A DNA stretch of 64,000 nucleotides, from positions 6,302,501 to 6,366,500 of the forward strand of contig NZ_CP016809.1 of NCBI RefSeq assembly GCF_002741055.1, in the 5' to 3' direction. The position numbers and the translations under genes were made by a program. The notes below the pieces were generated by a model. It saw only the letters and a list, made by a program, of their open reading frames with translations. It was not told the DNA's origin and did no database searches. This DNA is from Paenibacillus ihbetae (lineage in GTDB: Bacteria; Bacillota; Bacilli; Paenibacillales; Paenibacillaceae). Each line of letters begins with the position of its first letter. Within the stretch, counting starts at the first letter, position 1. Below are positions 1 to 64,000 of this stretch, one piece after another.

Positions 1-938
1 TGGATAAATACGAGTCGATCGACTGGCTGAACGAGGCGCTTTTGGAGCAAAAAGGGATACGCGGCGTATGGTATCCGCGCAAGCTTGATTCGGGCGTTAA
101 CGTCCTATCGTTCGCTTTGCCTTTAAATCGGCTTTCCACCGCGACTCGTGGAACGATCGTCGTCAATTTGAAGGAGAGTCAGATCCAGCAGTACCTGCAG
201 TCAACGAAATCAGGGAAGCAGAGCTATTTGCTTATGAAGCCGACCGGCACCATTATCTCCCATCATGACAAGAGTTTACTGCTTAAGAACGCCTATGATG
301 AGCCGTTCATCCTCGATATTTCCCGGCAAGCACCCGAAGGCTACATGTTCCGTGAGCATGATGGTGAGCGGTTACTGTATGCGTGGTCCCGTACGAAAGA
401 ATTCGGCTGGACGAACGTAGGCATCTACTCGGTCGATGAATTGATGAATAAGCCCCACGCTTTGCAGAGAAGCATTATTTTGCTTACGATCGTGATTATT
501 TTCGCGGGATCCATCCTGACTGTTTTTATTGCCACATGGTTGTCCAGGCCGGCCAGGGAGTTGGTTCGTGCCGTTCGGGGACGCATCAATCCTGGGGCTC
601 AAGATAAGAATGAGCTTGCCTTTCTGGATGCGGCATTCCGGCGGATGCAGGAAGAGGAGGAAGGGCTGTATAAGCTTCTGAGTATCCACGAGCAGGATGC
701 TCAAAGCTATGCCATCCATCGTTTGCTGCGGGGTGAAGTGACGCCACAAGCGGAAGAGATTTTCCCGGATTTGCACTTTCTTGTTGCCGTGGTATCCATC
801 AACGGTTATCGGAACTATATAAGCCGCCGGAACAACCCGGAAACACGCAGCTACCATCGCTACTTGCTCATCTCGAAATGCGACCATTTATTCCCGAGCG
901 GAAGCGCCATCCTTTGCGACGCCGGAATTGACGCTTAA
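1..938 (+). pseudogene. Truncated membrane-bound AraC-type sensor regulator (no HTH domain)
   Basis: The reading frame is open at the left edge (from base 3) and stops at 938. The visible part has an extracellular sensor region, one strong membrane segment (around 470-545, read as SIILLTIVIIFAGSILTVF), a HAMP-like stretch and the start of the cytoplasmic linker. This is the layout of the large membrane-anchored AraC/YesN regulators that sit beside sugar-uptake operons in Paenibacillus. The family ends in two helix-turn-helix motifs about 200-300 residues further on; none is present. The frame breaks off at about 890-915, where sequence of a solute-binding protein begins in another frame. I infer a deletion that removed the DNA-binding half, so the product cannot act as a regulator. 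An assembly misjoin is the alternative. Confidence 0.75.
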
Positions 939-1245
939 AGCCAACAAAAACAACTGGACGCCTGCGGGTTACGAGCAGATTGTCGAGGACATGATTAAAT
1001 ACCGTAACGAGACCAAACCATACCAGACGCCGGATCCGCTGTTCACCGTAGTCCTCGAGAAGGTTACCGAGTACAAGGCGGATTTGAACAACCTCTTCCA
1101 GGAGCTGTATCTTGATATTATTCTTGCGCCGGCCGATCAGTTCGATGCGAAATACGAAGCGGCCAAGCAGAAATTCCTCGACGCAGGCTACCAGGAGATT
1201 TTGGACGAGAAGCAAAAAGCGATTGATGCAGGCCAATTCAGGTAG
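880..1245 (+). pseudogene. C-terminal remnant of a LipO-type sugar ABC solute-binding protein
   Basis: This frame differs from that of the upstream regulator fragment. From about 900 it reads like the last 110 residues of a Paenibacillus extracellular solute-binding protein of the LplA/LipO type: a region ending PELTLKANKNNW, a conserved YRNETKPYQTPDPLF patch, and a tail FDAKYEAAKQKFLDAGYQEI. The N-terminal four-fifths, including signal peptide and lipobox, are missing, and there is no convincing ribosome site before the only usable start (TTG 928). In intact loci the order is AraC regulator, two permeases, this protein, then a glycosidase. The deletion therefore probably removed the regulator's end, both permeases and most of the binding protein. 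Confidence 0.7.
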
Positions 1246-1390
1246 ATCGTAATAATCTTGCGATATACGAAGTTGGACGATAGAAATGATCCGATTATAA
1301 TTAAAATAGAGAAATCCGCTAGCAGCGGCGACCGTATGAACATTTCGTACGGTTGCCCCAAACGGTACAGTAATCGTACAACCAATACAC

Positions 1391-1417
1391 AGAGCTCCTG
1401 CCGCAAGCGGGGGCTCT
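1391..1417 (+). other. Hairpin between binding-protein remnant and GH105 gene
   Basis: AGAGCTCC pairs with GGGGCTCT (one G-U) and an inner CCGC pairs with GCGG. No U-tract follows, so it is more likely a stability or processing hairpin that separated expression of the binding protein from the hydrolase than a terminator. Confidence 0.35.
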
Positions 1418-1436
1418 GGATAATATGGAGGGCAAT

Positions 1437-2474
1437 ATGAATCTAAAATTAGATATTGCTTTGGAAGATTTAAAGCTATCCGCGAAGCGCATTGCGGACT
1501 ATACGTTCGGGATGGATTTGACATGGGACTGGCCGGGCGGTGTCGCATTCTATGGGATTAGCCGTCTGTTCGAGGTAACTGGCGAGCACGCTTACCTGGA
1601 TCGGATGATCGATTGGGTGGAGGAGTACTTCGAAGCGGGCATCCCGGAAGAATGGACCGTGAACTCCTGCGCGATGGGGCATATGCTGTTGACCCTGTAC
1701 GATCAGACAAAGGATCAGAAATATCTGGATCTTATTTTAAGCAAGATTGATTACTTGGAGCATCATGCATTGCGTTTCGGCGACCGGGTCCTTCAGCATA
1801 CGGTGTCGGCCAACAATGACTTTCCGGAGCAGTGCTGGGCGGATACGCTGTTCATGGCGGCATATTTGGAGCTTCGGGTCGGCGTGACGCTTGGCAAGAA
1901 GACGCTTATTGACGATGCGCTGCATCAATTCGAACGGCATATTCATTACCTGCAAGATGAGGATTCCGGGCTGTGGTACCATGGGTACAACCATATCAAA
2001 AAGAACCATATGTCCGCCATCCATTGGGCACGCGCCAATGCCTGGGCAGCCTATACGATGTCCCGTGCGGCAAGGGGGCTGCCGGAAGGATATCTTTATC
2101 CTCCCATGATGCATATATGGAGCTCCTTGCGCGACCAGCTGGCAGCCATTAAGCGGCTGCAGCATGAGGACGGGCTGTGGGGTACCGTACTCGATTACCC
2201 GGAAGCCTACGGCGAAGTATCGGCTACAGCGGGCATTGCAGCAGCCATGGTATTGCAGGGCAATCCGCTGCACGCGAAATATGTGAGAAGAGCCTTGGAC
2301 GGCGTACTCGCCAATATAGCGGACAACGGACGGGTACTGAACGTGTCCGGAGGTACGGCGGTCATGAACGATATCGAAGGATATCTCGGCATTGACCGGA
2401 AATGGGCTCAGGGCTGGGGACAAGGTTTGGCGCTGGCGTTCCTGGCGGCAGTCATTGAAGTTGTCGAAGCCTGA
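1437..2474 (+). CDS. GH105 unsaturated rhamnogalacturonyl/glucuronyl hydrolase
   Basis: This cytoplasmic (alpha/alpha)6-barrel hydrolase of family GH105 (YteR/YesR type) removes the unsaturated uronic acid from oligosaccharides made by pectin or rhamnogalacturonan lyases. The 345-residue length fits YesR. WADT around residue 133-137 places Asp136 at the general acid/base aspartate of YteR, and the AIHWARANAWAAY stretch is the conserved barrel segment of the family. GGAGG lies 5 bases before ATG 1437 but overlaps the possible ATG at 1425, so 1437 is preferred. There is no signal peptide. It follows the remnants of an uptake system, so its transporter would have to be supplied from elsewhere. 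Family is clear; exact substrate is not. Confidence 0.85.
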   Translation: MNLKLDIALEDLKLSAKRIADYTFGMDLTWDWPGGVAFYGISRLFEVTGEHAYLDRMIDWVEEYFEAGIPEEWTVNSCAMGHMLLTLYDQTKDQKYLDLILSKIDYLEHHALRFGDRVLQHTVSANNDFPEQCWADTLFMAAYLELRVGVTLGKKTLIDDALHQFERHIHYLQDEDSGLWYHGYNHIKKNHMSAIHWARANAWAAYTMSRAARGLPEGYLYPPMMHIWSSLRDQLAAIKRLQHEDGLWGTVLDYPEAYGEVSATAGIAAAMVLQGNPLHAKYVRRALDGVLANIADNGRVLNVSGGTAVMNDIEGYLGIDRKWAQGWGQGLALAFLAAVIEVVEA

Positions 2475-2575
2475 CCCGAACTTGTTTTGCCCTATCGAAA
2501 CAACAGAGGCAGTAATCGCTGCTTGTTGCCCGAACATCTATACGGTAATTTGTCAGAATGCATAGAATAGAGTAG

Positions 2576-2992
2576 ATGTTCTCAACAAGAGCCCATTTTA
2601 TTCTCGATACGACCTATAACGTCATTTCTGTCCATGATTTCCCGATCGTTCCGCACCAGGATTGGACGGCGTCCTACGGTGCATATAAGGAGAAGCTTAC
2701 CCGTCGTATTCAACGATTTTGGCATGTGCTCCACCGTTCCGTTCTGTTTGTCAGGTGGGGAGAGATCGGGGTACAAGAAGCCGCTGCGCTGCGTGCCATC
2801 CAGTCCTCGTTGACGCCGGCCAGCTGCAGCATTTTATTCATGCAGCCTGTATCCGGTTTGGAGTCGATTCAGGAGATCGATTGGGAACTAGGCGGCATCA
2901 GCACGCTGCAGGTTCCCCTCGAACGGCCCAATGATATAGCAGTGTGGGATTATGCCTTGAACGGTTTGTCATTAACAGGGTACTGGACTTAA
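2576..2992 (+). pseudogene. Fragment of a DUF1796 putative papain-like cysteine peptidase
   Basis: The 138 residues resemble the C-terminal half of DUF1796 proteins: a KYNVIS-HDFP-like start, then a YKEKLTRRIQRFWHVL helix, then a strand VLFVRWGE. The family's N-terminal part, with its SLGxNC catalytic cysteine motif, is absent. A stop codon (TAG) lies directly before ATG 2576 in the same frame and there is no good ribosome site. I read it as a 5'-truncated relic. The DUF1796 match rests on recalled motif layout only, so the family call is tentative. Confidence 0.5.
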
Positions 2993-3012
2993 GAGGCCTG
3001 CCCTGGAACGTG

Positions 3013-3058
3013 AAAATAGGAGTGCCGGCAATCGATTAGCCGCACTCCTATTTTTATT
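3013..3058 (+). terminator. Rho-independent terminator
   Basis: A perfect 13-bp stem (AAAATAGGAGTGC with GCACTCCTATTTT) runs into a T-rich tail just after the DUF1796 fragment. It separates that region from the helicase gene and could work in both directions. Confidence 0.8.
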
Positions 3059-3168
3059 TAATTTAGTCGCTGTATGCTCATTCCCGGTTTATAGCGAGTA
3101 CGTTCGATTTTACGAAAAATAAAAAAAGCTAGGCTTAAACACCAAGGGGGCAAAAGACAAAAAAATAA

Positions 3169-3197
3169 TTGAACGCGAAAAAGCGCTATGTTATAAT
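3169..3197 (+). promoter_or_regulatory. Sigma-A promoter of the HelD-type helicase gene
   Basis: TTGAAC (3169-3174) and TATAAT (3192-3197) are separated by 17 bp. The predicted start near 3204 gives a leader of about 125 nt, which carries overlapping CTGAT/ATCAG/CTGAT segments and a T-run before the gene. Confidence 0.7.
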
Positions 3198-3330
3198 CAG
3201 TAGCGCAATTGAGAATCAAGTTTGATCTGATATTATAATTAATTTCCCTGATTTAATTGTACATCAGCGACCTCTGATTTGTCAATGCACTTTTTTCAGA
3301 CCAGAATGAAAAGGAGTGTGTTCAAGCGAG

Positions 3331-5745
3331 ATGGAAGCAAAGGAATGGCGGTTAGAGCAAGAACGGCTGGATCACGTTAGAGAAAAGCTGAAGGCTAGGA
3401 TCGACGTGTTGGAACCGGAAGTTAGCGGTCTGCAGGATCAGGCTGCCGAGATTCGCAGAAGATTCTGGGAAGAGGTTACGGTCAACACGAGTACAGACGA
3501 GGAATTTGAAGAAACTTTTTATACGATCAAACAACAGGCCGCTGTATTATCCGAGAGGGAGCGCCGTCACCGGCTTCTGTCGCAGCAATGGAGGAGCTTC
3601 AATCGAATGCTGCCTTCTCCGTATTTCGGCCGCGTCGATTTTATGGAGGACGGCTTGAACGGGAGCGAGCAGATTTATATCGGCGTATCCTCCTTCGTCG
3701 ATGAAGATGGATTGACTTTCCTGATCTATGATTGGCGGAGCCCCATCGCAAGTCTCTACTACGATCACTCCCCCGGCACGGCCTCTTACGACACGCCGGT
3801 CGGTCGGATCACGGGGACGATGGAGCTGAAACGGCAATATCAGATCCAGAATGGGCACCTCCGTCGCATGTTCGATGCGAGCGTTACGATCGGCGACAAG
3901 CTTCTCCAGCAATTGCTGGCCAAAGGCGCGGACTCGCAAATGAAAAGTATCGTCTCTACCATTCAGAAGGAGCAAAATGCCATCATCCGGAACGATCACA
4001 GCCGGCTCCTTATCGTGCAGGGTGCAGCAGGAAGCGGGAAGACCTCCGCAGCATTACAGCGCGTGGCCTACCTGCTCTACAAAAACCGCGATTCGCTTAA
4101 GGCGGATCAGATCGTTCTACTCTCACCAAACCGGATGTTTAACAGCTATGTATCCTCCGTCCTTCCCGAGCTGGGAGAGGAGAATATGCAGCAGACGACT
4201 TTTCAGGAATATCTCGAATATTGGCTCGGTTCATCCTTCCAAGTGGAGGATCCCTTCAGTCAGATCGAATATGTGCTGACCGCACAATCAACGTCAAACG
4301 ATGAGGCTCGCCTCCAAGGGATGAAGTATAAGGCGTCCGAGGCTTTCATGAAAGCCCTTCAGTACTATGCGCAGTGGTTGGGGCGGGAAGGTATGCTGTT
4401 CAACGGCATTCACTTTAGGGATCGTGTTCTGATCACCGCCGAGCAAATGAGATCGCAATTTTACGGTTACGACCCTTCCTTGAGCTTGGCCAATCGAGTA
4501 GACCTCCTGCAGAAGTGGATTCTGAAGGAGCTTTCACTGCTAGAACGCAAGGAGCGTGGGGCCTCCTGGGTTGAGGAGGAGCTCCATTACCTCGACAACG
4601 AGCACTATGCGGAAGTATTCAGTGAGCTGCATAAGGAAAGGGAAGTGCTTGACATTGCTGAGCACTACGCCGTCGTTCACGAGAAAATAACCAACAAGCG
4701 CAGGGAAGACGAAGGCGATTTTGACTTCGCGGAACGCGAGGAGGATCTACTCCGCCAAAGAATCGTAAAAGTAAACTTCAAACCGATCCGGCAAAGCGTT
4801 AAGCGATTTTCATTTATCGATGTTCACGGCCTGTATTCCCAACTATTCATCGATGAAGCCGCTTATCGGGAGAAAACGAATGAGGCCGATATCCCGGAGC
4901 TATGGTCTGAAATCTGTAAGCAAACCAGAGAGAAGCTGGAGAAGTTTGAAATTTTCTATGAGGACGCCACTCCGTATTTGTATTTAAAAGAATTGATCGA
5001 AGGTGTTCGGACGAACACGGAGATTCGGCATGTCTTCGTTGATGAGGGGCAGGACTATTCGCCGTTTCAATACGAGTATCTCAAAAAACTGTTTCCACGT
5101 GCCCGCATGACAGTACTCGGTGATTTCGGCCAGGCGATTTTTACGCAATCAACGAATCTGCAGGATGCCGATTCACCGCTGTTCCGGCTCTATGGAGAAG
5201 CCGAAACCAAGTTGATCCGCCTAGTGCGCAGTTATCGTTCAACTCGGGAGATCGTGGAATTTACGAGGGTGCTGCTCTCCGATGAGTCGGAAATCGTCCC
5301 GTTTGAAAGGAGCGGACCGAAGCCGCTGCTTGTGAAGCTGGAAGACGGAGAGACGCGTGACGCCCGAATAATGAAGGACATCGCAGCGCTTAAAGCCCAA
5401 GGCCTCGAATCCATTGCTGTCATTACAAAGACGGCTGCTGAAAGCCGCTCAGCCTTCGAATCATTGCAGAAGCTGGGAAGCGAAGGTGTGCAGCTCATTA
5501 CGAAGGAAACCGAAACTTTTGAGAAAGGTGTGTTGGTTATTCCCGTGTATCTCGCCAAGGGGGTTGAGTTCGATGCGGTATTGATCTACGAGGCATCATC
5601 CCAAGCTTACGGCAGAGACAGCGACCGCAAGCTCCTCTACACAGCATGTACGAGGGCCATGCATCAGCTCTTGCTATATGCGACCGGAGATTGGTCGCCG
5701 TTCGTGGAGGGAATGAATGCTGATTTGTACGAATTGGCGAATTGA
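3331..5745 (+). CDS. helD: HelD-type superfamily 1 helicase, RNA polymerase recycling factor
   Basis: HelD is a UvrD/Rep-like ATPase that binds RNA polymerase and pulls it off nucleic acid, aiding recycling; relatives protect against rifamycins. The product is 804 residues, close to B. subtilis HelD. It has an N-terminal coiled-coil arm (about 1-75), the family-specific block RSPIASLYYDHSPGTASYDT, Walker A GAAGSGKT at 231-238, motif II VDEGQD near 570, motif IV RSYRSTREI, and a C-terminal YTACTRAMHQ motif VI. ATG 3331 matches the usual N-terminus; an AAGGAG lies 14 bases upstream, a long gap, and GTG 3316 in frame overlaps it, so the start is not certain. It is a single-gene unit with its own promoter. 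A rifampin phosphotransferase gene lies 40 kb away in the same window. Confidence 0.9.
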   Translation: MEAKEWRLEQERLDHVREKLKARIDVLEPEVSGLQDQAAEIRRRFWEEVTVNTSTDEEFEETFYTIKQQAAVLSERERRHRLLSQQWRSFNRMLPSPYFGRVDFMEDGLNGSEQIYIGVSSFVDEDGLTFLIYDWRSPIASLYYDHSPGTASYDTPVGRITGTMELKRQYQIQNGHLRRMFDASVTIGDKLLQQLLAKGADSQMKSIVSTIQKEQNAIIRNDHSRLLIVQGAAGSGKTSAALQRVAYLLYKNRDSLKADQIVLLSPNRMFNSYVSSVLPELGEENMQQTTFQEYLEYWLGSSFQVEDPFSQIEYVLTAQSTSNDEARLQGMKYKASEAFMKALQYYAQWLGREGMLFNGIHFRDRVLITAEQMRSQFYGYDPSLSLANRVDLLQKWILKELSLLERKERGASWVEEELHYLDNEHYAEVFSELHKEREVLDIAEHYAVVHEKITNKRREDEGDFDFAEREEDLLRQRIVKVNFKPIRQSVKRFSFIDVHGLYSQLFIDEAAYREKTNEADIPELWSEICKQTREKLEKFEIFYEDATPYLYLKELIEGVRTNTEIRHVFVDEGQDYSPFQYEYLKKLFPRARMTVLGDFGQAIFTQSTNLQDADSPLFRLYGEAETKLIRLVRSYRSTREIVEFTRVLLSDESEIVPFERSGPKPLLVKLEDGETRDARIMKDIAALKAQGLESIAVITKTAAESRSAFESLQKLGSEGVQLITKETETFEKGVLVIPVYLAKGVEFDAVLIYEASSQAYGRDSDRKLLYTACTRAMHQLLLYATGDWSPFVEGMNADLYELAN

Positions 5746-5810
5746 TATCGGTTAGGAAGAGATGACCACCCGATAAATGGTTTTTGCTGCTCCCCTTTCT
5801 TACAGTGAAA

Positions 5811-5841
5811 CAGGCGCTGCCCCGATCGGCGGCGCCTTTTC
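5811..5841 (+). terminator. Terminator after the HelD-type gene
   Basis: GGCGCTGCC (5813-5821) pairs with GGCGGCGCC (5828-5836), with one G-U, and TTTTCTCTT follows. Confidence 0.8.
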
Positions 5842-5957
5842 TCTTCCAAATACAATGGGAAGATTATGCTGGGACTCATTCTAGTATTCATGCCCCATAT
5901 ATTGTAAAATAGTATGGATAAAGATTACGCGGTGTTTACCGAAGGGGAGCTAAAAAA

Positions 5958-6071
5958 ATGAACCAGCGCTTGTCAACGCCATTTAAGCTCATTGCATTAT
6001 TGCTAGGCTTCTTGGTGATCGGCCCGCTAGTTGTGATGCTGTTGACATCATTAGTTAATTTCATTGATTAA
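5958..6071 (+). CDS. Small single-pass membrane protein, 37 residues
   Basis: A short gene with a GGGGAG ribosome site 8 bases before ATG. The product starts MNQRLSTPFK and continues as one hydrophobic helix (residues 11-34) with a short tail ending NFID: basic N-terminus, then a membrane span, so an N-in topology is likely. It is bracketed by terminators on both sides, so it looks like a free-standing unit. No family recognised. Small size keeps confidence moderate. Confidence 0.55.
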   Translation: MNQRLSTPFKLIALLLGFLVIGPLVVMLLTSLVNFID

Positions 6072-6130
6072 TACCAGGTTAACAAGGGAATCTCAAGCTA
6101 TCGGAGAACAAGAACGTACGCTAAACATGG

Positions 6131-6156
6131 AAGTCGCGCCAACGCGGCTTTTTGAT
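6131..6156 (+). terminator. Terminator after the small membrane protein
   Basis: AAGTCGCG (6131-6138) and CGCGGCTT (6143-6150) form an 8-bp stem with a CCAA loop and a T-rich tail. Confidence 0.7.
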
Positions 6157-6212
6157 TTTTTTTGCCGCAAGATCCTGCATCTCGATCTTATCTCATGGAT
6201 TCCGCAGCGCCT

Positions 6213-7115
6213 CTATGAAGATTTCGCATGTTGGATCGCTGTCTCGATGTAGGCTCTTAAGGTCTTGATGAAGGTGCGCATGGCGTATCCGACATATCGG
6301 TCACTGCGGTAGATCAGACAAATGTCCTGTGAAGGCGTAGGGTTCCTCAGGTGAACAACCTTGATGTCGGGATTGAGGAGATTTTCCAATAGAAGTCTTG
6401 GCAGAACACAAGGGCCAACCCCGCTCTGTACCATTTGAAGAAGGGAAGATAATGTTGTCGTCACCATATGCGGCTGCAGTGCAAATCCGCTCTCCCTGCA
6501 AAAGTGATCGATCAGCTTCCGGCATTGATGATCTGGCGGGAACATGACCATTTTTAAGGTTTGCAGCCTGCTCAAAGGGATGAAACTTTCCGTGGCTAGT
6601 GGATCGTGTACACTTACTGCCAATGAAAACTCCTCATGGAACAAAGGAATCGTTGTGAGACGCTCATCGATCACCGGTCCGATGGTTACGCCGACATCGA
6701 TGCTTCGGTCCAGCACTTGTTCTGTTACCTTTGTGGTTTCCAATAGGGACAGTGAAATGGTGGGATACGTCTGATGAAAGTTGAGCAGCATGGCATTGAA
6801 CATCAAATCCGCGTCACCAGGCAGGACACCGATGGAAAGAGATCCTCCTTGCATTTGCTTCAGATCCGCGATGGCGTCTCCCGCTTGCTGCAAATGCTTG
6901 AATACGGCGGTACCATGCTCACGAAGAATCGCGCCAGCATCAGTAAGGACAATCGTTTTTCCCACACGGTCGAACAACAACACGCCTAATTCTTCTTCTA
7001 ATCGCCGGATCTGTTGGCTGATATTGGGTGCGCTGACTCCCATTTTTTCGGCTGCTTTCGTGAAATGAAGCTCTTCGCAAATGGCCATGAAATATTGAAG
7101 CTGTTTTAACTCCAC
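6213..7115 (-). CDS. LysR-family transcriptional regulator
   Basis: The 300-residue protein has the full LysR layout. The N-terminal winged helix-turn-helix (about 4-62) contains FTKAAEKMGVSAPNISQQIRRLEEELG split over helices 2-3, a linker helix follows, and then a periplasmic-binding-like effector domain (about 90-290). It is transcribed away from the DinB-like gene, across a 200-bp region with a CGTTAA-N7-TTAACG dyad about 65 bp before the predicted start of that gene. That is the classical position for LysR activation, so it probably controls the DinB/NTF2-like pair. The inducer cannot be told from the sequence; relatives include CynR/CidR-like proteins. Confidence 0.9.
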   Translation of the reverse strand: MELKQLQYFMAICEELHFTKAAEKMGVSAPNISQQIRRLEEELGVLLFDRVGKTIVLTDAGAILREHGTAVFKHLQQAGDAIADLKQMQGGSLSIGVLPGDADLMFNAMLLNFHQTYPTISLSLLETTKVTEQVLDRSIDVGVTIGPVIDERLTTIPLFHEEFSLAVSVHDPLATESFIPLSRLQTLKMVMFPPDHQCRKLIDHFCRESGFALQPHMVTTTLSSLLQMVQSGVGPCVLPRLLLENLLNPDIKVVHLRNPTPSQDICLIYRSDRYVGYAMRTFIKTLRAYIETAIQHAKSS

Positions 7116-7204
7116 CTTCTCACCTGCTTTCCTATTGCATGCGTGTCATTGATCATGCTTAATGCTTATTGTTGCTCCGGCTTCTTCTTCTGTCAACGAA
7201 TAAT

Positions 7205-7223
7205 CGTTAACTGATACTTAACG
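7205..7223. promoter_or_regulatory. Candidate LysR operator
   Basis: Perfect dyad CGTTAA-CTGATAC-TTAACG, centred at about -65 relative to the predicted start of the downstream DinB-like transcript. It fits the T-N11-A recognition geometry of LysR regulators. Confidence 0.55.
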
Positions 7224-7243
7224 TCTCGGTAACGTGCACTGCA

Positions 7244-7272
7244 TTGATGCTCTGTTCTGTGAGACGTACAAT
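7244..7272 (+). promoter_or_regulatory. Sigma-A promoter of the DinB-like gene
   Basis: TTGATG (7244-7249), 17-bp spacer, TACAAT (7267-7272). The LysR-type dyad lies just upstream. Confidence 0.65.
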
Positions 7273-7315
7273 GGGAACAAATCAAGCGGTTCTCATGACA
7301 AAGGAGGAACATAAT

Positions 7316-7786
7316 ATGTCTGAAATGATTATCAGCACGGCAACAACCGCGCGGCAAATGCTGCTGCAGCAGGTGCAGGCGATCCCGGAGGAGCTCTTCG
7401 ATATTCAACCCTCGGGTTTCAACAATACCGTCCGTTGGAATATCGGCCATATGGTGTATTGGATGGATAAGTATTCTCCCTTGATCTTCAACAGTCCGCC
7501 AGTCATACCGGACACTTATGAAACGCTGTTTGACTCTGGAACCAAGCCTTTGGACTGGACGTTCGCTCCTCCATCAAAGGATGCGATGATCGAGATGCTA
7601 ACTGCGCAGCTTTCCCGCTTATCTGAGCTGACGCCTGAAATGCTGAGCGAGAAGCTGTCGACTCCGTTTGCCCTGGGACCGTTTCATTTCAACACATCAG
7701 GTGAGTTGTTAAACTTTATTCTGATTCACGAAGCGTTTCATCTTGGAACGATTTCGAGCCAGTTAAAGGTACTGTCGTCAAATTAA
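7316..7786 (+). CDS. DinB superfamily protein
   Basis: A 156-residue four-helix-bundle protein of the DinB/YfiT superfamily, metal-binding proteins that often act as bacillithiol-dependent or stress-related thiol transferases. The three conserved histidines are visible: His45 in NIGH, and His138 and His142 in the HEAFH motif near the C-terminus. AAGGAGG lies 8 bases before ATG 7316; longer in-frame starts back to 7244 run into the promoter and are rejected. The NTF2-like gene follows after 55 bp with its own ribosome site, so the two are probably one operon under the LysR regulator. Substrate unknown. Confidence 0.85.
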   Translation: MSEMIISTATTARQMLLQQVQAIPEELFDIQPSGFNNTVRWNIGHMVYWMDKYSPLIFNSPPVIPDTYETLFDSGTKPLDWTFAPPSKDAMIEMLTAQLSRLSELTPEMLSEKLSTPFALGPFHFNTSGELLNFILIHEAFHLGTISSQLKVLSSN

Positions 7787-7841
7787 CCTATTCCGTTCAA
7801 ATCGTGAGCGGTCAATAAACCATAATGAGGAGGAAATGTTC

Positions 7842-8246
7842 ATGGAGAAATCACTGGAATCCGTTCAATCCCGAACTCGAGAAGGCTTTGATGCTTTCAA
7901 GCATGCTTTGGAATCAGGGGATACGTCCCATTTTCTTCAACAGGTTACGGAGGATTTTCATTTCTTCGTTCCGCTCCCGTTAGAGGGATGGGATCACGAG
8001 CAGCAAGGCAAGGAACGGTTCGAGGAATTGATCCGGTTTGAACGCTCCGTCTTCCAGATGCAGTTGACCCCGCTCATTATGCTGGAGAATGATGACAACG
8101 GCATGGTGGTATTTCGCTCGGAAGGGTTGTTAAATGGGCGGGATTTTCGCAATGAGCTGGTTATCGTCTTTGAATTCGAGGGGGAGCGGATCCGCTGCTT
8201 CCGTGAATATGTAGGGATGCCGTTAAAGAACTATGAGAACCCGTAA
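7842..8246 (+). CDS. SnoaL/NTF2-like fold protein
   Basis: A 134-residue alpha+beta-barrel protein of the SnoaL/nuclear transport factor 2 superfamily. It has an N-terminal helix (ESVQSRTREGFDAFKHALESGD), a conserved FHFFVPLP strand, and a C-terminal sheet ending IRCFREYVGMP. Such proteins are small isomerases, hydrolases or ligand-binding proteins; no specific catalytic role can be assigned. GAGGAGG is 8 bases before ATG 7842 but only 2 before ATG 7836, so 7842 is the better start. It lies directly behind the DinB-like gene and ahead of a terminator. Confidence 0.75.
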   Translation: MEKSLESVQSRTREGFDAFKHALESGDTSHFLQQVTEDFHFFVPLPLEGWDHEQQGKERFEELIRFERSVFQMQLTPLIMLENDDNGMVVFRSEGLLNGRDFRNELVIVFEFEGERIRCFREYVGMPLKNYENP

Positions 8247-8308
8247 CGGATACAGCCCTCCATCGTGAAACCGTTAATCAGCTTATGAATAACGAATCGA
8301 TCCCGAAT

Positions 8309-8346
8309 AATGAACCGACCCCGAAGAGGGTCTGGTTCATTTTGGT
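8309..8346 (+). terminator. Terminator after the DinB/NTF2-like operon
   Basis: AATGAACC-ACCC pairs with GGGT-GGTTCATT with one bulge; TTTTGG follows. Confidence 0.65.
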
Positions 8347-8510
8347 TTGTTGCTGCCGTTTTATCCTGACAGCGGATGATACAAGCACTCAATTATGCAT
8401 CAATAACCGGTAATTCCTCAAGAACCGATGCGGATCATTACGCTGACCATCTACAGAGAAAAATTTTTTTGACGCACTCCGAAATATCAGTCTTTAGTAG
8501 GAGGTCAACC

Positions 8511-8528
8511 ATGTTGAGGTTCTTATAA
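8511..8528 (+). CDS. Leader peptide MLRFL before the MFS exporter
   Basis: A five-codon ORF (ATG 8511 to TAA 8528) with a good ribosome site (AGGAGG, 8498-8503) about 75 bp before the exporter. Its TCAACC just before the ATG can pair with GGTTGA (8591-8596) in the exporter's ribosome-site region, or locally with GTTGA in the leader itself. This suggests translational attenuation as seen for macrolide-resistance genes. Function is inferred from layout only. Confidence 0.4.
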   Translation: MLRFL

Positions 8529-8554
8529 TTAAGAATGGAAAGGAGAGCCATAGC

Positions 8555-8596
8555 ATGACTCAAGATGGATATCTTTATAGACAAATTGGAGGTTGA
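8555..8596 (+). CDS. Second leader peptide MTQDGYLYRQIGG before the MFS exporter
   Basis: A 13-codon ORF with AAAGGAGAG upstream. Its stop overlaps the exporter's ribosome site and lies 5 bases before the exporter's likely TTG start, so the two are probably translationally coupled. Confidence 0.4.
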   Translation: MTQDGYLYRQIGG

Positions 8597-8601
8597 AAAG
8601 G

Positions 8602-9849
8602 TTGAAGCAAGAAAGAAGCACCCATGCACCAAGCCTGCTTCACAATCGGTTCCTGCAGACGATTTTATTATCAAGCGTGCTTCTGCAGATCGGGATCTGG
8701 GTACGTAATTTCGCCATTCTTTTGTACGTTGCGGATCGGACCAATAATGATCCATACGCCATTTCTTTAATTAGCGTGGCGGAATTCGCGCCTATTTTTG
8801 TGTTCTCGTTCATTGGCGGTACATTTGCCGACCGTTGGCGGCCGAAACGAACGATGATTTGGTGCGATTTATTATCCGCGGTATCGGTATTCGCAGTGCT
8901 TCTGACCATCCATTACGGTTCATGGCAATTCGTCTACCTGGTCGCGTTCATCTCGGCAATTCTTTCGCAGTTCTCGCAGCCTTCAAGCATGCGGTTGTTC
9001 AAGTACCATGTTCCTGAGGAACAGCTGCAGCAAGGGATGGCTCTATTCCAATCGCTGATGGCCATCTTTATGGTGCTTGGCCCGATGCTTGGCACCTTCG
9101 TATACAGTACGTTTGGACTGGAAATATCGATCGCTGTCATGGGCGTGGTTTTTTTGCTGTCCGCGCTAGTTCTCGTCCGCCTGCCTGAGGATAATTTGAA
9201 GCCGCAAACGGCCGCAGTAAAAGGGCAATTCCGCAAAGATTTTGCCGAAGGCTTTCGCTATGTTTGGCAAAGCCAAGTTCTGCGCATGCTCGGACTCGCA
9301 TTTATTCTCGCGGGACTCGCTGTTGGCGTAGCCCAAGCGCTCAATCTGTTTATCGTAACGGAGCGTCTGGGACGAAGCGAGGAGTTCCTGCAGTACCTGC
9401 TGATGGTCAATGGCGGAGCCATGCTGATCGGCGGCGGGGTTGTCGCAGTTTTTGCCAAGAAGGTTCCGCCTCAGCTTCTTCTTGCTGTGGGCATGCTGTC
9501 AGGAGCGGTCTGCACGGCCATCGTCGGTTATTCGACGAGCGTTCCGGTCACGCTGGCCGTGCAATTTGTAAATGGGCTGGTTTTCCCTTGCATCCATATC
9601 GGAATCAGCACCATGATCCTGAAATGGTCACATGCTTCCATTGTCGGCCGCGTAAATGGAGTTCTGAATCCGATGTTCGTCGGCATGATGGTCATATCCA
9701 TGTCGTTCGCCGGCGCGCTAAAGGATGCTTTCTCGCTGAGCACGATCTATGGCGGAGCAGGAATCTTATTCCTTCTTGGTGCGTTGGTCATGGTGCCGAT
9801 CATGAAGCAAAAAGCGCCTGAGCATGTACTTACTGCGCAAGAGACGTAA
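8602..9849 (+). CDS. MFS exporter of the MFS_3/macrolide-efflux type
   Basis: A 415-residue membrane transporter with about twelve hydrophobic segments. GGTFADRWRPKRTMIWCDLL (loop 2-3) is the major-facilitator motif A. The overall pattern resembles Mef/enterobactin-exporter-like drug/H+ antiporters. TTG 8602 is 9 bases behind GGAGG (8588-8592); TTG 8593 touches the ribosome site and is less likely. Two short leader ORFs precede it, which hints at antibiotic-responsive translation. The gene stands alone and is followed by a terminator. The exported compound is not predictable. Confidence 0.85.
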   Translation: MKQERSTHAPSLLHNRFLQTILLSSVLLQIGIWVRNFAILLYVADRTNNDPYAISLISVAEFAPIFVFSFIGGTFADRWRPKRTMIWCDLLSAVSVFAVLLTIHYGSWQFVYLVAFISAILSQFSQPSSMRLFKYHVPEEQLQQGMALFQSLMAIFMVLGPMLGTFVYSTFGLEISIAVMGVVFLLSALVLVRLPEDNLKPQTAAVKGQFRKDFAEGFRYVWQSQVLRMLGLAFILAGLAVGVAQALNLFIVTERLGRSEEFLQYLLMVNGGAMLIGGGVVAVFAKKVPPQLLLAVGMLSGAVCTAIVGYSTSVPVTLAVQFVNGLVFPCIHIGISTMILKWSHASIVGRVNGVLNPMFVGMMVISMSFAGALKDAFSLSTIYGGAGILFLLGALVMVPIMKQKAPEHVLTAQET

Positions 9850-9908
9850 TCTTGCTGGATTTAAAAAGATTGCGATGATAATGAAAACAAATCGTAGAAG
9901 AAATACGC

Positions 9909-9942
9909 GAAGGCAGCCGGTCTGATGATCTGCTGCCTTTTC
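9909..9942 (+). terminator. Terminator after the MFS exporter
   Basis: AAGGCAGC (9910-9917) pairs with GCTGCCTT (9932-9939), followed by TTC; short but clear. Confidence 0.65.
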
Positions 9943-10078
9943 ATTTGCTAGCTGCAGGATCCTGTGGTGGTAAAGTCGAAAATAACGGTGTAACCATTTA
10001 CTAACAAATGCACGGACACAATGCTTTTATCTCATTTTGCAGGAAGAATAAAATCATATTTAGCGACGGAGGAATAAG

Positions 10079-10294
10079 ATGGAGTCGAAGGATGAGCGTA
10101 CTTCAAACGATCAGATCATGGAATCAATCCGAAGTTTAACCGGGAACGATGCTAAGACTTTCTTGAACCTTATCTACGCACTTTTGAAAGATAACACGAA
10201 TCCGAGCGAGCATTTGGTTTCACAGGTTTTATCCATTTACGAGAAAAAGATACCGAGAGTGGTAAAGGCAAGACAGGATCGGAGCAGTGGCTAA
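10079..10294 (+). CDS. Small hypothetical protein, 71 residues
   Basis: A charged, helical 71-residue cytoplasmic protein with a GGAGG ribosome site a few bases before ATG 10079 and a terminator-like hairpin just behind it. The middle (AKTFLNLIYALLKDN) looks like an amphipathic helix. No signal peptide, no cysteines and no family I recognise. It sits alone between the exporter and the hxl operon. Confidence 0.6.
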   Translation: MESKDERTSNDQIMESIRSLTGNDAKTFLNLIYALLKDNTNPSEHLVSQVLSIYEKKIPRVVKARQDRSSG

Positions 10295-10322
10295 GCTGCT
10301 ATAAATCCAAAGGCCATGTCGT

Positions 10323-10378
10323 AAAGATCCCTTTCAGAATGTCCGTGTGACAGAGGAGAAGGGGATCTTTCATTCTTC
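10323..10378 (+). terminator. Terminator-like hairpin after the 71-residue protein
   Basis: AAAGATCCCTTTC (10323-10335) pairs with GAAGGGGATCTTT (10358-10370) over 13 bp with one G-U; the tail is only moderately T-rich. Confidence 0.5.
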
Positions 10379-10475
10379 TACAGAATCACTCGTGCTGCCG
10401 CCTCTAGTTTGTATCCGTTCGTTGAACCAATAATTATACATAAAAAATGAAGCCTCGAAACCCTTGTCTCCCTTT

Positions 10476-10547
10476 ATTACTTACTTGCAGGTTAGTATCT
10501 CACTTACAAGTACGTACTTCCGGATTGCACAGTGTTTCCTCTACAAT
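10476..10547 (+). promoter_or_regulatory. hxlA promoter region with candidate HxlR sites
   Basis: A -10 box TACAAT (10542-10547) has no good -35, as expected of an activator-dependent promoter. Just upstream are a perfect 12-bp palindrome AAGTACGTACTT (10508-10519) and TTACTTACTTGCAGG-TTAGTA (around 10480-10496), AT-rich TACTT repeats like HxlR/YodB-family operators. The B. subtilis hxlA promoter is likewise activated by HxlR bound to tandem sites. Assignment is by position and base pattern only. Confidence 0.5.
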
Positions 10548-10592
10548 GCTCGTGTAAGCAAACCAATACGTTCATAAGGAGAGATCAACCAT

Positions 10593-11225
10593 ATGGAACT
10601 TCAATTGGCATTGGATTTAGTGAACATTCCGGAAGCGAAGCAAGTGGTGGCCGAGGTAGGCGAACATATTGATATCGTAGAAATCGGCACGCCGGTCGTC
10701 ATTAACGAAGGGCTGCATGCCGTGAAAGCGATCAAGGAGGCCTTCCCGCATTTGCGAGTGCTGGCTGACCTCAAAATCATGGATGCCGGCGGATATGAGG
10801 TAATGAAAGCATCCGAAGCTGGTGCGGATATCATAACGGTGCTGGGGGTATCCGACGATTCCACGATTAAAGGTGCCGTGGCCGAAGCCCGGAAACAGGG
10901 GAAGCAGGTCATGGTGGATATGATTAATGTAAAAGACATTGAGGGCAGGGCACAGGAGCTTGATGCCTTCGGCGTGGATTATATTTGCGTCCATTCGGGC
11001 TATGACCACCAGGCGGAAGGCAAGAATTCCTTCGAGGAATTGGCAGCCATCAAACGTGTCGTTAAACATGCCAAAACCGCCGTTGCGGGAGGAATCAAGC
11101 TGGAGACTCTTCCTGAAGCCATTCAAGCGAAGCCGGATCTCGTCATCGTTGGCGGTGGAATCACGGGTCAATCCGATAAGAAGAGCGTGGCCGCTAAAAT
11201 GAATCAATTGGTTAAGGATGCCTAA
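10593..11225 (+). CDS. hxlA: 3-hexulose-6-phosphate synthase
   Basis: This enzyme condenses formaldehyde with ribulose 5-phosphate to 3-hexulose 6-phosphate, the first step of the ribulose monophosphate pathway. The 210-residue TIM barrel matches the usual size. Visible family motifs are LALDLVNIPEA at the first strand, LADLKIMDAGGYE with the catalytic Asp/Lys, VMVDMINV, VHSGYD and VAGGIKLET. AAGGAG precedes ATG 10593. The end overlaps hxlB by 8 bp, so the two are translationally coupled. The HxlR activator gene follows. In a non-methylotroph this serves formaldehyde detoxification. Confidence 0.95.
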   Translation: MELQLALDLVNIPEAKQVVAEVGEHIDIVEIGTPVVINEGLHAVKAIKEAFPHLRVLADLKIMDAGGYEVMKASEAGADIITVLGVSDDSTIKGAVAEARKQGKQVMVDMINVKDIEGRAQELDAFGVDYICVHSGYDHQAEGKNSFEELAAIKRVVKHAKTAVAGGIKLETLPEAIQAKPDLVIVGGGITGQSDKKSVAAKMNQLVKDA

Positions 11226-11793
11226 CCAGGTGAGCAATCCAATCTTTAGGCAGGCCGTCCTAATCGCCAAAGAGCTATCCGAATCCGTACAGAAGCTCGA
11301 AGCCGTCCAGATTGAAGCGTTGATCGAACGAATCCTGCATGCCGATGCCGTCTTTGTAGCGGGTGGGGGCAGATCCGGTCTGGTGATGCGAACCTTTGCC
11401 ATGCGGTTAATGCAGATGGGATTTAACGTTCACGTCGTGGGCGACACAGTTACTCCAGCCATCCGGCCAGGCGACTTGCTTGTTATCGGTTCAGGTTCAG
11501 GAGAGACGCCGAGCCTGGTTGCGATGGCCCAGAAAGCCAAGCAAATCGGCTCGAACGTAGCCGTCCTAACAATCCGGCCCGAATCCCGGATCGGGAAGCT
11601 TTCCGATGCGATCGTGCACCTGCCGGGAAGTACGAAGGATCAGCACGAGCATGCTCTCGTGACCGTTCAGCCGATGGCGTCTCTGTTTGAGCAGACGATG
11701 CTGATTGTGCTGGATTCCATCATTTTGCGATTAATGGAAGTAAGCGAGCTCCAATCGGACCAGATGTTCAGCCTGCATGCCAATCTGGAGTAG
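11218..11793 (+). CDS. hxlB: 6-phospho-3-hexuloisomerase
   Basis: A SIS-domain isomerase converting 3-hexulose 6-phosphate to fructose 6-phosphate, which completes formaldehyde fixation. The 191-residue length is typical. The sugar-phosphate-binding signature is VAGGGRSGLVMRTFAMRL, followed by a serine-rich loop GSGSGETPSL. ATG 11218 overlaps the hxlA stop by 8 bp; an in-frame GTG at 11230 is an alternative start. Directly downstream is hxlR on the same strand, unlike B. subtilis where hxlR is divergent. Confidence 0.95.
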   Translation: MPNQVSNPIFRQAVLIAKELSESVQKLEAVQIEALIERILHADAVFVAGGGRSGLVMRTFAMRLMQMGFNVHVVGDTVTPAIRPGDLLVIGSGSGETPSLVAMAQKAKQIGSNVAVLTIRPESRIGKLSDAIVHLPGSTKDQHEHALVTVQPMASLFEQTMLIVLDSIILRLMEVSELQSDQMFSLHANLE

Positions 11794-11875
11794 GCCACAC
11801 CGAGACGCAGTATGTTCCGCTTTGATGGGATCTCCGTGACCGTTGTATACTATTAAGAAAGAAGGGGTGATATTT

Positions 11876-12232
11876 ATGGCAAATGAAGTCAAGAAACGGA
11901 TAAATCTCAAAGAAATTAACTGCCATAAGGAGCTAACCCTGGCGGTCATCGGAGGCAAGTGGAAGCTGATCATCCTGTGGCATCTTGGATTGGAGGGCGT
12001 TAAACGCTTCGGCGAGCTGAACCGAATGATTCCCCACATCACGCAGAAAATGCTGACGAACCAGCTTCGTGAACTGGAGGAGGATCAGCTGGTCCAACGC
12101 GTCGTTTACCCCGAGGTTCCGCCTCGAGTCGAATATTCGTTAACACCTTACGGGGAGAGCTTAATGCCCATCTTGAAACTGATGTACGATTGGGGAAAGG
12201 ATTACGGCGAACAGGTCGTCTGGACCAAATGA
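11876..12232 (+). CDS. hxlR: HxlR formaldehyde-sensing transcriptional activator
   Basis: A 118-residue winged-helix protein of the HxlR family that activates hxlAB when formaldehyde is present. [16 protein letters not shown] near the N-terminus keeps Cys16 and Lys18 with the same Cys-x-Lys spacing as the sensing pair of B. subtilis HxlR (Cys11/Lys13), which formaldehyde cross-links. The helix-turn-helix region ([20 protein letters not shown]) and a beta wing ([15 protein letters not shown]) follow. GAAGGGGTGA lies 5 bases before ATG 11876; the longer frame from 11843 has no ribosome site. Candidate target sites lie before hxlA. Confidence 0.9.
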
Positions 12233-12314
12233 TGGAGCACTTATGCGTTCTAAGAAACAAAGGGGCCGCATGCGGCATTTCATTATCAATATAATCAGCA
12301 GGCAGGCATGCGCA

Positions 12315-12352
12315 AATAGAACCACCCGTTAATCGGGTGGTTCTATTGTCGT
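12315..12352. terminator. Bidirectional terminator between hxlR and the SLH gene
   Basis: Perfect 14-bp stem: AATAGAACCACCCG with CGGGTGGTTCTATT, 5-base loop. It serves the two convergent genes. Confidence 0.85.
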
Positions 12353-12366
12353 TGCCGACTTATTCC

Positions 12367-14817
12367 TCATTGCGTTTTCGGTGCGTCAATGAAATGAATC
12401 TCCGGCTGCCAATTCATTGCGAAATCACTCATCCCGTTTATCATGATTCTGAACTTACCGCCAGGAAGCTCGCCGGCCAGCTTGGACAGCCCTTTGGGGG
12501 TAATCTGAATCATAACGGCGCGTTTATCCTGCGTGATTCCTGACTCGAAGTCTTCTCCGTCCACTAACGGGAAGATATCGATGGAATTTTGGCCGAAATC
12601 GCCGTTAGCGGAGTAATCCACCTGGACCCTCAGTGGAATGGTCTGAGGATAGGAATATACCGGTTCAGCGGATTGGAATAAGAAGATCCCTTGAGCGCTG
12701 TCGTAGGTTACTCCCGTAACTGTCGGGGGCTCGGAATCAAACCGGATAGGCAATTCGATCTTACCCGCTTCGGCATCCTTCTCGAATACCTTAAAGATGA
12801 GAGAGACCGGGCGGTCTTGATCAACATTCGGAACTGGCGCTACCTGGATGCCCTGATCACCGCCAGTCAACTGGATGAGCGACGGATCGGAAGTCTCGAT
12901 CTCGATATGTCCAATCGTTTCGCCTTCTGACTGAATCTGGAACCCGTAAGCGACAGGATCATAATGGATTTCCAGTTCTGTGAAAGCATCGTCTCTCGTT
13001 ACCTCAATCAAGTTTCCAATATTCCTTATATCATATCGGTCTTCCTCCAATGAGGAGTCCGTAATTCGTGCTGACATACCATTCACGCTCAACCTGTTGC
13101 TGTTTAACACAAACGATGCATTTTCCTCAGCCGGGGAGATCTTGAGGGGCTTTAGTCGACTCTTCTTAAAGGCTTCGATTTGTTGGTATAGTTGGTTATA
13201 AGCACTGGCTAGGCGCTCTATCGTCGAATTTGGGCTGTCCGCAACAGAGTAAGCGTTCAGGATCGCTTGGTCCAATTGCTCGAACGCAAACGGCGGGTAT
13301 GTATCGGACGTGTTCCCTGGAGTTGAGTTGTCGCGGAGCGTCTCGGCTGATGCAATCAGCTCCTCTAGCAGACTTCTTACGTTGTCCGGCAAATATTGAA
13401 CCGCGGTCGGCCCGAAAGCTGGCGATGGCTTGCCGTTGGCGCTGCGGACGACGGTCGAGGCTGATAACGGAGCATACACGACTTCCACCGGCCTTGCCAT
13501 AGGCTGCGGCTCGGCAAGAGTAACGAGAATATATTGCCCCGTAATCTCAATCCGTTTAATTTCTTGCGGCAATCTCAGCTCTCCATCCTTGGTATATATG
13601 GATATTTCATTGACACTTGGTACGTAGAGGGGGTTAAGTGTCTCGTCGTAAGCGATCGCGAGTGACCGTCCATCGAAAAAATGCAGCGTTGGCTGCTTCA
13701 TCTGTGGTGCGGAAAGGGTAATCTTACCGGAAGGCGCCGACACATTGCCGGCAGCATCGACCGCATACACTTTGTAATCGCCCGGTGACAGATTTGAGGT
13801 TGCAATCTGCGTTTCGGTTTGAGCAGCGGCAACGATGGTTTTGTTGGCAAGCTTGTCGGTGACAAAGGATTCAAGCTGGGCTTTCGTGGATGCGTTCAAT
13901 GAATATGGAACGAAGTAAACGATACCGGTTTCGCTGCTAGTGACAGCCACGTTCTCTCCTACGACGAGGGCGTCGGCAGACAATAGCCACACGGTCGGAG
14001 CGGTAGTGTCCGGTGTGCTTGGGTTCCCGCCCGGATTCGGGTTGCTTGGCGCGGTTGATCCACCGCCGCTGCCTCCGGTGGGCGGCGTTGGGTTCTGAGT
14101 CGGCTTTTCGGGAGGAGGAGGCGTTTGCTCGTCAGGCCCAGGCGTTTGAACCGGCGGTTCAGATGGAGTTTCGATCTGTTCCTTCACTTTCAGGAGTCGG
14201 CTGGCGGCCAAAACAACGGATTGCCTGTCCGCTTGGCCGGTCGGGTTAAAGATCTCGTCGTTAATTCCCTTCATAATCCCAAGCTCCACAGCCGCTGCAA
14301 CGTAATACTTGGCGTAGTCGGCGATGCTTGCCGCATCGGAGAATTTCAAATTACTATCCATGTCTCCAATTTCAACCTTTCCAATATCAGCGACGCTTAA
14401 GGCTCTTATCAAAAACACCGCCATATCTTGCCGGGTTAGGTTCTGTCCCAGGCCAAGCGACTCGTTGCCCACGCCTTTAATCAAGCCGGCTTTGACAGCA
14501 GCCTCAACGAATGCGTAAGCGTAGTGATCCTCCGGAACGTCTTTGAATGTCGGCTTATCGGGGCTGGAATAAACATCAAGCTTTAATGCCTTCGCCAAGA
14601 TGATGGCAAAGTCCTGGCGCTCGATTTTGCCGGTCGGATCGAACTTGCCGTTGCCCTTTCCAGCGATAACGCCCTGTTCCACTAATTCCAAAATCGCATC
14701 CTTGGCGTAGGATTGATTGATATCGTTCAGCGAAATGGAAGCCCCGTGGACGGGATACGCGCATGCGCTCAGCAGCGCTGCCGTGGTCATTACTTTGACG
14801 ATGAGTTTACGTTTCAG
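12367..14817 (-). CDS. SLH-domain cell-surface protein with Ig-like and unknown domains; probable CTG start
   Basis: A secreted protein held to the cell wall by three N-terminal SLH repeats (starting at SLNDINQSYAKDA, FKDVPEDHYAYAF and FSDAASIADYAKY), which bind pyruvylated wall polymer. A Pro/Thr/Gly-rich linker follows (about residues 217-275). Next is an Ig/FN3-like domain (TAPTVWLLSADAL to KITLSAPQ), then about 430 residues of further domains I do not recognise. The signal peptide is basic then hydrophobic, ending near HGA. The frame has no ATG, GTG or TTG in the right place. AGGGGG on this strand (14830 to 14825) sits 7 bases before CTG 14817, giving MKRKLIVKVMTT, so CTG is the best start. 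The first internal ATG would remove the basic end of the signal peptide. Confidence 0.8.
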   Translation of the reverse strand: MKRKLIVKVMTTAALLSACAYPVHGASISLNDINQSYAKDAILELVEQGVIAGKGNGKFDPTGKIERQDFAIILAKALKLDVYSSPDKPTFKDVPEDHYAYAFVEAAVKAGLIKGVGNESLGLGQNLTRQDMAVFLIRALSVADIGKVEIGDMDSNLKFSDAASIADYAKYYVAAAVELGIMKGINDEIFNPTGQADRQSVVLAASRLLKVKEQIETPSEPPVQTPGPDEQTPPPPEKPTQNPTPPTGGSGGGSTAPSNPNPGGNPSTPDTTAPTVWLLSADALVVGENVAVTSSETGIVYFVPYSLNASTKAQLESFVTDKLANKTIVAAAQTETQIATSNLSPGDYKVYAVDAAGNVSAPSGKITLSAPQMKQPTLHFFDGRSLAIAYDETLNPLYVPSVNEISIYTKDGELRLPQEIKRIEITGQYILVTLAEPQPMARPVEVVYAPLSASTVVRSANGKPSPAFGPTAVQYLPDNVRSLLEELIASAETLRDNSTPGNTSDTYPPFAFEQLDQAILNAYSVADSPNSTIERLASAYNQLYQQIEAFKKSRLKPLKISPAEENASFVLNSNRLSVNGMSARITDSSLEEDRYDIRNIGNLIEVTRDDAFTELEIHYDPVAYGFQIQSEGETIGHIEIETSDPSLIQLTGGDQGIQVAPVPNVDQDRPVSLIFKVFEKDAEAGKIELPIRFDSEPPTVTGVTYDSAQGIFLFQSAEPVYSYPQTIPLRVQVDYSANGDFGQNSIDIFPLVDGEDFESGITQDKRAVMIQITPKGLSKLAGELPGGKFRIMINGMSDFAMNWQPEIHFIDAPKTQ

Positions 14818-14886
14818 ATAAAATCCCCCTAATGAAATGATAAAATCCACGCCGAATAAAGGAATCCTTAACGGATTCGTGATCTT

Positions 14887-14916
14887 ATCATATATGCCGA
14901 GGGTCCCAGCTTGCAA
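14887..14916 (-). promoter_or_regulatory. Candidate promoter of the SLH-domain gene
   Basis: Reading the minus strand: TTGCAA, 18-bp spacer, TATGAT. It gives a leader of about 60 nt before the CTG start. Confidence 0.4.
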
Positions 14917-15192
14917 TCAATTTTTTAGGAGAATGGTCCGATGTTGAAACGGGAAAAGGGCCCGGTAAATAAGGAGGGAGATTTCCGATTCTTCCATCTA
15001 ATCTGCAACTTGAAGTGGGGTGCGGACTCCTATTTTTAAGCAGCTCAAGTAAAGTGATATCTTTTACGTTTCGCATGCCTGCGTTCGGAATAGACCGATC
15101 GGCAGGTCATGGATATTTGGTAAAAGCTGCAGCATAAAATTGGGTTTAAAGGGGAGGATAATTCAATCCATATAAGAAGGAGCTGAAGGAGA

Positions 15193-15420
15193 ATGACGAA
15201 TCACCCCAAAGATGACTACGGCGTACTAGGCAGCGACATCGAAATCGATTCGGATGTGAATGAGGATCGTAATCGTGAGGAGCAGCTGGATGATTCCTTT
15301 GAGTCCTGGTATGAACATATGAATAACCAGATAAAGCAGCAGTTGAAACTCACGAACGTTCCGGAGGACGGTGTATTCGATTCGGTTGCCGGAACAGAAG
15401 AAGATTCTGCCCGGCGTTAA
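15193..15420 (+). CDS. Acidic hypothetical protein, 75 residues
   Basis: A strongly acidic 75-residue cytoplasmic protein (many Asp/Glu in DIEIDSDVNEDRNREEQLDD) with repeated AAGGAG ribosome sites before ATG 15193. The C-terminal half contains WYEHMNNQIKQQLKL, a probable helix. No family recognised. The 376-bp gap before it, back to the SLH gene, holds that gene's promoter and no other gene I can support. Confidence 0.55.
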   Translation: MTNHPKDDYGVLGSDIEIDSDVNEDRNREEQLDDSFESWYEHMNNQIKQQLKLTNVPEDGVFDSVAGTEEDSARR

Positions 15421-15516
15421 GCGTGTTCCGCCGAACCGGATTAACCATGCTTCAATGCGGGTGGGCATACGAGCGAGAAAGCTCCCACCGAAACGAGTGG
15501 TCCCATTGAAATGTAA

Positions 15517-15545
15517 AACCCACTGTTAAATCATACAGTGGGTTC
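15517..15545 (-). terminator. Terminator of the Gly-rich membrane protein gene
   Basis: ACCCACTGT and ACAGTGGGT form a stem with an 8-base loop; on the minus strand the stem is followed by TTTTACATTT. Confidence 0.65.
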
Positions 15546-15548
15546 TGA

Positions 15549-15995
15549 TTAATATTGCTTCCGCCTGCGAAACAATCTAATGATCGCATAAATAAGGATG
15601 ATCCATAGCCCAATGCTAAGTAGTGACAGCAATGGAACCCCAAGCGAAAAACCGGCAAACGGATTGAACAATGATCCCAATATTGTCCCCAATGCCAATC
15701 CCCCGAATAAACCTCCGAAAAAACCGCCGAACCCCGTTCGCGGCGTTGGAGTTGTTCTCGGTTGGCCCGGATTGCGAACGTTTTGGTCCGGTCTCCGCGT
15801 CGTACGCCCAGGGGTACCGATTCCCGGATTATAGGTTCGCCTAGGCGAGCGAAATCCTCCGCGTCTATAGGAATGTATCGTATCATCCTGTTCCTCTTGG
15901 CTATGATTTACATCGGGTTCACCGAAAACTTCGGCCGTGAAACATCCAAAAACCAAAGGAATTACCAAGAGCAGTATCAATAACTTCCTCATCAT
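15549..15995 (-). CDS. Exported Gly-rich membrane protein, Tim44-like layout
   Basis: A 148-residue protein with an N-terminal signal (MMRKLLILLLVIPLVFGC, with a cysteine in a near-lipobox VFGC context). An Arg/Pro/Thr-rich stretch follows (residues 35-80), then a glycine-rich hydrophobic block (GFGGFFGGLFGGLALG), then a C-terminal membrane helix ending in RLFRRRKQY. The Gly-rich block plus helix plus RRR end resembles the N-terminal part of bacterial Tim44-domain proteins, but the Tim44 ligand domain is absent. AAGGAGG lies 5 bases before this ATG; the longer frame has no such site. Role unknown. Confidence 0.65.
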   Translation of the reverse strand: MMRKLLILLLVIPLVFGCFTAEVFGEPDVNHSQEEQDDTIHSYRRGGFRSPRRTYNPGIGTPGRTTRRPDQNVRNPGQPRTTPTPRTGFGGFFGGLFGGLALGTILGSLFNPFAGFSLGVPLLSLLSIGLWIILIYAIIRLFRRRKQY

Positions 15996-16165
15996 ATGCA
16001 CCTCCTTCAGTAGTGTACCCTGGCGGCATAAGAACATTCAGACGTTTCAACACACAGAGGGACGAACGACTTGTCTAACGTTTACGAAATACTCGATTTC
16101 GTTTGATATTCACTTAACCTTTATGCTTTAGGCTTTTAGAGATAAAAAGCATGAAGGAGGAGCAC

Positions 16166-19100
16166 ATGAAGCGAAAATGGATCGCCGGATTATTATCCGG
16201 CATACTGATCGGCAGCAGCTTTTTTGAATTTGCGCTTGCAAGCACCCCTGCTTATGCGGCCCCTTCGGGAGCGATGCCCGTGTTTATCTCGGAAATTTAT
16301 CCTGATGACCGTTCGAATCAGCAAACGATCGAGGGTGCGGGCGGGGCCGATCTGTTCGAATATGTTGAGCTTTACAACCATTCGGGGGCGCCGCTCCCGT
16401 TTAACGACGAGTTCAACATTCGTTATGACTACAATACGGGCGTGAAGACGCTGACGGTAACAGACACGGTTTACGGTAAACCGGATGGCGTGGTCATCCC
16501 GGCCGACAGTCCGGCGGTACTCTGGGTGGAACGAACCAGCTCGTCGATAACCGGGGCTGCCGCGGCTCTGACGGAATCCGATTTCCGGCAGTACCATTCG
16601 GTTCCCGACCATGTACCGGTATTCAAGCTTCGGGGACAGGACGGCCTCAACAACACGGACCGCGGTTTATACATAACCCGAAAAGGCGATGATGCCGCCG
16701 TAATCAGCAGCTTCTACTATACCGCCGAGGATGTCGGCGACGGGAAGAGCGTGCACCTTCAGCCCCCTTCCACCAGTCCAGGGATGATTCCTTACGCACG
16801 GGAAGCGGCACCTTCCGCCGGAATCATCGATCCGGGTCAGTTGTTGCCGCCTGACAATCGCATGCCGGATATCAGTCACACGCCGGTTGCCTCGGCCGAC
16901 CGGACGCAGCCTCTGACCGTAAGTGCAAGCGTCTATGACGAAGACGGCGATGCGTTAGACGTCAAGCTTTATTACAAAACGGCTGTCAATAACCCATACA
17001 GCATGATCAATATGATTGATCGCGGGGGGAATCAATTCGATGCGGTCATTCCGGCCGACCAGTTGATCGGCGATAAGCTGTATTATTACATAGAGGCAGC
17101 GGATGGGCTTCAACGTTCAAGATCCGGCGATTATGAAACGGCGTTAGCCGGAGCCGTCACCGGCGGAGACGTTCCGCGCATTCTCATTACCGAGATTCTC
17201 CCGAACCCGGCCGGGGATTACCGATGGGGAAGCGGCAACCAGTACGAATACGTAGAAATCTACAATCATTCGAATCAGGTACTGGACCTCAAGGGTTACA
17301 CCCTGTGGTATCTGTATCCGAGTCAGACGGCACCGAAGAGTTGGACGATTCCGGATCATACCGCAATCGAGCCTTACAGCTCAGCCGTCATCTGGTTCGC
17401 GAAGGAAGCCATCGCCAACGGCAAGGGATATACAACGACGGCCGACTTCAATTTGCACTTTAACAGCACGCTGAACGATAACGACATTATTTTCTACGAT
17501 AATTCAAAAGCTTCCGATTTCAATCTTCCGAATTCGCTGCATCGCGGGCTGGCCATTTCAGCACCGGGTCAGGCAAATTCGTACATCGTGCAGGCCTGGT
17601 ATGACCCGAGCACGCCGGACAGCCCGGACAGGCTGGTGAACGACGTTCGTAACGCAGTCGTTCGATATGCCTACCCGGATGCAGGAACGACCATGAAAAG
17701 GCTGGATAACCGCATGTATGCCAATCCTGGCAGCATTGATCCAGGTCAGGTGCCGCCTGTAACGGGCGTGGACATGATTGCACCGACGCTTCAGCATGAA
17801 CAGACCGCCTATAATTTGGGCAAGGGGCAGGCATATGCGGTGACCGTGACCAGCGACGAGCCTCTTGCTTCAGTTGAGGTATTGATCGGAGCAGCCTCCG
17901 AGGAGCCGACGACTTTTACGGACAAGCATGCGCTGACTCTTGCGTCCCAGGAAAACGGACGTTACGTCTACCAAGGCTCGATCACACTGAATGAAACCGG
18001 CGTCTATCGTTATATCATCGACGCGGTCGACAGCAGCGGCAATCGTACACGGGTTCCATATAACTCCAGAGGCGGCCTTCTGACCGTTAATGAAGAAAGC
18101 ACGGGGACGGAGCTGCCGAACCCGGGGTTATCCATTGCAAACGGAAGCATGCTTAGCGGGAATGCATCCTTCTACGCTTACGGCTCTCGTGCCGAGGACG
18201 ATATCCAGGTCCGCTTCGACGGAAATCCGATGCCTCTTCGCAAAGCGTTGCCAGGCAAGGTACAGCTCGGCATGCAGACCCGTGGCATCGATCAGATCTA
18301 CCAAGCGTCGGCAAGCGCGCTGAATGCAAGCGGAGAGACGGTCTTTTTCGCACGCATCCTGCCCAAATATATCGACGGCGCATGGTCGATGTTCGATATG
18401 ACACCGGATCTTTTCGTAACCGGTACGACCGTTTCCGTGCATACAGGAAATGAGAACGCTCCTTATCAAGTCAAAGATCACGACAAGGTATTCGGCAAGA
18501 ACAACCATGATGATTTCGAAGTGATGAATCTTCATCTCGTGCTGCCGGACGGTTCGGTCGTCAAACCGGATAAGGTGCTGAACTACCTGGGCAATCTGGG
18601 GCAATCAACCATGGATTACCGGGAGGATACCTACTATGGATTCGGTGATGCGGATTACGGCAGCAATCCGAACAAGCCGATGATCAGCGACTTCCGCTTC
18701 CCGATTCCGCAGGAGAAGTTTACGGCAAGATATGCCGAGCTTGACACCGCTACGATAAAGGACGGGATTTATCCTCTAAGCATGTCGATGAACGGACAAG
18801 TCTTCCAGTCCATCGACGTGACTGTGGACAATACCGCTCCGGAGATTGAAGGAATATCGTATGGGGAAGGACAGTTATTGACCGAAGCCATGCAGCTCAA
18901 AGGAGCGTTCAAGCTGGATGTGGTCGCTTCGGACCAGTTAAGCGGAGTTGCCGAAGTTATGGCGGAGCTTGATGGTGAGACGATCACGCTTCCTTACGAG
19001 ACGTCTTCCACGGTGCTTGCACCGGGCGAGCATATTCTGAAAGTGACCGTACTCGACGGGGCCGGCAATTCGGCGGAGATCACACGCACCTTCATGATTG

Positions 19101-22075
19101 AGGAGGAGAAGCCTCTTCTTCCGGGCGAAGTTTCCCCAGCTGATTTCGCGGAGAACGTTGGTTTGAATCCGAGCCTGAGAGCACGGCTCAGCGATCCAAG
19201 CGGAGACTCGATGGATGTGCGCTTTTTGGAAGGGGATAAATACGATTTTGCCCGCGCTGACGGAATTGAAGGTCATATCAACGTTGCAGACCGGGAGCCG
19301 CCGCTTGCTCTGGAGCCGGACGGCGAGAAGGGGATCGGCAAGGAAGAGGCCGACAAAATGGCTTATCCGGACGGGGATTACCTAACCACGGATACCGATT
19401 CCGGATTCCCTTATCATCGATTCGAAGTCCAGCTGGACGAAGCATGGACCGAACAGGACAAGGTAGAGCTGCACTGGGAGGGACGCACGCTTCCGGGACG
19501 CATCGTGACGCTGTATGCATGGGATAATGATGCCGTCAAGTGGACGGCATTAAAGTCAGCCACCGGCGACGAAGGCGAATCCGATATTGCTCTAACGGCT
19601 GAAGTGGATCCTGAGCGATACGTGCGAAATGGCAAAATCCAGGCCATGGTGCAGGATGAAGTGAAGAGCGCGAACGCGCCGTTCAACATTTTATGGTTTA
19701 CGGACACGCAGTATTACGCGGAATCGTACCCGGATATTTTCGATAAACTGGGCGATTGGATCGCGGAAGAATATAAAAAGGGCTTGTTCAGCTATGTCAT
19801 TCATACTGGTGACATCGTGAACGTGGCTGACGACGAGAAGCAGTGGGCGGTAGCCGACCGCAACCTGAAGAAGCTGGACGAAGCGGGCGTACCGTATGGC
19901 GTCCTCGCGGGTAATCACGATGTCATCATTGACGGCGTGGATTACTCCTACTACGGAAAGTATGTCGGGGCCGACCGATACAAGAACAATCCGTGGTATG
20001 GCGGCGAAATGGATAACAACCGCAATCATTACGACCTCGTATCGTTTGGAGGTCATGACTTTATTTTCCTGTACATCGGCTTCGGACTTGAAGACACACC
20101 GGAAACAATTGCTTGGGCCAACGAGGCGCTGAAGAAGCATGCGGACCGCATCGCGATCGTGGGCATGCACGCATATCTGGAGAGCAACGGCACCTTGTCC
20201 AATATGGCACAGCGCGTGTTTGACCAGGTCATTGCGCCGAACAAAAACGTGCAGCTCGTACTAAGCGGGCATTATCATGCCGCGAATAGGGTCGTGAAGA
20301 CTGTGACGCATCCGGACGGATCGACGAGACAGGTGATCGAAATGCTGGCAGACTATCAGGGGGGGCCGAACGGTGGAAACGGCTATCTGCGCCTGCTTCA
20401 ATTTGATCCGGCCACAGGTACGCTGGACGTGGATACGTACTCGCCTTACTTGGACGACTACAATTTCTTTGACGACGCCATCGAGGATTTTACCGAGCCG
20501 TTTGCGTTCGGGGACATTCAAAAACGGGTGGCAACCGATTATTTTGCAGTCAACGTGTACAAAAACAAGCTGATTGGCGAGAAAAAGGACGTGAAATCCG
20601 GAGAAATTGCCTCAGCCGCATGGAATGGGCTTGAAGCAGGCAAGACGTATTACTGGTATATGGATATTACTGATGAATTCGGTGCCAAGCAGTTGAGCCC
20701 GATCTATCGCTTTACGACCTCGAAAACGTCTCCGCCTGGAGGCGGAAATGACGGAGGCGGAAACAATGGGGGCGGCGGTAATAACGGCAACAACGGAAAT
20801 AACGGCAATAACGGCAATAACGGCAATAACAGCGGCAGTGATCAACCAGGCCAAAGCAAGCCAGGTGGAAAACCGCCGGCCACCGGACCTTCCAGACCAG
20901 GAACGATTACGGCGCAAATCGCCATAAACGGCCAGAGGGCTCAAGCAGCCGTCAGCGAATCGGAGCTCAGCAGTGCCTTCGAAAGCGTCGCTGCGAACGC
21001 GCGCGGAATCAAGACCGTGACGATTCAGCTGGATGAAAGCGCCCGCTCGTTCAACGGCGAAATCGTCATCCAGGTTCCGTCAGCTTACTTAAACCGCAAT
21101 CACGCACGGGAACGGATCGAGATCGTTACGCCGCAGGCAACCGTGAGGCTGGCGTCCGATATGCTGAACCGTCTGCCGGAGGCAGGGCAGTATACTGGCC
21201 TTGTCATTCGACCGAGTGATCGAAGCCTGTTGCCAGCGGATCGGCTTGCCGGGATCGGTAATAGACCGGTCGTTCAGTTGCTGCTGCAAATCGATGGCAA
21301 GACGGTGGAATGGCCGGGAAGCACTACTCCAGTAACCGTCTCGCTCCACTATGAAGCCAAGGCTGATGAACGAGCCGATCAGCTGGTCGCGTGGGAAGTC
21401 GATGCGATGGGGGCGATAACCTCTGTCCTGAACGCATTTTACAATGAAGAGCTTCGTGCTTTGACGTTCGAGACAGGCAAGCTTGGCACGTATGCGATTG
21501 CATATAAGCCGGTATCCTATCGGGATGTGGAACCGGGAAGCTGGTATGCAGACGCCGTCCATTTCCTTTCTGCCCGGGACATTATTAAGGGGGCAGGAGG
21601 AGGAAGGTATCTGCCGCAGAAGGAGATCAGCCGGGCCGATTTCCTGGTCATGGCGATGAACGCCTTCGGCATAAATCCGGAAAATACGGATGAAGACGGT
21701 AATTTTTCCGATGCGGGCAGCCGCTATTATACGCCGTATTTATCTGCAGCGAAGAAGCTGGGACTGGTTCATGGAACGGGAGATAACCGGTTCAGACCAG
21801 AGGACTCGATCACGCGTCAGGATATGGTCGTCATGCTCCATGCTATGATGGAATCGGTTGGCAGCGAGCTGCCGGGCGGAGGAAAGAAGCTCGAAAGCTA
21901 TACCGATGCGAAGGACATATCCGGCTATGCCAAGGAAGCGATGGACTACATGCTGGATGCCGAAATGATTCAAGGCACCGGTGGAGGCAAACTGTCACCC
22001 AAGTCTGTTACCAGTCGGGCAATGGCAGCAGAGCTGATGTACAACTACCTGGTCAAAAGCAGGGAAGCTTCTTAA
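16166..22075 (+). CDS. Giant SLH-anchored metallophosphoesterase with lamin-tail domains
   Basis: A 1,969-residue exported wall protein. In order: signal peptide (1-33, cleaved near AYAA), a lamin-tail domain (about 38-165, ISEIYP...EYVELYNHSG), a second one (about 336-470, ITEILPNP...EYVEIYNHS), Ig-like and unassigned regions to about 1170, and a calcineurin-like phosphoesterase (about 1174-1375). The metal motifs of that domain read WFTDTQ, HTGDIVN, AGNHD and SGHYH. Then come an FN3-like stretch, a Gly/Asn low-complexity linker (about 1525-1562), a beta-rich domain, and three SLH repeats (about 1783-1969). AAGGAGG favours ATG 16166 over 16151. It probably hydrolyses extracellular phosphoesters at the cell surface; the first metal motif has DTQ rather than DxH, seen in some family members. 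Confidence 0.9.
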   Translation: MKRKWIAGLLSGILIGSSFFEFALASTPAYAAPSGAMPVFISEIYPDDRSNQQTIEGAGGADLFEYVELYNHSGAPLPFNDEFNIRYDYNTGVKTLTVTDTVYGKPDGVVIPADSPAVLWVERTSSSITGAAAALTESDFRQYHSVPDHVPVFKLRGQDGLNNTDRGLYITRKGDDAAVISSFYYTAEDVGDGKSVHLQPPSTSPGMIPYAREAAPSAGIIDPGQLLPPDNRMPDISHTPVASADRTQPLTVSASVYDEDGDALDVKLYYKTAVNNPYSMINMIDRGGNQFDAVIPADQLIGDKLYYYIEAADGLQRSRSGDYETALAGAVTGGDVPRILITEILPNPAGDYRWGSGNQYEYVEIYNHSNQVLDLKGYTLWYLYPSQTAPKSWTIPDHTAIEPYSSAVIWFAKEAIANGKGYTTTADFNLHFNSTLNDNDIIFYDNSKASDFNLPNSLHRGLAISAPGQANSYIVQAWYDPSTPDSPDRLVNDVRNAVVRYAYPDAGTTMKRLDNRMYANPGSIDPGQVPPVTGVDMIAPTLQHEQTAYNLGKGQAYAVTVTSDEPLASVEVLIGAASEEPTTFTDKHALTLASQENGRYVYQGSITLNETGVYRYIIDAVDSSGNRTRVPYNSRGGLLTVNEESTGTELPNPGLSIANGSMLSGNASFYAYGSRAEDDIQVRFDGNPMPLRKALPGKVQLGMQTRGIDQIYQASASALNASGETVFFARILPKYIDGAWSMFDMTPDLFVTGTTVSVHTGNENAPYQVKDHDKVFGKNNHDDFEVMNLHLVLPDGSVVKPDKVLNYLGNLGQSTMDYREDTYYGFGDADYGSNPNKPMISDFRFPIPQEKFTARYAELDTATIKDGIYPLSMSMNGQVFQSIDVTVDNTAPEIEGISYGEGQLLTEAMQLKGAFKLDVVASDQLSGVAEVMAELDGETITLPYETSSTVLAPGEHILKVTVLDGAGNSAEITRTFMIEEEKPLLPGEVSPADFAENVGLNPSLRARLSDPSGDSMDVRFLEGDKYDFARADGIEGHINVADREPPLALEPDGEKGIGKEEADKMAYPDGDYLTTDTDSGFPYHRFEVQLDEAWTEQDKVELHWEGRTLPGRIVTLYAWDNDAVKWTALKSATGDEGESDIALTAEVDPERYVRNGKIQAMVQDEVKSANAPFNILWFTDTQYYAESYPDIFDKLGDWIAEEYKKGLFSYVIHTGDIVNVADDEKQWAVADRNLKKLDEAGVPYGVLAGNHDVIIDGVDYSYYGKYVGADRYKNNPWYGGEMDNNRNHYDLVSFGGHDFIFLYIGFGLEDTPETIAWANEALKKHADRIAIVGMHAYLESNGTLSNMAQRVFDQVIAPNKNVQLVLSGHYHAANRVVKTVTHPDGSTRQVIEMLADYQGGPNGGNGYLRLLQFDPATGTLDVDTYSPYLDDYNFFDDAIEDFTEPFAFGDIQKRVATDYFAVNVYKNKLIGEKKDVKSGEIASAAWNGLEAGKTYYWYMDITDEFGAKQLSPIYRFTTSKTSPPGGGNDGGGNNGGGGNNGNNGNNGNNGNNGNNSGSDQPGQSKPGGKPPATGPSRPGTITAQIAINGQRAQAAVSESELSSAFESVAANARGIKTVTIQLDESARSFNGEIVIQVPSAYLNRNHARERIEIVTPQATVRLASDMLNRLPEAGQYTGLVIRPSDRSLLPADRLAGIGNRPVVQLLLQIDGKTVEWPGSTTPVTVSLHYEAKADERADQLVAWEVDAMGAITSVLNAFYNEELRALTFETGKLGTYAIAYKPVSYRDVEPGSWYADAVHFLSARDIIKGAGGGRYLPQKEISRADFLVMAMNAFGINPENTDEDGNFSDAGSRYYTPYLSAAKKLGLVHGTGDNRFRPEDSITRQDMVVMLHAMMESVGSELPGGGKKLESYTDAKDISGYAKEAMDYMLDAEMIQGTGGGKLSPKSVTSRAMAAELMYNYLVKSREAS
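20738..20850 (+). repeat. Gly/Asn codon repeat tract inside the metallophosphoesterase gene
   Basis: Tandem GGNN/NGN codons (repeating AACGGCAAT-like units) code a flexible linker between the enzyme half and the wall-binding half. Such tracts are prone to length change by slippage. Confidence 0.75.
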
Positions 22076-22120
22076 GAGTTAGAATAAAGACGAGTTTGTA
22101 TCATGTTAATGGATTAACGT

Positions 22121-22148
22121 AGAGCGGGAGGAGCCTCCCGCTCTTTTG
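22121..22148 (+). terminator. Terminator after the giant SLH gene
   Basis: AGAGCGGGAGG pairs with CCTCCCGCTCT; TTTTGG follows. Confidence 0.85.
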
Positions 22149-22549
22149 GTTGCCGTTCGGTTGCGGCTGTGATTTCAGGCTGTTGTTTAACGAAGTGTCA
22201 GATTAGTTCAATCAAGGTACTATACTTTGGATATCTTGCTTGACATGAATTGGTTATATTTTGTAATCTGTTTTTGGAGATGAAGGAAAGGGGACTCGTA
22301 TTCCAATGTGGATTTTCTTGTAATGGTTTGATTGTAGGTGATCGCGTGATTCGACCTTGGCTATTTGCCATAGGTTTGGTGAATCATGCCATCCTCAACC
22401 ATTTCAAGGGATGCGAGAGACCGTTCATTTCACCCGCTGCGCGAATACTTGATGTATCCGCTTTTTTTGGTTAAGGCAGCGGAAGCAATTCATCTCCCAT
22501 GATGAACGATTCTCTTGTCTTCTCTTTACCGTAGGAGGTATTTCTAATC
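22149..22549. other. Gene-poor stretch
   Basis: About 400 bp with no gene I can support. An open frame at 22250-22474 has no ribosome site and no recognisable protein features. Near the end lies TAGGAGG, the ribosome site of the SDR gene. Confidence 0.5.
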
Positions 22550-23344
22550 ATGAAGAGACTGCAAGGGAAAATTGCCATCGTCACTGGCGTAAGCCGTCCG
22601 GGGGGAATCGGAGCCGCGATATGCCGGACATTGGCTCGTGAAGGTGCCGATCTATTCTACACTCATCTATATGATTATGATAAAACAATATATCCGAATG
22701 ACGCAGACAAGAGTTGGCCAAATTTATTTGCCGACGAACTTCGCCAGTTGGGCGTTCAAGCCGCACATATGAATTTGGACTTAGCCGATTCCGGTTCGGC
22801 TGTCAAACTGCTGCGAGAAGTTCGAACTACGATCGGGCTTCCGACAATCCTTGTCAATAATGCTACGTATAGCGTCGATGCCGATTTTCGTCAATTAAAT
22901 GAAGCTCTTATCGATGCCCATTGTGCTGTAAACATTAGAGGGACTTTCATGCTAAGTGCCGAATTCGCTCGTATGCTTGAGTCAGAGCAACGTACACATA
23001 ACGACGGGTTACCCGGCGGAAGAATCATTAATCTTACCTCTGGACAAGGAAAAGGCCCAATGCCCGGTAATCTCATCTATGCTGCAACGAAAGGAGCCAT
23101 CTCCGTTTTTACCGAATCATTGGCTGCAGAGCTGGCTCCGCTTCATATCACTGTGAACGCTATCGATCCCGGTCCTACCGATTCGGGCTGGATGTCCGAA
23201 GAGGTGAAAAAAGCCCTGCTTCCGAGATTTCCAATGGGGAGGATTGGTCTTCCCGAGGATGCGGCCCGTTTGATCGCTTTTCTAGCAAGTGAAGATTCAC
23301 AATGGATTACCGGACAAATTATTCATTCTAGAGGCGGTTTCTAA
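22550..23344 (+). CDS. SDR-family oxidoreductase (FabG-like)
   Basis: A 264-residue classical short-chain dehydrogenase with a Rossmann fold. TGVSRPGGIGAAI is the nucleotide-binding glycine motif, VNNATYS matches the NNAG strand, and the catalytic set is the serine in INLTSGQGKGP plus YAATKGA (Tyr-x3-Lys). PGPTDSGW follows as the cofactor-closing loop. The glycine loop has an inserted RPG and a long insert (residues 40-62), like the group annotated as 3-oxoacyl-reductase-like SDRs. GTAGGAGG precedes ATG 22550. It stands alone with a terminator behind it. Substrate unknown. Confidence 0.85.
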   Translation: MKRLQGKIAIVTGVSRPGGIGAAICRTLAREGADLFYTHLYDYDKTIYPNDADKSWPNLFADELRQLGVQAAHMNLDLADSGSAVKLLREVRTTIGLPTILVNNATYSVDADFRQLNEALIDAHCAVNIRGTFMLSAEFARMLESEQRTHNDGLPGGRIINLTSGQGKGPMPGNLIYAATKGAISVFTESLAAELAPLHITVNAIDPGPTDSGWMSEEVKKALLPRFPMGRIGLPEDAARLIAFLASEDSQWITGQIIHSRGGF

Positions 23345-23434
23345 AGTGGACTTCTTTTACCGTCTAGCATTGTAACGTACGAGTTACGAGTTCTCATTGT
23401 ATTATCAGAGAACCATAGTTTAATCGTGACAGAA

Positions 23435-23471
23435 GAAGGCAGCCGATCATTATGATCGGTTGTCTTTTTTA
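23435..23471 (+). terminator. Terminator after the SDR gene
   Basis: A stem of about 14 bp around GGCAGCCGATCA and TGATCGGTTGTC (G-U pairs included), followed by TTTTTT. Confidence 0.8.
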
Positions 23472-23568
23472 AGCTAACGGGCAGATAAAATACATTTATG
23501 AAATAAGACATAAGATGACATAATTATGATCTACAATGAGTGATATATCCCGAAAGGAGCTACAAATC

Positions 23569-24129
23569 GTGAAACGTAAAATCATTTTAGATTTAGCCGT
23601 TACTTTGGATGGTTTTATTGAAGGGAAGAACGGGGAAGTTGACTGGTGCATCATGGACCCTGAGATGGGGTTTGCGGATTTTTTAAATCAAATCGATACG
23701 ATAATGTATGGAAGAAAAAGTTATGATTTATGGGGGCGGTTCACGCCAGATATGGATCCGTCGGATGCTGAGCAAGAATTATGGTCAAACGTTCACAGTA
23801 AAGAAAAATATGTGTTCTCCAGGACGCAAACAGGGAGCGATCATAAAGCGACATACATCAATGATCATATCCTTGAAGAAGTAAATGCATTAAAGAATAA
23901 GCCGGGTAAAGACATCTGGTTATATGGGGGAGCAAGCCTTATTACAACCTTTATTCAGTTAGGGCTGGTTGATGAATTTAGATTATCGGTTCACCCTGTC
24001 ATCTTGGGAGAAGGAAAACCGTTGTTTATGGATATCAAGCAAAGGTTGAATTTAAAGCTGGTGGATGCAAGAACGTTCTCTTCAGGAGTCGTGCAGCTCA
24101 TTTATCATTTAAGCCGAAGCGAAAAGTGA
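23569..24129 (+). CDS. RibD C-terminal/dihydrofolate-reductase-like protein
   Basis: A 186-residue NAD(P)H-binding protein with the dihydrofolate-reductase fold of the RibD C-terminal family (YwjB/YyaP type). The N-terminal strand IILDLAVTLDGFIEG, the MYGRKSYD segment, the IWLYGGASLITTFIQLGLVDEF cofactor strand and helix, and the HPVILGEGKPLF block are all characteristic. GTG 23569 has AAAGGAGC 8 bases upstream, while ATG 23536 has no site, so GTG is preferred. It is not next to riboflavin genes, so it is probably a stand-alone reductase of unknown substrate rather than RibD. Confidence 0.85.
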   Translation: MKRKIILDLAVTLDGFIEGKNGEVDWCIMDPEMGFADFLNQIDTIMYGRKSYDLWGRFTPDMDPSDAEQELWSNVHSKEKYVFSRTQTGSDHKATYINDHILEEVNALKNKPGKDIWLYGGASLITTFIQLGLVDEFRLSVHPVILGEGKPLFMDIKQRLNLKLVDARTFSSGVVQLIYHLSRSEK

Positions 24130-24141
24130 ACCAGGCTGACC

Positions 24142-24477
24142 TCAGGAAGATGTTTTAGTTAAAAGATAGCTTTGTTTGATCATGTCGTGGATTTCTGCCT
24201 CTGGTACGGTGCCGTCCAGAATAATCGAATTCCAATGGTCTTTATTAAGGTGAAAGGCCGGAACTACTGCGGTGTATGCCTGCCGTAAGAACTCGAGCAT
24301 GCCGGGTTCGCACTTTACATTGATCCAAATATGATCTTCTTTTTCAAAAATCCAAGCAAAAACCTTATGGTTATCTTGATGCCGAATCACTGTCCAATTT
24401 TTATCGCGAAATGGTTGATCCTCATACGAATGGCCCAAACTCAAGCAGTATTCAATGGCTTCCTGTCTACTTCTCAT
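24142..24477 (-). CDS. YjbR/MmcQ-family protein
   Basis: A 111-residue protein of the YjbR/MmcQ family, small double-wing proteins with a proposed DNA-binding role. Typical elements are the EAIEYCLSLGHSYEDQPF start, WTVIRHQDNHKVFAWIF, INVKCEPGMLEFLR and the W in HLNKDHWNSIILDG. AGGGGAG lies 6 bases before this ATG (minus strand); a longer frame reaching 24603 lacks a ribosome site. It ends 12 bp from the convergent RibD-like gene, with no terminator between them. Confidence 0.8.
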   Translation of the reverse strand: MRSRQEAIEYCLSLGHSYEDQPFRDKNWTVIRHQDNHKVFAWIFEKEDHIWINVKCEPGMLEFLRQAYTAVVPAFHLNKDHWNSIILDGTVPEAEIHDMIKQSYLLTKTSS

Positions 24478-24652
24478 CCATAACTCCCCTAACCTATAAC
24501 GTACAAAATGCCGTGACTTTAACGGCATTTTTTGCGTGCTCTGCTTATTAACAACAAGCACAGGACTATTCATAACATAACAAATTTGGTTGTTGGAGGA
24601 CAAGTCCTACGTGCAAGGAACACGGATCTAATATGAACTGTGTTCCTTGCAT

Positions 24653-25264
24653 TTAATCACTGCTGTCACGTTCTTTACGTGGGGGTGCCGAGAGTGACGA
24701 TAACGCTGAGTCGATGCAACTATCGATCCATTCCCGATTAGGATTGGATTTCTTTAATACCGTTATTCCGATGAAAGCTACCACAAGGGACTGGGCTATT
24801 GCCCGATCGTTGACCGATTCATCGATCTCTCCGGAGCGTACCCCTCGTTTAATAGCATCTTCAAACATCGCCGCTAAATATTGTTGATGCTCTCGCGTCA
24901 AAATTTCAAACTTCGCATCGTGCGGAGCGAGCTCCACCATCGTATTAATGCAGAAGCACCCATTCTGTCCATGGGTTCCGTTAGGGAACGCCCCTTCCAG
25001 GAACAAGTGCCTGAAAGCTGCCTTGACACTCGTACTTTCGTTAAGCTTCATGCGAACGGATTTAGCATGTATTTCGTTATATTTTCGAAGGGCTGATTCA
25101 AACAAAGATAATTTGTCTCCAAATGCAGCATATAAACTAGGTTTCTGAATCTTCATTCGAGATGTTAAGTCACTGAGTGAAGTCGCCTCGTATCCTTTTT
25201 CCCAAAAAACATGCATTGCCTCCGTTAATGCCTGCTGTTCATCAAATTCACGAATTCTAGCCAT
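24653..25264 (-). CDS. TetR-family repressor
   Basis: A 203-residue TetR-type regulator. The N-terminal helix-turn-helix (about 25-46) reads TSLSDLTSRMKIQKPSLYAAFGDK, followed by an all-helical ligand domain containing two cysteines (GCFCINTMVEL). It is divergent from an MFS pump. The shared region holds two TACC-N4-GGTA palindromes, one downstream of each promoter, so it probably represses both itself and the pump until a ligand binds. Ligand unknown; the layout is that of drug or toxicant pump control. Confidence 0.9.
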   Translation of the reverse strand: MARIREFDEQQALTEAMHVFWEKGYEATSLSDLTSRMKIQKPSLYAAFGDKLSLFESALRKYNEIHAKSVRMKLNESTSVKAAFRHLFLEGAFPNGTHGQNGCFCINTMVELAPHDAKFEILTREHQQYLAAMFEDAIKRGVRSGEIDESVNDRAIAQSLVVAFIGITVLKKSNPNREWIDSCIDSALSSLSAPPRKERDSSD

Positions 25265-25281
25265 AACCCCTCCTGATTAAA

Positions 25282-25293
25282 TACCTTATGGTA
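25282..25293. promoter_or_regulatory. TetR-type operator on the regulator side
   Basis: TACCTTATGGTA: half-sites TACC/GGTA match the second palindrome at 25381. It lies between the tetR promoter and the tetR start. Confidence 0.6.
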
Positions 25294-25299
25294 CACAAT

Positions 25300-25328
25300 A
25301 TTTTATCTAAAATTATCGATCAAGTCAA
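25300..25328 (-). promoter_or_regulatory. Sigma-A promoter of the TetR regulator gene
   Basis: Minus strand: TTGACT, 17-bp spacer, TAAAAT. Confidence 0.65.
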
Positions 25329-25335
25329 CGAACGG

Positions 25336-25364
25336 TTGACATTCAACCATTTCTGTGAGTTAAT
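25336..25364 (+). promoter_or_regulatory. Sigma-A promoter of the MFS pump gene
   Basis: TTGACA (25336-25341), 17-bp spacer, GTTAAT (25359-25364). Confidence 0.6.
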
Positions 25365-25380
25365 TGGTCTCAAAATAAAA

Positions 25381-25392
25381 TACCGATCGGTA
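25381..25392. promoter_or_regulatory. TetR-type operator on the pump side
   Basis: Perfect 12-bp palindrome TACCGATCGGTA between the pump promoter and its ribosome site. Confidence 0.65.
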
Positions 25393-25412
25393 CATTTAGG
25401 GAGGGTTATTCA

Positions 25413-26642
25413 ATGGCTAGTTCACCTAAGCTTCGTCCGAATTACACGGAATCACAAGCTCAACTATCGAGCATGGCGGTTTTTCTTTATGCGGTTATCT
25501 GCGGATCGGCAGTAGCAACGGTGTATTTCTCCCAACCTTTGCTCGATATGATGGCTATTGAGTTTGGAATTAATAGCTCTATCATCGGTACGGTAGTAAC
25601 CGTGACCCAGCTTTGTTATGCGTTTGGGTTATTGTTCTTGGTCCCGTTAGGGGATATGTTTAATCCGCGTCGGCTTGTAACGGGGATGATCGTGTTATTA
25701 ACGATCGTATTAAGTATAGTTGCGTTAGCTTCAAATCCTTGGTTTCTATTCCTAGGCATGGGGATGGTCGGGTTCCTGGCTGTTGTTGCACAAGTGCTTG
25801 TTGCTCTTGCCGCTGATCGAGCACCGCAATACAGACGTGGCCGCACGATTGGAGTTGTTACTAGTGGAATTGTAATAGGGATATTACTGGCCCGCACCTT
25901 TGCGGGCACCTTAGCGGATATGGCCGGATGGCGGTCCGTTTATTTCGTCTCGGCGGTGATCATGATCTCACTGGCATTGGTGTTCCTAACCGTTACACCC
26001 GATACAAAGCGTCCGCCAAGCAAAAACTCGTACAGGGAAGTACTCCGTTCCATAAAAGATTTATTCGTTCAAATTCCCCTATTGAGAATTCGCGGCCTCC
26101 TTGCCTTCTTCATTTTTTCGGCCTTTAGTATTTTATGGTCCTCGATGGTTTTGCCGATGAGCTCCTCTCCACTTTCGTTCAGCCACAGCGTAATTGGATT
26201 GTTTGGACTCGCAGGTGTAGCGGGGGCGTTGGCCGCAAGCAGCGCCGGGCGACTGGCAGATCGGGGATTAGGACAACGGACAACGGGAATCGCATTATTA
26301 CTGTTATTGTGCTCTTGGCTCCCAATCGGGTTACTACTGCATTCCATGTGGCTATTTATCATAGGGATCGTTATGTTGGATTTCGCAGTGCAAGCGATTC
26401 ACGTTACCAATCAAAGCATGATTCTAAGTGTTCGTCCGGAAGCAAGGGGCAGGTTAACTGCCGGGTACATGATCTTTTATTCCTTTGGAAGTGCAACAGG
26501 TGCAATCGCGTCAACCTGGATTTATTCTTGGGCAGGGTGGTTCGGCGTGTGCATGCTGGGGGTTCTAGTAAGCATGATCGCCTTGATATTTTGGGCTTGT
26601 ACTTTGAAAACGTCCGATTGTTCTCTTAATAATCAGCAATAA
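25413..26642 (+). CDS. MFS transporter under TetR control
   Basis: A 409-residue twelve-helix major-facilitator protein resembling the YnfM/arabinose-efflux-permease group of drug-type exporters. The first membrane pair contains CGSAVATVYFSQPLLDMMA; LVPLGDMFNPRRLV is motif A, DRAPQYRRGRTIGVVTSGIVIG is the motif C-like helix 5, and AGRLADRGLGQR is the motif A repeat in the second half. GGGAGG lies before ATG 25413. It is divergent from the TetR gene and has TetR-type palindromes in its leader, which suggests induction by its own substrate. Confidence 0.85.
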   Translation: MASSPKLRPNYTESQAQLSSMAVFLYAVICGSAVATVYFSQPLLDMMAIEFGINSSIIGTVVTVTQLCYAFGLLFLVPLGDMFNPRRLVTGMIVLLTIVLSIVALASNPWFLFLGMGMVGFLAVVAQVLVALAADRAPQYRRGRTIGVVTSGIVIGILLARTFAGTLADMAGWRSVYFVSAVIMISLALVFLTVTPDTKRPPSKNSYREVLRSIKDLFVQIPLLRIRGLLAFFIFSAFSILWSSMVLPMSSSPLSFSHSVIGLFGLAGVAGALAASSAGRLADRGLGQRTTGIALLLLLCSWLPIGLLLHSMWLFIIGIVMLDFAVQAIHVTNQSMILSVRPEARGRLTAGYMIFYSFGSATGAIASTWIYSWAGWFGVCMLGVLVSMIALIFWACTLKTSDCSLNNQQ

Positions 26643-26692
26643 AATTGAAGGTATTCTTTAGGAGAACCAAACATGACTCCGTTCCGCAGAAT

Positions 26693-26736
26693 AAAAAAAG
26701 AGCAAAACAACACGATTCCACGTAGTTGTTCTGCTC
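26693..26736 (-). terminator. Terminator of the nitrate transporter gene
   Basis: GAGCAAAACAAC (26700-26711) pairs with GTTGTTCTGCTC (26725-26736), one mismatch; on the minus strand seven T residues follow. Confidence 0.75.
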
Positions 26737-26765
26737 AATGTGCTGTTAGTATGGCTATAGCGAGA

Positions 26766-27992
26766 TTAAACCTTAGCCGATCCGGTTTGTGGGCCGGATG
26801 GCACACTGCGGAGCCAGCTGCGGCGCCATTTCAGCTGCATTACGATCGTAAGCGTCAACGAAGCCGCCGCGATAAAACTTAAAATGATGAAGCCTGTGGC
26901 GTATGAGCCTGTCGCTTGGTACAGCCGCCCCAGAATCAGCGGCAGCGCAAAGCCTCCAAGTCCACCGGCAGCACCGACAATCCCGGTAACCAGGCCGATC
27001 TCGCCGGCAAACCGTTGAGGAACGAGCTGAAACACGGAACCGTTACCCGCCCCCAGACACATCATACCGATAAACAGCAGCGTGACAACGACCCAAAGAG
27101 GAGGCAGGAAGGAGACGCCGATCAGCATGATCGCTGCCCCGGCATAGAGAATCATCAGCATCCGGGAGCCGCCGATTCGATCGGCCAGAAATCCCCCCAC
27201 GGGTCGGAAAAAGCTCCCTGCGATGACGCAGATCGTTGTAATGTCTGCAGCCTGAACCGCAGAGAGACCGTACTGGGTGTTAAAGAAGATCGTCAAATAG
27301 TTAGCGAGCCCGACAAAGCCGCCAAAGGTCACGCAGTACAGGGCGCAGAATACCCAAGCATCGCGTTGTTTAAGGACATGACCATATTCGGACAGCCGTT
27401 TGGGGGCAGGCCGATTCGGACTGTTGCGGGCAAACAGCGAGAAGTAAATGAATACCAGCACAATAGGTATGATGGCAAGACCGAACACAATCTCCCAGTT
27501 TCCGAAATGCTGGGCTAGACGATTGGCGAACAGCGTTGCAAGGACGGTACCGCTGTTCCCGGCACCCGCGATCCCCATCGCCAGGCCTTGATGTTCCTTG
27601 GGATACCACTGACCAGCGAGAGGGAGCGCTGCGGCGAACGAGGCTCCCGCGACCCCCAGCAGAACGGCAACGACGTACAATTGATCGAGTGAATCTACCC
27701 ATAACCAACCGAGCAACAGAGGGATCAGGGTCACGATCATTCCAATCTGAGCTGTGAGTTTGGGGCCGAGACGGTCAGCCAGAAAGCCTAATACAAGTCT
27801 GAGGATCGAGCCGCCCAGCACAGGCAGCGCCACCAGATTTGCCTTCTGAACCGGGTCCATCGGATAATCCGCGGCAATGACGACCGCAAGCGGCCCAAGC
27901 ATGCCCCAAATCATAAAGCTGATATCGAAATACAGAAAAGCGCCGAACAGGGAGGGCTTATGCCCGCTTTGCCAAAAACCTTTCCTCTCCAT
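26766..27992 (-). CDS. narK: NarK/NasA-type nitrate/nitrite transporter
   Basis: A 408-residue twelve-helix MFS protein of the nitrate/nitrite porter family. Family marks are FDISFMIWGMLGPLAVVIA in helix 1, LGFLADRLGPKL (motif A), the nitrate-signature-like stretches GMAGAGNSG-type (GIAGAGNSGTVLATLFANRL) and GIVGAAGGLGGFALP, and a QWYPKEHQGLAMG loop. It imports nitrate for the divergent nasBC. The start at 27992 is chosen for GAGGAGTG upstream; the GTG at 28001 overlaps that site. Its 180-nt leader contains an ANTAR-type antiterminator element and its promoter a GlnR/TnrA box. The assimilatory context would also allow the name nasA. Confidence 0.9.
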   Translation of the reverse strand: MERKGFWQSGHKPSLFGAFLYFDISFMIWGMLGPLAVVIAADYPMDPVQKANLVALPVLGGSILRLVLGFLADRLGPKLTAQIGMIVTLIPLLLGWLWVDSLDQLYVVAVLLGVAGASFAAALPLAGQWYPKEHQGLAMGIAGAGNSGTVLATLFANRLAQHFGNWEIVFGLAIIPIVLVFIYFSLFARNSPNRPAPKRLSEYGHVLKQRDAWVFCALYCVTFGGFVGLANYLTIFFNTQYGLSAVQAADITTICVIAGSFFRPVGGFLADRIGGSRMLMILYAGAAIMLIGVSFLPPLWVVVTLLFIGMMCLGAGNGSVFQLVPQRFAGEIGLVTGIVGAAGGLGGFALPLILGRLYQATGSYATGFIILSFIAAASLTLTIVMQLKWRRSWLRSVPSGPQTGSAKV

Positions 27993-28067
27993 GACTATCA
28001 CTCCTCATCCAAATGTGTTCTTTCTCTGTTCTCTCTGCTTCATGAAGCCAAATCCCCAGCCGCAGGC

Positions 28068-28110
28068 AAAAAAGGCCGCAAGTCGCTCTTTTCCAGAACG
28101 ATTCGCGGCC
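28068..28110 (-). terminator. Leader terminator (attenuator) of the nitrate transporter transcript
   Basis: Minus strand: GGCCGCGAATCG pairs with CGACTTGCGGCC (one mismatch, one G-U), the stem extends into the loop, and TTTTTT (28073-28068) follows. It lies between promoter and start codon. Its 5' arm shares GCC with the second hexaloop hairpin. Confidence 0.75.
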
Positions 28111-28147
28111 ACATTGCCCATGACAAAAAACACGTCATTGTGTCTTT
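28107..28147 (-). promoter_or_regulatory. ANTAR-type dual hexaloop element in the nitrate transporter leader
   Basis: Minus strand: hairpin P1 is AAAGACAC-[AATGAC]-GTGTTTTT (loop 28139-28134). After a 7-nt linker, P2 is GGC-[AATGTG]-GCC (loop 28115-28110). Both six-base loops have A at position 1 and G at position 4, the rule for ANTAR-protein targets. P2 and the following terminator use the same GCC bases, so they exclude each other. Binding of an ANTAR protein would hold P2 and allow read-through. Confidence 0.7.
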
Positions 28148-28178
28148 CGTCTAACTATTCAGCTGATTTGATGTTCAC

Positions 28179-28208
28179 ATTATAGACAGCAGGGTGAAAT
28201 TGTGTCAA
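28179..28208 (-). promoter_or_regulatory. Sigma-A promoter of the nitrate transporter gene
   Basis: Minus strand: TTGACA, 18-bp spacer, TATAAT, both boxes perfect. The -35 lies inside a GlnR/TnrA box. Confidence 0.8.
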
Positions 28209-28219
28209 TATACATAACA
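28203..28219. promoter_or_regulatory. GlnR/TnrA box 1
   Basis: TGTCAATATACATAACA fits TGTNA-N7-TNACA exactly. It covers the -35 of the nitrate transporter promoter (centre near -39). Confidence 0.75.
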
Positions 28220-28264
28220 TAAAAATTTAAAAAATTTAAATTTATAAATTTACCACACTCTAAA

Positions 28265-28281
28265 TGTAATATATATTGACA
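28265..28281. promoter_or_regulatory. GlnR/TnrA box 2
   Basis: TGTAATATATATTGACA fits TGTNA-N7-TNACA exactly. It covers the -35 of the nasB promoter (centre near -38). The 45 bp between the two boxes is almost pure A/T. Confidence 0.75.
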
Positions 28282-28304
28282 TCACAATCAACATGAACTA
28301 ATCT
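28276..28304 (+). promoter_or_regulatory. Sigma-A promoter of nasBC
   Basis: TTGACA (28276-28281), 17-bp spacer, TAATCT (28299-28304). The -35 lies inside GlnR/TnrA box 2. Confidence 0.7.
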
Positions 28305-28326
28305 GTATTTAACATCATAATCGAAG

Positions 28327-28365
28327 ATCGGCACAATGCTGTGCCGGTTTTGAGGCAATGACGCC
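28327..28365 (+). promoter_or_regulatory. ANTAR-type dual hexaloop element in the nasB leader
   Basis: P1 is ATCGGCAC-[AATGCT]-GTGCCGGT (loop 28335-28340). After a 5-nt linker, P2 is GGC-[AATGAC]-GCC (loop 28357-28362). Both loops carry A1 and G4, as in the divergent leader, and P2 again is GGC/GCC with its 3' arm shared with the terminator that follows. Confidence 0.75.
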
Positions 28366-28397
28366 CTTTCCCTGCGTGCAGGGGGAGGGCATTTTTG
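28363..28397 (+). terminator. Leader terminator (attenuator) of nasBC
   Basis: GCCCTTTCCCTG (28363-28374) pairs along all 12 positions with CAGGGGGAGGGC (28379-28390), including two G-U pairs, followed by ATTTTTG. It lies 46 bp before the nasB start, inside the transcribed leader. Confidence 0.85.
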
Positions 28398-28442
28398 AAT
28401 TATTCTCACATGAAGATGACATAGCTTGAATGGAGGAATTTC

Positions 28443-30611
28443 ATGCAGCGAAAAAAACTTATAGTCGTCGGGAATGGCATGGCGGGGATAAAGTGTGTTG
28501 AAGAAATCCTAAAGCTTGCTCCGGAGCACTTTGATATTACGATATTCGGAGCCGAGGCCTTTCCAAACTATAATCGGATCCTCTTATCCAAAGTCCTGCA
28601 AGGTGAACATGCGCTGCAGGATATTATTCTGAACGACTGGTCCTGGTATGAGCAGCATGGGATCCGCTTGTTGACTGGTGAGCCCGTTCGTCATATCGAT
28701 GCCAAACGGCGTTTCGTCGAGACAGCCTCCGGCCTACGCGAAACGTATGATGCATTAATCCTGGCAACCGGCTCATCTCCATTCATACCGCCTATCCCAG
28801 GAACGGATAAGGAAGGGGTTATATCCTTTCGAACGATTGACGATTGCGAGAGAATGTCCGAAATGTCCAAATCCTATAGAAAAGCGGCTGTCATTGGCGG
28901 AGGGCTGTTAGGCTTGGAAGCAGCTCGCGGGCTGCTTCATCTTGGTATGGAGACCCGGGTGGTTCATAACGCACCTTATATCATGAATCGACAGCTGGAT
29001 CGCGTCGCTGCGGATATGCTTCAGCGAGAACTCGAGAGCCAAGGGATGCAATTTTATTTGGCGAAAAACACCACGCGAATTACAGGACGAACAAGGGCGC
29101 AGGGGCTTCGGTTTATGGACGGAGCGCGGCTTGATGCGGATGTGGTCGTCCTCGCCGTGGGGATCAGGCCGAACATAGAGCTGGCCCAAAGAAGCGGTAT
29201 TCTAACGCGGAGGGCGATCGTCGTAGATGACTTCATGAGAACAAGCGATCCGAACATTTTTGCCGTAGGGGAATGCGCGGAACACCGGGGAGTAAGTTAC
29301 GGCCTGGTAGCCCCCTTATATGAGCAGGGGAGGGTGCTTGCCCGCGTCATCTGCGGACACGAGACTGAGCCCTATAACGGGTCGATCCCGTCCTCCCAGC
29401 TTAAAATATCGGATGTAGATGTTTTTTCCGCCGGCGTAATCTCGGGTGAAGGGGTTGAAACCGCTGTTCAGAATTATGATGCCATTTGCGGCACATACAA
29501 AAAAGTAACCATGCACAACGGCAAGATTGCCGGGGCAATTCTGTTCGGGGATACGGCGGAAGGAGCTGCATTGCTGGCATTTGTGAAACGGGGTGCGGCC
29601 GTAGCAGAGCTTCTCTTGCGTGAGCGTGCTGCCAGCCCGGCGGAAGCGGCGGCTGAAGCGCTGCCGGACCATGAAACGGTGTGCGCTTGCAACCGTGTCA
29701 GCAAAGCGGCGATCATTCATGCCATAACCGACCACGATTTAACAAGTGCCGAAGAAGTTAAGGCGCATACTAAAGCATCTGCTTCTTGCGGCGGATGCCG
29801 GCCTATGGTGGTTGGAATTGTCCAATATATGCAAAGCAGTAGAACGAAGGATAAGCCGCAGAAACAAAAGGAAGTCGGAACCCCGGCGGAAGCTCCTGTA
29901 TGCGATTGTACGGTTCATGGTCATCCGTCAATGAAGCAAGCCATTACTGACGCAGTGAATGAAGGCTGTCGTACCATCCCGGACATCATGTCGCATCTGG
30001 GCTGGAAGAAGGCGGGCGGATGTACCCTATGCCTCCCGATCATACGATTCTATCTGGAAATGGCGGGCGATGTTAACGATGAAGAGCGGATAGCGGCTAG
30101 GAAGGCACATAGCCATGTTTCTTATGCAGATCAATCGTATTATCAGGGCGTGCGGATACGGATTGACGAGGGGGAAGCTTCCGACCCGATCGCGGCTGGC
30201 ATTCAGCGCATTGGGGAAAGGCTCCGCAGCAGCTGGCAAAATGTAACGCTTCCTTATCCGGTAAGTGCCGGCGTGTCATATGGGACAGGGTCGCCCATTG
30301 GAATTCTTGTCCAGGGGATCGGGATCTCAGCTTCCCCCGCGGGTTGGGAGGCGTATCTCGGCGGACATGCGGAGCATCCTGTCCGTGAAGGACAGCTGAT
30401 CGGTGTTGCAGAGCGCGAGGAAGACGTCGTTCGGCTCGTATCCGCTTGTCTGCAGTGGTATCGGCAGAACGGCTTCTACGATGAACCGCTGTGGGCGTGG
30501 GTGGAACGTACAGATGTCCTTGCGATCCGGGAGATTGTGCTTGACGAAGAGATGCAGCGTGAGCTTGCAGAAAAGCTGTCGCGACGTTCGTTGAAAGCTT
30601 ATGCCGGTTAA
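28443..30611 (+). CDS. nasB: Assimilatory nitrate reductase electron-transfer subunit
   Basis: The 722-residue flavoprotein passes electrons from NAD(P)H to the nitrate reductase NasC. Residues 1-310 form the FAD/NAD(P)H oxidoreductase part (VVGNGMAGIKCVEEIL, LATGSSPFIPPIPG, VIGGGLLGLEAARGL). Around 414-462 is a first BFD-like [2Fe-2S] domain (CACNRVS...SCGGC) and around 487-550 a second (CDCTVHG...GGCTLC). The last 150 residues resemble the ferredoxin-like half domain of nitrite/sulfite reductases. TGGAGG precedes ATG 28443. nasC follows after 41 bp. No nitrite reductase gene (nasDE) is in the window, so it must be elsewhere. Confidence 0.88.
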   Translation: MQRKKLIVVGNGMAGIKCVEEILKLAPEHFDITIFGAEAFPNYNRILLSKVLQGEHALQDIILNDWSWYEQHGIRLLTGEPVRHIDAKRRFVETASGLRETYDALILATGSSPFIPPIPGTDKEGVISFRTIDDCERMSEMSKSYRKAAVIGGGLLGLEAARGLLHLGMETRVVHNAPYIMNRQLDRVAADMLQRELESQGMQFYLAKNTTRITGRTRAQGLRFMDGARLDADVVVLAVGIRPNIELAQRSGILTRRAIVVDDFMRTSDPNIFAVGECAEHRGVSYGLVAPLYEQGRVLARVICGHETEPYNGSIPSSQLKISDVDVFSAGVISGEGVETAVQNYDAICGTYKKVTMHNGKIAGAILFGDTAEGAALLAFVKRGAAVAELLLRERAASPAEAAAEALPDHETVCACNRVSKAAIIHAITDHDLTSAEEVKAHTKASASCGGCRPMVVGIVQYMQSSRTKDKPQKQKEVGTPAEAPVCDCTVHGHPSMKQAITDAVNEGCRTIPDIMSHLGWKKAGGCTLCLPIIRFYLEMAGDVNDEERIAARKAHSHVSYADQSYYQGVRIRIDEGEASDPIAAGIQRIGERLRSSWQNVTLPYPVSAGVSYGTGSPIGILVQGIGISASPAGWEAYLGGHAEHPVREGQLIGVAEREEDVVRLVSACLQWYRQNGFYDEPLWAWVERTDVLAIREIVLDEEMQRELAEKLSRRSLKAYAG

Positions 30612-30652
30612 ACGGAGGAGATATCGAGAAATCGAGGGAGAGGTGGTCTAAG

Positions 30653-32776
30653 ATGGTTCATACGGATTTGGATATAGAGAGAGCTTCTGCCCAGGTAGAG
30701 ACTCAATGTCCTTTTTGCAGTGTACAGTGTAAGATGACGGTTACTGAAGTGGAGACAGGCGTTTCGGGTCAGCGCCGAACTGCCTACCAGATTGAAGGAG
30801 TGCCAAACGCTGCCTCCCAGGGCAGAGTTTGCGTCAAAGGCATGAATGCGCATCAGCATGCTGTCCACTCGCAGCGGTTGCTGGAACCACTGATCCGTGT
30901 CAACGGCGAGCTCGTTCCTTGTTCCTGGGACGAGGCGATTCACGTGATAAGCCATCGGTTACAGACGATTTCAGACCAGTACGGTACTGATGCGAATGCC
31001 GTATACGGCGGTGGATCGCTGACCAACGAAACGGCCTATTTGCTCGGCAAATTTGCCAGAGTGGCGCTCGGCACGAAATATATCGATTATAACGGTCGTT
31101 TCTGCATGTCGGCAGCGGCCTCTGCGGGGAGTAAAACCTTTGGGATTGACAGGGGACTGACGTTCAGGCTGACCGATATTCCTATGGCCCGCTGCATTGT
31201 GCTCGCCGGTACCAATATCGCAGAGTGCCAGCCGACGCTGCTGCCGTATTTTAACCAAGCGAAAGAGAACGGAGCGAAGATCGTGGTCATCGACCCGCGG
31301 AAAACGGCGACAGCGGCCATTGCGGATATCCACCTGCCGATCAAACCAGGTACAGATGCTTTGCTGGCTGATGCCATGCTTAGCATCATCATGGATGAGG
31401 GCTTCGTGGATGAAGCATTTATTCGGGCCAGAACAAATGGTTATGATGAGCTGCGAGCCTATATGAACGGGTTCAATTTGAATCGGGCTGCTGATCTATG
31501 CGGATTGGAGCTGGAGCAGATCCGGGAGGCTGCAAGGGCCTATGGCATGGCGGACACAGGAATGATATTGACCGCCCGGGGGGTAGAACAGCAGACGGAT
31601 GGGCACCTTGCGGTTCGGCATTTTCTTAACCTGGTGTTAGCCACAGGCAAAATCGGCAGGGAAGGCTGCGGATATGGAGCCGTCACCGGTCAGGGGAATG
31701 GACAGGGCGGAAGAGAGCATGGGCAAAAGGCTGATCAGCTGCCGGGCTACAGATCGATCGAGAATGAGGAGGACCGTAAGTACGTTGCCTCCGTATGGGG
31801 TGTTGAAGCTTCAAGCTTACCTGGAAAAGGCGTCTCGGCCTATGAGATGATGGAGCTTGTTCATCAGGGCGAGATCAAATCTCTCTTCGTGATGGGATCC
31901 AATCCCGTGGTTTCGAATCCGAACGCCGGGCATGTGGTGGAAGGCTTGAAGAGCCTTCATCTGCTGGTGGTTGCCGATATGTTCATGTCCGAAACGGCCC
32001 AATTGGCTGACATCGTGCTGCCGGTGACCTCCTATTTGGAGAATGAAGGGACACTGACCAATCTGGAGGGGCGGGTCCTTCTGCGGAAAGCCGGCCGTGA
32101 AGCGCCCGGTGAGTCGCGTCATGACTGGAGGATCCTCTGCTCCATAGCAGACCAACTGGGAAAGGGAAGGTATTTTCGCTTCAACGGGCCTGAAGAGATA
32201 TTTAACGAGCTGAGGCTGGCGAGCAAAGGCGGGGTTGCTGATTATTACGGCATCACGTATGACCGATTGCGCAGGGAGGAAGGGGTGTACTGGCCTTGCC
32301 CCTCTACCGAGGAGGCTGGGATCGGCTTGCTGTTCCAGCAATCGTTCGCCCACCCGGACGGGAAGGCCGTTTTCACCATTACAGAAGGAGAGCGCTGGGA
32401 AGGAGTGTCCGAGGAATACCCGCTAATCCTAACCAATGGACGTGTATTGTCCCATTATCTGACCGGAGTGCAGACCCGGAGAAGCCCATCTTTACTTGCA
32501 CGCGAGCTGGAGAATTTCGCAGAGATTCATCCGATTACCGCGCAGCGGTACCGGGTACGGGACGGGGAGTGGGTCGAAGTTGTGTCCGAGCATGGCTCTT
32601 TTACGGTCCGCTGCAGAGTTGGAGATTCTATTCGGCAAGATACCCTGTTTGTCCCTATGCATTGGGGTGGGGTACAGAACGTCAATCATGCTACCCGGCC
32701 GGAGCTGGACCCCTTCTGCAAAATGCCGGGGTTCAAGACCGCTGCCGTTCGGATTCGATCTCTCTATTTCAGGTAA
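30653..32776 (+). CDS. nasC: Assimilatory nitrate reductase catalytic subunit
   Basis: A molybdopterin enzyme reducing nitrate to nitrite in the cytoplasm. The N-terminal [4Fe-4S] site uses Cys19, Cys22, Cys26 and Cys60 (CPFCSVQC ... GRVCVKG). Molybdopterin-binding blocks follow: YGGGSLTNETAYLLGKFAR, NGRFCMSAAASAG, VIDPRKTATA, GQGNGQGGREHGQKADQLPG and VMGSNPVVSNPNA. The C-terminal dinucleotide-binding domain starts near LTNGRVLSHYLTG and ends in PMHWG and the usual FK tail. The 707-residue length fits NasC. AGGTGG precedes ATG 30653. It is the second gene of nasBC and is followed by a strong terminator. Confidence 0.92.
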   Translation: MVHTDLDIERASAQVETQCPFCSVQCKMTVTEVETGVSGQRRTAYQIEGVPNAASQGRVCVKGMNAHQHAVHSQRLLEPLIRVNGELVPCSWDEAIHVISHRLQTISDQYGTDANAVYGGGSLTNETAYLLGKFARVALGTKYIDYNGRFCMSAAASAGSKTFGIDRGLTFRLTDIPMARCIVLAGTNIAECQPTLLPYFNQAKENGAKIVVIDPRKTATAAIADIHLPIKPGTDALLADAMLSIIMDEGFVDEAFIRARTNGYDELRAYMNGFNLNRAADLCGLELEQIREAARAYGMADTGMILTARGVEQQTDGHLAVRHFLNLVLATGKIGREGCGYGAVTGQGNGQGGREHGQKADQLPGYRSIENEEDRKYVASVWGVEASSLPGKGVSAYEMMELVHQGEIKSLFVMGSNPVVSNPNAGHVVEGLKSLHLLVVADMFMSETAQLADIVLPVTSYLENEGTLTNLEGRVLLRKAGREAPGESRHDWRILCSIADQLGKGRYFRFNGPEEIFNELRLASKGGVADYYGITYDRLRREEGVYWPCPSTEEAGIGLLFQQSFAHPDGKAVFTITEGERWEGVSEEYPLILTNGRVLSHYLTGVQTRRSPSLLARELENFAEIHPITAQRYRVRDGEWVEVVSEHGSFTVRCRVGDSIRQDTLFVPMHWGGVQNVNHATRPELDPFCKMPGFKTAAVRIRSLYFR

Positions 32777-32891
32777 ACAGCCTGGACAGATAAACGGTTA
32801 AGAACAAAGTCTCGCATCGATTCTAATTCGCCTCGATTACGATGAATCAGCGCTTTGTACGGGTTGAGGCAGTATCAGCATCTTCAATCTT

Positions 32892-32940
32892 ATGACCATT
32901 TTGATGAACTGGAGCAATCATCGAAATGGTCATTTTTATT
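32892..32940 (+). terminator. Terminator of nasBC
   Basis: ATGACCATTTTGATG and CATCGAAATGGTCAT form a long stem with one mismatch; TTTTTATT follows. Confidence 0.85.
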
Positions 32941-32950
32941 ATTATTAATT

Positions 32951-33007
32951 ATTGCAAATGCAACATTATTAAATTAAACTAGAAGTACGTATTGTTGCAT
33001 TTGCAAT
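32951..33007. promoter_or_regulatory. MarR-gene promoter with two operator palindromes
   Basis: ATTGCAAATGCAACA (32951-32965) and its exact inverse TGTTGCATTTGCAAT (32993-33007) flank the promoter; each core TTGCA-N2-TGCAA is itself a palindrome. TTGCAA (32952) and TAAACT (32975) with a 17-bp spacer are the likely -35/-10. Operator 1 covers the -35 and operator 2 lies past the start, a layout for autorepression. Confidence 0.65.
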
Positions 33008-33036
33008 ATAAATGAGATCGAGGGAGTCAGTATACG

Positions 33037-34033
<997 letters not shown>

Positions 34034-34161
34034 AAGGATATTTATTGCGCTTGAAAATGAATAATATCTAATAGTGGGATACAAATAAGGCTTCAGCGTG
34101 TAGGGTTGTTTTTTAACTAAGCATAAACTGTGGGACTCATGCAGGCTGCCGATAGTGAAAA

Positions 34162-34198
34162 AAACAAAAACGATGACCGCGCGTCATCGTTTTTGTTT
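34162..34198. terminator. Bidirectional terminator between GNAT and GH64 genes
   Basis: Perfect 16-bp stem AAACAAAAACGATGAC/GTCATCGTTTTTGTTT with loop CGCGC. Confidence 0.9.
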
Positions 34199-34222
34199 AT
34201 ATCTAAAGACATGAGGGATCAC

Positions 34223-35572
34223 TTACCATCCTACACGAATAATCAGGCCCTTCGGATCGCCCACTTCGAGATAAGCAGCTTGGCCGTTGACATCATCATA
34301 TGCAAATCCATAGGCCAAGCGGTTTATGCTGTGATCGTGCCAGAATTTTGCGTAATAATTGGCCGGTGCGCCTTGATAGTAATTCGACACGTTGTTCCAG
34401 TCGCTCGTCGGATATACATGGCGATTGATGGCTGCGCACGTTGCAGCATCCGTCAAAGCGCCGTCGCACCGGAAAATATCCTGTGTACTATACGGCGCGT
34501 ACCCGGCGAAATAGTTGGCATTTGCTCCGCCCTGGGCGAAAGAGCCGTGAATTGGCGCAACGATGCGATATGGAGCTTGAACCGTTGCCAGCGATTTGAA
34601 TTCGGCAGGAACCTCAGCCTGGAATTTGGCGAATATTCCGCTTCGAGTCTCGGATTCAAGCTCACCTACGGTTTGGTCAAAAGAACCGGACTGGTTGACT
34701 AGCCGATGCTGGATCGGAAAACCGAACCCATCGACGCGTGTCGTATTGCCGTGATAGCCGGCATGGTCAACCGTGAATTCAACGAAATCGAAAATAATAT
34801 CGCGGTTGGGATCCGTCGGATTATTCAGATCGGGTCCGGCAAATCCATAATCGAAGGTTTTCAGATACATTGGGGAACCGACACTAAGAAACATTCGGCC
34901 CGATGTGATCTGAGGCAAGGTAAACCAGGAAGCATCGCTGACCTTGTGGTAAATGTTGGCGTAATGGACCCCGTTCTTGGTTAAGTGCCCTGGCGCATCA
35001 TTCAAGGCGTTCGAGATCGGGATGAGATTTCCATTCAAATCCAGGTAACTCCAACGACCATTGACCGGATTGATGCCGAGGACGCCCCAGTATATTTGCT
35101 GGTCGTTGTAAGCGCCACGGGTCCCGTTCATGATCTTTACGGAAACAGCACCGTTTGGCGGCATGGGAATCGAGGACGGGAGAATGTCATATATGGAACC
35201 GGATGAAGGGGGATCTGGCGTGGAACCAGCGGTGTACGTAAAGATATTGGTGTCGTAGGCTGGGGTTCCGTTATTATAAGTAAACCAATACGCAATGACG
35301 TTGCCAGCGGCTATGCCTGTGATCGCTTGTTCGTATCGGGATTTGCCAGCGTTGTACGCCATTCTCAAATTTTGCTGCACGCCGTCATTCACTTTGTAAT
35401 GAACATCCACCCAACTCGTGTTGACGGACGATTTGAACCATATGGTAGCTGTGTTTCCGGATCGTTCGACGCCCTGCGTATAGTCTGCGGCTTCCGCCTT
35501 CGTACCGAAGAAGGTACAGCAGGTTAGCAGAAGCGACACAACCAGCATATAAGAGAATCCCTTTCGCATCAT
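34223..35572 (-). CDS. Secreted CBM56-GH64 endo-beta-1,3-glucanase
   Basis: A 449-residue secreted enzyme that cuts beta-1,3-glucan, as in fungal walls and curdlan. The signal peptide (1-30, ending AEA) is followed by a CBM56-like beta-1,3-glucan binding domain (about 31-115), a short Pro/Ser linker and a thaumatin-like GH64 catalytic domain (about 130-449). FDFVEFTVDH and TRVDGFGFP give Glu265 and Asp281, 16 residues apart exactly like the catalytic Glu154/Asp170 pair of the Streptomyces matensis GH64 enzyme. AAGGAGG is 8 bases before this ATG on the minus strand. It stands alone. Role: lysis or feeding on fungal wall material. Confidence 0.9.
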   Translation of the reverse strand: MMRKGFSYMLVVSLLLTCCTFFGTKAEAADYTQGVERSGNTATIWFKSSVNTSWVDVHYKVNDGVQQNLRMAYNAGKSRYEQAITGIAAGNVIAYWFTYNNGTPAYDTNIFTYTAGSTPDPPSSGSIYDILPSSIPMPPNGAVSVKIMNGTRGAYNDQQIYWGVLGINPVNGRWSYLDLNGNLIPISNALNDAPGHLTKNGVHYANIYHKVSDASWFTLPQITSGRMFLSVGSPMYLKTFDYGFAGPDLNNPTDPNRDIIFDFVEFTVDHAGYHGNTTRVDGFGFPIQHRLVNQSGSFDQTVGELESETRSGIFAKFQAEVPAEFKSLATVQAPYRIVAPIHGSFAQGGANANYFAGYAPYSTQDIFRCDGALTDAATCAAINRHVYPTSDWNNVSNYYQGAPANYYAKFWHDHSINRLAYGFAYDDVNGQAAYLEVGDPKGLIIRVGW

Positions 35573-35797
35573 TAAAAGTTCCTCCTTTGGTATGGGGATA
35601 AAATGAACTTCGCAATTGGGCTTGAAACGGCAACACCCCTTTGTTATAAAGTGGTACATGTTGTCTTGGAAGTCAAAATGAATGCGGTTACAACATGATT
35701 ATAATTCTGTTTACCAAAATATAGGAGTCATGGGATTTCGGGATGGGGCTCACAATTTCGGATGGAGTTTGAGCATTACAATAGTAGGCAATTTTAA

Positions 35798-35826
35798 AGG
35801 CAGCTAATCATACCGATTAGCTGCCT
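35798..35826 (-). terminator. Terminator of the EcsC-like gene
   Basis: Perfect 12-bp stem AGGCAGCTAATC/GATTAGCTGCCT; on the minus strand TTTAAAATT follows. Confidence 0.75.
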
Positions 35827-35880
35827 ATATTGTTCATGATATCATGTTTATAACTGTGGTTATGGCGAATGAGGGAAGAT

Positions 35881-36627
35881 TTAACCTACAATGACAAAAT
35901 CATCGTGCAATCTGCGAAGGCGGTAAGCATTCATGGCGGATTCACGCAGCTCCTCAAGAATGGTGTAATTTGCCCAAGCTCCTGCGACAGCGCCGATCCC
36001 AGGCACCATCTGCAGCATTTTCCGGAAGTCCATGGCGTCGCGATACTCGATCTGAAATGTCTCCCAGTCCATATCTCGGGCGTACTCGGTGTCGGACATC
36101 CATTGTTCCTTTTCGATATGCCAATGCTTGACGGATTTGAGCAGCTTCGCACGGTTTTCCGGTCCGGAGAACGTCATTTGGAACACCTTGAGAATGAATA
36201 CCCGCTCAGAGAAATGCTTGGTGTCATAGCCGTAAACATGAGCCAGCTCGAACAGAAATTTCATCTTGATCGCAATTAAAGCGGGAAAGTCCACCATGCT
36301 AAGCATAATGCCGCCTGCTCCCGTTCCAGCGCCTTCGGCAACCGCAATTTTTTGGTACAGGGCAAATAATTCCTGCGCTTCTTGATCCGCAGCCTCGAGG
36401 TCCAAAGTACGCTCCACCTGCCGACTCGGCGTATATTCCGCGCCGAACAATGCCGTGCGCACGATCGATCGAATGGTGGTCGTAATGATATTGTGCACCT
36501 TCGGGGGAATCCAATGATTAATTCGATTGCCGATTGTTTTCGATGTTTTTTCCAGCCATCCGGGCGGTCTGAACAACTTGTGTTCCCAGTCGGCAAGTTC
36601 CCTCTGTACTTTATGTTCGTAGCTCAT
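35881..36627 (-). CDS. EcsC-family protein
   Basis: A 248-residue protein of the EcsC family, named after the third gene of the B. subtilis ecs ABC operon; the molecular role is unsettled. Family marks are the WxxKLFRPPGWLEK start, an amphipathic core AEGAGTGAGGIMLSMVDFPALIAIKMKFL split by the glycine-rich turn, the long helix YGYDTKHFSERVFILKVFQ, and the C-terminal VPGIGAVAGAWANYTILEEL. GGAGG stands 11 bases before the chosen ATG; an upstream frame extension lacks a site. It is not beside ABC transporter genes here. Confidence 0.85.
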   Translation of the reverse strand: MSYEHKVQRELADWEHKLFRPPGWLEKTSKTIGNRINHWIPPKVHNIITTTIRSIVRTALFGAEYTPSRQVERTLDLEAADQEAQELFALYQKIAVAEGAGTGAGGIMLSMVDFPALIAIKMKFLFELAHVYGYDTKHFSERVFILKVFQMTFSGPENRAKLLKSVKHWHIEKEQWMSDTEYARDMDWETFQIEYRDAMDFRKMLQMVPGIGAVAGAWANYTILEELRESAMNAYRLRRLHDDFVIVG

Positions 36628-36678
36628 GCTCCATCGCTCCTCCAACATACTTGGCAAAATTATAACGAAAATATCCAT

Positions 36679-37039
36679 GATTCGAAACCGTCCGCAGGAG
36701 GTACTGAACCTCGACCAAAGTCCAGCATCGTAAAGGGTTAAAAGTTCGAGGTGAGGTTTTCTGGTCGCAGGGAGTATTTACGCGTCAAGGCTCGAAAATT
36801 CAAAATCGAGCTGCTGCATCAATAAATATACAATGAGCGATGCCAATGCGAACCGTCCTCGGAAATGGCTAAAACCATTTTTCACCTTGTAACCTTTCAT
36901 AATTAGGGGTTACGCTGTATGTGCTGAACAGGAAGTTAATGCTTGATAAAAGAAAGAGGGTCAAAACTTCATCTAACAAGGAACTAAGAGGTAATTGTTG
37001 CGAAAAAATATTACGTGATCAGTTAAAAGGAGAGATGCT
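36679..37039. other. Gene-poor stretch before the APH-type kinase gene
   Basis: About 360 bp with no supported gene, riboswitch or strong hairpin. AAAAGGAGAGATGCT at the right end is the ribosome site of the kinase gene. Confidence 0.5.
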
Positions 37040-38113
37040 ATGAAATATAACGAGGTTATTCAAATCATGGATGCACATTTCCTTCCATCCGTTATGGAAT
37101 TGTACGGGTTGGAGGGTTATGAAATCCAGCTAATTCCACCCCATGAAGGAGGGCGGAATATCGTTTATGTTCTTGAGAAAGAAGGAGCCGACGCAAAAAT
37201 ACTCCGAATCGCTTTTTTACCTGATAGAAGCCGGGATGATTTTCTGGCCGAGGTTGAGTATATCCGCTATTTATTTAAGCACGGAGGCAGCGTATCCAAT
37301 GTAATCAGCTCCCTGAATGGGAATCTGCTTGAGGAGATTACCCATAATCAATATCTCTTCTTTATCTGCCTGTTTGAAAAGGCTAAAGGGAAAAGGCTTG
37401 CGGAAAATCATTATCGGTACCGAGAGGGAGTTGCAATATCCGAATACTATTACAACTGCGGTAAAGTTTTGGGGAAGCTCCACCAATTATCAACACAATA
37501 CACGCCTGTCCACCATCGGCATCATTTTTTTGACAAATTCAATGCCGAATATATCGATAAACTGATTCCTGACTCCCTATCACTGCTGAAGAAGAAGCTG
37601 GCAGAGCTCCTTCATGCATTAGAAGGATTGGACAGAAGCCATGAGACTTACGGTATGATCCATTTTGATTACAACGATGGAAATTATTCGATCGATTATG
37701 ATACCGGGCAAATCACGGTATACGATTTCGATAATTCATGCTTCGGCTGGTATATGTATGACTTGGCCAGTGTATGGAGAAACGGAATGGGCTGGATCCA
37801 GTTCGAACCAGACGCCGGTAAACGTAAAGCCTTTATGGATGATTACTTTGAAACGGTCCTTGAGGGATACAGATCTGAGACCAAGCTCGAAGATACGATG
37901 TTGGATCAGCTGCCATTATTTATTCAGGCATGCGTCATGGAAAATATTGTGGATGCATTCGAAGTGATGCACAATACGGGTGAGGAGCCGGGGTGTGACG
38001 AGGAGCTGTCGTATCTAATAAAATGCATGGAGGACGATATCCCGTATATAGGATTTTTCCATGAGATCTATTCGTGCAAAGAACCCTTTGAATATGAGGA
38101 ACGTAAGATATAA
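37040..38113 (+). CDS. APH-type phosphotransferase (aminoglycoside/choline kinase-like)
   Basis: A 357-residue protein with the protein-kinase-like fold of the APH family (Pfam APH group, YtmP/SrkA-like size). The catalytic loop is MIHFDYNDGN (His-x-Asp-x4-Asn) and the metal-binding motif is VYDFDN, the DFG-like DxD. The N-lobe has EGGRNIVYVLEKEGADAKILRI with the ATP-binding lysine region. AAAGGAG precedes ATG 37040. It is a single-gene unit with a good terminator. Substrate cannot be told; such genes are often annotated as putative drug or metabolite kinases and need not confer resistance. Confidence 0.8.
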   Translation: MKYNEVIQIMDAHFLPSVMELYGLEGYEIQLIPPHEGGRNIVYVLEKEGADAKILRIAFLPDRSRDDFLAEVEYIRYLFKHGGSVSNVISSLNGNLLEEITHNQYLFFICLFEKAKGKRLAENHYRYREGVAISEYYYNCGKVLGKLHQLSTQYTPVHHRHHFFDKFNAEYIDKLIPDSLSLLKKKLAELLHALEGLDRSHETYGMIHFDYNDGNYSIDYDTGQITVYDFDNSCFGWYMYDLASVWRNGMGWIQFEPDAGKRKAFMDDYFETVLEGYRSETKLEDTMLDQLPLFIQACVMENIVDAFEVMHNTGEEPGCDEELSYLIKCMEDDIPYIGFFHEIYSCKEPFEYEERKI

Positions 38114-38180
38114 GTCGATATTGTAGCGATCTCAAGAACATTATTAAGACGGAAGATATATGATTTTAGTGAATGTCTGG

Positions 38181-38219
38181 AGCACTCCCCAATCATAATG
38201 AGTTGGGGGGTGCTTTTTT
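38181..38219 (+). terminator. Terminator after the APH-type kinase gene
   Basis: AGCACTCCCCAA pairs with TTGGGGGGTGCT with one G-U; TTTTTTG follows. Confidence 0.85.
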
Positions 38220-38339
38220 GCGAGTTTATCGAATGTTAATCCTTTCAATATAAACTGTTAATTTCTATAAAGCCCGCTCTTAAGAACATGCATTTATTCT
38301 GATGAGAAGGATTTAAAAAATACAGAGAGGAGTTGTCGA

Positions 38340-38513
38340 AGTGGTCCTTTACTACATAATAGCGTCGTGGACATGATTCAAGTTTACTTTATCAACTTCC
38401 CCGTTTTTAATGCAGCTGATTCCTTCTTAAGCATCGGAGTCATTATTGTGATCTTCTCTAGCTTAAGAGAGTTGCCTGTCAGGGATCATGATCATGATAT
38501 GCCCCCTCAATAA
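38340..38513 (+). pseudogene. lspA: C-terminal remnant of signal peptidase II
   Basis: One frame reads LLHNSVVDMIQVYFINFPVFNAADSF (in two halves), then SIGVIIVIFSSLREL and a stop at 38513. That is the last third of LspA: VVD before the final loop, the conserved NFPVFNAADS block with the second catalytic aspartate, and the last membrane helix. The first three helices and the first catalytic aspartate region are missing, and no start with a ribosome site precedes it. It is a relic of a gene copy; the essential lspA must be elsewhere. No gene nearby is related to lipoprotein processing. Confidence 0.7.
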
Positions 38514-38650
38514 ACAATGGATCATATCCCCCTCCTTTATGGAATGTTCATATTTTTAATATCAATCTTTCATTAATCTAAAATCAACTCTTTATGTCCT
38601 GTCTTTAAGATTAAGAAAACAAGGTCAATAAAATGTGGAGGAGAACGCTT

Positions 38651-39388
38651 ATGGAAAACAATATCCTACTTGATGCAAAGGGATTGACGAAAACCTTCGG
38701 TACCAGAACCGCTGTCGATCGTCTCGATCTTCGGATTGAGCAAGGCGATATTTACGGTTTCCTCGGAACGAACGGATCCGGAAAAACTACAACGATCCGG
38801 ATGCTGACGGGACTGATTCATCCCGATGCAGGAGAGGTGAGGATTGGAGGATATCGTCTGAGATCGCATTTTAAAGATGCAATAGCGCTTGTTGGCGCTA
38901 TTGTAGAGCAACCGGCCTTTTATGCCTATCTTTCCGCCTATGACAATCTCATGTTAGCAGCGAACCTTCTGAAGGACGTGACTCGAACACGCGTGCTGGA
39001 AGTTCTGGAGCTCGTTGGTTTGACCGATCGGGCAAAAGACAAGGTTGGATCCTATTCGCTGGGCATGAGGCAGCGACTTGGGATCGCGGGTTCACTTCTA
39101 AACGAGCCGAAGCTGATCATTCTCGATGAACCTACGAATGGCCTTGATCCGCAAGGCATGAAGGAGATCAGAGTAATGATCGGACAGCTTGCTGCAGAGC
39201 AAGGCATCACTTTCCTCATCTCTAGCCATCTGCTGCATGAAGTCGAACAAATGTGCAACAAAATCGGCATTATCCGATGCGGTAAGCTGGTGGCGGAAGG
39301 CGATGTCCAGCAGCTGCTCGCATCCGGTGGATCCAGAACGCTCGAGCAATACTTTTTGAACATAACGGAAGGAGAGGGTAGGTTGTGA
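38651..39388 (+). CDS. ABC exporter ATP-binding protein, BcrA-like
   Basis: A 245-residue ATPase of the BcrA/LanF/NatA group that exports peptides or drugs. Walker A is GTNGSGKTTT, the signature loop SYSLGMRQRLGIA (an SLGM variant common in BcrA-type proteins), Walker B LIILDEPTNGLDP, and the H-loop SSHLLHE. GGAGG stands 11 bases before ATG 38651. It overlaps the permease gene by 4 bp (GTGA). A response regulator and kinase follow after 150 bp, the usual layout of antimicrobial-peptide or bacitracin-type resistance modules. Confidence 0.9.
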   Translation: MENNILLDAKGLTKTFGTRTAVDRLDLRIEQGDIYGFLGTNGSGKTTTIRMLTGLIHPDAGEVRIGGYRLRSHFKDAIALVGAIVEQPAFYAYLSAYDNLMLAANLLKDVTRTRVLEVLELVGLTDRAKDKVGSYSLGMRQRLGIAGSLLNEPKLIILDEPTNGLDPQGMKEIRVMIGQLAAEQGITFLISSHLLHEVEQMCNKIGIIRCGKLVAEGDVQQLLASGGSRTLEQYFLNITEGEGRL

Positions 39389-40158
39389 TTCGGTTGATTC
39401 AAAACGAGCTTTATAAAACATTCAGATTAAAGAAAATGTATATTTTTATAGCCATCCTGATCATCCATGCTTGCATGACCGTCTATTTTTATCAGTCTGG
39501 CGGGGAATGGAAGTCGGTCATTGTTACGCCGAATGGGCAATCCCTTCCTTTAGCGCTCATAAACAGCATGGCCCAATTCATGACCATTTTCATTCCCGTG
39601 TATGTGGCGGACTTGATTACTGGTGATATAAAAGCAGGCACGTTCAAGCTGACGCTGCTGCGACCCGTCGGACGGATCGAATGGCTCAATGCCAAAATCG
39701 CCTCATTATTCGTATTCATCTTGGTCCTGGTTGTTTTATCCCTCGCAGCAGAATACGCGATCGGAACGCTTTCATTCGGTTGGGGCAAGTATACATTCTA
39801 TGCTGGAGAGAAGTATACGGGGGCGGAAGGGGTATGGTTAACGCTTCGGCTGACGTTCTCGATGCTGCTGCCGTACATGGCGTGCGGAATGATTGTCGTT
39901 TTATTTGCCGTCATGGCCACGAACATCAGTACAACCATCGGGCTCTCCATCGGAATTTTGACTGCTGCACAATCCCTGAATGCGTTCGAGAAGATCAAGC
40001 CCTATTCCGTTGTGAATCACATGTACTATTTTCATGAAATCGTCCTTAAGGCTACTTGGGATGCCGTGTTTCAGAACACCGCGATTATCGCAGCATACAT
40101 CGTATTGTTCTATGCAGCCAGTGCTTTGATCATCAAGAAAAAAGATCTAATCCAATAG
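39385..40158 (+). CDS. ABC-2-type permease, BcrB/LanE-like
   Basis: A 257-residue membrane protein with six hydrophobic segments (about 19-33, 52-75, 97-125, 150-182, 188-202, 225-245). The N-terminus IRLIQNELYKTFRLKKMY is typical of ABC-2 permeases of the NatB/BcrB type. The GTG start at 39385 overlaps the ATPase stop, so the two are made together. One ATPase plus one permease probably assemble as a 2+2 exporter. Confidence 0.88.
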   Translation: MIRLIQNELYKTFRLKKMYIFIAILIIHACMTVYFYQSGGEWKSVIVTPNGQSLPLALINSMAQFMTIFIPVYVADLITGDIKAGTFKLTLLRPVGRIEWLNAKIASLFVFILVLVVLSLAAEYAIGTLSFGWGKYTFYAGEKYTGAEGVWLTLRLTFSMLLPYMACGMIVVLFAVMATNISTTIGLSIGILTAAQSLNAFEKIKPYSVVNHMYYFHEIVLKATWDAVFQNTAIIAAYIVLFYAASALIIKKKDLIQ

Positions 40159-40309
40159 GAGGGGCCCTTCCTGCTCATGGTTTTCGATAAACCCTTCAAG
40201 GCAATTTTGGCAAGGAAGGCATGTTCACTCTCGGTTTTATGGTAACAACTACGAAGCGAGTGTTATGATATTGGAGAAGGATGTATATTGATAGGAATGA
40301 GGTGAACCC

Positions 40310-41011
40310 GTGCAGCTTGACCGGATTATGATTGTGGAAGATGAGAAAGAAATTGCGGATTTGTTAAAGGATTACCTGGTAGAAGAGCACTTCGAAGTCA
40401 TCGTAGCTAAAGACGGGCTTGAGGCCGTTCGATTGTTCAGGGAAACCCGGCCGCAATTGATGATTTTGGATATTATGCTGCCCCATTTAAACGGGATTGA
40501 AGTGTGCCGAACGATTCGCTCCGAGTCGTCCATACCAATTATCATGCTTAGCGCCAAGAAGAGCGATGTCGATAAAATTCTCGGGCTAGGAATCGGCGCG
40601 GACGATTATGTGGTCAAGCCTTTCAGTCCCGGCGAGGTGATTGCAAGGGTCAGGGCGCAGCTTCGCAGAGTGAATCAGCTGTCGTCACCTATGCCGCAAT
40701 CGGATCTCATCCGATATCAAGATTTGGAGCTCGATCTCAAAGCTTATGAAGTGAGCGTTCGAAATCGACCTGTTCAATGCTCGGCGAAGGAGTTTGAAGT
40801 GCTCCGCTTTTTGGCCCTTCATCCCAATCAGGTGTTAACTCGCGAACAGATCTTTCAAAATGTTTGGGGGTTCGATGAACGCGGAGACTTGAACACGGTA
40901 ACCGTCCATATTAAGAAAATTCGGGAGAAAATTGAGCGGGATCCCGCCAACCCGACCTTGATCAAAACGGTATGGGGCGTAGGCTACAAGCTTGATGGTG
41001 GTTTGCGATGA
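40310..41011 (+). CDS. OmpR-family response regulator
   Basis: A 233-residue two-domain regulator. The receiver (1-120) has the acidic pair VEDE (Glu10, Asp11), the phospho-acceptor Asp54 in MILDIMLP, and Lys in IIMLSAKKSD. The winged-helix output domain (about 130-230) ends NTVTVHIKKIREKIERDP...VWGVGYKL. The GTG start follows AATGAGGTGAA. It overlaps the kinase gene by 4 bp (ATGA). It likely controls the ABC exporter just upstream. Confidence 0.92.
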   Translation: MQLDRIMIVEDEKEIADLLKDYLVEEHFEVIVAKDGLEAVRLFRETRPQLMILDIMLPHLNGIEVCRTIRSESSIPIIMLSAKKSDVDKILGLGIGADDYVVKPFSPGEVIARVRAQLRRVNQLSSPMPQSDLIRYQDLELDLKAYEVSVRNRPVQCSAKEFEVLRFLALHPNQVLTREQIFQNVWGFDERGDLNTVTVHIKKIREKIERDPANPTLIKTVWGVGYKLDGGLR

Positions 41012-42075
41012 AGATCGGAATCCGCTTTAAACTGATCGCTTCACTTACCGGTATTATATTTGTTCCTGTAATCTTGATGAGTATATCCGGGGTGCACGTG
41101 AAAGAGCAGGGCCCAAGCGGCGGAGCTATGGGGATGTTTATTTTCGTCATCGGCACGCTAGTGATGGCGTATCTTTTATGCGCATATATACTGGCGTATG
41201 TGATTACAAGACGTGTCCTTCTGCCGCTAAAGGAGCTGAGCCATGCTGCGGACCAAATTATAAACGGCAACTTGGATTTTCAAATCCGCAATCGCTACCA
41301 TGACGAGGTAGGACGCTTCAGCGAGGTATTCGAATTAATGCGTGCAAGGTTGAAGGAATCCCTGGATCAGCAAACCGCTTACGAACGTTCCCGCAATGAA
41401 CTGATCGCCAATATCTCCCATGATTTGCGAACGCCGATAACCTCGATCCGCGGCTATGTCGAAGGTTTGCAGGATGGTATAGCGCGCGATGAACAAAAGG
41501 TGAGCAAATACTTGGTCGTGATTAAAAATAAAACCGATCAGCTGGATCGCATGATTGAAGACCTTTTTCAATTCGCCCAGTTGGAGGCGGGGCATTTAAG
41601 TATGGACGCTGCGGTCATGGATAGCCAAGTTTTGCTTGAAGCAATCATAGCTCCTTACGAGATCGAGTTTCAGGATGCTCCGGTTGGATTGTCCGTTAAA
41701 CGGCCATTTCCCTCCAGACTTGTAAAGGCGGATGCTGATCGTATTGCCCAAGTGTTTGAGAATTTGATCGAAAACGCCAAAAGATATGCTGGAGAATTTA
41801 CGGAAATTACCGTTAATATGAAAGATGAAGGAGAATGGCTGCTCATTGCGGTCAAAGACAATGGGAACGGCATCGCTGAAGCGGATGTGCCTTATTTGTT
41901 TGAACGGTTTTACCGAGGTGAAAAGTCCCGTTCCAGAGCGTTCGGAGGCGCTGGTCTGGGACTGGCCATTTGCAAACAAATCGTGGAAGATCATGGCGGC
42001 CGGATAGGGGTCAGGAGTACAGAGGGCACCGGAGCCGAATTTTATTTTACGCTGCCGGTTTGTAAGGATGATTAA
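41008..42075 (+). CDS. Sensor histidine kinase with very short extracellular loop
   Basis: A 355-residue HAMP histidine kinase. TM1 (about 7-29) and TM2 (about 41-66) are joined by only about a dozen residues, so sensing is probably within the membrane or through the exporter, as with intramembrane-sensing kinases. HAMP is about 67-118, the H-box ANISHDLRTPITSIRG has His138, N-box VFENLIENAKRY, G boxes DNGNGIAEAD and GGAGLGLAICKQIV. It is coupled to the response regulator by an ATGA overlap. Confidence 0.9.
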   Translation: MKIGIRFKLIASLTGIIFVPVILMSISGVHVKEQGPSGGAMGMFIFVIGTLVMAYLLCAYILAYVITRRVLLPLKELSHAADQIINGNLDFQIRNRYHDEVGRFSEVFELMRARLKESLDQQTAYERSRNELIANISHDLRTPITSIRGYVEGLQDGIARDEQKVSKYLVVIKNKTDQLDRMIEDLFQFAQLEAGHLSMDAAVMDSQVLLEAIIAPYEIEFQDAPVGLSVKRPFPSRLVKADADRIAQVFENLIENAKRYAGEFTEITVNMKDEGEWLLIAVKDNGNGIAEADVPYLFERFYRGEKSRSRAFGGAGLGLAICKQIVEDHGGRIGVRSTEGTGAEFYFTLPVCKDD

Positions 42076-42122
42076 ACCTTCCTGACCAGACGCCGGCTAC
42101 ATCCTCCTTGATCGACTGCTCT

Positions 42123-43082
42123 TTAGGGCGCGTATAAGCTTAATCTGTCTTTGATGCCTTCTGCAACTTCTCTAGGCAACTCCCTGATCTTGATATCTTC
42201 CCCTAGGAAAAGCAGCCAATTGGTGGTTTCGGTTACTTCTCCCGAATGATGAACATTAATAAAAGTTTTTAAAGTGGCCGTGGTTTGATACGGATTCGTA
42301 TAAGCAATCGAAAACTTTAACGGGTGGTATTTTTTAAACTGGGCAATCGCCTTCGGACCGAGATCAAGGACAAGGTTGGCTGCTTCCTCCTGCTTACTTA
42401 GTTCTAAAATCTTTTTCTTATCGATTCTTTTCTTTGCAGGGTAAGGTTCTACATGAGTGAGATGATCCACAGGAATGATCCGCCTTTTTCCATGCTCTAG
42501 GTCAAAGCCGTCAATTTGCCATTGGCTTTTTTCCCGATACAGATGCAGGAGATATATAGGGGAAGAGGTGATTCCCTGATCTTCTTTGACGGAGAGGAGT
42601 AAATACCTGTCCCCAAGAAGAATTTGAATGAGATGCTCCAGCATCGGATGCGGAAGGTCAGACAGATCGAGCAGGTCTGGATTATGGGGGTTCGTCCCTT
42701 CGAACAGCAGGATTTGATTTAAGAGCACAAGGTCATCTTGCTGGTTTTCCGAGATGAGGCCCAGCAATTTTTCAGCTAAAGAGTGACGGCTCTTTAAATA
42801 AGGCAGCTGTTGATTTCTTGTGGCCATAAAGGCAATAAACAATGCTTTAATTTCATTATCGGTAAAGCGGACCGTCGGGAGGACAGAGTTATTCATGACA
42901 AAATACCCCCCATCCCTCCCGACTTCAGCAACAAGCGGCATCCCCATCGCTTCGATTTCCCTGATATCCCGAATCGCGGTTGAGCGAGAGATGTTAAATT
43001 CCCGCATGATTTCCGAAATGGTAAAGTGGGCACGGTTGTTGATATACCGCATGATGGTATTGATCCGTTCAACTTTTTTCAT
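42123..43082 (-). CDS. WYL-domain transcriptional regulator (YafY-like)
   Basis: A 319-residue regulator with an N-terminal helix-turn-helix (FTISEIMREFNISRSTAIRDIREIEAMGM) and a WYL-type ligand-binding region with the YLLHLYREKSQWQIDGFDLEHGKRRIIPVDHL block, plus a C-terminal WCX-like part. It is divergent from the GyrI-like gene with 110 bp between them, a common arrangement in which the regulator controls the neighbour. Confidence 0.88.
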   Translation of the reverse strand: MKKVERINTIMRYINNRAHFTISEIMREFNISRSTAIRDIREIEAMGMPLVAEVGRDGGYFVMNNSVLPTVRFTDNEIKALFIAFMATRNQQLPYLKSRHSLAEKLLGLISENQQDDLVLLNQILLFEGTNPHNPDLLDLSDLPHPMLEHLIQILLGDRYLLLSVKEDQGITSSPIYLLHLYREKSQWQIDGFDLEHGKRRIIPVDHLTHVEPYPAKKRIDKKKILELSKQEEAANLVLDLGPKAIAQFKKYHPLKFSIAYTNPYQTTATLKTFINVHHSGEVTETTNWLLFLGEDIKIRELPREVAEGIKDRLSLYAP

Positions 43083-43192
43083 CGGGTCCCCCTAAACGGT
43101 ATCACTTTTTGACATGGTTTAAAGTTATTATAAACCTATCAAGTGAAAAGACAAATCATTTGATAAATTTTAAGAAGAGGAAGGGTTTGAAT

Positions 43193-43672
43193 ATGACCAA
43201 TTACACGCTTGAGGAAAAAGACAGCTTTATCGTATTAGGGTTTGGAACGGAGCTGCAAAGCGATTACACAGACTATGCCGGCATCAACAAGGAAAAGACC
43301 GACTTTTGGGAAGCTGTCAAACAGGATGGAAGGCTTGATACGTTAAAGTCCGTAGCCGCGAACGACTACATTTTTGCCGTAAACGAAGCAGTGAATAACA
43401 AAATGATGTATTATGCAGGCGTAATGACTGACGCAGCGCTGCCGGAAGCGACGAGAGTGATCCAATTCCCAAAAGGGGAGTACCTTGTTGTAAAGGGAGA
43501 AGCGCAGAGCGCTGATGAGTTGAGTCAGATGCTTACAGGCATCGCCTTTGGACAAGCGCTGCCGGAAACACAGGAAGTTGCCTATGTCGGCGGGCCCAAC
43601 GCAACGGTGGAAATGGGGCAGCGAAACGGTCTTGTGTTTGGTGAAATGTGGATTCCGGTCGTTAGGAAGTAA
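43193..43672 (+). CDS. GyrI-like/AraC-effector-binding domain protein
   Basis: A 159-residue stand-alone ligand-binding domain of the GyrI-like (AraC effector-binding) superfamily, YdeE-type. FIVLGFGTELQSDY at the start, a DFWEAVKQDGRL helix, YYAGVMTDAALPEATRVIQFPKGEYLVVKG as the paired strands, and a C-terminal EMWIPVVRK strand are typical. The start has GAAGAGGAAGG upstream; the longer frame from 43109 overlaps the promoter region. Divergent WYL regulator next door. Such proteins bind hydrophobic compounds or hydrolyse cyclopropanoids; role here unknown. Confidence 0.8.
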   Translation: MTNYTLEEKDSFIVLGFGTELQSDYTDYAGINKEKTDFWEAVKQDGRLDTLKSVAANDYIFAVNEAVNNKMMYYAGVMTDAALPEATRVIQFPKGEYLVVKGEAQSADELSQMLTGIAFGQALPETQEVAYVGGPNATVEMGQRNGLVFGEMWIPVVRK

Positions 43673-43753
43673 ATCGATTCATGTTGATTTTCCTGCAAGG
43701 CGATATCGTTCGTCTTCGGACAATATCTAGAAGAAAGCGGGTGGACTTCTCAT

Positions 43754-44470
43754 ATGATACCCTTGGTGTATGACCAGATTAATCATTGGGGAAAAGACGA
43801 TGAATTTTTCCTGGCCCTGCTAAAGGGCTTGGATGTGAAAATGGTTGCTGACTTAGGCTGCGGCACAGGAAGATGGACAATGCATCTTGCTCAGAAAGGC
43901 TATGAAATTACAGCTATTGACCCCAATGCGGAAGCAATTGAAGTGGCGAGAGCCAAAGACGATGCAAGCCGTGTCACCTGGATTATTGGAGATAGCACGA
44001 AATTGCAAACCAATGCTTATGATGCCGTTATAATGACAGCCAATGTTGCACAGGTATTTTTGACCGATGAGAGCTGGGAGCAAACGGTCTCAGATGTTTA
44101 CCGGTCCTTGAAAGCCGGGGGACATTATATTTTTGATACACGAAACCCGTTAGCTAAGGCTTGGGAAGAGTGGGAGAAGGATACGGCTCCTGAATTAGCC
44201 CAAAACATGGAAACCGGAGAGCCGCTTGAAATCCATACGCAATATGAAGGGTTCGAGGGAGATATCTTCACTTTTTATGAAACCGTCAAACATGCAGGAA
44301 CAGGCGAAGTGCTGATTCATGAAAAAATGCAGATCAGGTTCCGGAAGCGGGAAGAGCTTACCGATTCGCTGATAAAGGCAGGTTTTAAGCAAGTCACAAC
44401 GTATGGTGATTGGGAGTTTAAACAAGCAAGTCCTGAAAACAAATCATTTATTTTTCATTGTATCAAATGA
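43754..44470 (+). CDS. Class I SAM-dependent methyltransferase
   Basis: A 238-residue methyltransferase with the Rossmann-like SAM fold. MVADLGCGTGRWTMHLAQKG is motif I, ITAIDPNAEAIEVARAK the acidic loop binding the ribose, DAVIMTANVAQVFL motif IV-like, and LKAGGHYIFDTRNP motif VI. It lies 81 bp behind the GyrI-like gene on the same strand, possibly in one transcript. Substrate is not recognisable. ATG 43754 has a weak upstream site (GCGGGTGGA). Confidence 0.85.
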   Translation: MIPLVYDQINHWGKDDEFFLALLKGLDVKMVADLGCGTGRWTMHLAQKGYEITAIDPNAEAIEVARAKDDASRVTWIIGDSTKLQTNAYDAVIMTANVAQVFLTDESWEQTVSDVYRSLKAGGHYIFDTRNPLAKAWEEWEKDTAPELAQNMETGEPLEIHTQYEGFEGDIFTFYETVKHAGTGEVLIHEKMQIRFRKREELTDSLIKAGFKQVTTYGDWEFKQASPENKSFIFHCIK

Positions 44471-44514
44471 ACGCTTTGATTGGTTTGAATATGACAAAAT
44501 CAAATAGAAATCAC

Positions 44515-44550
44515 AAAAAAGAACCTGAGTCGCCGGACCAGGTTCTTTAG
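44515..44550. terminator. Terminator after the methyltransferase gene
   Basis: AAAGAACCTG pairs perfectly with CAGGTTCTTT; the T-tail on the plus strand is short, and a six-T tract exists on the minus strand. Confidence 0.6.
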
Positions 44551-44693
44551 TATTGCATATGAGCAGGCGTGATGATATAATCAGAAAACACCTGAGGTTT
44601 TATAAATAGTCATAAGTATCTCATCTTACATTTTTATTGTATCATGCCCGAAAATCTCTTGTCAAATGTTTTTTTTTGAAAATTCATGGTTAG

Positions 44694-47345
<2,652 letters not shown>

Positions 47346-47418
47346 ACGGTTAATTCAAGGAAAAAGGCTTTGACCTGATAGACGGCATCCCATCCGAACA
47401 GTCACTAATGCATTGGGG

Positions 47419-47472
47419 AGGACTGCCAAGGGAAGTAACCCGAAATGACGGGGTATCTTCCTTGGTTGTCCT
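47419..47472. terminator. Long hairpin between convergent rph and proline dehydrogenase genes
   Basis: AGGAC-CCAAGG-GAAG-CCCG pairs with CGGGG-CTTCCTTGG-GTCCT around an 8-base loop. There is no clear T-tract on either strand, so termination is inferred from position only. Confidence 0.4.
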
Positions 47473-47485
47473 GGAGCAATTCGCG

Positions 47486-48454
47486 TCAATAGAGCGTTAA
47501 ACTGTCCTCTCCACCCTGGATCATTCTCGTCACCGCATCGTAGAGATTCGGCGGATGCTCGGCGATACGATGGCACAGATAGAGAAACCACTCCTCGCCG
47601 TATGTCAGATAAATGCGTACGGGTACGCCTTGATTCTTCAGGCGCTTGGATAATTCCGGGCGGATGCCGTACAGCATCTCGATTTCGACGGCACCCTGGA
47701 CTTCCTGGAAATTGCAGAGGATATGTTCGATGAGCCGGTCATCGTGGGTCGCTACCGAAACCTTTCTGCCTGCCCGGATCCCCATGTCCACAAGCTGAAT
47801 GTAGCGTTCGTTAAGTAGCGGCGAGCGCGGGATGTACTCGCCTTCCCGTTCCTGATAGGCTCCCTTTACGATCCGGATCGGCGCGCTGCCCCCGGAAAGG
47901 ATCATCTCCAGATCAGTAAGCGTACGGGGAAGATGGGCCTGCAGTGTGATCCCGACATTAGGGTATGCAGGAGATACCTTGTTAACAATGGAGAGAATGG
48001 CATCCGTCTTCGCCGATTCCTCCATGCTGATCATGAGCTGTAATCCGGCTTGTTCTGCTTGTTCGGCGAGACAAAGCAGATGATGGCAAGCGAGACCGGG
48101 ATCGACGGATAATCCAATGTGAGACAGGTCGAGCGAAATGCGGAGTCCCTCCGTCGATTCATTCGAACAAGTCTGGATGATCGATGAGAACTCCATAACG
48201 GCTTTCGTGCACTCTTCTTCTGTGAGTGTATTCTCCCCGATGTACTCCAGTGAGGTGAGATAGCCCTTGTTAAGCAAGGACTTATTGCATGCAAGTCCCT
48301 GCAGGCGATGCTCGCCTGCAACAAAACGCTCGGCAACGCGCAGCAGCAACGGATACAGCTCCTTCGATTGCCGTATTTGGTCTTTAAGCTGTAAATTTCG
48401 GGCGATGGACTTCAAAGCGTCAGCAAACATCTGTTCCGATATCGGCAGGTTCAT
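47486..48454 (-). CDS. Proline dehydrogenase-like FAD enzyme
   Basis: A 322-residue TIM-barrel flavoenzyme of the proline dehydrogenase family (PutB/FadM), which oxidises proline to pyrroline-5-carboxylate. Seen: LRISLDLSHIGLSVDP, LMISMEESAKTDAIL, VGITLQAHLPRT, PIRIVKGAYQE, VSVATHDDRLI, EIEMLYGIRPEL and RIYLTYGEEWFLYL. The substrate-binding Arg-Arg pair of the family (FMRRLAERP) reads LCHRIAEHP here: the first Arg is His295 and Arg296 is kept, so activity on proline may be altered. An AraC regulator gene lies 74 bp upstream on the same strand. No P5C dehydrogenase gene is nearby. Confidence 0.85.
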   Translation of the reverse strand: MNLPISEQMFADALKSIARNLQLKDQIRQSKELYPLLLRVAERFVAGEHRLQGLACNKSLLNKGYLTSLEYIGENTLTEEECTKAVMEFSSIIQTCSNESTEGLRISLDLSHIGLSVDPGLACHHLLCLAEQAEQAGLQLMISMEESAKTDAILSIVNKVSPAYPNVGITLQAHLPRTLTDLEMILSGGSAPIRIVKGAYQEREGEYIPRSPLLNERYIQLVDMGIRAGRKVSVATHDDRLIEHILCNFQEVQGAVEIEMLYGIRPELSKRLKNQGVPVRIYLTYGEEWFLYLCHRIAEHPPNLYDAVTRMIQGGEDSLTLY

Positions 48455-48528
48455 AACACACCTCGCATCTTATGAGTTTTTTTTGATTGTACAATTCGCG
48501 TGCAAGGCGGTCTTGTAAAAAATTGCGG

Positions 48529-49344
48529 TCAACTTGAAGCTGCCCTTATATATTGAAGCGGAGTCGTGCCGACACAGCCCGAGAAAGTTCTCGTAAAATG
48601 GCTTTGATCGTAGAATCCCGCGTCAAAAGCCACGTCGGCAATCGGCCGGCCGTTTAGCAGCTCCCGCTTGGCATAATTGATGCGCAATAAATTTTGATAG
48701 GCATGGGGAGCAAGGTGAAACGTCGCATTAAACAGCCGGATCAGATGGAATTTGCTGACACCCGAGATCTCTTGCAATGTATCCAGCGTGATGCGCTCTT
48801 TGTAATGAAGGTCTAGATATGATTTGACCTGAAGTACGGCCGGAGCTGCACGATCCATGTCCGGGACGGGAGGGGAGGGCTGCACAACGACCTCCGTGAG
48901 ATGCATCAATTCCAGAAGCATCGACTCGATCTCTAGGGGCGAGGCATCCTCGCGAAGCAGCGACCGGCAAGCAAGGATCAATTGTCGGCATCGGTTCCCC
49001 CGAGCCCCTTGGAGAAGAACCGGAAAATGCGGACGATGGATCTCAAGATCGCAAGGCACACCGGCAAACCATTCGGGATGAATAAATATCATGGTATATT
49101 TCCAAATGGAGGGATTGTCCGGATGACAGGCATGAGGAACCAGCGGGGGGAAGCAGACGACTTGTCCCGCTGAAGCCTGAAACTGCTGTCCTTCTGACCA
49201 GACGCGAGTGGATCCTTCCTCAACCAAACCGATGGAGAGCTCTTCATGAAAATGTTTTTTATAAGATAGCTGATTCAGGGAATCGCATTGCTTCAGCTCC
49301 AGAAACGGCAATTCGGGGCTGCGAACGAAGGTTATTCCGGACAT
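48529..49344 (-). CDS. AraC-family regulator with cupin sensor domain
   Basis: A 271-residue regulator with an N-terminal cupin sensor (about 1-150; HFHEELSIGLVEEGSTRVW and CFPPLVPHACHPDN) and two C-terminal helix-turn-helix motifs (ITLDTLQEISGVSKFHLIRLFNATF, then IADVAFDAGFYDQSHFTRTFSGCVGTTP). GGAG is 8 bases before this ATG. On the minus strand it precedes the proline dehydrogenase-like gene and may share a transcript with it or control it. Effector unknown. Confidence 0.9.
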   Translation of the reverse strand: MSGITFVRSPELPFLELKQCDSLNQLSYKKHFHEELSIGLVEEGSTRVWSEGQQFQASAGQVVCFPPLVPHACHPDNPSIWKYTMIFIHPEWFAGVPCDLEIHRPHFPVLLQGARGNRCRQLILACRSLLREDASPLEIESMLLELMHLTEVVVQPSPPVPDMDRAAPAVLQVKSYLDLHYKERITLDTLQEISGVSKFHLIRLFNATFHLAPHAYQNLLRINYAKRELLNGRPIADVAFDAGFYDQSHFTRTFSGCVGTTPLQYIRAASS

Positions 49345-49681
49345 AGAGCTAACTCCTTTCAAAACCGAAAATGATATGAAGCCAACGGTTGTTATGGGAC
49401 AGATGTGTATGAAGCGATAGTTCTTCCTAAATTAAGGGAAGCGTAGGTTTAGCTTAAAGTCAATGGAATCATTCTGAAATTCACTTAATTATTGTATAAT
49501 TTTGATTGCAAAGCTCCTGACGGTCATTCTTCATTGGTTGGAGCTTGGCGGTATTTTTGGCAGGTTAAACTGGATGATCTGGAGATATTGCTTAAGATGA
49601 CCTACGAGGTTTTTGGTTCAATGGATCAAATGTAAACAACAATTTCGATACATTGTCGATGACGAGAAGGAGGTATCTGAT

Positions 49682-49846
49682 GTGGGCTGTTGTAGAGCAA
49701 GACGAGTTTGGAACGAGCGTCCGGTTCGAACGCCGATTGAATCATTCCGTGGAGTTGACGAGAGACCGATAGAATCCCGCAAAGATGCGTGGGCGGTTAA
49801 ATATGAATGGTACAGAAAAGAGTTTGAGAAGCTTGGCGGACATTGA
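49682..49846 (+). CDS. Small hypothetical protein, possibly a truncated gene
   Basis: AAGGAGG (about 49667-49673) is followed by two overlapping starts in different frames: ATG 49680 (30 residues, beginning MWAVVEQDEFG) and GTG 49682 (54 residues, ending AVKYEWYRKEFEKLGGH). The 54-residue frame is open further upstream to TTG 49613. The sense-like C-terminus and the two half-frames suggest either a small basic protein or a frameshifted relic. No family recognised. The next unknown gene begins 17 bp downstream. Confidence 0.35.
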   Translation: MGCCRARRVWNERPVRTPIESFRGVDERPIESRKDAWAVKYEWYRKEFEKLGGH

Positions 49847-49863
49847 TAAGGAGTACATGAACA

Positions 49864-50226
49864 TTGGAAATGATGGAGCTTCGAATTCCGGCGGGTTTTG
49901 CCGTTTGCTACAATAAGTTTTATGATGTTGAACCTGAGCCGGATGCAGATGGATTTATCAAGAACTGGCACTATTTCACCGAGGATCTGCTGCAAATCAT
50001 TCAGATGAGGCTGGAGAAGGGTGAATGGAGCGTGCCCAAAAGCGGGCAGGAGAGATTGATTATCGACTTAGGCTGGTCACCGGACTCGAGTGCCAGCGGA
50101 GAATATCTGTTGGTGGTCGTAAATGATAACTGGGATACATTAAAGGAAATGCGGTCTAGAAATCGCTACGAGATAAAAGAAACGCTTGAAAAGTGGCTGG
50201 AATTGATTAGGACGCAACAATTATAA
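49864..50226 (+). CDS. Hypothetical protein, 120 residues
   Basis: A 120-residue soluble protein with a well-formed core: FYDVEPEPDADGFIKNWHYFTEDLLQIIQMRLEKGEWSVP (read as two pieces), then LIIDLGWSPDSSASGEYLLVVVNDNWDTLKE and a charged C-terminal helix. AAGGAG lies 10 bases before TTG 49864; ATG 49870 is the alternative. The small, acidic, single-domain look is like immunity proteins of polymorphic toxin systems, but no toxin gene is present and I do not recognise the family. That reading is speculation. Confidence 0.6.
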   Translation: MEMMELRIPAGFAVCYNKFYDVEPEPDADGFIKNWHYFTEDLLQIIQMRLEKGEWSVPKSGQERLIIDLGWSPDSSASGEYLLVVVNDNWDTLKEMRSRNRYEIKETLEKWLELIRTQQL

Positions 50227-50305
50227 ATGAGTGAATCTAGTTGCAGCCGATCAGATGTATGTAGTGAAGAGATGGCGGGCTTGTACGTGTGGAGTAACTT
50301 CCAGC

Positions 50306-50334
50306 TTGACGCCGGCAAAGATTTCAAGTACCAT
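50306..50334 (+). promoter_or_regulatory. Candidate promoter of the tandem T-box/thrS unit
   Basis: TTGACG (50306-50311), 17-bp spacer, TACCAT (50329-50334), about 15 bp before the first T-box stem I. Confidence 0.5.
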
Positions 50335-50354
50335 GTAAAAACAATAAAAGCTGT

Positions 50355-50601
50355 AATCAAGGACACGAATCTTTAAACGAGTGCCGTTCAGAGAAAGAGG
50401 ACACGGGCTGAAATCCTCTTCGGTAACCGTAAGGATTTACCACCTTGTAGCTGCGATGTGGAAATCAAGGATGACCCTTGAGTGTAAACGTCGCCGGGGA
50501 TTCCCGTTACAGGATGAGATGAGGATTCGCTTCATCAGCGGGTCGAATTAGGGTGGAACCACGAGCGCGCTCGTCCCTTTGCGGGATTAGCGTGCTTTTT
50601 T
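50355..50601 (+). ncRNA. T-box leader 1, threonine specific
   Basis: Stem I closes with CAAGG (50358) and CCTTG (50443). The specifier loop on the 3' side reads T-ACC-A, so the specifier codon is ACC (50439-50441), threonine. The T-box core AGGGTGGAACCACGAG is at 50550-50565, and a terminator ending in TTTTTT reaches 50601. Uncharged tRNA-Thr would favour the antiterminator. Confidence 0.92.
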
Positions 50602-50639
50602 GCGTGGATCGAAATGAAATGAAAAGAAAGAAAAGCGTT

Positions 50640-50885
50640 GACCAAGGACATGAATCCTTAGACAAGTGCCGTACAGAGAAAGAGGACATGGGCTGAAATC
50701 CTCTTCGGCAATTCTAAGGATTTACCGCCTTGCAGCTGCGATGTGGAAATCAAGGATGACCCTTGAGTGTAAACGTCGCCGGGGATTCCCGTTACAGGAT
50801 GATATGAGGATTCGCTTCACCAGCGGGTCAAATTAGGGTGGAACCACGAGCGCACTCGTCCCTTGCGGGCAGGTGCGCCTTTTTG
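50640..50885 (+). ncRNA. T-box leader 2, threonine specific
   Basis: A near copy of the first leader: CAAGG (50643) with CCTTG, specifier ACC (50724-50726), T-box core AGGGTGGAACCACGAG at 50835-50850, and its own terminator (GCGCAC/GTGCGC, TTTTT). It lies between leader 1 and thrS, so read-through into thrS needs both to antiterminate. Confidence 0.92.
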
Positions 50886-50922
50886 CGTTCAAAATTTTCG
50901 CTATTTGAATGGAGGAACTCAC

Positions 50923-52830
50923 ATGAAATTGAAAGTAATGCTGCCCGATGGAGGTATTCGGGAATATGAGCGGGGCACAACGCTTGAGCAAGTTGCAAAA
51001 TCTATAGGTGCAAGCTTGATGAAGCATGCGGCTGCCGGAAAAATCAACGGCACACCGGTTGATTTAAGCCGGACGATCGAGGAGGACTGTCAGGTCGAAA
51101 TTATTACGCTTGACAGTAAAGAGGGGATCGAAATCCTCAGACACAGCACGGCCCATTTAATGGCGCAGGCCATCAAACGCTTATACGGAAACCAGGCAGT
51201 CAAGCTTGGAATAGGACCTGTCATCGAAGACGGCTTCTACTACGACATAGACCTCGGTCAACCGTTATCTACCGATGATCTTGCATCTATCGAGAAAGAG
51301 ATGGAGCGGATCGTCCAAGAGGATCTTCCTATCGTTCGCCGTGTTGTCAGCCGTGAAGAAGCAGTAAAGATTTTCAGCGAAGATCCGTTAAAGCTGGAGC
51401 TAATTCAGGATCTGCCTGAGGATGCCGTCATTACGATTTATGATCAGGGCGAGTTTTTTGACCTTTGCCGCGGACCGCATTTGCCCTCTACAGGTCGAAT
51501 CAAGGCCTTTAAATTGATGAGCGTTGCGGGCGCATATTGGCGTGGGGATTCCAACAATCCAATGCTTCAGCGGATATACGGAACGGCGTTTCCGAAAAAG
51601 GCTCAGCTGAATGAACATTTACAGATGCTCGAACAAGCCAGGAAGCGCGATCACCGGAAGCTGGGCAAAGAGCTCGGATTATTTATGTTCTCCGAAGAAG
51701 CGCCCGGCATGCCTTTTTATTTGCCAAAAGGAATGGTCATCCGCAATGAACTTGAACATTTCTCGCGTGAAGAACAGCGGAAGCAGGACTACGAAGAAGT
51801 CCGCACACCGTTTATGATGAACCAGAAGCTGTGGGAGCAATCCGGTCACTGGGATCATTATCATGAAAACATGTACTTCACGGAAGTCGACGAAACAAAA
51901 TTTGCCCTGAAGCCAATGAATTGTCCGGGACATATGCTGATTTTTAAAAACAGCCTGCATTCCTACCGGGAACTTCCGATCCGCATTTCCGAATTCGGTC
52001 AAGTACACCGACATGAGTTTTCGGGTGCCTTAAACGGAATGATGCGTGTGCGTACATTCTGTCAGGACGATGCGCACATCTTTGTAAGACCCGACCAGAT
52101 CGAGGATGAAATCGGCCGAGTCATCGAATTGATTGACCGGATTTACCAAGTGTTTGGCTTTGAATACACAATTGAGCTGTCGACTCGGCCAGAACAATCA
52201 ATGGGCTCCGAGGAATTGTGGGACCAGGCTGAATCTGCCCTGCAAAATGTCTTGGATCGCATGGGAATCGTTTATCGATTGAATGAAGGCGATGGGGCAT
52301 TCTACGGGCCCAAAATTGATTTCCACATTCTTGATGCTCTAAAGCGAAGCTGGCAGTGCGGGACGATCCAGCTTGATTTTCAAATGCCGGAGAAATTTGA
52401 TCTTTCGTACATCGGGGAAGATAACCGGAAATACCGGCCCGTTGTGATTCATCGGGCGATCTTTGGCTCCATCGACCGCTTTGTCGGCATTTTGACAGAG
52501 CATTATAGCGGCGCGTTTCCGCTCTGGCTGGCTCCGGTTCAGGTCAAACTGTTGCCTGTATCGGATCATCATCTCAATTATGCGCTTCAAGTTAAGGCAG
52601 CCCTTAGCGATGCGGGCATTCGGGTAGAAGTGGACGGGCGCAGCGAAAAGCTAGGCTATAAAATAAGAGAGGCTCAGCTGCAGAAGGTTCCCTTTACGCT
52701 CGTACTCGGAGAAAACGAAGTTGCCTCCGGTACCGTCGCCGTGAGGAAACGTGGCGAAGGAGACCTTGGAGTACAGCTAGTGGACGATTTCAAGGACCAA
52801 GTTTTGAAGGATATCCGCGAGAAAAAGTAA
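50923..52830 (+). CDS. thrS: Threonyl-tRNA synthetase
   Basis: The 635-residue class II synthetase charges tRNA-Thr. Domains: TGS (about 1-62), editing/SAD domain with HSTAHLMAQAIKRLYG (HxxxH) and the DLCRGPHLPSTG cysteine motif, catalytic core with motif 1 in the MIRNELEHF region, motif 2 YRELPIRISEFGQVHRHE, and motif 3 at HRAIFGSIDRFVGILTEH, then the anticodon-binding domain from about 535. GGAGG is 7 bases before ATG 50923; the longer frame from 50863 runs through the T-box terminator and is rejected. Expression is set by the tandem threonine T-boxes. Confidence 0.97.
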   Translation: MKLKVMLPDGGIREYERGTTLEQVAKSIGASLMKHAAAGKINGTPVDLSRTIEEDCQVEIITLDSKEGIEILRHSTAHLMAQAIKRLYGNQAVKLGIGPVIEDGFYYDIDLGQPLSTDDLASIEKEMERIVQEDLPIVRRVVSREEAVKIFSEDPLKLELIQDLPEDAVITIYDQGEFFDLCRGPHLPSTGRIKAFKLMSVAGAYWRGDSNNPMLQRIYGTAFPKKAQLNEHLQMLEQARKRDHRKLGKELGLFMFSEEAPGMPFYLPKGMVIRNELEHFSREEQRKQDYEEVRTPFMMNQKLWEQSGHWDHYHENMYFTEVDETKFALKPMNCPGHMLIFKNSLHSYRELPIRISEFGQVHRHEFSGALNGMMRVRTFCQDDAHIFVRPDQIEDEIGRVIELIDRIYQVFGFEYTIELSTRPEQSMGSEELWDQAESALQNVLDRMGIVYRLNEGDGAFYGPKIDFHILDALKRSWQCGTIQLDFQMPEKFDLSYIGEDNRKYRPVVIHRAIFGSIDRFVGILTEHYSGAFPLWLAPVQVKLLPVSDHHLNYALQVKAALSDAGIRVEVDGRSEKLGYKIREAQLQKVPFTLVLGENEVASGTVAVRKRGEGDLGVQLVDDFKDQVLKDIREKK

Positions 52831-52958
52831 TAGCCAAGGTTCCGCTTGTCCGTGCACGAATCGGTTTGAAAAGCAACCACCCCGGAATATTTCCGTATAC
52901 TTCCTTTTCCCAGCGGGTAATAACTAACAGGACAGTAATCACGTGAAGGAGAGAGGGG

Positions 52959-53744
52959 TTGGAGGAAATGAAGCGTAGAGTGTTAATTACGGGAGCGGCA
53001 GGTACTATAGGAAGCGCAATATTCAAGGGGCTTCAACAGGACCACCGATATGACGTTGTCGGAGCGGATATACAGGCGGACGAAATGCAGGGCATTATAC
53101 AAATGGATATCGGTGATGAAGCCCGGCTGGTAGAGCTAACGCAGGGGATTGACACAGTGATTCATTTTGCCTGGATCAAAGACGAGGGCGATTTTCTAGG
53201 AAAGGTCCTGGCTGGCAATGTGAGCGGTGCCTACAAGTTATTCGAGGCGGCGGTGAAAAACGGCGTGCGCCGTATGATATTTGCCAGCTCCAATCACGCA
53301 ACCGGATATTACAGGACTGACGAGAAGGTTGGTCCCCATGATCCATACCGTCCGGATAGCTTTTACGGGCTCAGCAAATGTTATATTGAACTGCTGGGCA
53401 GGCTTTACTCGGATCAAGGCAAGATCTCCTCGTTCAATATTCGTATTGGCAACTTTCCCGGGGATGATCGTCCTCATTCTGAGCGTGCGGGTCATATCTG
53501 GATATCCGAGCGTGATATGCTTCAATTGATCATTTGTTGTATTGAAGCTGACGACGAGCTGAAATATTTGAATCTGTACGGTACATCAGCCAACAGCGAT
53601 AACTATTACAACATCGATTATCTGGAGGAACTGATCGGATACAAACCTGAGGATGATGCGACAAAGCTGCTTGAGCTGGCCAAGGCAGCAGGACGCAGCG
53701 TGCGTCAGGATGAAACGATCTATCAGGGCGGACAGCAAGCGTAA
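52959..53744 (+). CDS. NAD-dependent epimerase/uronate-dehydrogenase-like protein
   Basis: A 261-residue extended short-chain dehydrogenase. VLITGAAGTIGSAIFKGL is the dinucleotide-binding loop, SSNHATGYY and FYGLSKCYIELLGRLY give the Ser and Tyr-x3-Lys catalytic set, and IRIGNF...ERAGHIWISERDMLQLI matches the uronate dehydrogenase-like branch. TTG 52959 has AAGGAG 7 bases upstream; ATG 52968 is too close to GGAGG. It sits between thrS and uppP with no clear partner. Substrate is probably a sugar acid or related sugar. Confidence 0.8.
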   Translation: MEEMKRRVLITGAAGTIGSAIFKGLQQDHRYDVVGADIQADEMQGIIQMDIGDEARLVELTQGIDTVIHFAWIKDEGDFLGKVLAGNVSGAYKLFEAAVKNGVRRMIFASSNHATGYYRTDEKVGPHDPYRPDSFYGLSKCYIELLGRLYSDQGKISSFNIRIGNFPGDDRPHSERAGHIWISERDMLQLIICCIEADDELKYLNLYGTSANSDNYYNIDYLEELIGYKPEDDATKLLELAKAAGRSVRQDETIYQGGQQA

Positions 53745-53756
53745 GGAATGAGCTAT

Positions 53757-53772
53757 GTGACAATGTTGTCAC
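53757..53772. promoter_or_regulatory. Palindrome upstream of uppP
   Basis: GTGACAATGTTGTCAC, 6-bp arms, about 95 bp before the uppP start. A -10-like TATACT at 53825 lies between them. It is an operator candidate without known protein. Confidence 0.35.
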
Positions 53773-53864
53773 TCGAAACATCGTTTTGTAATAGGAATCG
53801 ATGGGAAAAGATTGATGTCCCCCTTATACTGGAAATGTTAGATTTCCGAAGGGGGCATCCACTA

Positions 53865-54668
53865 ATGAGTGATGTAATTAAAGCAATCATACTCGGCATT
53901 ATAGAGGGCTTAACCGAATTTTTGCCGGTATCTTCTACTGGACATTTGATATTAGCAGGCAGCTTGCTAAGCTTTGAGGGAGACGCTGCGATAACTTTTA
54001 AAATTGTTATTCAGTTGGGTGCGGTCATGGCCGTTCTCATCCTTTATTGGAAAAGGTATATGGCGATTGGGTCTAATCTGATTCGCATGGATTTTTCCCG
54101 AAGCCGAGGATTAAATGTCATACATATGGTTTTGGCTATGTTACCGGCGTTAATCGTATATCTTCTGCTCAAGGACACGATAAAAAGTCATTTGTTCGGC
54201 CCAACCCCTGTCTTGATCGGTCTAGTGGCCGGTGCCGTATTGATGATCATCGCAGCCAGGAGCAGGAGAACCGAAACCGCCGATACGATGGATCGGATAA
54301 ATTATAAACAAGCCTGCGGGATCGGCCTGTTCCAATGCTTGGCACTATGGCCGGGATTCTCGAGATCGGGTTCGACGATATCCGGCGGACTTTTGCTAGG
54401 GACCAGCCAAAAAGCCGCTGCAGATTTTACCTTCCTAATCTCCGTGCCGGTTATGTTTGGTGCGACCCTGCTGGATTTATACGATAGTCGGGATTTGCTA
54501 AGCTCGGATGATGTCGTATTGATGTTAATTGGCTTTGCGACATCCTTTCTAGTGGCCATGATTGCAGTCGTAACGTTTATCAAGCTGATTAAGCGGCTTC
54601 GGTTGGAATGGTTTGCGCTGTACCGGTTTGTTTTGGCGGCACTCTTCTATTTTATCATCATGCTGTGA
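53865..54668 (+). CDS. uppP: Undecaprenyl-diphosphatase (BacA type)
   Basis: A 267-residue integral membrane enzyme that removes a phosphate from undecaprenyl pyrophosphate, recycling the lipid carrier for wall synthesis; extra copies give bacitracin resistance. The first signature EGLTEFLPVSSTGH holds Glu14, Glu18 and His27; the second is WPGFSRSGSTISGGLLLG. About eight hydrophobic segments follow the usual pattern. AAGGGGG is 9 bases before ATG 53865; the longer frame from 53748 runs through the promoter. It is a single-gene unit with a terminator. Confidence 0.93.
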   Translation: MSDVIKAIILGIIEGLTEFLPVSSTGHLILAGSLLSFEGDAAITFKIVIQLGAVMAVLILYWKRYMAIGSNLIRMDFSRSRGLNVIHMVLAMLPALIVYLLLKDTIKSHLFGPTPVLIGLVAGAVLMIIAARSRRTETADTMDRINYKQACGIGLFQCLALWPGFSRSGSTISGGLLLGTSQKAAADFTFLISVPVMFGATLLDLYDSRDLLSSDDVVLMLIGFATSFLVAMIAVVTFIKLIKRLRLEWFALYRFVLAALFYFIIML

Positions 54669-54697
54669 GCGGGAATGAACCGCTCTTTCTTTTTTTC
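54667..54697 (+). terminator. Terminator overlapping the uppP stop codon
   Basis: GAGCGG/CCGCTC stem with 7-base loop and a T-rich tail TTTCTTTTTTTC. Confidence 0.75.
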
Positions 54698-54859
54698 TTT
54701 TAAAATATCCGGTTACATAGGATTGAAAACCAATGTATCGAATAAGAAAAATAAGCAACATCAAGGGATCCATTCTTCGAAGGACTTGCAGCAGGAAGAG
54801 GACAGTATCGATTGTTACATTAGGCTCGTCACAGCTGTAAAAGAGAGGTTGGGATCAGT

Positions 54860-56209
54860 TTGCAACAAAGTGAACATTATGACGTCGCAGTTCTGGGAGG
54901 AGGACCGGCCGGCATCGCTGCAGCCATCCGTGCGGCCCGGAGCGGAGCACGAACGATTCTGATCGAGCGTTACGGCTTCCTTGGTGGTATGTCTACATTG
55001 GCATTGGTTTATCCATGGATGACGTTCCACACGGCTGTTGGGGATCAGGTCATTAAGGGCATTGCGCAAGAAATTGTGGATCGATTAATGCAGCTTGGAG
55101 CATCTCCGGGACATTTGCGGGATACGGTCGGTTTTGTATATTCATTAACTCCCTATCACCCGGAAGTGTATAAAGTGTTGGCCTTTGACATGCTGCAAGA
55201 AGCGGGGGCAAACTTGCTGCTGCATTCATATGTTACAGACGTTGATGTACAAGACCAGCGCATTACAGCGGTAACCGTTCAGAATAAAAGCGGTCGCAGG
55301 CGGATCGCTGCCAAAGTATTCGTCGACGCGACGGGTGACGGGGATGTTGCCTTCGCAGCCGGCGCGGCTTGGGAGCAGGGGAATCAGAGCAAGAAAGTGC
55401 AGCCGATGACCATGAAATTCCGGATGCGCGGCGTTGATCTTGCAGCGGTCAAGGCATACATGCAGCGTAATCCGGAACAATTTTATGAGAAGTCGCTAAT
55501 CTCCGAACTGGATCAGCTTCCGTTGACGGGAGTGATGGGATTCTACAAAGCGTGGGAAGAGGCGGGACTGCCGATTCCTAGAGATGGCGTGCTGTTCTTT
55601 ACCGGACCTGGTCTCGATGAGGTGTTAGTTAACGTATCGCGGGTCTCGGGATTAGATCCGACGGATGCGGAACATCTTACCGCTGCAGAGATTGAAGGCA
55701 GGAAACAGGTGCTCCTGCTCGAACGGTTTTTCCGGGAGCACATCGCGGGGTTCGAGAAGGCCGTTGTCAGCGCAGTCGGCACGCAGATCGGCATCAGGGA
55801 GACAAGACGAATCCTTGGCGAATATGTGCTGAGCGGTTTGGATGTATTGGATGGGAGGCGGTTCCCTGACGTCATTGCAAGAAGCGGATACCCGATCGAT
55901 ATTCACAATCCGGAAGGGGCAGGCGTTACGGCTAACTTCATCCGCGAAGGCGGTGCTTACGACATTCCTTACCGCAGCATCGTTCCACGAGATGTCGATA
56001 ATCTGCTGCTTGCCGGACGCTGTATCTCAACTACCCATGAAGCGCAAGCAACGACGCGCCTGACGCCGAGCTGCATGGCCATAGGCGAAGCGGCGGGCGC
56101 GGCGGCGGCTCTGGCAGCTCGTATCGATTGCCGTGCCGCCGAAGTGCCGATTGATCAATTGCAGTCGGCACTTCTTGAGGGTGGAGCGGAGCTGGGAATC
56201 AACCGCTAG
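54860..56209 (+). CDS. FAD-dependent oxidoreductase (FAD_oxidored family)
   Basis: A 449-residue flavoprotein. VAVLGGGPAGIAAAIRAARSGARTILIER is the N-terminal FAD-binding loop (read in two pieces), FVDATGDGDVAFAAGA the second conserved FAD motif, and LLLAGRCISTTHEAQATTRLTPSCMAIGEAAGAAAA the C-terminal FAD motif, as in the FAD-dependent oxidoreductases often found beside plant-polymer degradation genes. TTG 54860 is the start with GAGAGG upstream. There is no signal peptide. Substrate unknown. Terminator close behind. Confidence 0.85.
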   Translation: MQQSEHYDVAVLGGGPAGIAAAIRAARSGARTILIERYGFLGGMSTLALVYPWMTFHTAVGDQVIKGIAQEIVDRLMQLGASPGHLRDTVGFVYSLTPYHPEVYKVLAFDMLQEAGANLLLHSYVTDVDVQDQRITAVTVQNKSGRRRIAAKVFVDATGDGDVAFAAGAAWEQGNQSKKVQPMTMKFRMRGVDLAAVKAYMQRNPEQFYEKSLISELDQLPLTGVMGFYKAWEEAGLPIPRDGVLFFTGPGLDEVLVNVSRVSGLDPTDAEHLTAAEIEGRKQVLLLERFFREHIAGFEKAVVSAVGTQIGIRETRRILGEYVLSGLDVLDGRRFPDVIARSGYPIDIHNPEGAGVTANFIREGGAYDIPYRSIVPRDVDNLLLAGRCISTTHEAQATTRLTPSCMAIGEAAGAAAALAARIDCRAAEVPIDQLQSALLEGGAELGINR

Positions 56210-56259
56210 TCAGATATATGGCGATAAACCCATAATGACCCTAACTTCATATTTCGATG

Positions 56260-56286
56260 AAGCGCAGCGGGAATGCTGCGCTTTTT
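56260..56286 (+). terminator. Terminator after the FAD oxidoreductase gene
   Basis: AAGCGCAGC/GCTGCGCTT stem, six-base loop, TTTTT tail. Confidence 0.85.
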
Positions 56287-56424
56287 CGTTGGATGAGAGC
56301 AAGCTTATCCAAGGCTGCGGTTTTGAACGGAGGAAGAGACACTTGAAGTTTTTTTATCAAATTTGAACCTTATTGGGCGATGGAGCCAATATCAAGTGTA
56401 AGTCCGAAAATGGAGGCAGGCCCT

Positions 56425-57003
56425 ATGAATGAAATGGATATTAAACCTTGGCTCATCCGGATGAGCCAGGGCGATGAAGAAGCGTTCCGGGCAGTTTATG
56501 ATTTCACGCGCGATCAGGCATATGGATTAATCTATTACCTGGCTCCCAACAAACAAGATGTCCCCGACATTATGAGCGAGGTATATATCGAGCTGATCAA
56601 GAGCCTGGACAATTATGAGCAAGAGCAGAAATTCAGCTCTTGGTTCAACGGCTTGATTATCCGGCAAGTTCGGAACTGGAAGCGAAAAAGCTGGCGAAGG
56701 AGCCGTATGCTGGAAAGGGTGAAGGGAGTATTCTCCGAACCGCCTCCTTTGGCGTTGGAAGATCGCGTATCCCTCCTGAGTGATCGGCTGGAGCTGATTC
56801 CGATGCTCGAAGCGCTGCCTTTGAAGCTGAAAGAGGTTGTCGTCCTCAGGTATTATCAGGATTTGACGCTTGAAGAAATCGCCGATTTGGTGAAGGTTCC
56901 AATAGGGACGGTAAAATCAAGGCACCATCATGCCCTGAAGCGGCTGCGCCACATGTATGGCCAGCGCGACCACAGAAAGGAGCGGGACGGCTATGTCTAT
57001 TGA
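56425..57003 (+). CDS. ECF-type RNA polymerase sigma factor
   Basis: A 192-residue sigma-70 family protein of the extracytoplasmic-function type. Region 2 is FRAVYDFTRDQAYGLIYYLAP...DIMSEVYIELIKSLDNYEQEQKFSSWFNGLI, region 4 is LPLKLKEVVVLRYYQDLTLEEIADLVKVPIGTVKSRHHHALKRLR (each read in parts). GGAGG is 8 bases before ATG 56425. The stop overlaps the start of the anti-sigma gene by 11 bp, so the two are co-translated. The signal is probably cell-envelope stress sensed by the partner. Confidence 0.9.
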   Translation: MNEMDIKPWLIRMSQGDEEAFRAVYDFTRDQAYGLIYYLAPNKQDVPDIMSEVYIELIKSLDNYEQEQKFSSWFNGLIIRQVRNWKRKSWRRSRMLERVKGVFSEPPPLALEDRVSLLSDRLELIPMLEALPLKLKEVVVLRYYQDLTLEEIADLVKVPIGTVKSRHHHALKRLRHMYGQRDHRKERDGYVY

Positions 57004-57970
57004 GCAGCAATTGAAAGATGAGTTTCAACATAACGCCAAAAACGTGGTGTGTCCTCCTTCTATCGATATGCGAGTAATGAGCGCCTACAAGGAGCAAGTG
57101 AAGGAGAAGAAGGGGGATCAACCTATGGAAAGAAGGCGGAGATGGCCCAAGGCGGTAATGGTCATTTTGATGATCGCGGTCGTAAGCGGATTTGCTTATG
57201 CGGGGAGAACGCTGCTGTTCGAAGATACGAGAGGCAATATGACGATGTCTGCCATAACGCTGGAGGAGTTAAAGTTAAGCAAGTCTCAGCTCGAGCGGAT
57301 CAGCCAGGCCCGAAATGAGGTGAAAGCCCAGTTGAATCCGGGAGAATCCGCCGTTGTCTATTTAACCGATTTGGGCAACGTTAGAAGCTTGCCGTTCATT
57401 CCAGTCTCGCAACCGGACGTGAACGAGGACCTCGATGCCTGGCGAAAGGCATTAAAGGAGCGTCATTTTGATAGGATGCCTCCGGATTCCATACTTGGAA
57501 CGTACAGGTTCGCTGGGGGAATGGAGCTTTCTCCTTTCGGTACTTATATGGGCTCCGAAACGGATAGCGCAGCTTTGCTGGAAGAGTTAAAGGCCGAGAT
57601 TGAGGAGACGGGACAAGACTACATTTGGAGAAAAACGCCCGCACCAGCCTCATTACCGTTGTTAACGTACACCACCGTGTACCGCAATGCAGATCATGCA
57701 ACGTTATATTTGATCATGGAAAACGCCCCCGATTCCAGAGTGAAAATACAGTTGTTAGCCCCGCCCTCAGCTGAACATGAAGAGCTGGACCTAAATGGAC
57801 ACGCGGCTCATTATTTTAAAAACGATTCCTATGTATACACCGATAGTCATTTCTATCAAGAAATCAGCTGGATGATTGAACAGGGCGGCAAGTCGGTCAT
57901 TTATCGTTTAGGCAGCGACTCGCCTGCAATGAGTAAAGAGCAGCTGGTGGAGGCTGCGAAAAATTTATAG
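56993..57970 (+). CDS. Single-pass anti-sigma factor for the ECF sigma
   Basis: A 325-residue membrane protein: a short cytoplasmic part (1-42, no zinc-finger HxxxCxxC motif), one membrane span preceded by RRRRWPKA (about 43-65), and a 260-residue outer domain of unknown type. It overlaps the sigma gene, the classical arrangement for a membrane anti-sigma factor that holds the sigma until an envelope signal releases it. AAAGGAGC precedes ATG 56993. The anti-sigma role is inferred from gene order and topology; the outer domain is not recognised. Confidence 0.8.
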   Translation: MSIEQQLKDEFQHNAKNVVCPPSIDMRVMSAYKEQVKEKKGDQPMERRRRWPKAVMVILMIAVVSGFAYAGRTLLFEDTRGNMTMSAITLEELKLSKSQLERISQARNEVKAQLNPGESAVVYLTDLGNVRSLPFIPVSQPDVNEDLDAWRKALKERHFDRMPPDSILGTYRFAGGMELSPFGTYMGSETDSAALLEELKAEIEETGQDYIWRKTPAPASLPLLTYTTVYRNADHATLYLIMENAPDSRVKIQLLAPPSAEHEELDLNGHAAHYFKNDSYVYTDSHFYQEISWMIEQGGKSVIYRLGSDSPAMSKEQLVEAAKNL

Positions 57971-58068
57971 GATGGCTTGAATATAATTTGGATCGAGGAA
58001 CATGAGCAGCTGTATTATTGCATTGACTTAACCGGGAACTTAACGTACGAAAAATGAATATAAGCATA

Positions 58069-58094
58069 AAACCGGCACAATGATGTGCCGGTTT
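58069..58094 (+). terminator. Terminator after the anti-sigma gene
   Basis: AAACCGGCAC (58069-58078) pairs with GTGCCGGTTT around a six-base loop AATGAT; TATCCATTTTG follows. Loop and stem resemble P1 of the nasB leader, but no second hairpin or overlapping terminator follows. Confidence 0.65.
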
Positions 58095-58251
58095 ATCCAT
58101 TTTGATATGTAAAAAAACCTCTAAAAAAGACATGGGTACATAATAATATATAAAAAAAATCAACATAAGTCTATTTATTTTCCGGTAAAAACCGTATGTT
58201 ATTTATGCGACCGCGGCGCAATTCGAGAACCTACGAAGGGACATGATATGC

Positions 58252-58728
58252 ATGATTACGTTAAGAAAAATAACCCTGGATAACCGACGTGACATCTTCA
58301 ACCTGGAAGTAGCCGAGGAACAAAGGCGCTTCGTTGCGTCTAACTTGTCGAGCGTGGCTTCGTGCTATGTTTTAGAAACCAATGGAGGCCGTCCATTTCC
58401 GTTCGCCATTTACTCGGATGGGCAGCCGGTCGGTTTCGTTCTGATGACTTATGGAATTACCGGGTATGAACTCCCGTCAGTGGCGCACGACGGCTATTGT
58501 ATTTTACGGCTGATGATTGACAAGCATCACCAGAATCGGGGCTACGGGCGGGAAGCGATGAACAAAATCTTGGAGTTTATTCGCACATTTCCTGCTGGGC
58601 CTGCGCGATATTGCTGGATTTCATATAAGGCAGATAATTTACCCGCCAAAAAACTATATGAGAGCTTCGGATTCATTGACAACGGCGAGATTATAGGGGA
58701 TGAGCTAATCACCGTTTTGGCACTCTGA
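58252..58728 (+). CDS. GNAT-family N-acetyltransferase
   Basis: A 158-residue acetyltransferase. The N-terminal MITLRKITLDNRRDIFNL, strand GYCILRLMIDKHHQNRGYGREAM with the acetyl-CoA loop Q-N-R-G-Y-G, and NLPAKKLYESFGFIDNGEI are the GNAT hallmarks and resemble the SpeG/BltD branch. AAGGGA is 10 bases before ATG 58252. It stands alone. Acceptor unknown (polyamine or amino-group compound). Confidence 0.82.
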   Translation: MITLRKITLDNRRDIFNLEVAEEQRRFVASNLSSVASCYVLETNGGRPFPFAIYSDGQPVGFVLMTYGITGYELPSVAHDGYCILRLMIDKHHQNRGYGREAMNKILEFIRTFPAGPARYCWISYKADNLPAKKLYESFGFIDNGEIIGDELITVLAL

Positions 58729-58757
58729 TGTTCATGCTGAACTCAACAAGAAATCCA

Positions 58758-58786
58758 TTGACGAGGGATTTAGACGGTGCTATAAT
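58758..58786 (+). promoter_or_regulatory. Strong sigma-A promoter of the organosulfur operon leader
   Basis: TTGACG (58758-58763), 17-bp spacer, TATAAT (58781-58786). The first intact gene starts 290 bp further on. Confidence 0.75.
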
Positions 58787-58792
58787 CCTACT

Positions 58793-58987
58793 TAACTTAT
58801 CGGAAATAATATAATTACAGTCAATTTCACTTACCGAACTGCTGGAAGTGAACGATTGGTCTGTAGCGCTCGATAACTTTTATATCAAAATCAATAGCAT
58901 TATGAGATGCGTATTCTACCGGACAACCGGAGATGCATCCTTGGATCATGAATGTGGTCCGAGGTGCGTCTTCCGGTTGTTTTTTAT
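58793..58987 (+). ncRNA. Leader RNA with terminator before the organosulfur operon (possible attenuator)
   Basis: The predicted transcript start near 58793 is followed by a hairpin TTCACTT...AAGTGAA (about 58828-58853). Then comes a very long terminator stem (ACAACCGGA... with ...TCCGGTTGT, 58923-58980, roughly 24 pairs with bulges) and TTTTTTATT. It does not show the S-box, T-box, FMN or cobalamin conserved bases that I know. It may regulate the operon, or simply be the terminator of the upstream GNAT gene. Confidence 0.45.
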
Positions 58988-59014
58988 TCGGTTCTTTAAG
59001 AGGATGCAGCGACT

Positions 59015-59086
59015 ATGCAGTATAGAGCACTGGGGAGAACCGGAGTCCGGGCACCATTACAGATCAGGAAGGTGACATCATTATGA
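59015..59086 (+). pseudogene. N-terminal remnant of an aldo/keto reductase, coupled to the monooxygenase
   Basis: A 23-codon frame whose first 13 residues, MQYRALGRTGVRA, match the N-terminus of aldo/keto reductases (xYRxLGRTGxKV). It then leaves the family sequence and stops. AAGAGG precedes it. Its stop overlaps the next ATG (ATGA at 59083-59086), so translation of the relic may help start the monooxygenase. I infer that a deletion removed the rest of the reductase gene. Confidence 0.6.
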
Positions 59087-60423
59087 GTTCTAATCAACGT
59101 CAATTGCATCTTGGATTGTTTCTATTCGGGACAGGCTATCATCCCGCGGGCTGGAGGCTGCCCGAAGGGAAAACCGACGGCGCTTACGATCCCCAATTCC
59201 TGAAGGAGGTTGCCCAAAAGCTCGAGAAAGCCAAGTTCGATTTCTTTTTCCTGGGAGACAGACTGGCCACGAGCACAGATATGCAGTACTTATTTCCTTC
59301 GCAAATGACGCGGCTCGAGCCGTTCACCATGCTGTCCTACCTGGCAGCGGCAACGGATAAAATCGGTTTGATCGGAACGGTGAATACCACCTATGCTGAG
59401 CCTTACAACATCGCGCGGTTTACCGCCTCGCTGGATCATTTGAGCCGGGGCAGAGCTTCATGGAATGTCGTGACTGGCTCCGATACCCGGGCTGCGCTGA
59501 ATTTCAGCCGGGAGAAGCATTGGGATAACGCCAAGCGCTACGATTATGCCGAGGAGTTTATCGAAATCGTCAGCGGGCTGTGGGACACCTGGGAGGACGA
59601 TGCACTCCAGCGGGACAAGGCTAGCGGCGTATTCGCCGATGGCAGCAAGGTGCACGAGCTGAACCATGTCGGAGAACACTTTTCCGTTGCGGGGCCGCTG
59701 AACATTCAGCGTCCGATACAGGGACAGCTGCCGCTGATCACGGCTGGAACCTCCTTGCGCAGTCAAATGCTGGCCGCCAAATATTCCGACATGGTCTTTA
59801 CAGGAACGAATGTGAAGGAAGTCGCCGTGACATTTTACAAGGAAGTGAAGGGGCGTTTGCGGGAGTATGGGAGGAAGGATTCGGATTTGAAGATCCTTCC
59901 CGGCTTAGTTCCGATCGTCGGCCGAACGGAAGAAGAGGCCCGTGCTAAATATGCGGAAATGAATGAACTGGTCGTTACCGATTACGATTTGGGGCCGCTG
60001 TCCGATAAGATCGGAATCGACCTCAGGGGATACTCGCTGGACGATCCGCTGCCGGATGTATCCGCTTCGGAAACCGCGCTGCAGTGGGCTGACTTGGCCA
60101 GAGCGGCTAACGGGCGAGAGGATATTACGGTCCGGGATCTGTTCTATTTCTTTACCGTAACGGTGCGGGGACATTTGCTCGTGGTCGGAAGCGCGCAGCA
60201 GGTTGCGGATATTATCGAGGAATGGTTCAGGGATGAAGCCGCCGACGGGTTCAATGTATGTCCTCCTTATATGCCGGGCGGTCTGGACCTGTTCCTGGAG
60301 CTGGTTGTGCCCGAGCTTCAGCGTCGGGGCTTGTTCCGTACCGAGTATGAAGGCAGAACCTTCCGTGAGCATCTGGGATTAAGTCGCCCGCGGAACCGTT
60401 TTGAACGGATTGCCAAGGGGTGA
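59083..60423 (+). CDS. FMN-dependent monooxygenase of the NtaA/SnaA/DszA family
   Basis: A 446-residue luciferase-like flavin monooxygenase using reduced FMN and oxygen. The family start reads LHLGLFLFGTGYHPAGWRLP, then FDFFFLGDRLATS, RLEPFTMLSYLAAATDKIGLIGTVNTTYAEPYNIAR (in parts) and LSRGRASWNVVTGS, and the C-terminal ADIIEEWFRDEAADGFNVCPPYMPGG, all typical of the NtaA-type subfamily. It heads an operon with an SsuABC-like transporter and a rhodanese, so it probably cleaves a C-S bond of an organosulfur compound to free sulfite or sulfide. The exact substrate is open. Confidence 0.9.
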   Translation: MSSNQRQLHLGLFLFGTGYHPAGWRLPEGKTDGAYDPQFLKEVAQKLEKAKFDFFFLGDRLATSTDMQYLFPSQMTRLEPFTMLSYLAAATDKIGLIGTVNTTYAEPYNIARFTASLDHLSRGRASWNVVTGSDTRAALNFSREKHWDNAKRYDYAEEFIEIVSGLWDTWEDDALQRDKASGVFADGSKVHELNHVGEHFSVAGPLNIQRPIQGQLPLITAGTSLRSQMLAAKYSDMVFTGTNVKEVAVTFYKEVKGRLREYGRKDSDLKILPGLVPIVGRTEEEARAKYAEMNELVVTDYDLGPLSDKIGIDLRGYSLDDPLPDVSASETALQWADLARAANGREDITVRDLFYFFTVTVRGHLLVVGSAQQVADIIEEWFRDEAADGFNVCPPYMPGGLDLFLELVVPELQRRGLFRTEYEGRTFREHLGLSRPRNRFERIAKG

Positions 60424-60428
60424 GCCTG

Positions 60429-61205
60429 ATGAAAGCAAGGAAAGCCAAGAAAAAGAAGATGATCTGGGCGGGACAAGCCGGCTTGCTTCTGGTCGTATTG
60501 GGGATCTGCGAGCTTCTGGTTCGCACGGAGACCGTCAGCAGCTTGTATCTGCCCGCACCCTCCCAGGTATTTCGAGAGCTGCTCAAACTGTTAGGCGACG
60601 GGGAAATCTGGAAGCATCTGTACGTTACATTGGCCGAGTTCACTGTAGGCTACGGCTTAGCCGCCTTTGGCGGTTTGGCCGTCGGCATGGCTCTGGTGCT
60701 GATCCCTTGGGCAGAGCAATTCTTTCGACCGTATCTCTCGGCATTGATGGCTATTCCGAAGGTCACGATCGTTCCTTTGCTTGCGCTTTGGCTCGGGATC
60801 GGGATCACGCATAAAATATCCATTGTGTTCCTGTTCTGTTTCTTTACGATTACAGTCAATACGATGACCGGGATCAAGCAGACGGCGGATAATCATCTGA
60901 AGGTCGCCAAAGTATTTGAGGCTACGCGCTACCAAACGATCATGAAGGTAATTCTGCCATCAGCTGCGCCCACGATTTTTGCCGGTCTTCGATTATCGGC
61001 GGCAACCGGATTAGTCGGAGCTCTGTTTGGGGAGATGCTCGCCTCGAAGGATGGCCTTGGCAACATACTTGTGAAGGCTACGTCGCTGTATAATACGGCC
61101 CAGGCCTTTGCTATCGTAGCGCTCGTTACCGTCGTATCCGTACTCATCATTGCATTGATCGATTGGTTGGAACGCAGCGTGTTTTTGAAATGGAAATCGT
61201 CATAG
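60429..61205 (+). CDS. ABC permease, SsuC/TauC-like
   Basis: A 258-residue permease with about six membrane helices and the EAA loop (KVFEATRYQTIMKVILPSAAPTIFAGLRLSA, read in parts) that contacts the ATPase. The N-terminus is very basic (MKARKAKKKK). AAGGGGTGA lies 6 bases before ATG 60429, and the gene follows the monooxygenase stop by 5 bp, so they are coupled. With the next two genes it forms a nitrate/sulfonate/taurine-type importer. A GTG at 60420 in frame is a less likely start. Confidence 0.9.
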   Translation: MKARKAKKKKMIWAGQAGLLLVVLGICELLVRTETVSSLYLPAPSQVFRELLKLLGDGEIWKHLYVTLAEFTVGYGLAAFGGLAVGMALVLIPWAEQFFRPYLSALMAIPKVTIVPLLALWLGIGITHKISIVFLFCFFTITVNTMTGIKQTADNHLKVAKVFEATRYQTIMKVILPSAAPTIFAGLRLSAATGLVGALFGEMLASKDGLGNILVKATSLYNTAQAFAIVALVTVVSVLIIALIDWLERSVFLKWKSS

Positions 61206-61244
61206 ATCATCGAAAATGGCTTACTTACGGGGGGAGAGATCCAT

Positions 61245-62261
61245 ATGTTCAGAAGAGAATTACGTTCATACATAATTGCGTTTGCGGCGATATGGCTGAT
61301 CGCCATGACGGCAGGCTGCGCAAGCGGTCCAAACAGCGGCAATGGAGCGGCTGCGTCCGGTGGGGACGGAGAAAGCGCGGCAGGCAGCAAGCTGGAGAAG
61401 ATCCGTTACGCACCGCTTAGCGGCATCAGCGGATTAGGGGTGTCCTTCGGGGCCGAGAAGGGTTTCTTTGAAGAGGAAGGACTCGATGTCGAGTTTATCT
61501 CTACCAAGGATCCGATTGCAGGCTTGACCAGCAAGGACATTGACGTGGTGGACGTTGCTACAACGACGGCGATTGTGGCTGCAGGTAAAGGCGCACCTGT
61601 CAAAATCGTCTCCTCCATGTTTCGGACCAAAGGACCGTTCTACCTGATCGCCTCGCCGGAGGTCCAGAACGTGGAAGACCTGAAGGGCAAGAAGGTGGGG
61701 ATTGCCGTGTTTGGCAGCGGGCTGGAGGTGTATACGCAGTTTATCCTGAAGGAACACGGATTGACGCCAGACGATGTGACTTTCATTGCCAACAGCACGC
61801 ATCAGGCCGCTTACGCGAGTTTGGAGACCGGACAGGTCGACGCAACCATCATCCATGAGCCGTTCGCGTCCCTGGCGGAGAAGCAGGGAAAAGGTCATAT
61901 CATCGCAACAGGCTGGGACTATCTGCCGACCTTCCACACCGGGGTGCTGGCAGCACGCGATGGCATTTTGGAAGAAAAGCCGGAATTGGTTGAGAAACTG
62001 CTGCGGGCCTACTTCAAATCGCAGGAATATGCGAAAAGCCATCCGGACGAGTATAAGGCTTACTATCTGAAAAATATCGAGATCGATCCCGAGGTGCTGG
62101 ATCTCGCGCTAAAGCGTGAAGAGGTGCTGTGGGAGAACAATCCGGACGTTGACATCAACGCGCTGAACGACACCCAGCAAATTCAGAAGGATTTGGGCTT
62201 CCAGGACGAGATTTACGAGCTGGAGGACATTCTTGATTTGAGGTTTATTCCGAAAAAATAA
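61245..62261 (+). CDS. ABC substrate-binding lipoprotein, SsuA/TauA-like
   Basis: A 338-residue lipoprotein. The signal ends in a lipobox MTAGC with Cys25 as the lipidated residue, followed by a Gly/Ser/Asn tether. The mature part is the NMT1/SsuA type: ISGLGVSFGAEKGFFEEEGLDVEF (in parts), VDVATTTAIVAAGKGAPVKIV, DLKGKKVGIAVFGSGLEVYTQFIL and ATIIHEPFASL. GGGGGGAGAG precedes ATG 61245. It delivers an organosulfur or related compound to the permease. Confidence 0.92.
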   Translation: MFRRELRSYIIAFAAIWLIAMTAGCASGPNSGNGAAASGGDGESAAGSKLEKIRYAPLSGISGLGVSFGAEKGFFEEEGLDVEFISTKDPIAGLTSKDIDVVDVATTTAIVAAGKGAPVKIVSSMFRTKGPFYLIASPEVQNVEDLKGKKVGIAVFGSGLEVYTQFILKEHGLTPDDVTFIANSTHQAAYASLETGQVDATIIHEPFASLAEKQGKGHIIATGWDYLPTFHTGVLAARDGILEEKPELVEKLLRAYFKSQEYAKSHPDEYKAYYLKNIEIDPEVLDLALKREEVLWENNPDVDINALNDTQQIQKDLGFQDEIYELEDILDLRFIPKK

Positions 62262-62283
62262 AGTTATGGCAGGAGGCTTGCAT

Positions 62284-63057
62284 ATGGCCGGCTTTACGGT
62301 GGAGAATGTCTCGAAAGTGTATGACGGCGATCTTCCTACGGTCTCGCTTCAGCATATCAACTTGGAGGTTAGGGACGGCGAATTCCTGTGCATCCTCGGT
62401 CCAAGCGGCTGCGGGAAGAGCACGCTGCTGGAGCTGCTGGCGGGTTTGCAGCTTCCGACGGAAGGCGAAATTCGACTGGATGGCGCGAAGGTACAGGGCC
62501 CCTCGCGGAGCTCAGGCGTTGTATTCCAGGATGCATCCCTGTACCCATGGCGAACGATATCGCAGAACGTGGGTCTCGGCCTGGAGCTGAGCGGCATGAG
62601 AAAGGCGGAGCGGGAGGAGCTTGTAGACAAATACCTGAGCATGGTTGGCCTGCAGGGATTCGGTGCGAAATATCCCCATCATCTATCCGGAGGCATGCGG
62701 CAGCGTGCAGGAATCGCAAGGGCGCTCGCGGGCAGTCCGAATATCCTCTTAATGGACGAGCCGTTCGGTGCAGTGGATCATCTTACCCGGCTTCAGCTTC
62801 AGCAAGATTTGCTCCGCATCTGGCAAGAGGAGAGGAAGACGGTGGTTTTTGTTACGCATGACGTATCTGAAGCTGTCTTTCTTGCGGACAGGGTTGTCCT
62901 GTTGTCCCCGCGTCCAGGCCGCATTCATCATATTTTTGACGTTTCCAACGAGCGTCCAAGGAAGCGGGAGGATGCCCGCCTTCTGAAGATTCAGAACGAA
63001 ATCTACTCCGCGATTTATGACGTGAAGACGGAAGCAGATTTGGAAATTACGATTTAA
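62284..63057 (+). CDS. ABC ATP-binding protein, SsuB/TauB-like
   Basis: A 257-residue ATPase with Walker A GPSGCGKST, Q-loop VVFQDASLYPW, signature HLSGGMRQRAGIARAL, Walker B ILLMDEPFGAVD and H-loop FVTHDVSEA, the pattern of nitrate/sulfonate/taurine importers. AGGAGG lies 7 bases before ATG 62284; ATG 62266 precedes that site and is rejected. It completes the transporter with the two genes before it. Confidence 0.92.
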   Translation: MAGFTVENVSKVYDGDLPTVSLQHINLEVRDGEFLCILGPSGCGKSTLLELLAGLQLPTEGEIRLDGAKVQGPSRSSGVVFQDASLYPWRTISQNVGLGLELSGMRKAEREELVDKYLSMVGLQGFGAKYPHHLSGGMRQRAGIARALAGSPNILLMDEPFGAVDHLTRLQLQQDLLRIWQEERKTVVFVTHDVSEAVFLADRVVLLSPRPGRIHHIFDVSNERPRKREDARLLKIQNEIYSAIYDVKTEADLEITI

Positions 63058-63097
63058 ACGGCAACAGCAGCTTGAAATCAGAAGGGATGAGGAGCTT

Positions 63098-63949
63098 GTG
63101 TCAAATGTCGTGAGTAAAGAATGGGTGCTCGAGCTGCTGCGGTCCGATCCGCGTGGAATGATCGTTGCGGATGTCCGCTTTCGTCCGGATGATGCGGGTT
63201 ACGGTTTCGAAGCCTATCAGCGCGAGCATCTGCCCGGTGCCGTATTCGTTGATTTGAAAAAGGATTTAATGGATACCCCACAGAAGCACGGCGGCCGGAG
63301 CCCGCTGCCGTCCCCGGAAAAGCTGGCCCGGCGACTCGGGAAGCTTGGGATCGATGCGGATACGCCTGTCGTTGTCTATGACGATGACCTTCGGCCTGAA
63401 GCTGCGAGGTTATGGTGGGTTTTGAAATACCTGGGCCACGAATCGGCATATATTTTGGATGGAGGGTTCTCGGGCTGGAAGTCGGCCGGATATCCGCTCA
63501 CACCGGCGATTAGCCATTCAGCCCCGCGTGTGTTCCGCGCAAACGTACGGAAGGATTGGCTGGCTGACGTGGACGAGGTGAGAGCAAAGATTGGTGCGGC
63601 CGGTATAACCCTGCTCGATTCAAGGGACTGGAAACAGTACACGGGAGAAACGGCGCCGCTTGATCCGGTGGCCGGCCATATTCCGGGGGCGGTTCACGCT
63701 TTCTGGAAGGACGGGGTCGATGAGCATGGGATGCTGAAGGGGACCGAGCTGCAAAGGCAGCGCTTTGCCGCGATACCTCCTGAGCATGAAGTGATCGTGT
63801 ATTGCGGCTCGGGGCTCTCGGCTTGCCCGAATGTACTGGCTTTGCAGGAAGCCGGATACCGCAAGGTAAAATTGTATGCAGGAAGTTGGAGCGATTGGAT
63901 CAGCTATGAGGAGAATGAGATTGCCGTAGGAGCAGCTACGGAAGGCTAA
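63098..63949 (+). CDS. Two-domain rhodanese sulfurtransferase
   Basis: A 283-residue sulfurtransferase with two rhodanese domains (about 5-130 inactive, 150-270 active). The active-site loop YCGSGLSACPN holds the catalytic Cys236; CGSG-x-SA is typical of the SseA/thiosulfate sulfurtransferase group, and HIPGAVHAFW marks the second domain. The GTG start has AAGGGA upstream. As the last full gene of the operon it probably handles sulfane sulfur, thiosulfate or sulfite coming from the monooxygenase reaction. Confidence 0.9.
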   Translation: MSNVVSKEWVLELLRSDPRGMIVADVRFRPDDAGYGFEAYQREHLPGAVFVDLKKDLMDTPQKHGGRSPLPSPEKLARRLGKLGIDADTPVVVYDDDLRPEAARLWWVLKYLGHESAYILDGGFSGWKSAGYPLTPAISHSAPRVFRANVRKDWLADVDEVRAKIGAAGITLLDSRDWKQYTGETAPLDPVAGHIPGAVHAFWKDGVDEHGMLKGTELQRQRFAAIPPEHEVIVYCGSGLSACPNVLALQEAGYRKVKLYAGSWSDWISYEENEIAVGAATEG

Positions 63950-63951
63950 GC

Positions 63952-64000
63952 ATGTCTGTTAAGCGAGGTCTCTTTGGCTTTCTACTACTAGTCGTAGGGT
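63952..64000 (+). CDS. Start of a further operon gene, cut by the window end
   Basis: ATG 63952 with GGAAGG 6 bases upstream, 2 bp after the rhodanese stop. The visible 16 residues, MSVKRGLFGFLLLVVG, look like a basic N-terminus followed by a membrane or signal segment. The tight spacing says it belongs to the organosulfur operon. Product unknown. Confidence 0.6.
   Translation, partial: MSVKRGLFGFLLLVVG

Follow-up and report, generated by a model that had tools for sequence, protein, structure and literature searches.

Probable paired ANTAR-type attenuators on the divergent nitrate transcripts of Paenibacillus ihbetae and a single NasT-like candidate regulator gene

The two head-to-head nitrate transcripts of Paenibacillus ihbetae, one for the nitrate transporter gene narK and one for the nitrate reductase genes nasB and nasC, both begin with a dual-hexaloop attenuator of the type targeted by ANTAR proteins. 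This mechanism is known, and the narK and nasB leaders add members to it. They form part of a regulon with three or more sites, and the genome contains one ANTAR gene. We consider it very probable that GlnR-type control of initiation is combined here with NasT-type antitermination through this one ANTAR protein, a reading in which we infer the binding, the direction of the effect, the nitrate or nitrite signal and the action of GlnR. Passages of two earlier reports (PMC7496416, PMC3369931) describe ANTAR target RNAs as two hairpins with six-base loops carrying A1 and G4, a C-G closing pair, and a second hairpin (P2) that competes with a terminator.

The locus lies in a stretch of 64,000 nucleotides that was analysed as a whole (the window), and its features are collected in Table 1. 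For the transporter, the ATG at 27992 is a more likely start codon than the GTG at 28001. The siroheme domain NIR_SIR had no match in NasB at 1e-5. The nasB terminator was obtained from a pattern scan and folding, and the narK terminator from folding and a separate motif scan only.

Table 1. Features of the divergent nitrate locus (window positions; leader elements of narK are read on the minus strand).
Feature	Position	Strand	Details
narK/nasA-like nitrate transporter gene (MFS)	26766..28001	-	TIGR00886, 292.4 bits, just below the cut-off of 311.7
narK intrinsic terminator	28068..28110	-	stem 28110-28074, U tract TTTTTT 28073-28068; GCC in common with P2
narK leader P2 (antiterminator), GGC-AATGTG-GCC	28107..28118	-	loop 28115-28110
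narK leader P1 hairpin	28122..28151	-	hexaloop AATGAC 28139-28134
narK promoter, TTGACA-18-TATAAT	28179..28208	-	12/12 consensus letters (pattern scan)
GlnR/TnrA-type box TGTTATGTATATTGACA	28203..28219	-	overlaps narK -35; exact consensus match
GlnR/TnrA-type box TGTAATATATATTGACA	28265..28281	+	overlaps nasB -35; exact consensus match
nasB promoter	28276..28304	+	-35 TTGACA 28276-28281, -10 TAATCT 28299-28304, spacer 17; read from sequence
nasB leader P1 hairpin	28324..28351	+	hexaloop AATGCT 28335-28340, core stem CGGCAC/GTGCCG
nasB leader P2 (antiterminator), GGC-AATGAC-GCC	28354..28365	+	loop 28357-28362
nasB intrinsic terminator	28363..28396	+	stem 28363-28390, U tract TTTTT 28392-28396; GCC in common with P2
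nasB, nitrate reductase electron-transfer subunit, NirB-like	28443..30611	+	
nasC, assimilatory nitrate reductase catalytic subunit	30653..32776	+	NF047855, 1135.1 bits, cut-off 1100

The promoter, two hexaloop hairpins and terminator that an initial annotation of this DNA had described on both strands are all present in the sequence. The four loops read as it had quoted them, and A1 and G4 occur in every one. Its description of the loops as six bases long holds as a sequence pattern, but in the free fold of nasB P1 an A1-U6 pair leaves a loop of four bases; the narK P1 loop stays at six. If P1 is taken as 6-7 bp, the linker between P1 and P2 measures 7 nt in nasB and 8 nt in narK, and it is shorter with the longer P1 that folding predicts; passages of PMC3369931 give 5-12 nt for the eut leaders of E. 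faecalis.

Folding placed both leaders stably in the terminator state (z-scores of -5.47 for one and -6.05 for the other), and leaders ended ahead of the full terminator folded into P1 and the GGC-loop-GCC hairpin in both cases. Forcing P2 cost 6.4 kcal/mol in nasB and 10.8 kcal/mol in narK relative to the free fold, and removed the outermost terminator pairs beside the U tract, three in nasB and four in narK. Because the forced hairpin costs energy and strips these outer pairs, the two folds are predicted to exclude each other in both leaders, and P2 would need help to win. The proposal that the GCC of P2 doubles as the 5' arm of the terminator, making the structures mutually exclusive, is thus borne out by both the sequence and the forced folds.

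The paired arrangement is correct as observed and well above chance. With a motif defined as a P1 of at least 5 pairs, a P2 of at least 3 and a terminator stem of at least 7, dinucleotide shuffles of the whole window (40 replicates) contained 0.075 motifs on average and never two. Among 2000 shuffles of the intergenic region, one held a motif and none held a motif on both strands. At gathering thresholds, Rfam matched nothing in either leader; its only matches in the window lay elsewhere, namely a T-box leader (RF00230, 50629-50866, plus strand, 94.1 bits) and an ncr1015-type RNA of Bacillus (RF02449, 44513-44631, minus strand, 92.8 bits).

The leaders are conserved among relatives. Both occur in Paenibacillus lactis DSM 15596 and in P. 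cookii J21TS3, whose nasB is 94% and 78% identical, respectively. A nasB match above 700 bits was found in 11 of 100 genomes of the genus (own genome included), standing head-to-head with narK in ten; in the remaining one the contig ends ahead of narK. All 21 readable leaders (11 of nasB and 10 of narK, the window's two among them) have the dual-hexaloop pattern, for which A1, G4 and, in these 21, the GGC/GCC stem were scan criteria. Sixteen pass a stricter scan that includes a terminator test; the remaining ones (five leaders, nasB of L074 and L075, narK of L079-L081) were found by a scan without that test, their terminators being recognized by eye. A C-G pair closes the loop of both hairpins in all 43 collected leaders; it was a scan criterion for P2 in the 21 head-to-head leaders and never for P1. 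Similarly, A2 is found in both loops of all 43, and was not a scan criterion. In the narK leaders of L079, L080 and L081 a long linker separates P1 from P2 and contains an additional hairpin, which may restore the proximity of the two loops.

Covariation was examined in an alignment of 40 of the 43 leaders, the three narK leaders with the long linker being left out. Compared with 500 shuffles, which ignore the kinship of the leaders, 96.0% of the P1/P2 cells could pair (85.5% in shuffles), 52 cells had changed on both sides (18.3 in shuffles) and the covariation score was 0.397 (0.191 in shuffles); no shuffle reached any of these values. The number of P1 pairs with two-sided change, five of seven, was not above the shuffle mean of 4.9 in the same 40 leaders. 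The P2 stem is invariant in this alignment and is neutral as to pairing. As judged from these aligned sequences, P1 covaries.

The reach of the motif was assessed with three covariance models, each search scoring only the best first-pass candidates. Model R1, trained on all 40 leaders, returned three strong sites in the P. ihbetae genome (51.1, 48.9 and 39.4 bits), followed by a match at 23.5 bits. Model R3 left P. ihbetae and its nearest relative out of training; alignment A6, with 30 leaders, excludes five leaders that come from P. ihbetae and G002, as well as five nasD leaders that are similar. Across the 6.6 Mb, the top three R3 matches were again the same sites, namely the leaders of nasD (49.7 bits), nasB (47.7 bits) and narK (30.9 bits), with the next at 23.2 bits among the best 150 of 3091 candidates, so that in the covariance search proposed by the initial annotation the two divergent leaders rank second and third genome-wide under a left-out model. 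Model R2, whose 21 training leaders came from nasD or ANTAR loci in other genomes, matched nasD at 51.6 bits and nasB weakly, though second in the genome (22.1 bits, E 0.059); narK was not among its matches in this genome. It was too narrow as a left-out test to find narK, and R3 took its place.

The third leader (L002, 9572-9676) precedes nasD and is divergent from the ANTAR gene; nasD probably starts near 9727 of L002, downstream of the terminator. The narK and nasB leaders thus have a third companion site in the regulon. The fourth best genome match of both R1 and R3 is a perfect hairpin, CCGGCAC-AATGAT-GTGCCGG, at window positions 58072-58100 on the plus strand. It is a single hairpin with no P2, was not counted as an ANTAR site, and is perhaps a plain terminator. 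At the level of the order, 158 of 296 genomes have an R3 match with E of at most 0.001; the filters were stricter here, and at this threshold they recover two of the three P. ihbetae sites.

The genome has a single ANTAR match (C1:3508575-3509177, minus strand; L002:8576-9178; 68.2 bits), which lies about 2.8 Mb from the window and is divergent from nasD. This agrees with the expectation that, the window having no ANTAR protein of its own, the regulator must act in trans. The 14 control genomes, Bacillus subtilis among them, gave no ANTAR match. The protein has 200 residues, with the ANTAR domain at 139-192 (Pfam, 65.5 bits) and no match to a Pfam receiver at 0.001. Its predicted structure (mean pLDDT 90.4) consists of an alpha/beta domain, a long helix and the ANTAR helices. 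The closest solved structures are EutV (best), Rv1626 and AmiR, at TM-scores of about 0.45-0.57, with EutV and AmiR within the four best. The regulator thus appears to join a receiver-like domain, a fold recognized from structure only, to the ANTAR domain. We aligned the own sequence with relatives chosen from the 120 that were listed among 344 matches, 27 sequences in total. At the position of the phospho-acceptor Asp, placed by eye, they carry H, N, Q, D or V, with D in five, whereas W84, W85, C86 and C98 of the pseudo-receiver are invariant in all 27 members of this NasT branch. Some relatives are named "response regulator NasT" in their source records. The protein is NasT/AmiR-like with a pseudo-receiver. 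The attenuator interpretation had been made to hinge on an ANTAR-domain protein in the genome and on conservation of the loops and P2 stems in homologous leaders; the protein is encoded, and none of the 21 readable leaders has lost the loops or P2.

Gene and motif also occur together. Among 61 genomes of the genus, 43 combine an ANTAR match with the motif, 12 have neither, six have the ANTAR match only and none has the motif only, in a table compiled by hand from search results with stricter filters for the motif; the 100-genome genus sample includes the own genome, and several searched genomes also supplied training leaders. In four of the six ANTAR-only cases (L012-L015) the ANTAR part alone was matched, with no nasD or TrpD2-like match within the 1.5-kb flanks; the other two (G057, G059) are weak partial matches. 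Flanks were inspected for 30 of the 79 ANTAR matches. L142 is an EutV-like locus, in which an ANTAR response regulator with a Pfam receiver adjoins a histidine kinase, and L142-L144 resemble eut operons by eye. L126, from another Paenibacillus, carries the motif upstream of a stand-alone NarK-like gene, and the same motif is present in L127, L128 and L130. In L129 the motif precedes a NarK-like gene that is transcribed divergently from the ANTAR gene. In L141 (5303-5451, minus strand) two tandem attenuator matches precede a NarK-like gene, at 39.6 and 34.0 bits, the second terminator being recognized by eye.

Since no nitrate sensor was identified, the assignment of nitrate or nitrite as the signal rests on gene content. 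NasS is a cytosolic nitrate-binding protein according to passages of PMC3795266. No NasS-like protein was seen among the ORFs of the ANTAR locus, seven of which were run against Pfam. The genome holds five NMT1_2 matches. As NasS candidates, four were ruled out by lipoprotein signals, recognized by eye, and the fifth, which has no signal, by its family: it scores over the cut-off of the SsuA type and adjoins an alkanesulfonate monooxygenase-like gene. The NIT domain had no match in the ANTAR protein or in the genome, and the same search also matched in none of the control genomes; no kinase was seen among the ORFs beside the ANTAR gene. Of the ANTAR protein and nitrate sensor that were sought together, one NasT-like protein was found, but no NasS or NIT domain.

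As the searches gave no kinase beside the gene, no NIT domain and no cytosolic sensor like NasS, and as the acceptor Asp is not conserved while two cysteines are invariant, the leaders might be ANTAR targets that answer to something other than nitrate or nitrite, through constitutive binding or another nitrogen or redox cue. We regard this as unlikely, though less so than the other alternatives, because each of the three strong genomic sites stands before nitrate or nitrite genes; the GlnR/TnrA-type box upstream of the ANTAR gene fits nitrogen control as well, without naming the signal.

A protein replacing NasS as sensor partner could be sought directly behind the ANTAR gene, where a TrpD2-like (Glycos_transf_3) protein is encoded (L002:7492-8550, minus strand). 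By the hand-compiled neighbour table, such a gene lies directly downstream on the same strand at 55 of the 79 ANTAR matches, and all 55 TrpD2-like matches above 350 bits adjoin ANTAR genes. Such a sensor role is nevertheless improbable. G015 has the ANTAR gene and the motif but no TrpD2-like neighbour, and ten weaker TrpD2-like matches lie away from ANTAR genes. Six of the seven inspected adjoin NasC-like or nitrite/sulfite reductase genes (four of these reductases assigned by family search, those of L132 and L134 by eye), and the seventh, L137, has no such neighbour. These six copies suggest a metabolic role and, together with G015, weaken the case for a dedicated sensor, so that the TrpD2-like protein is better described as a companion of nitrate genes than as a demonstrated partner.

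A second candidate layer of control, missed by the initial annotation, lies at the promoters themselves. We take TGTNAN7TNACA to be the consensus of a GlnR/TnrA-type box. The 64-kb window has two exact matches, both on the -35 boxes (Table 1); at least two exact boxes anywhere were present in 6 of 100 window shuffles. Of the 11 nasB-side regions, 9 carry the box exactly and L004 carries it with a single mismatch, whereas L075 lacks it even when one mismatch is allowed; of the ten narK-side regions, six are exact and four have one mismatch. L002 contains three further boxes, ahead of the cyanase gene, the ANTAR gene and nasD. The cyanase gene is followed there by a formate/nitrite transporter gene (495-1851, plus strand), with the upstream box at 290-306. 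From their position, the boxes may subject each promoter to GlnR. TGTTATGTATATTGACA shares its core with the GlnR site GTGTTATGTATATTGACAT given for P. polymyxa nasA in a passage of PMC9948412, which reports that GlnR binds the divergent nasA/nasD1 promoter of that species (ChIP-qPCR, EMSA) and regulates it negatively. An alternative in which the leaders form ordinary terminators, or insulators separating the opposed promoters, and GlnR/TnrA acts at initiation only is highly improbable. The overlap of boxes with both -35 elements and the published GlnR control (PMC9948412) speak for it, but it leaves unexplained the conserved hexaloops, the C-G closing pairs, the P1 covariation and the finding that, among the 61 genomes, the motif was seen only where there is an ANTAR match.

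Under the preferred combination of GlnR-type initiation control and NasT-type antitermination, the two transcripts would start at sigma-A type promoters and, because their -35 boxes lie within GlnR/TnrA-type sites, initiation would follow nitrogen supply. By default the terminator would form and RNA polymerase would halt ahead of the gene. In the presence of nitrate or nitrite, the single NasT-like ANTAR protein would bind the P1 and P2 hexaloops and hold P2 at the expense of the three or four outermost pairs of the terminator, so that transcription continues. As the same protein would also serve the nasD leader, uptake, nitrate reduction and nitrite reduction would be switched jointly.

A further step is tentative, plausible but somewhat less likely than not: the NasT branch of the Paenibacillales may sense nitrate or nitrite without NasS, through its own pseudo-receiver (W84-W85-C86, C98) or another partner, and together with GlnR boxes on opposed promoters this would give a two-input logic. 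Uptake and reduction would then obey nitrogen shortage at initiation and nitrate at elongation. The leaders point to an RNA layer of nitrate control above the published GlnR layer, among soil bacteria of an order with nitrogen-fixing members. A likely regulator gene can be named, the usual sensor NasS was not found at its expected place, and how the ANTAR protein learns of nitrate becomes a testable question.

The titles and abstract openings of the literature searched described no ANTAR attenuator in Paenibacillus; Table S2 of Ramesh 2012, outside this search, may list one. A close counterpart in the genus, the divergent nasA/nasD1 locus of P. polymyxa WLY78, likewise has head-to-head nitrate genes, and its GlnR boxes belong to the same sequence type, but the control reported is by GlnR, and the term ANTAR is absent from the text of PMC9948412. 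In Bradyrhizobium diazoefficiens, a passage of PMC6759348 similarly predicts NasT-recognisable hairpins before narK; that host is Gram-negative, however, and its narK is up-regulated without NasT under denitrifying conditions. The NasS-NasT systems of Paracoccus and Azotobacter also use a receiver-like and ANTAR regulator of nas genes, with NasT binding the nasA leader (passages of PMC3795266), whereas here neither the neighbourhood of the gene nor the five NMT1_2 matches yielded a NasS-like protein. The eut leaders of Enterococcus share the dual hexaloop, the competition of P2 with the terminator and the use of one protein for several leaders (passages of PMC3369931); EutV is driven by EutW phosphorylation, in contrast to the present protein, whose acceptor Asp is not conserved and beside whose gene no kinase was seen. 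Finally, NasR and the nasF leader of Klebsiella oxytoca match in the nitrate assimilation target, the two hexaloop hairpins, the C-G closing pair, A1 and G4 (passages of PMC7496416), but NasR is a one-component NIT-ANTAR protein, whereas the Paenibacillus system has two opposed transcripts and a protein in which a pseudo-receiver is joined to the ANTAR domain.
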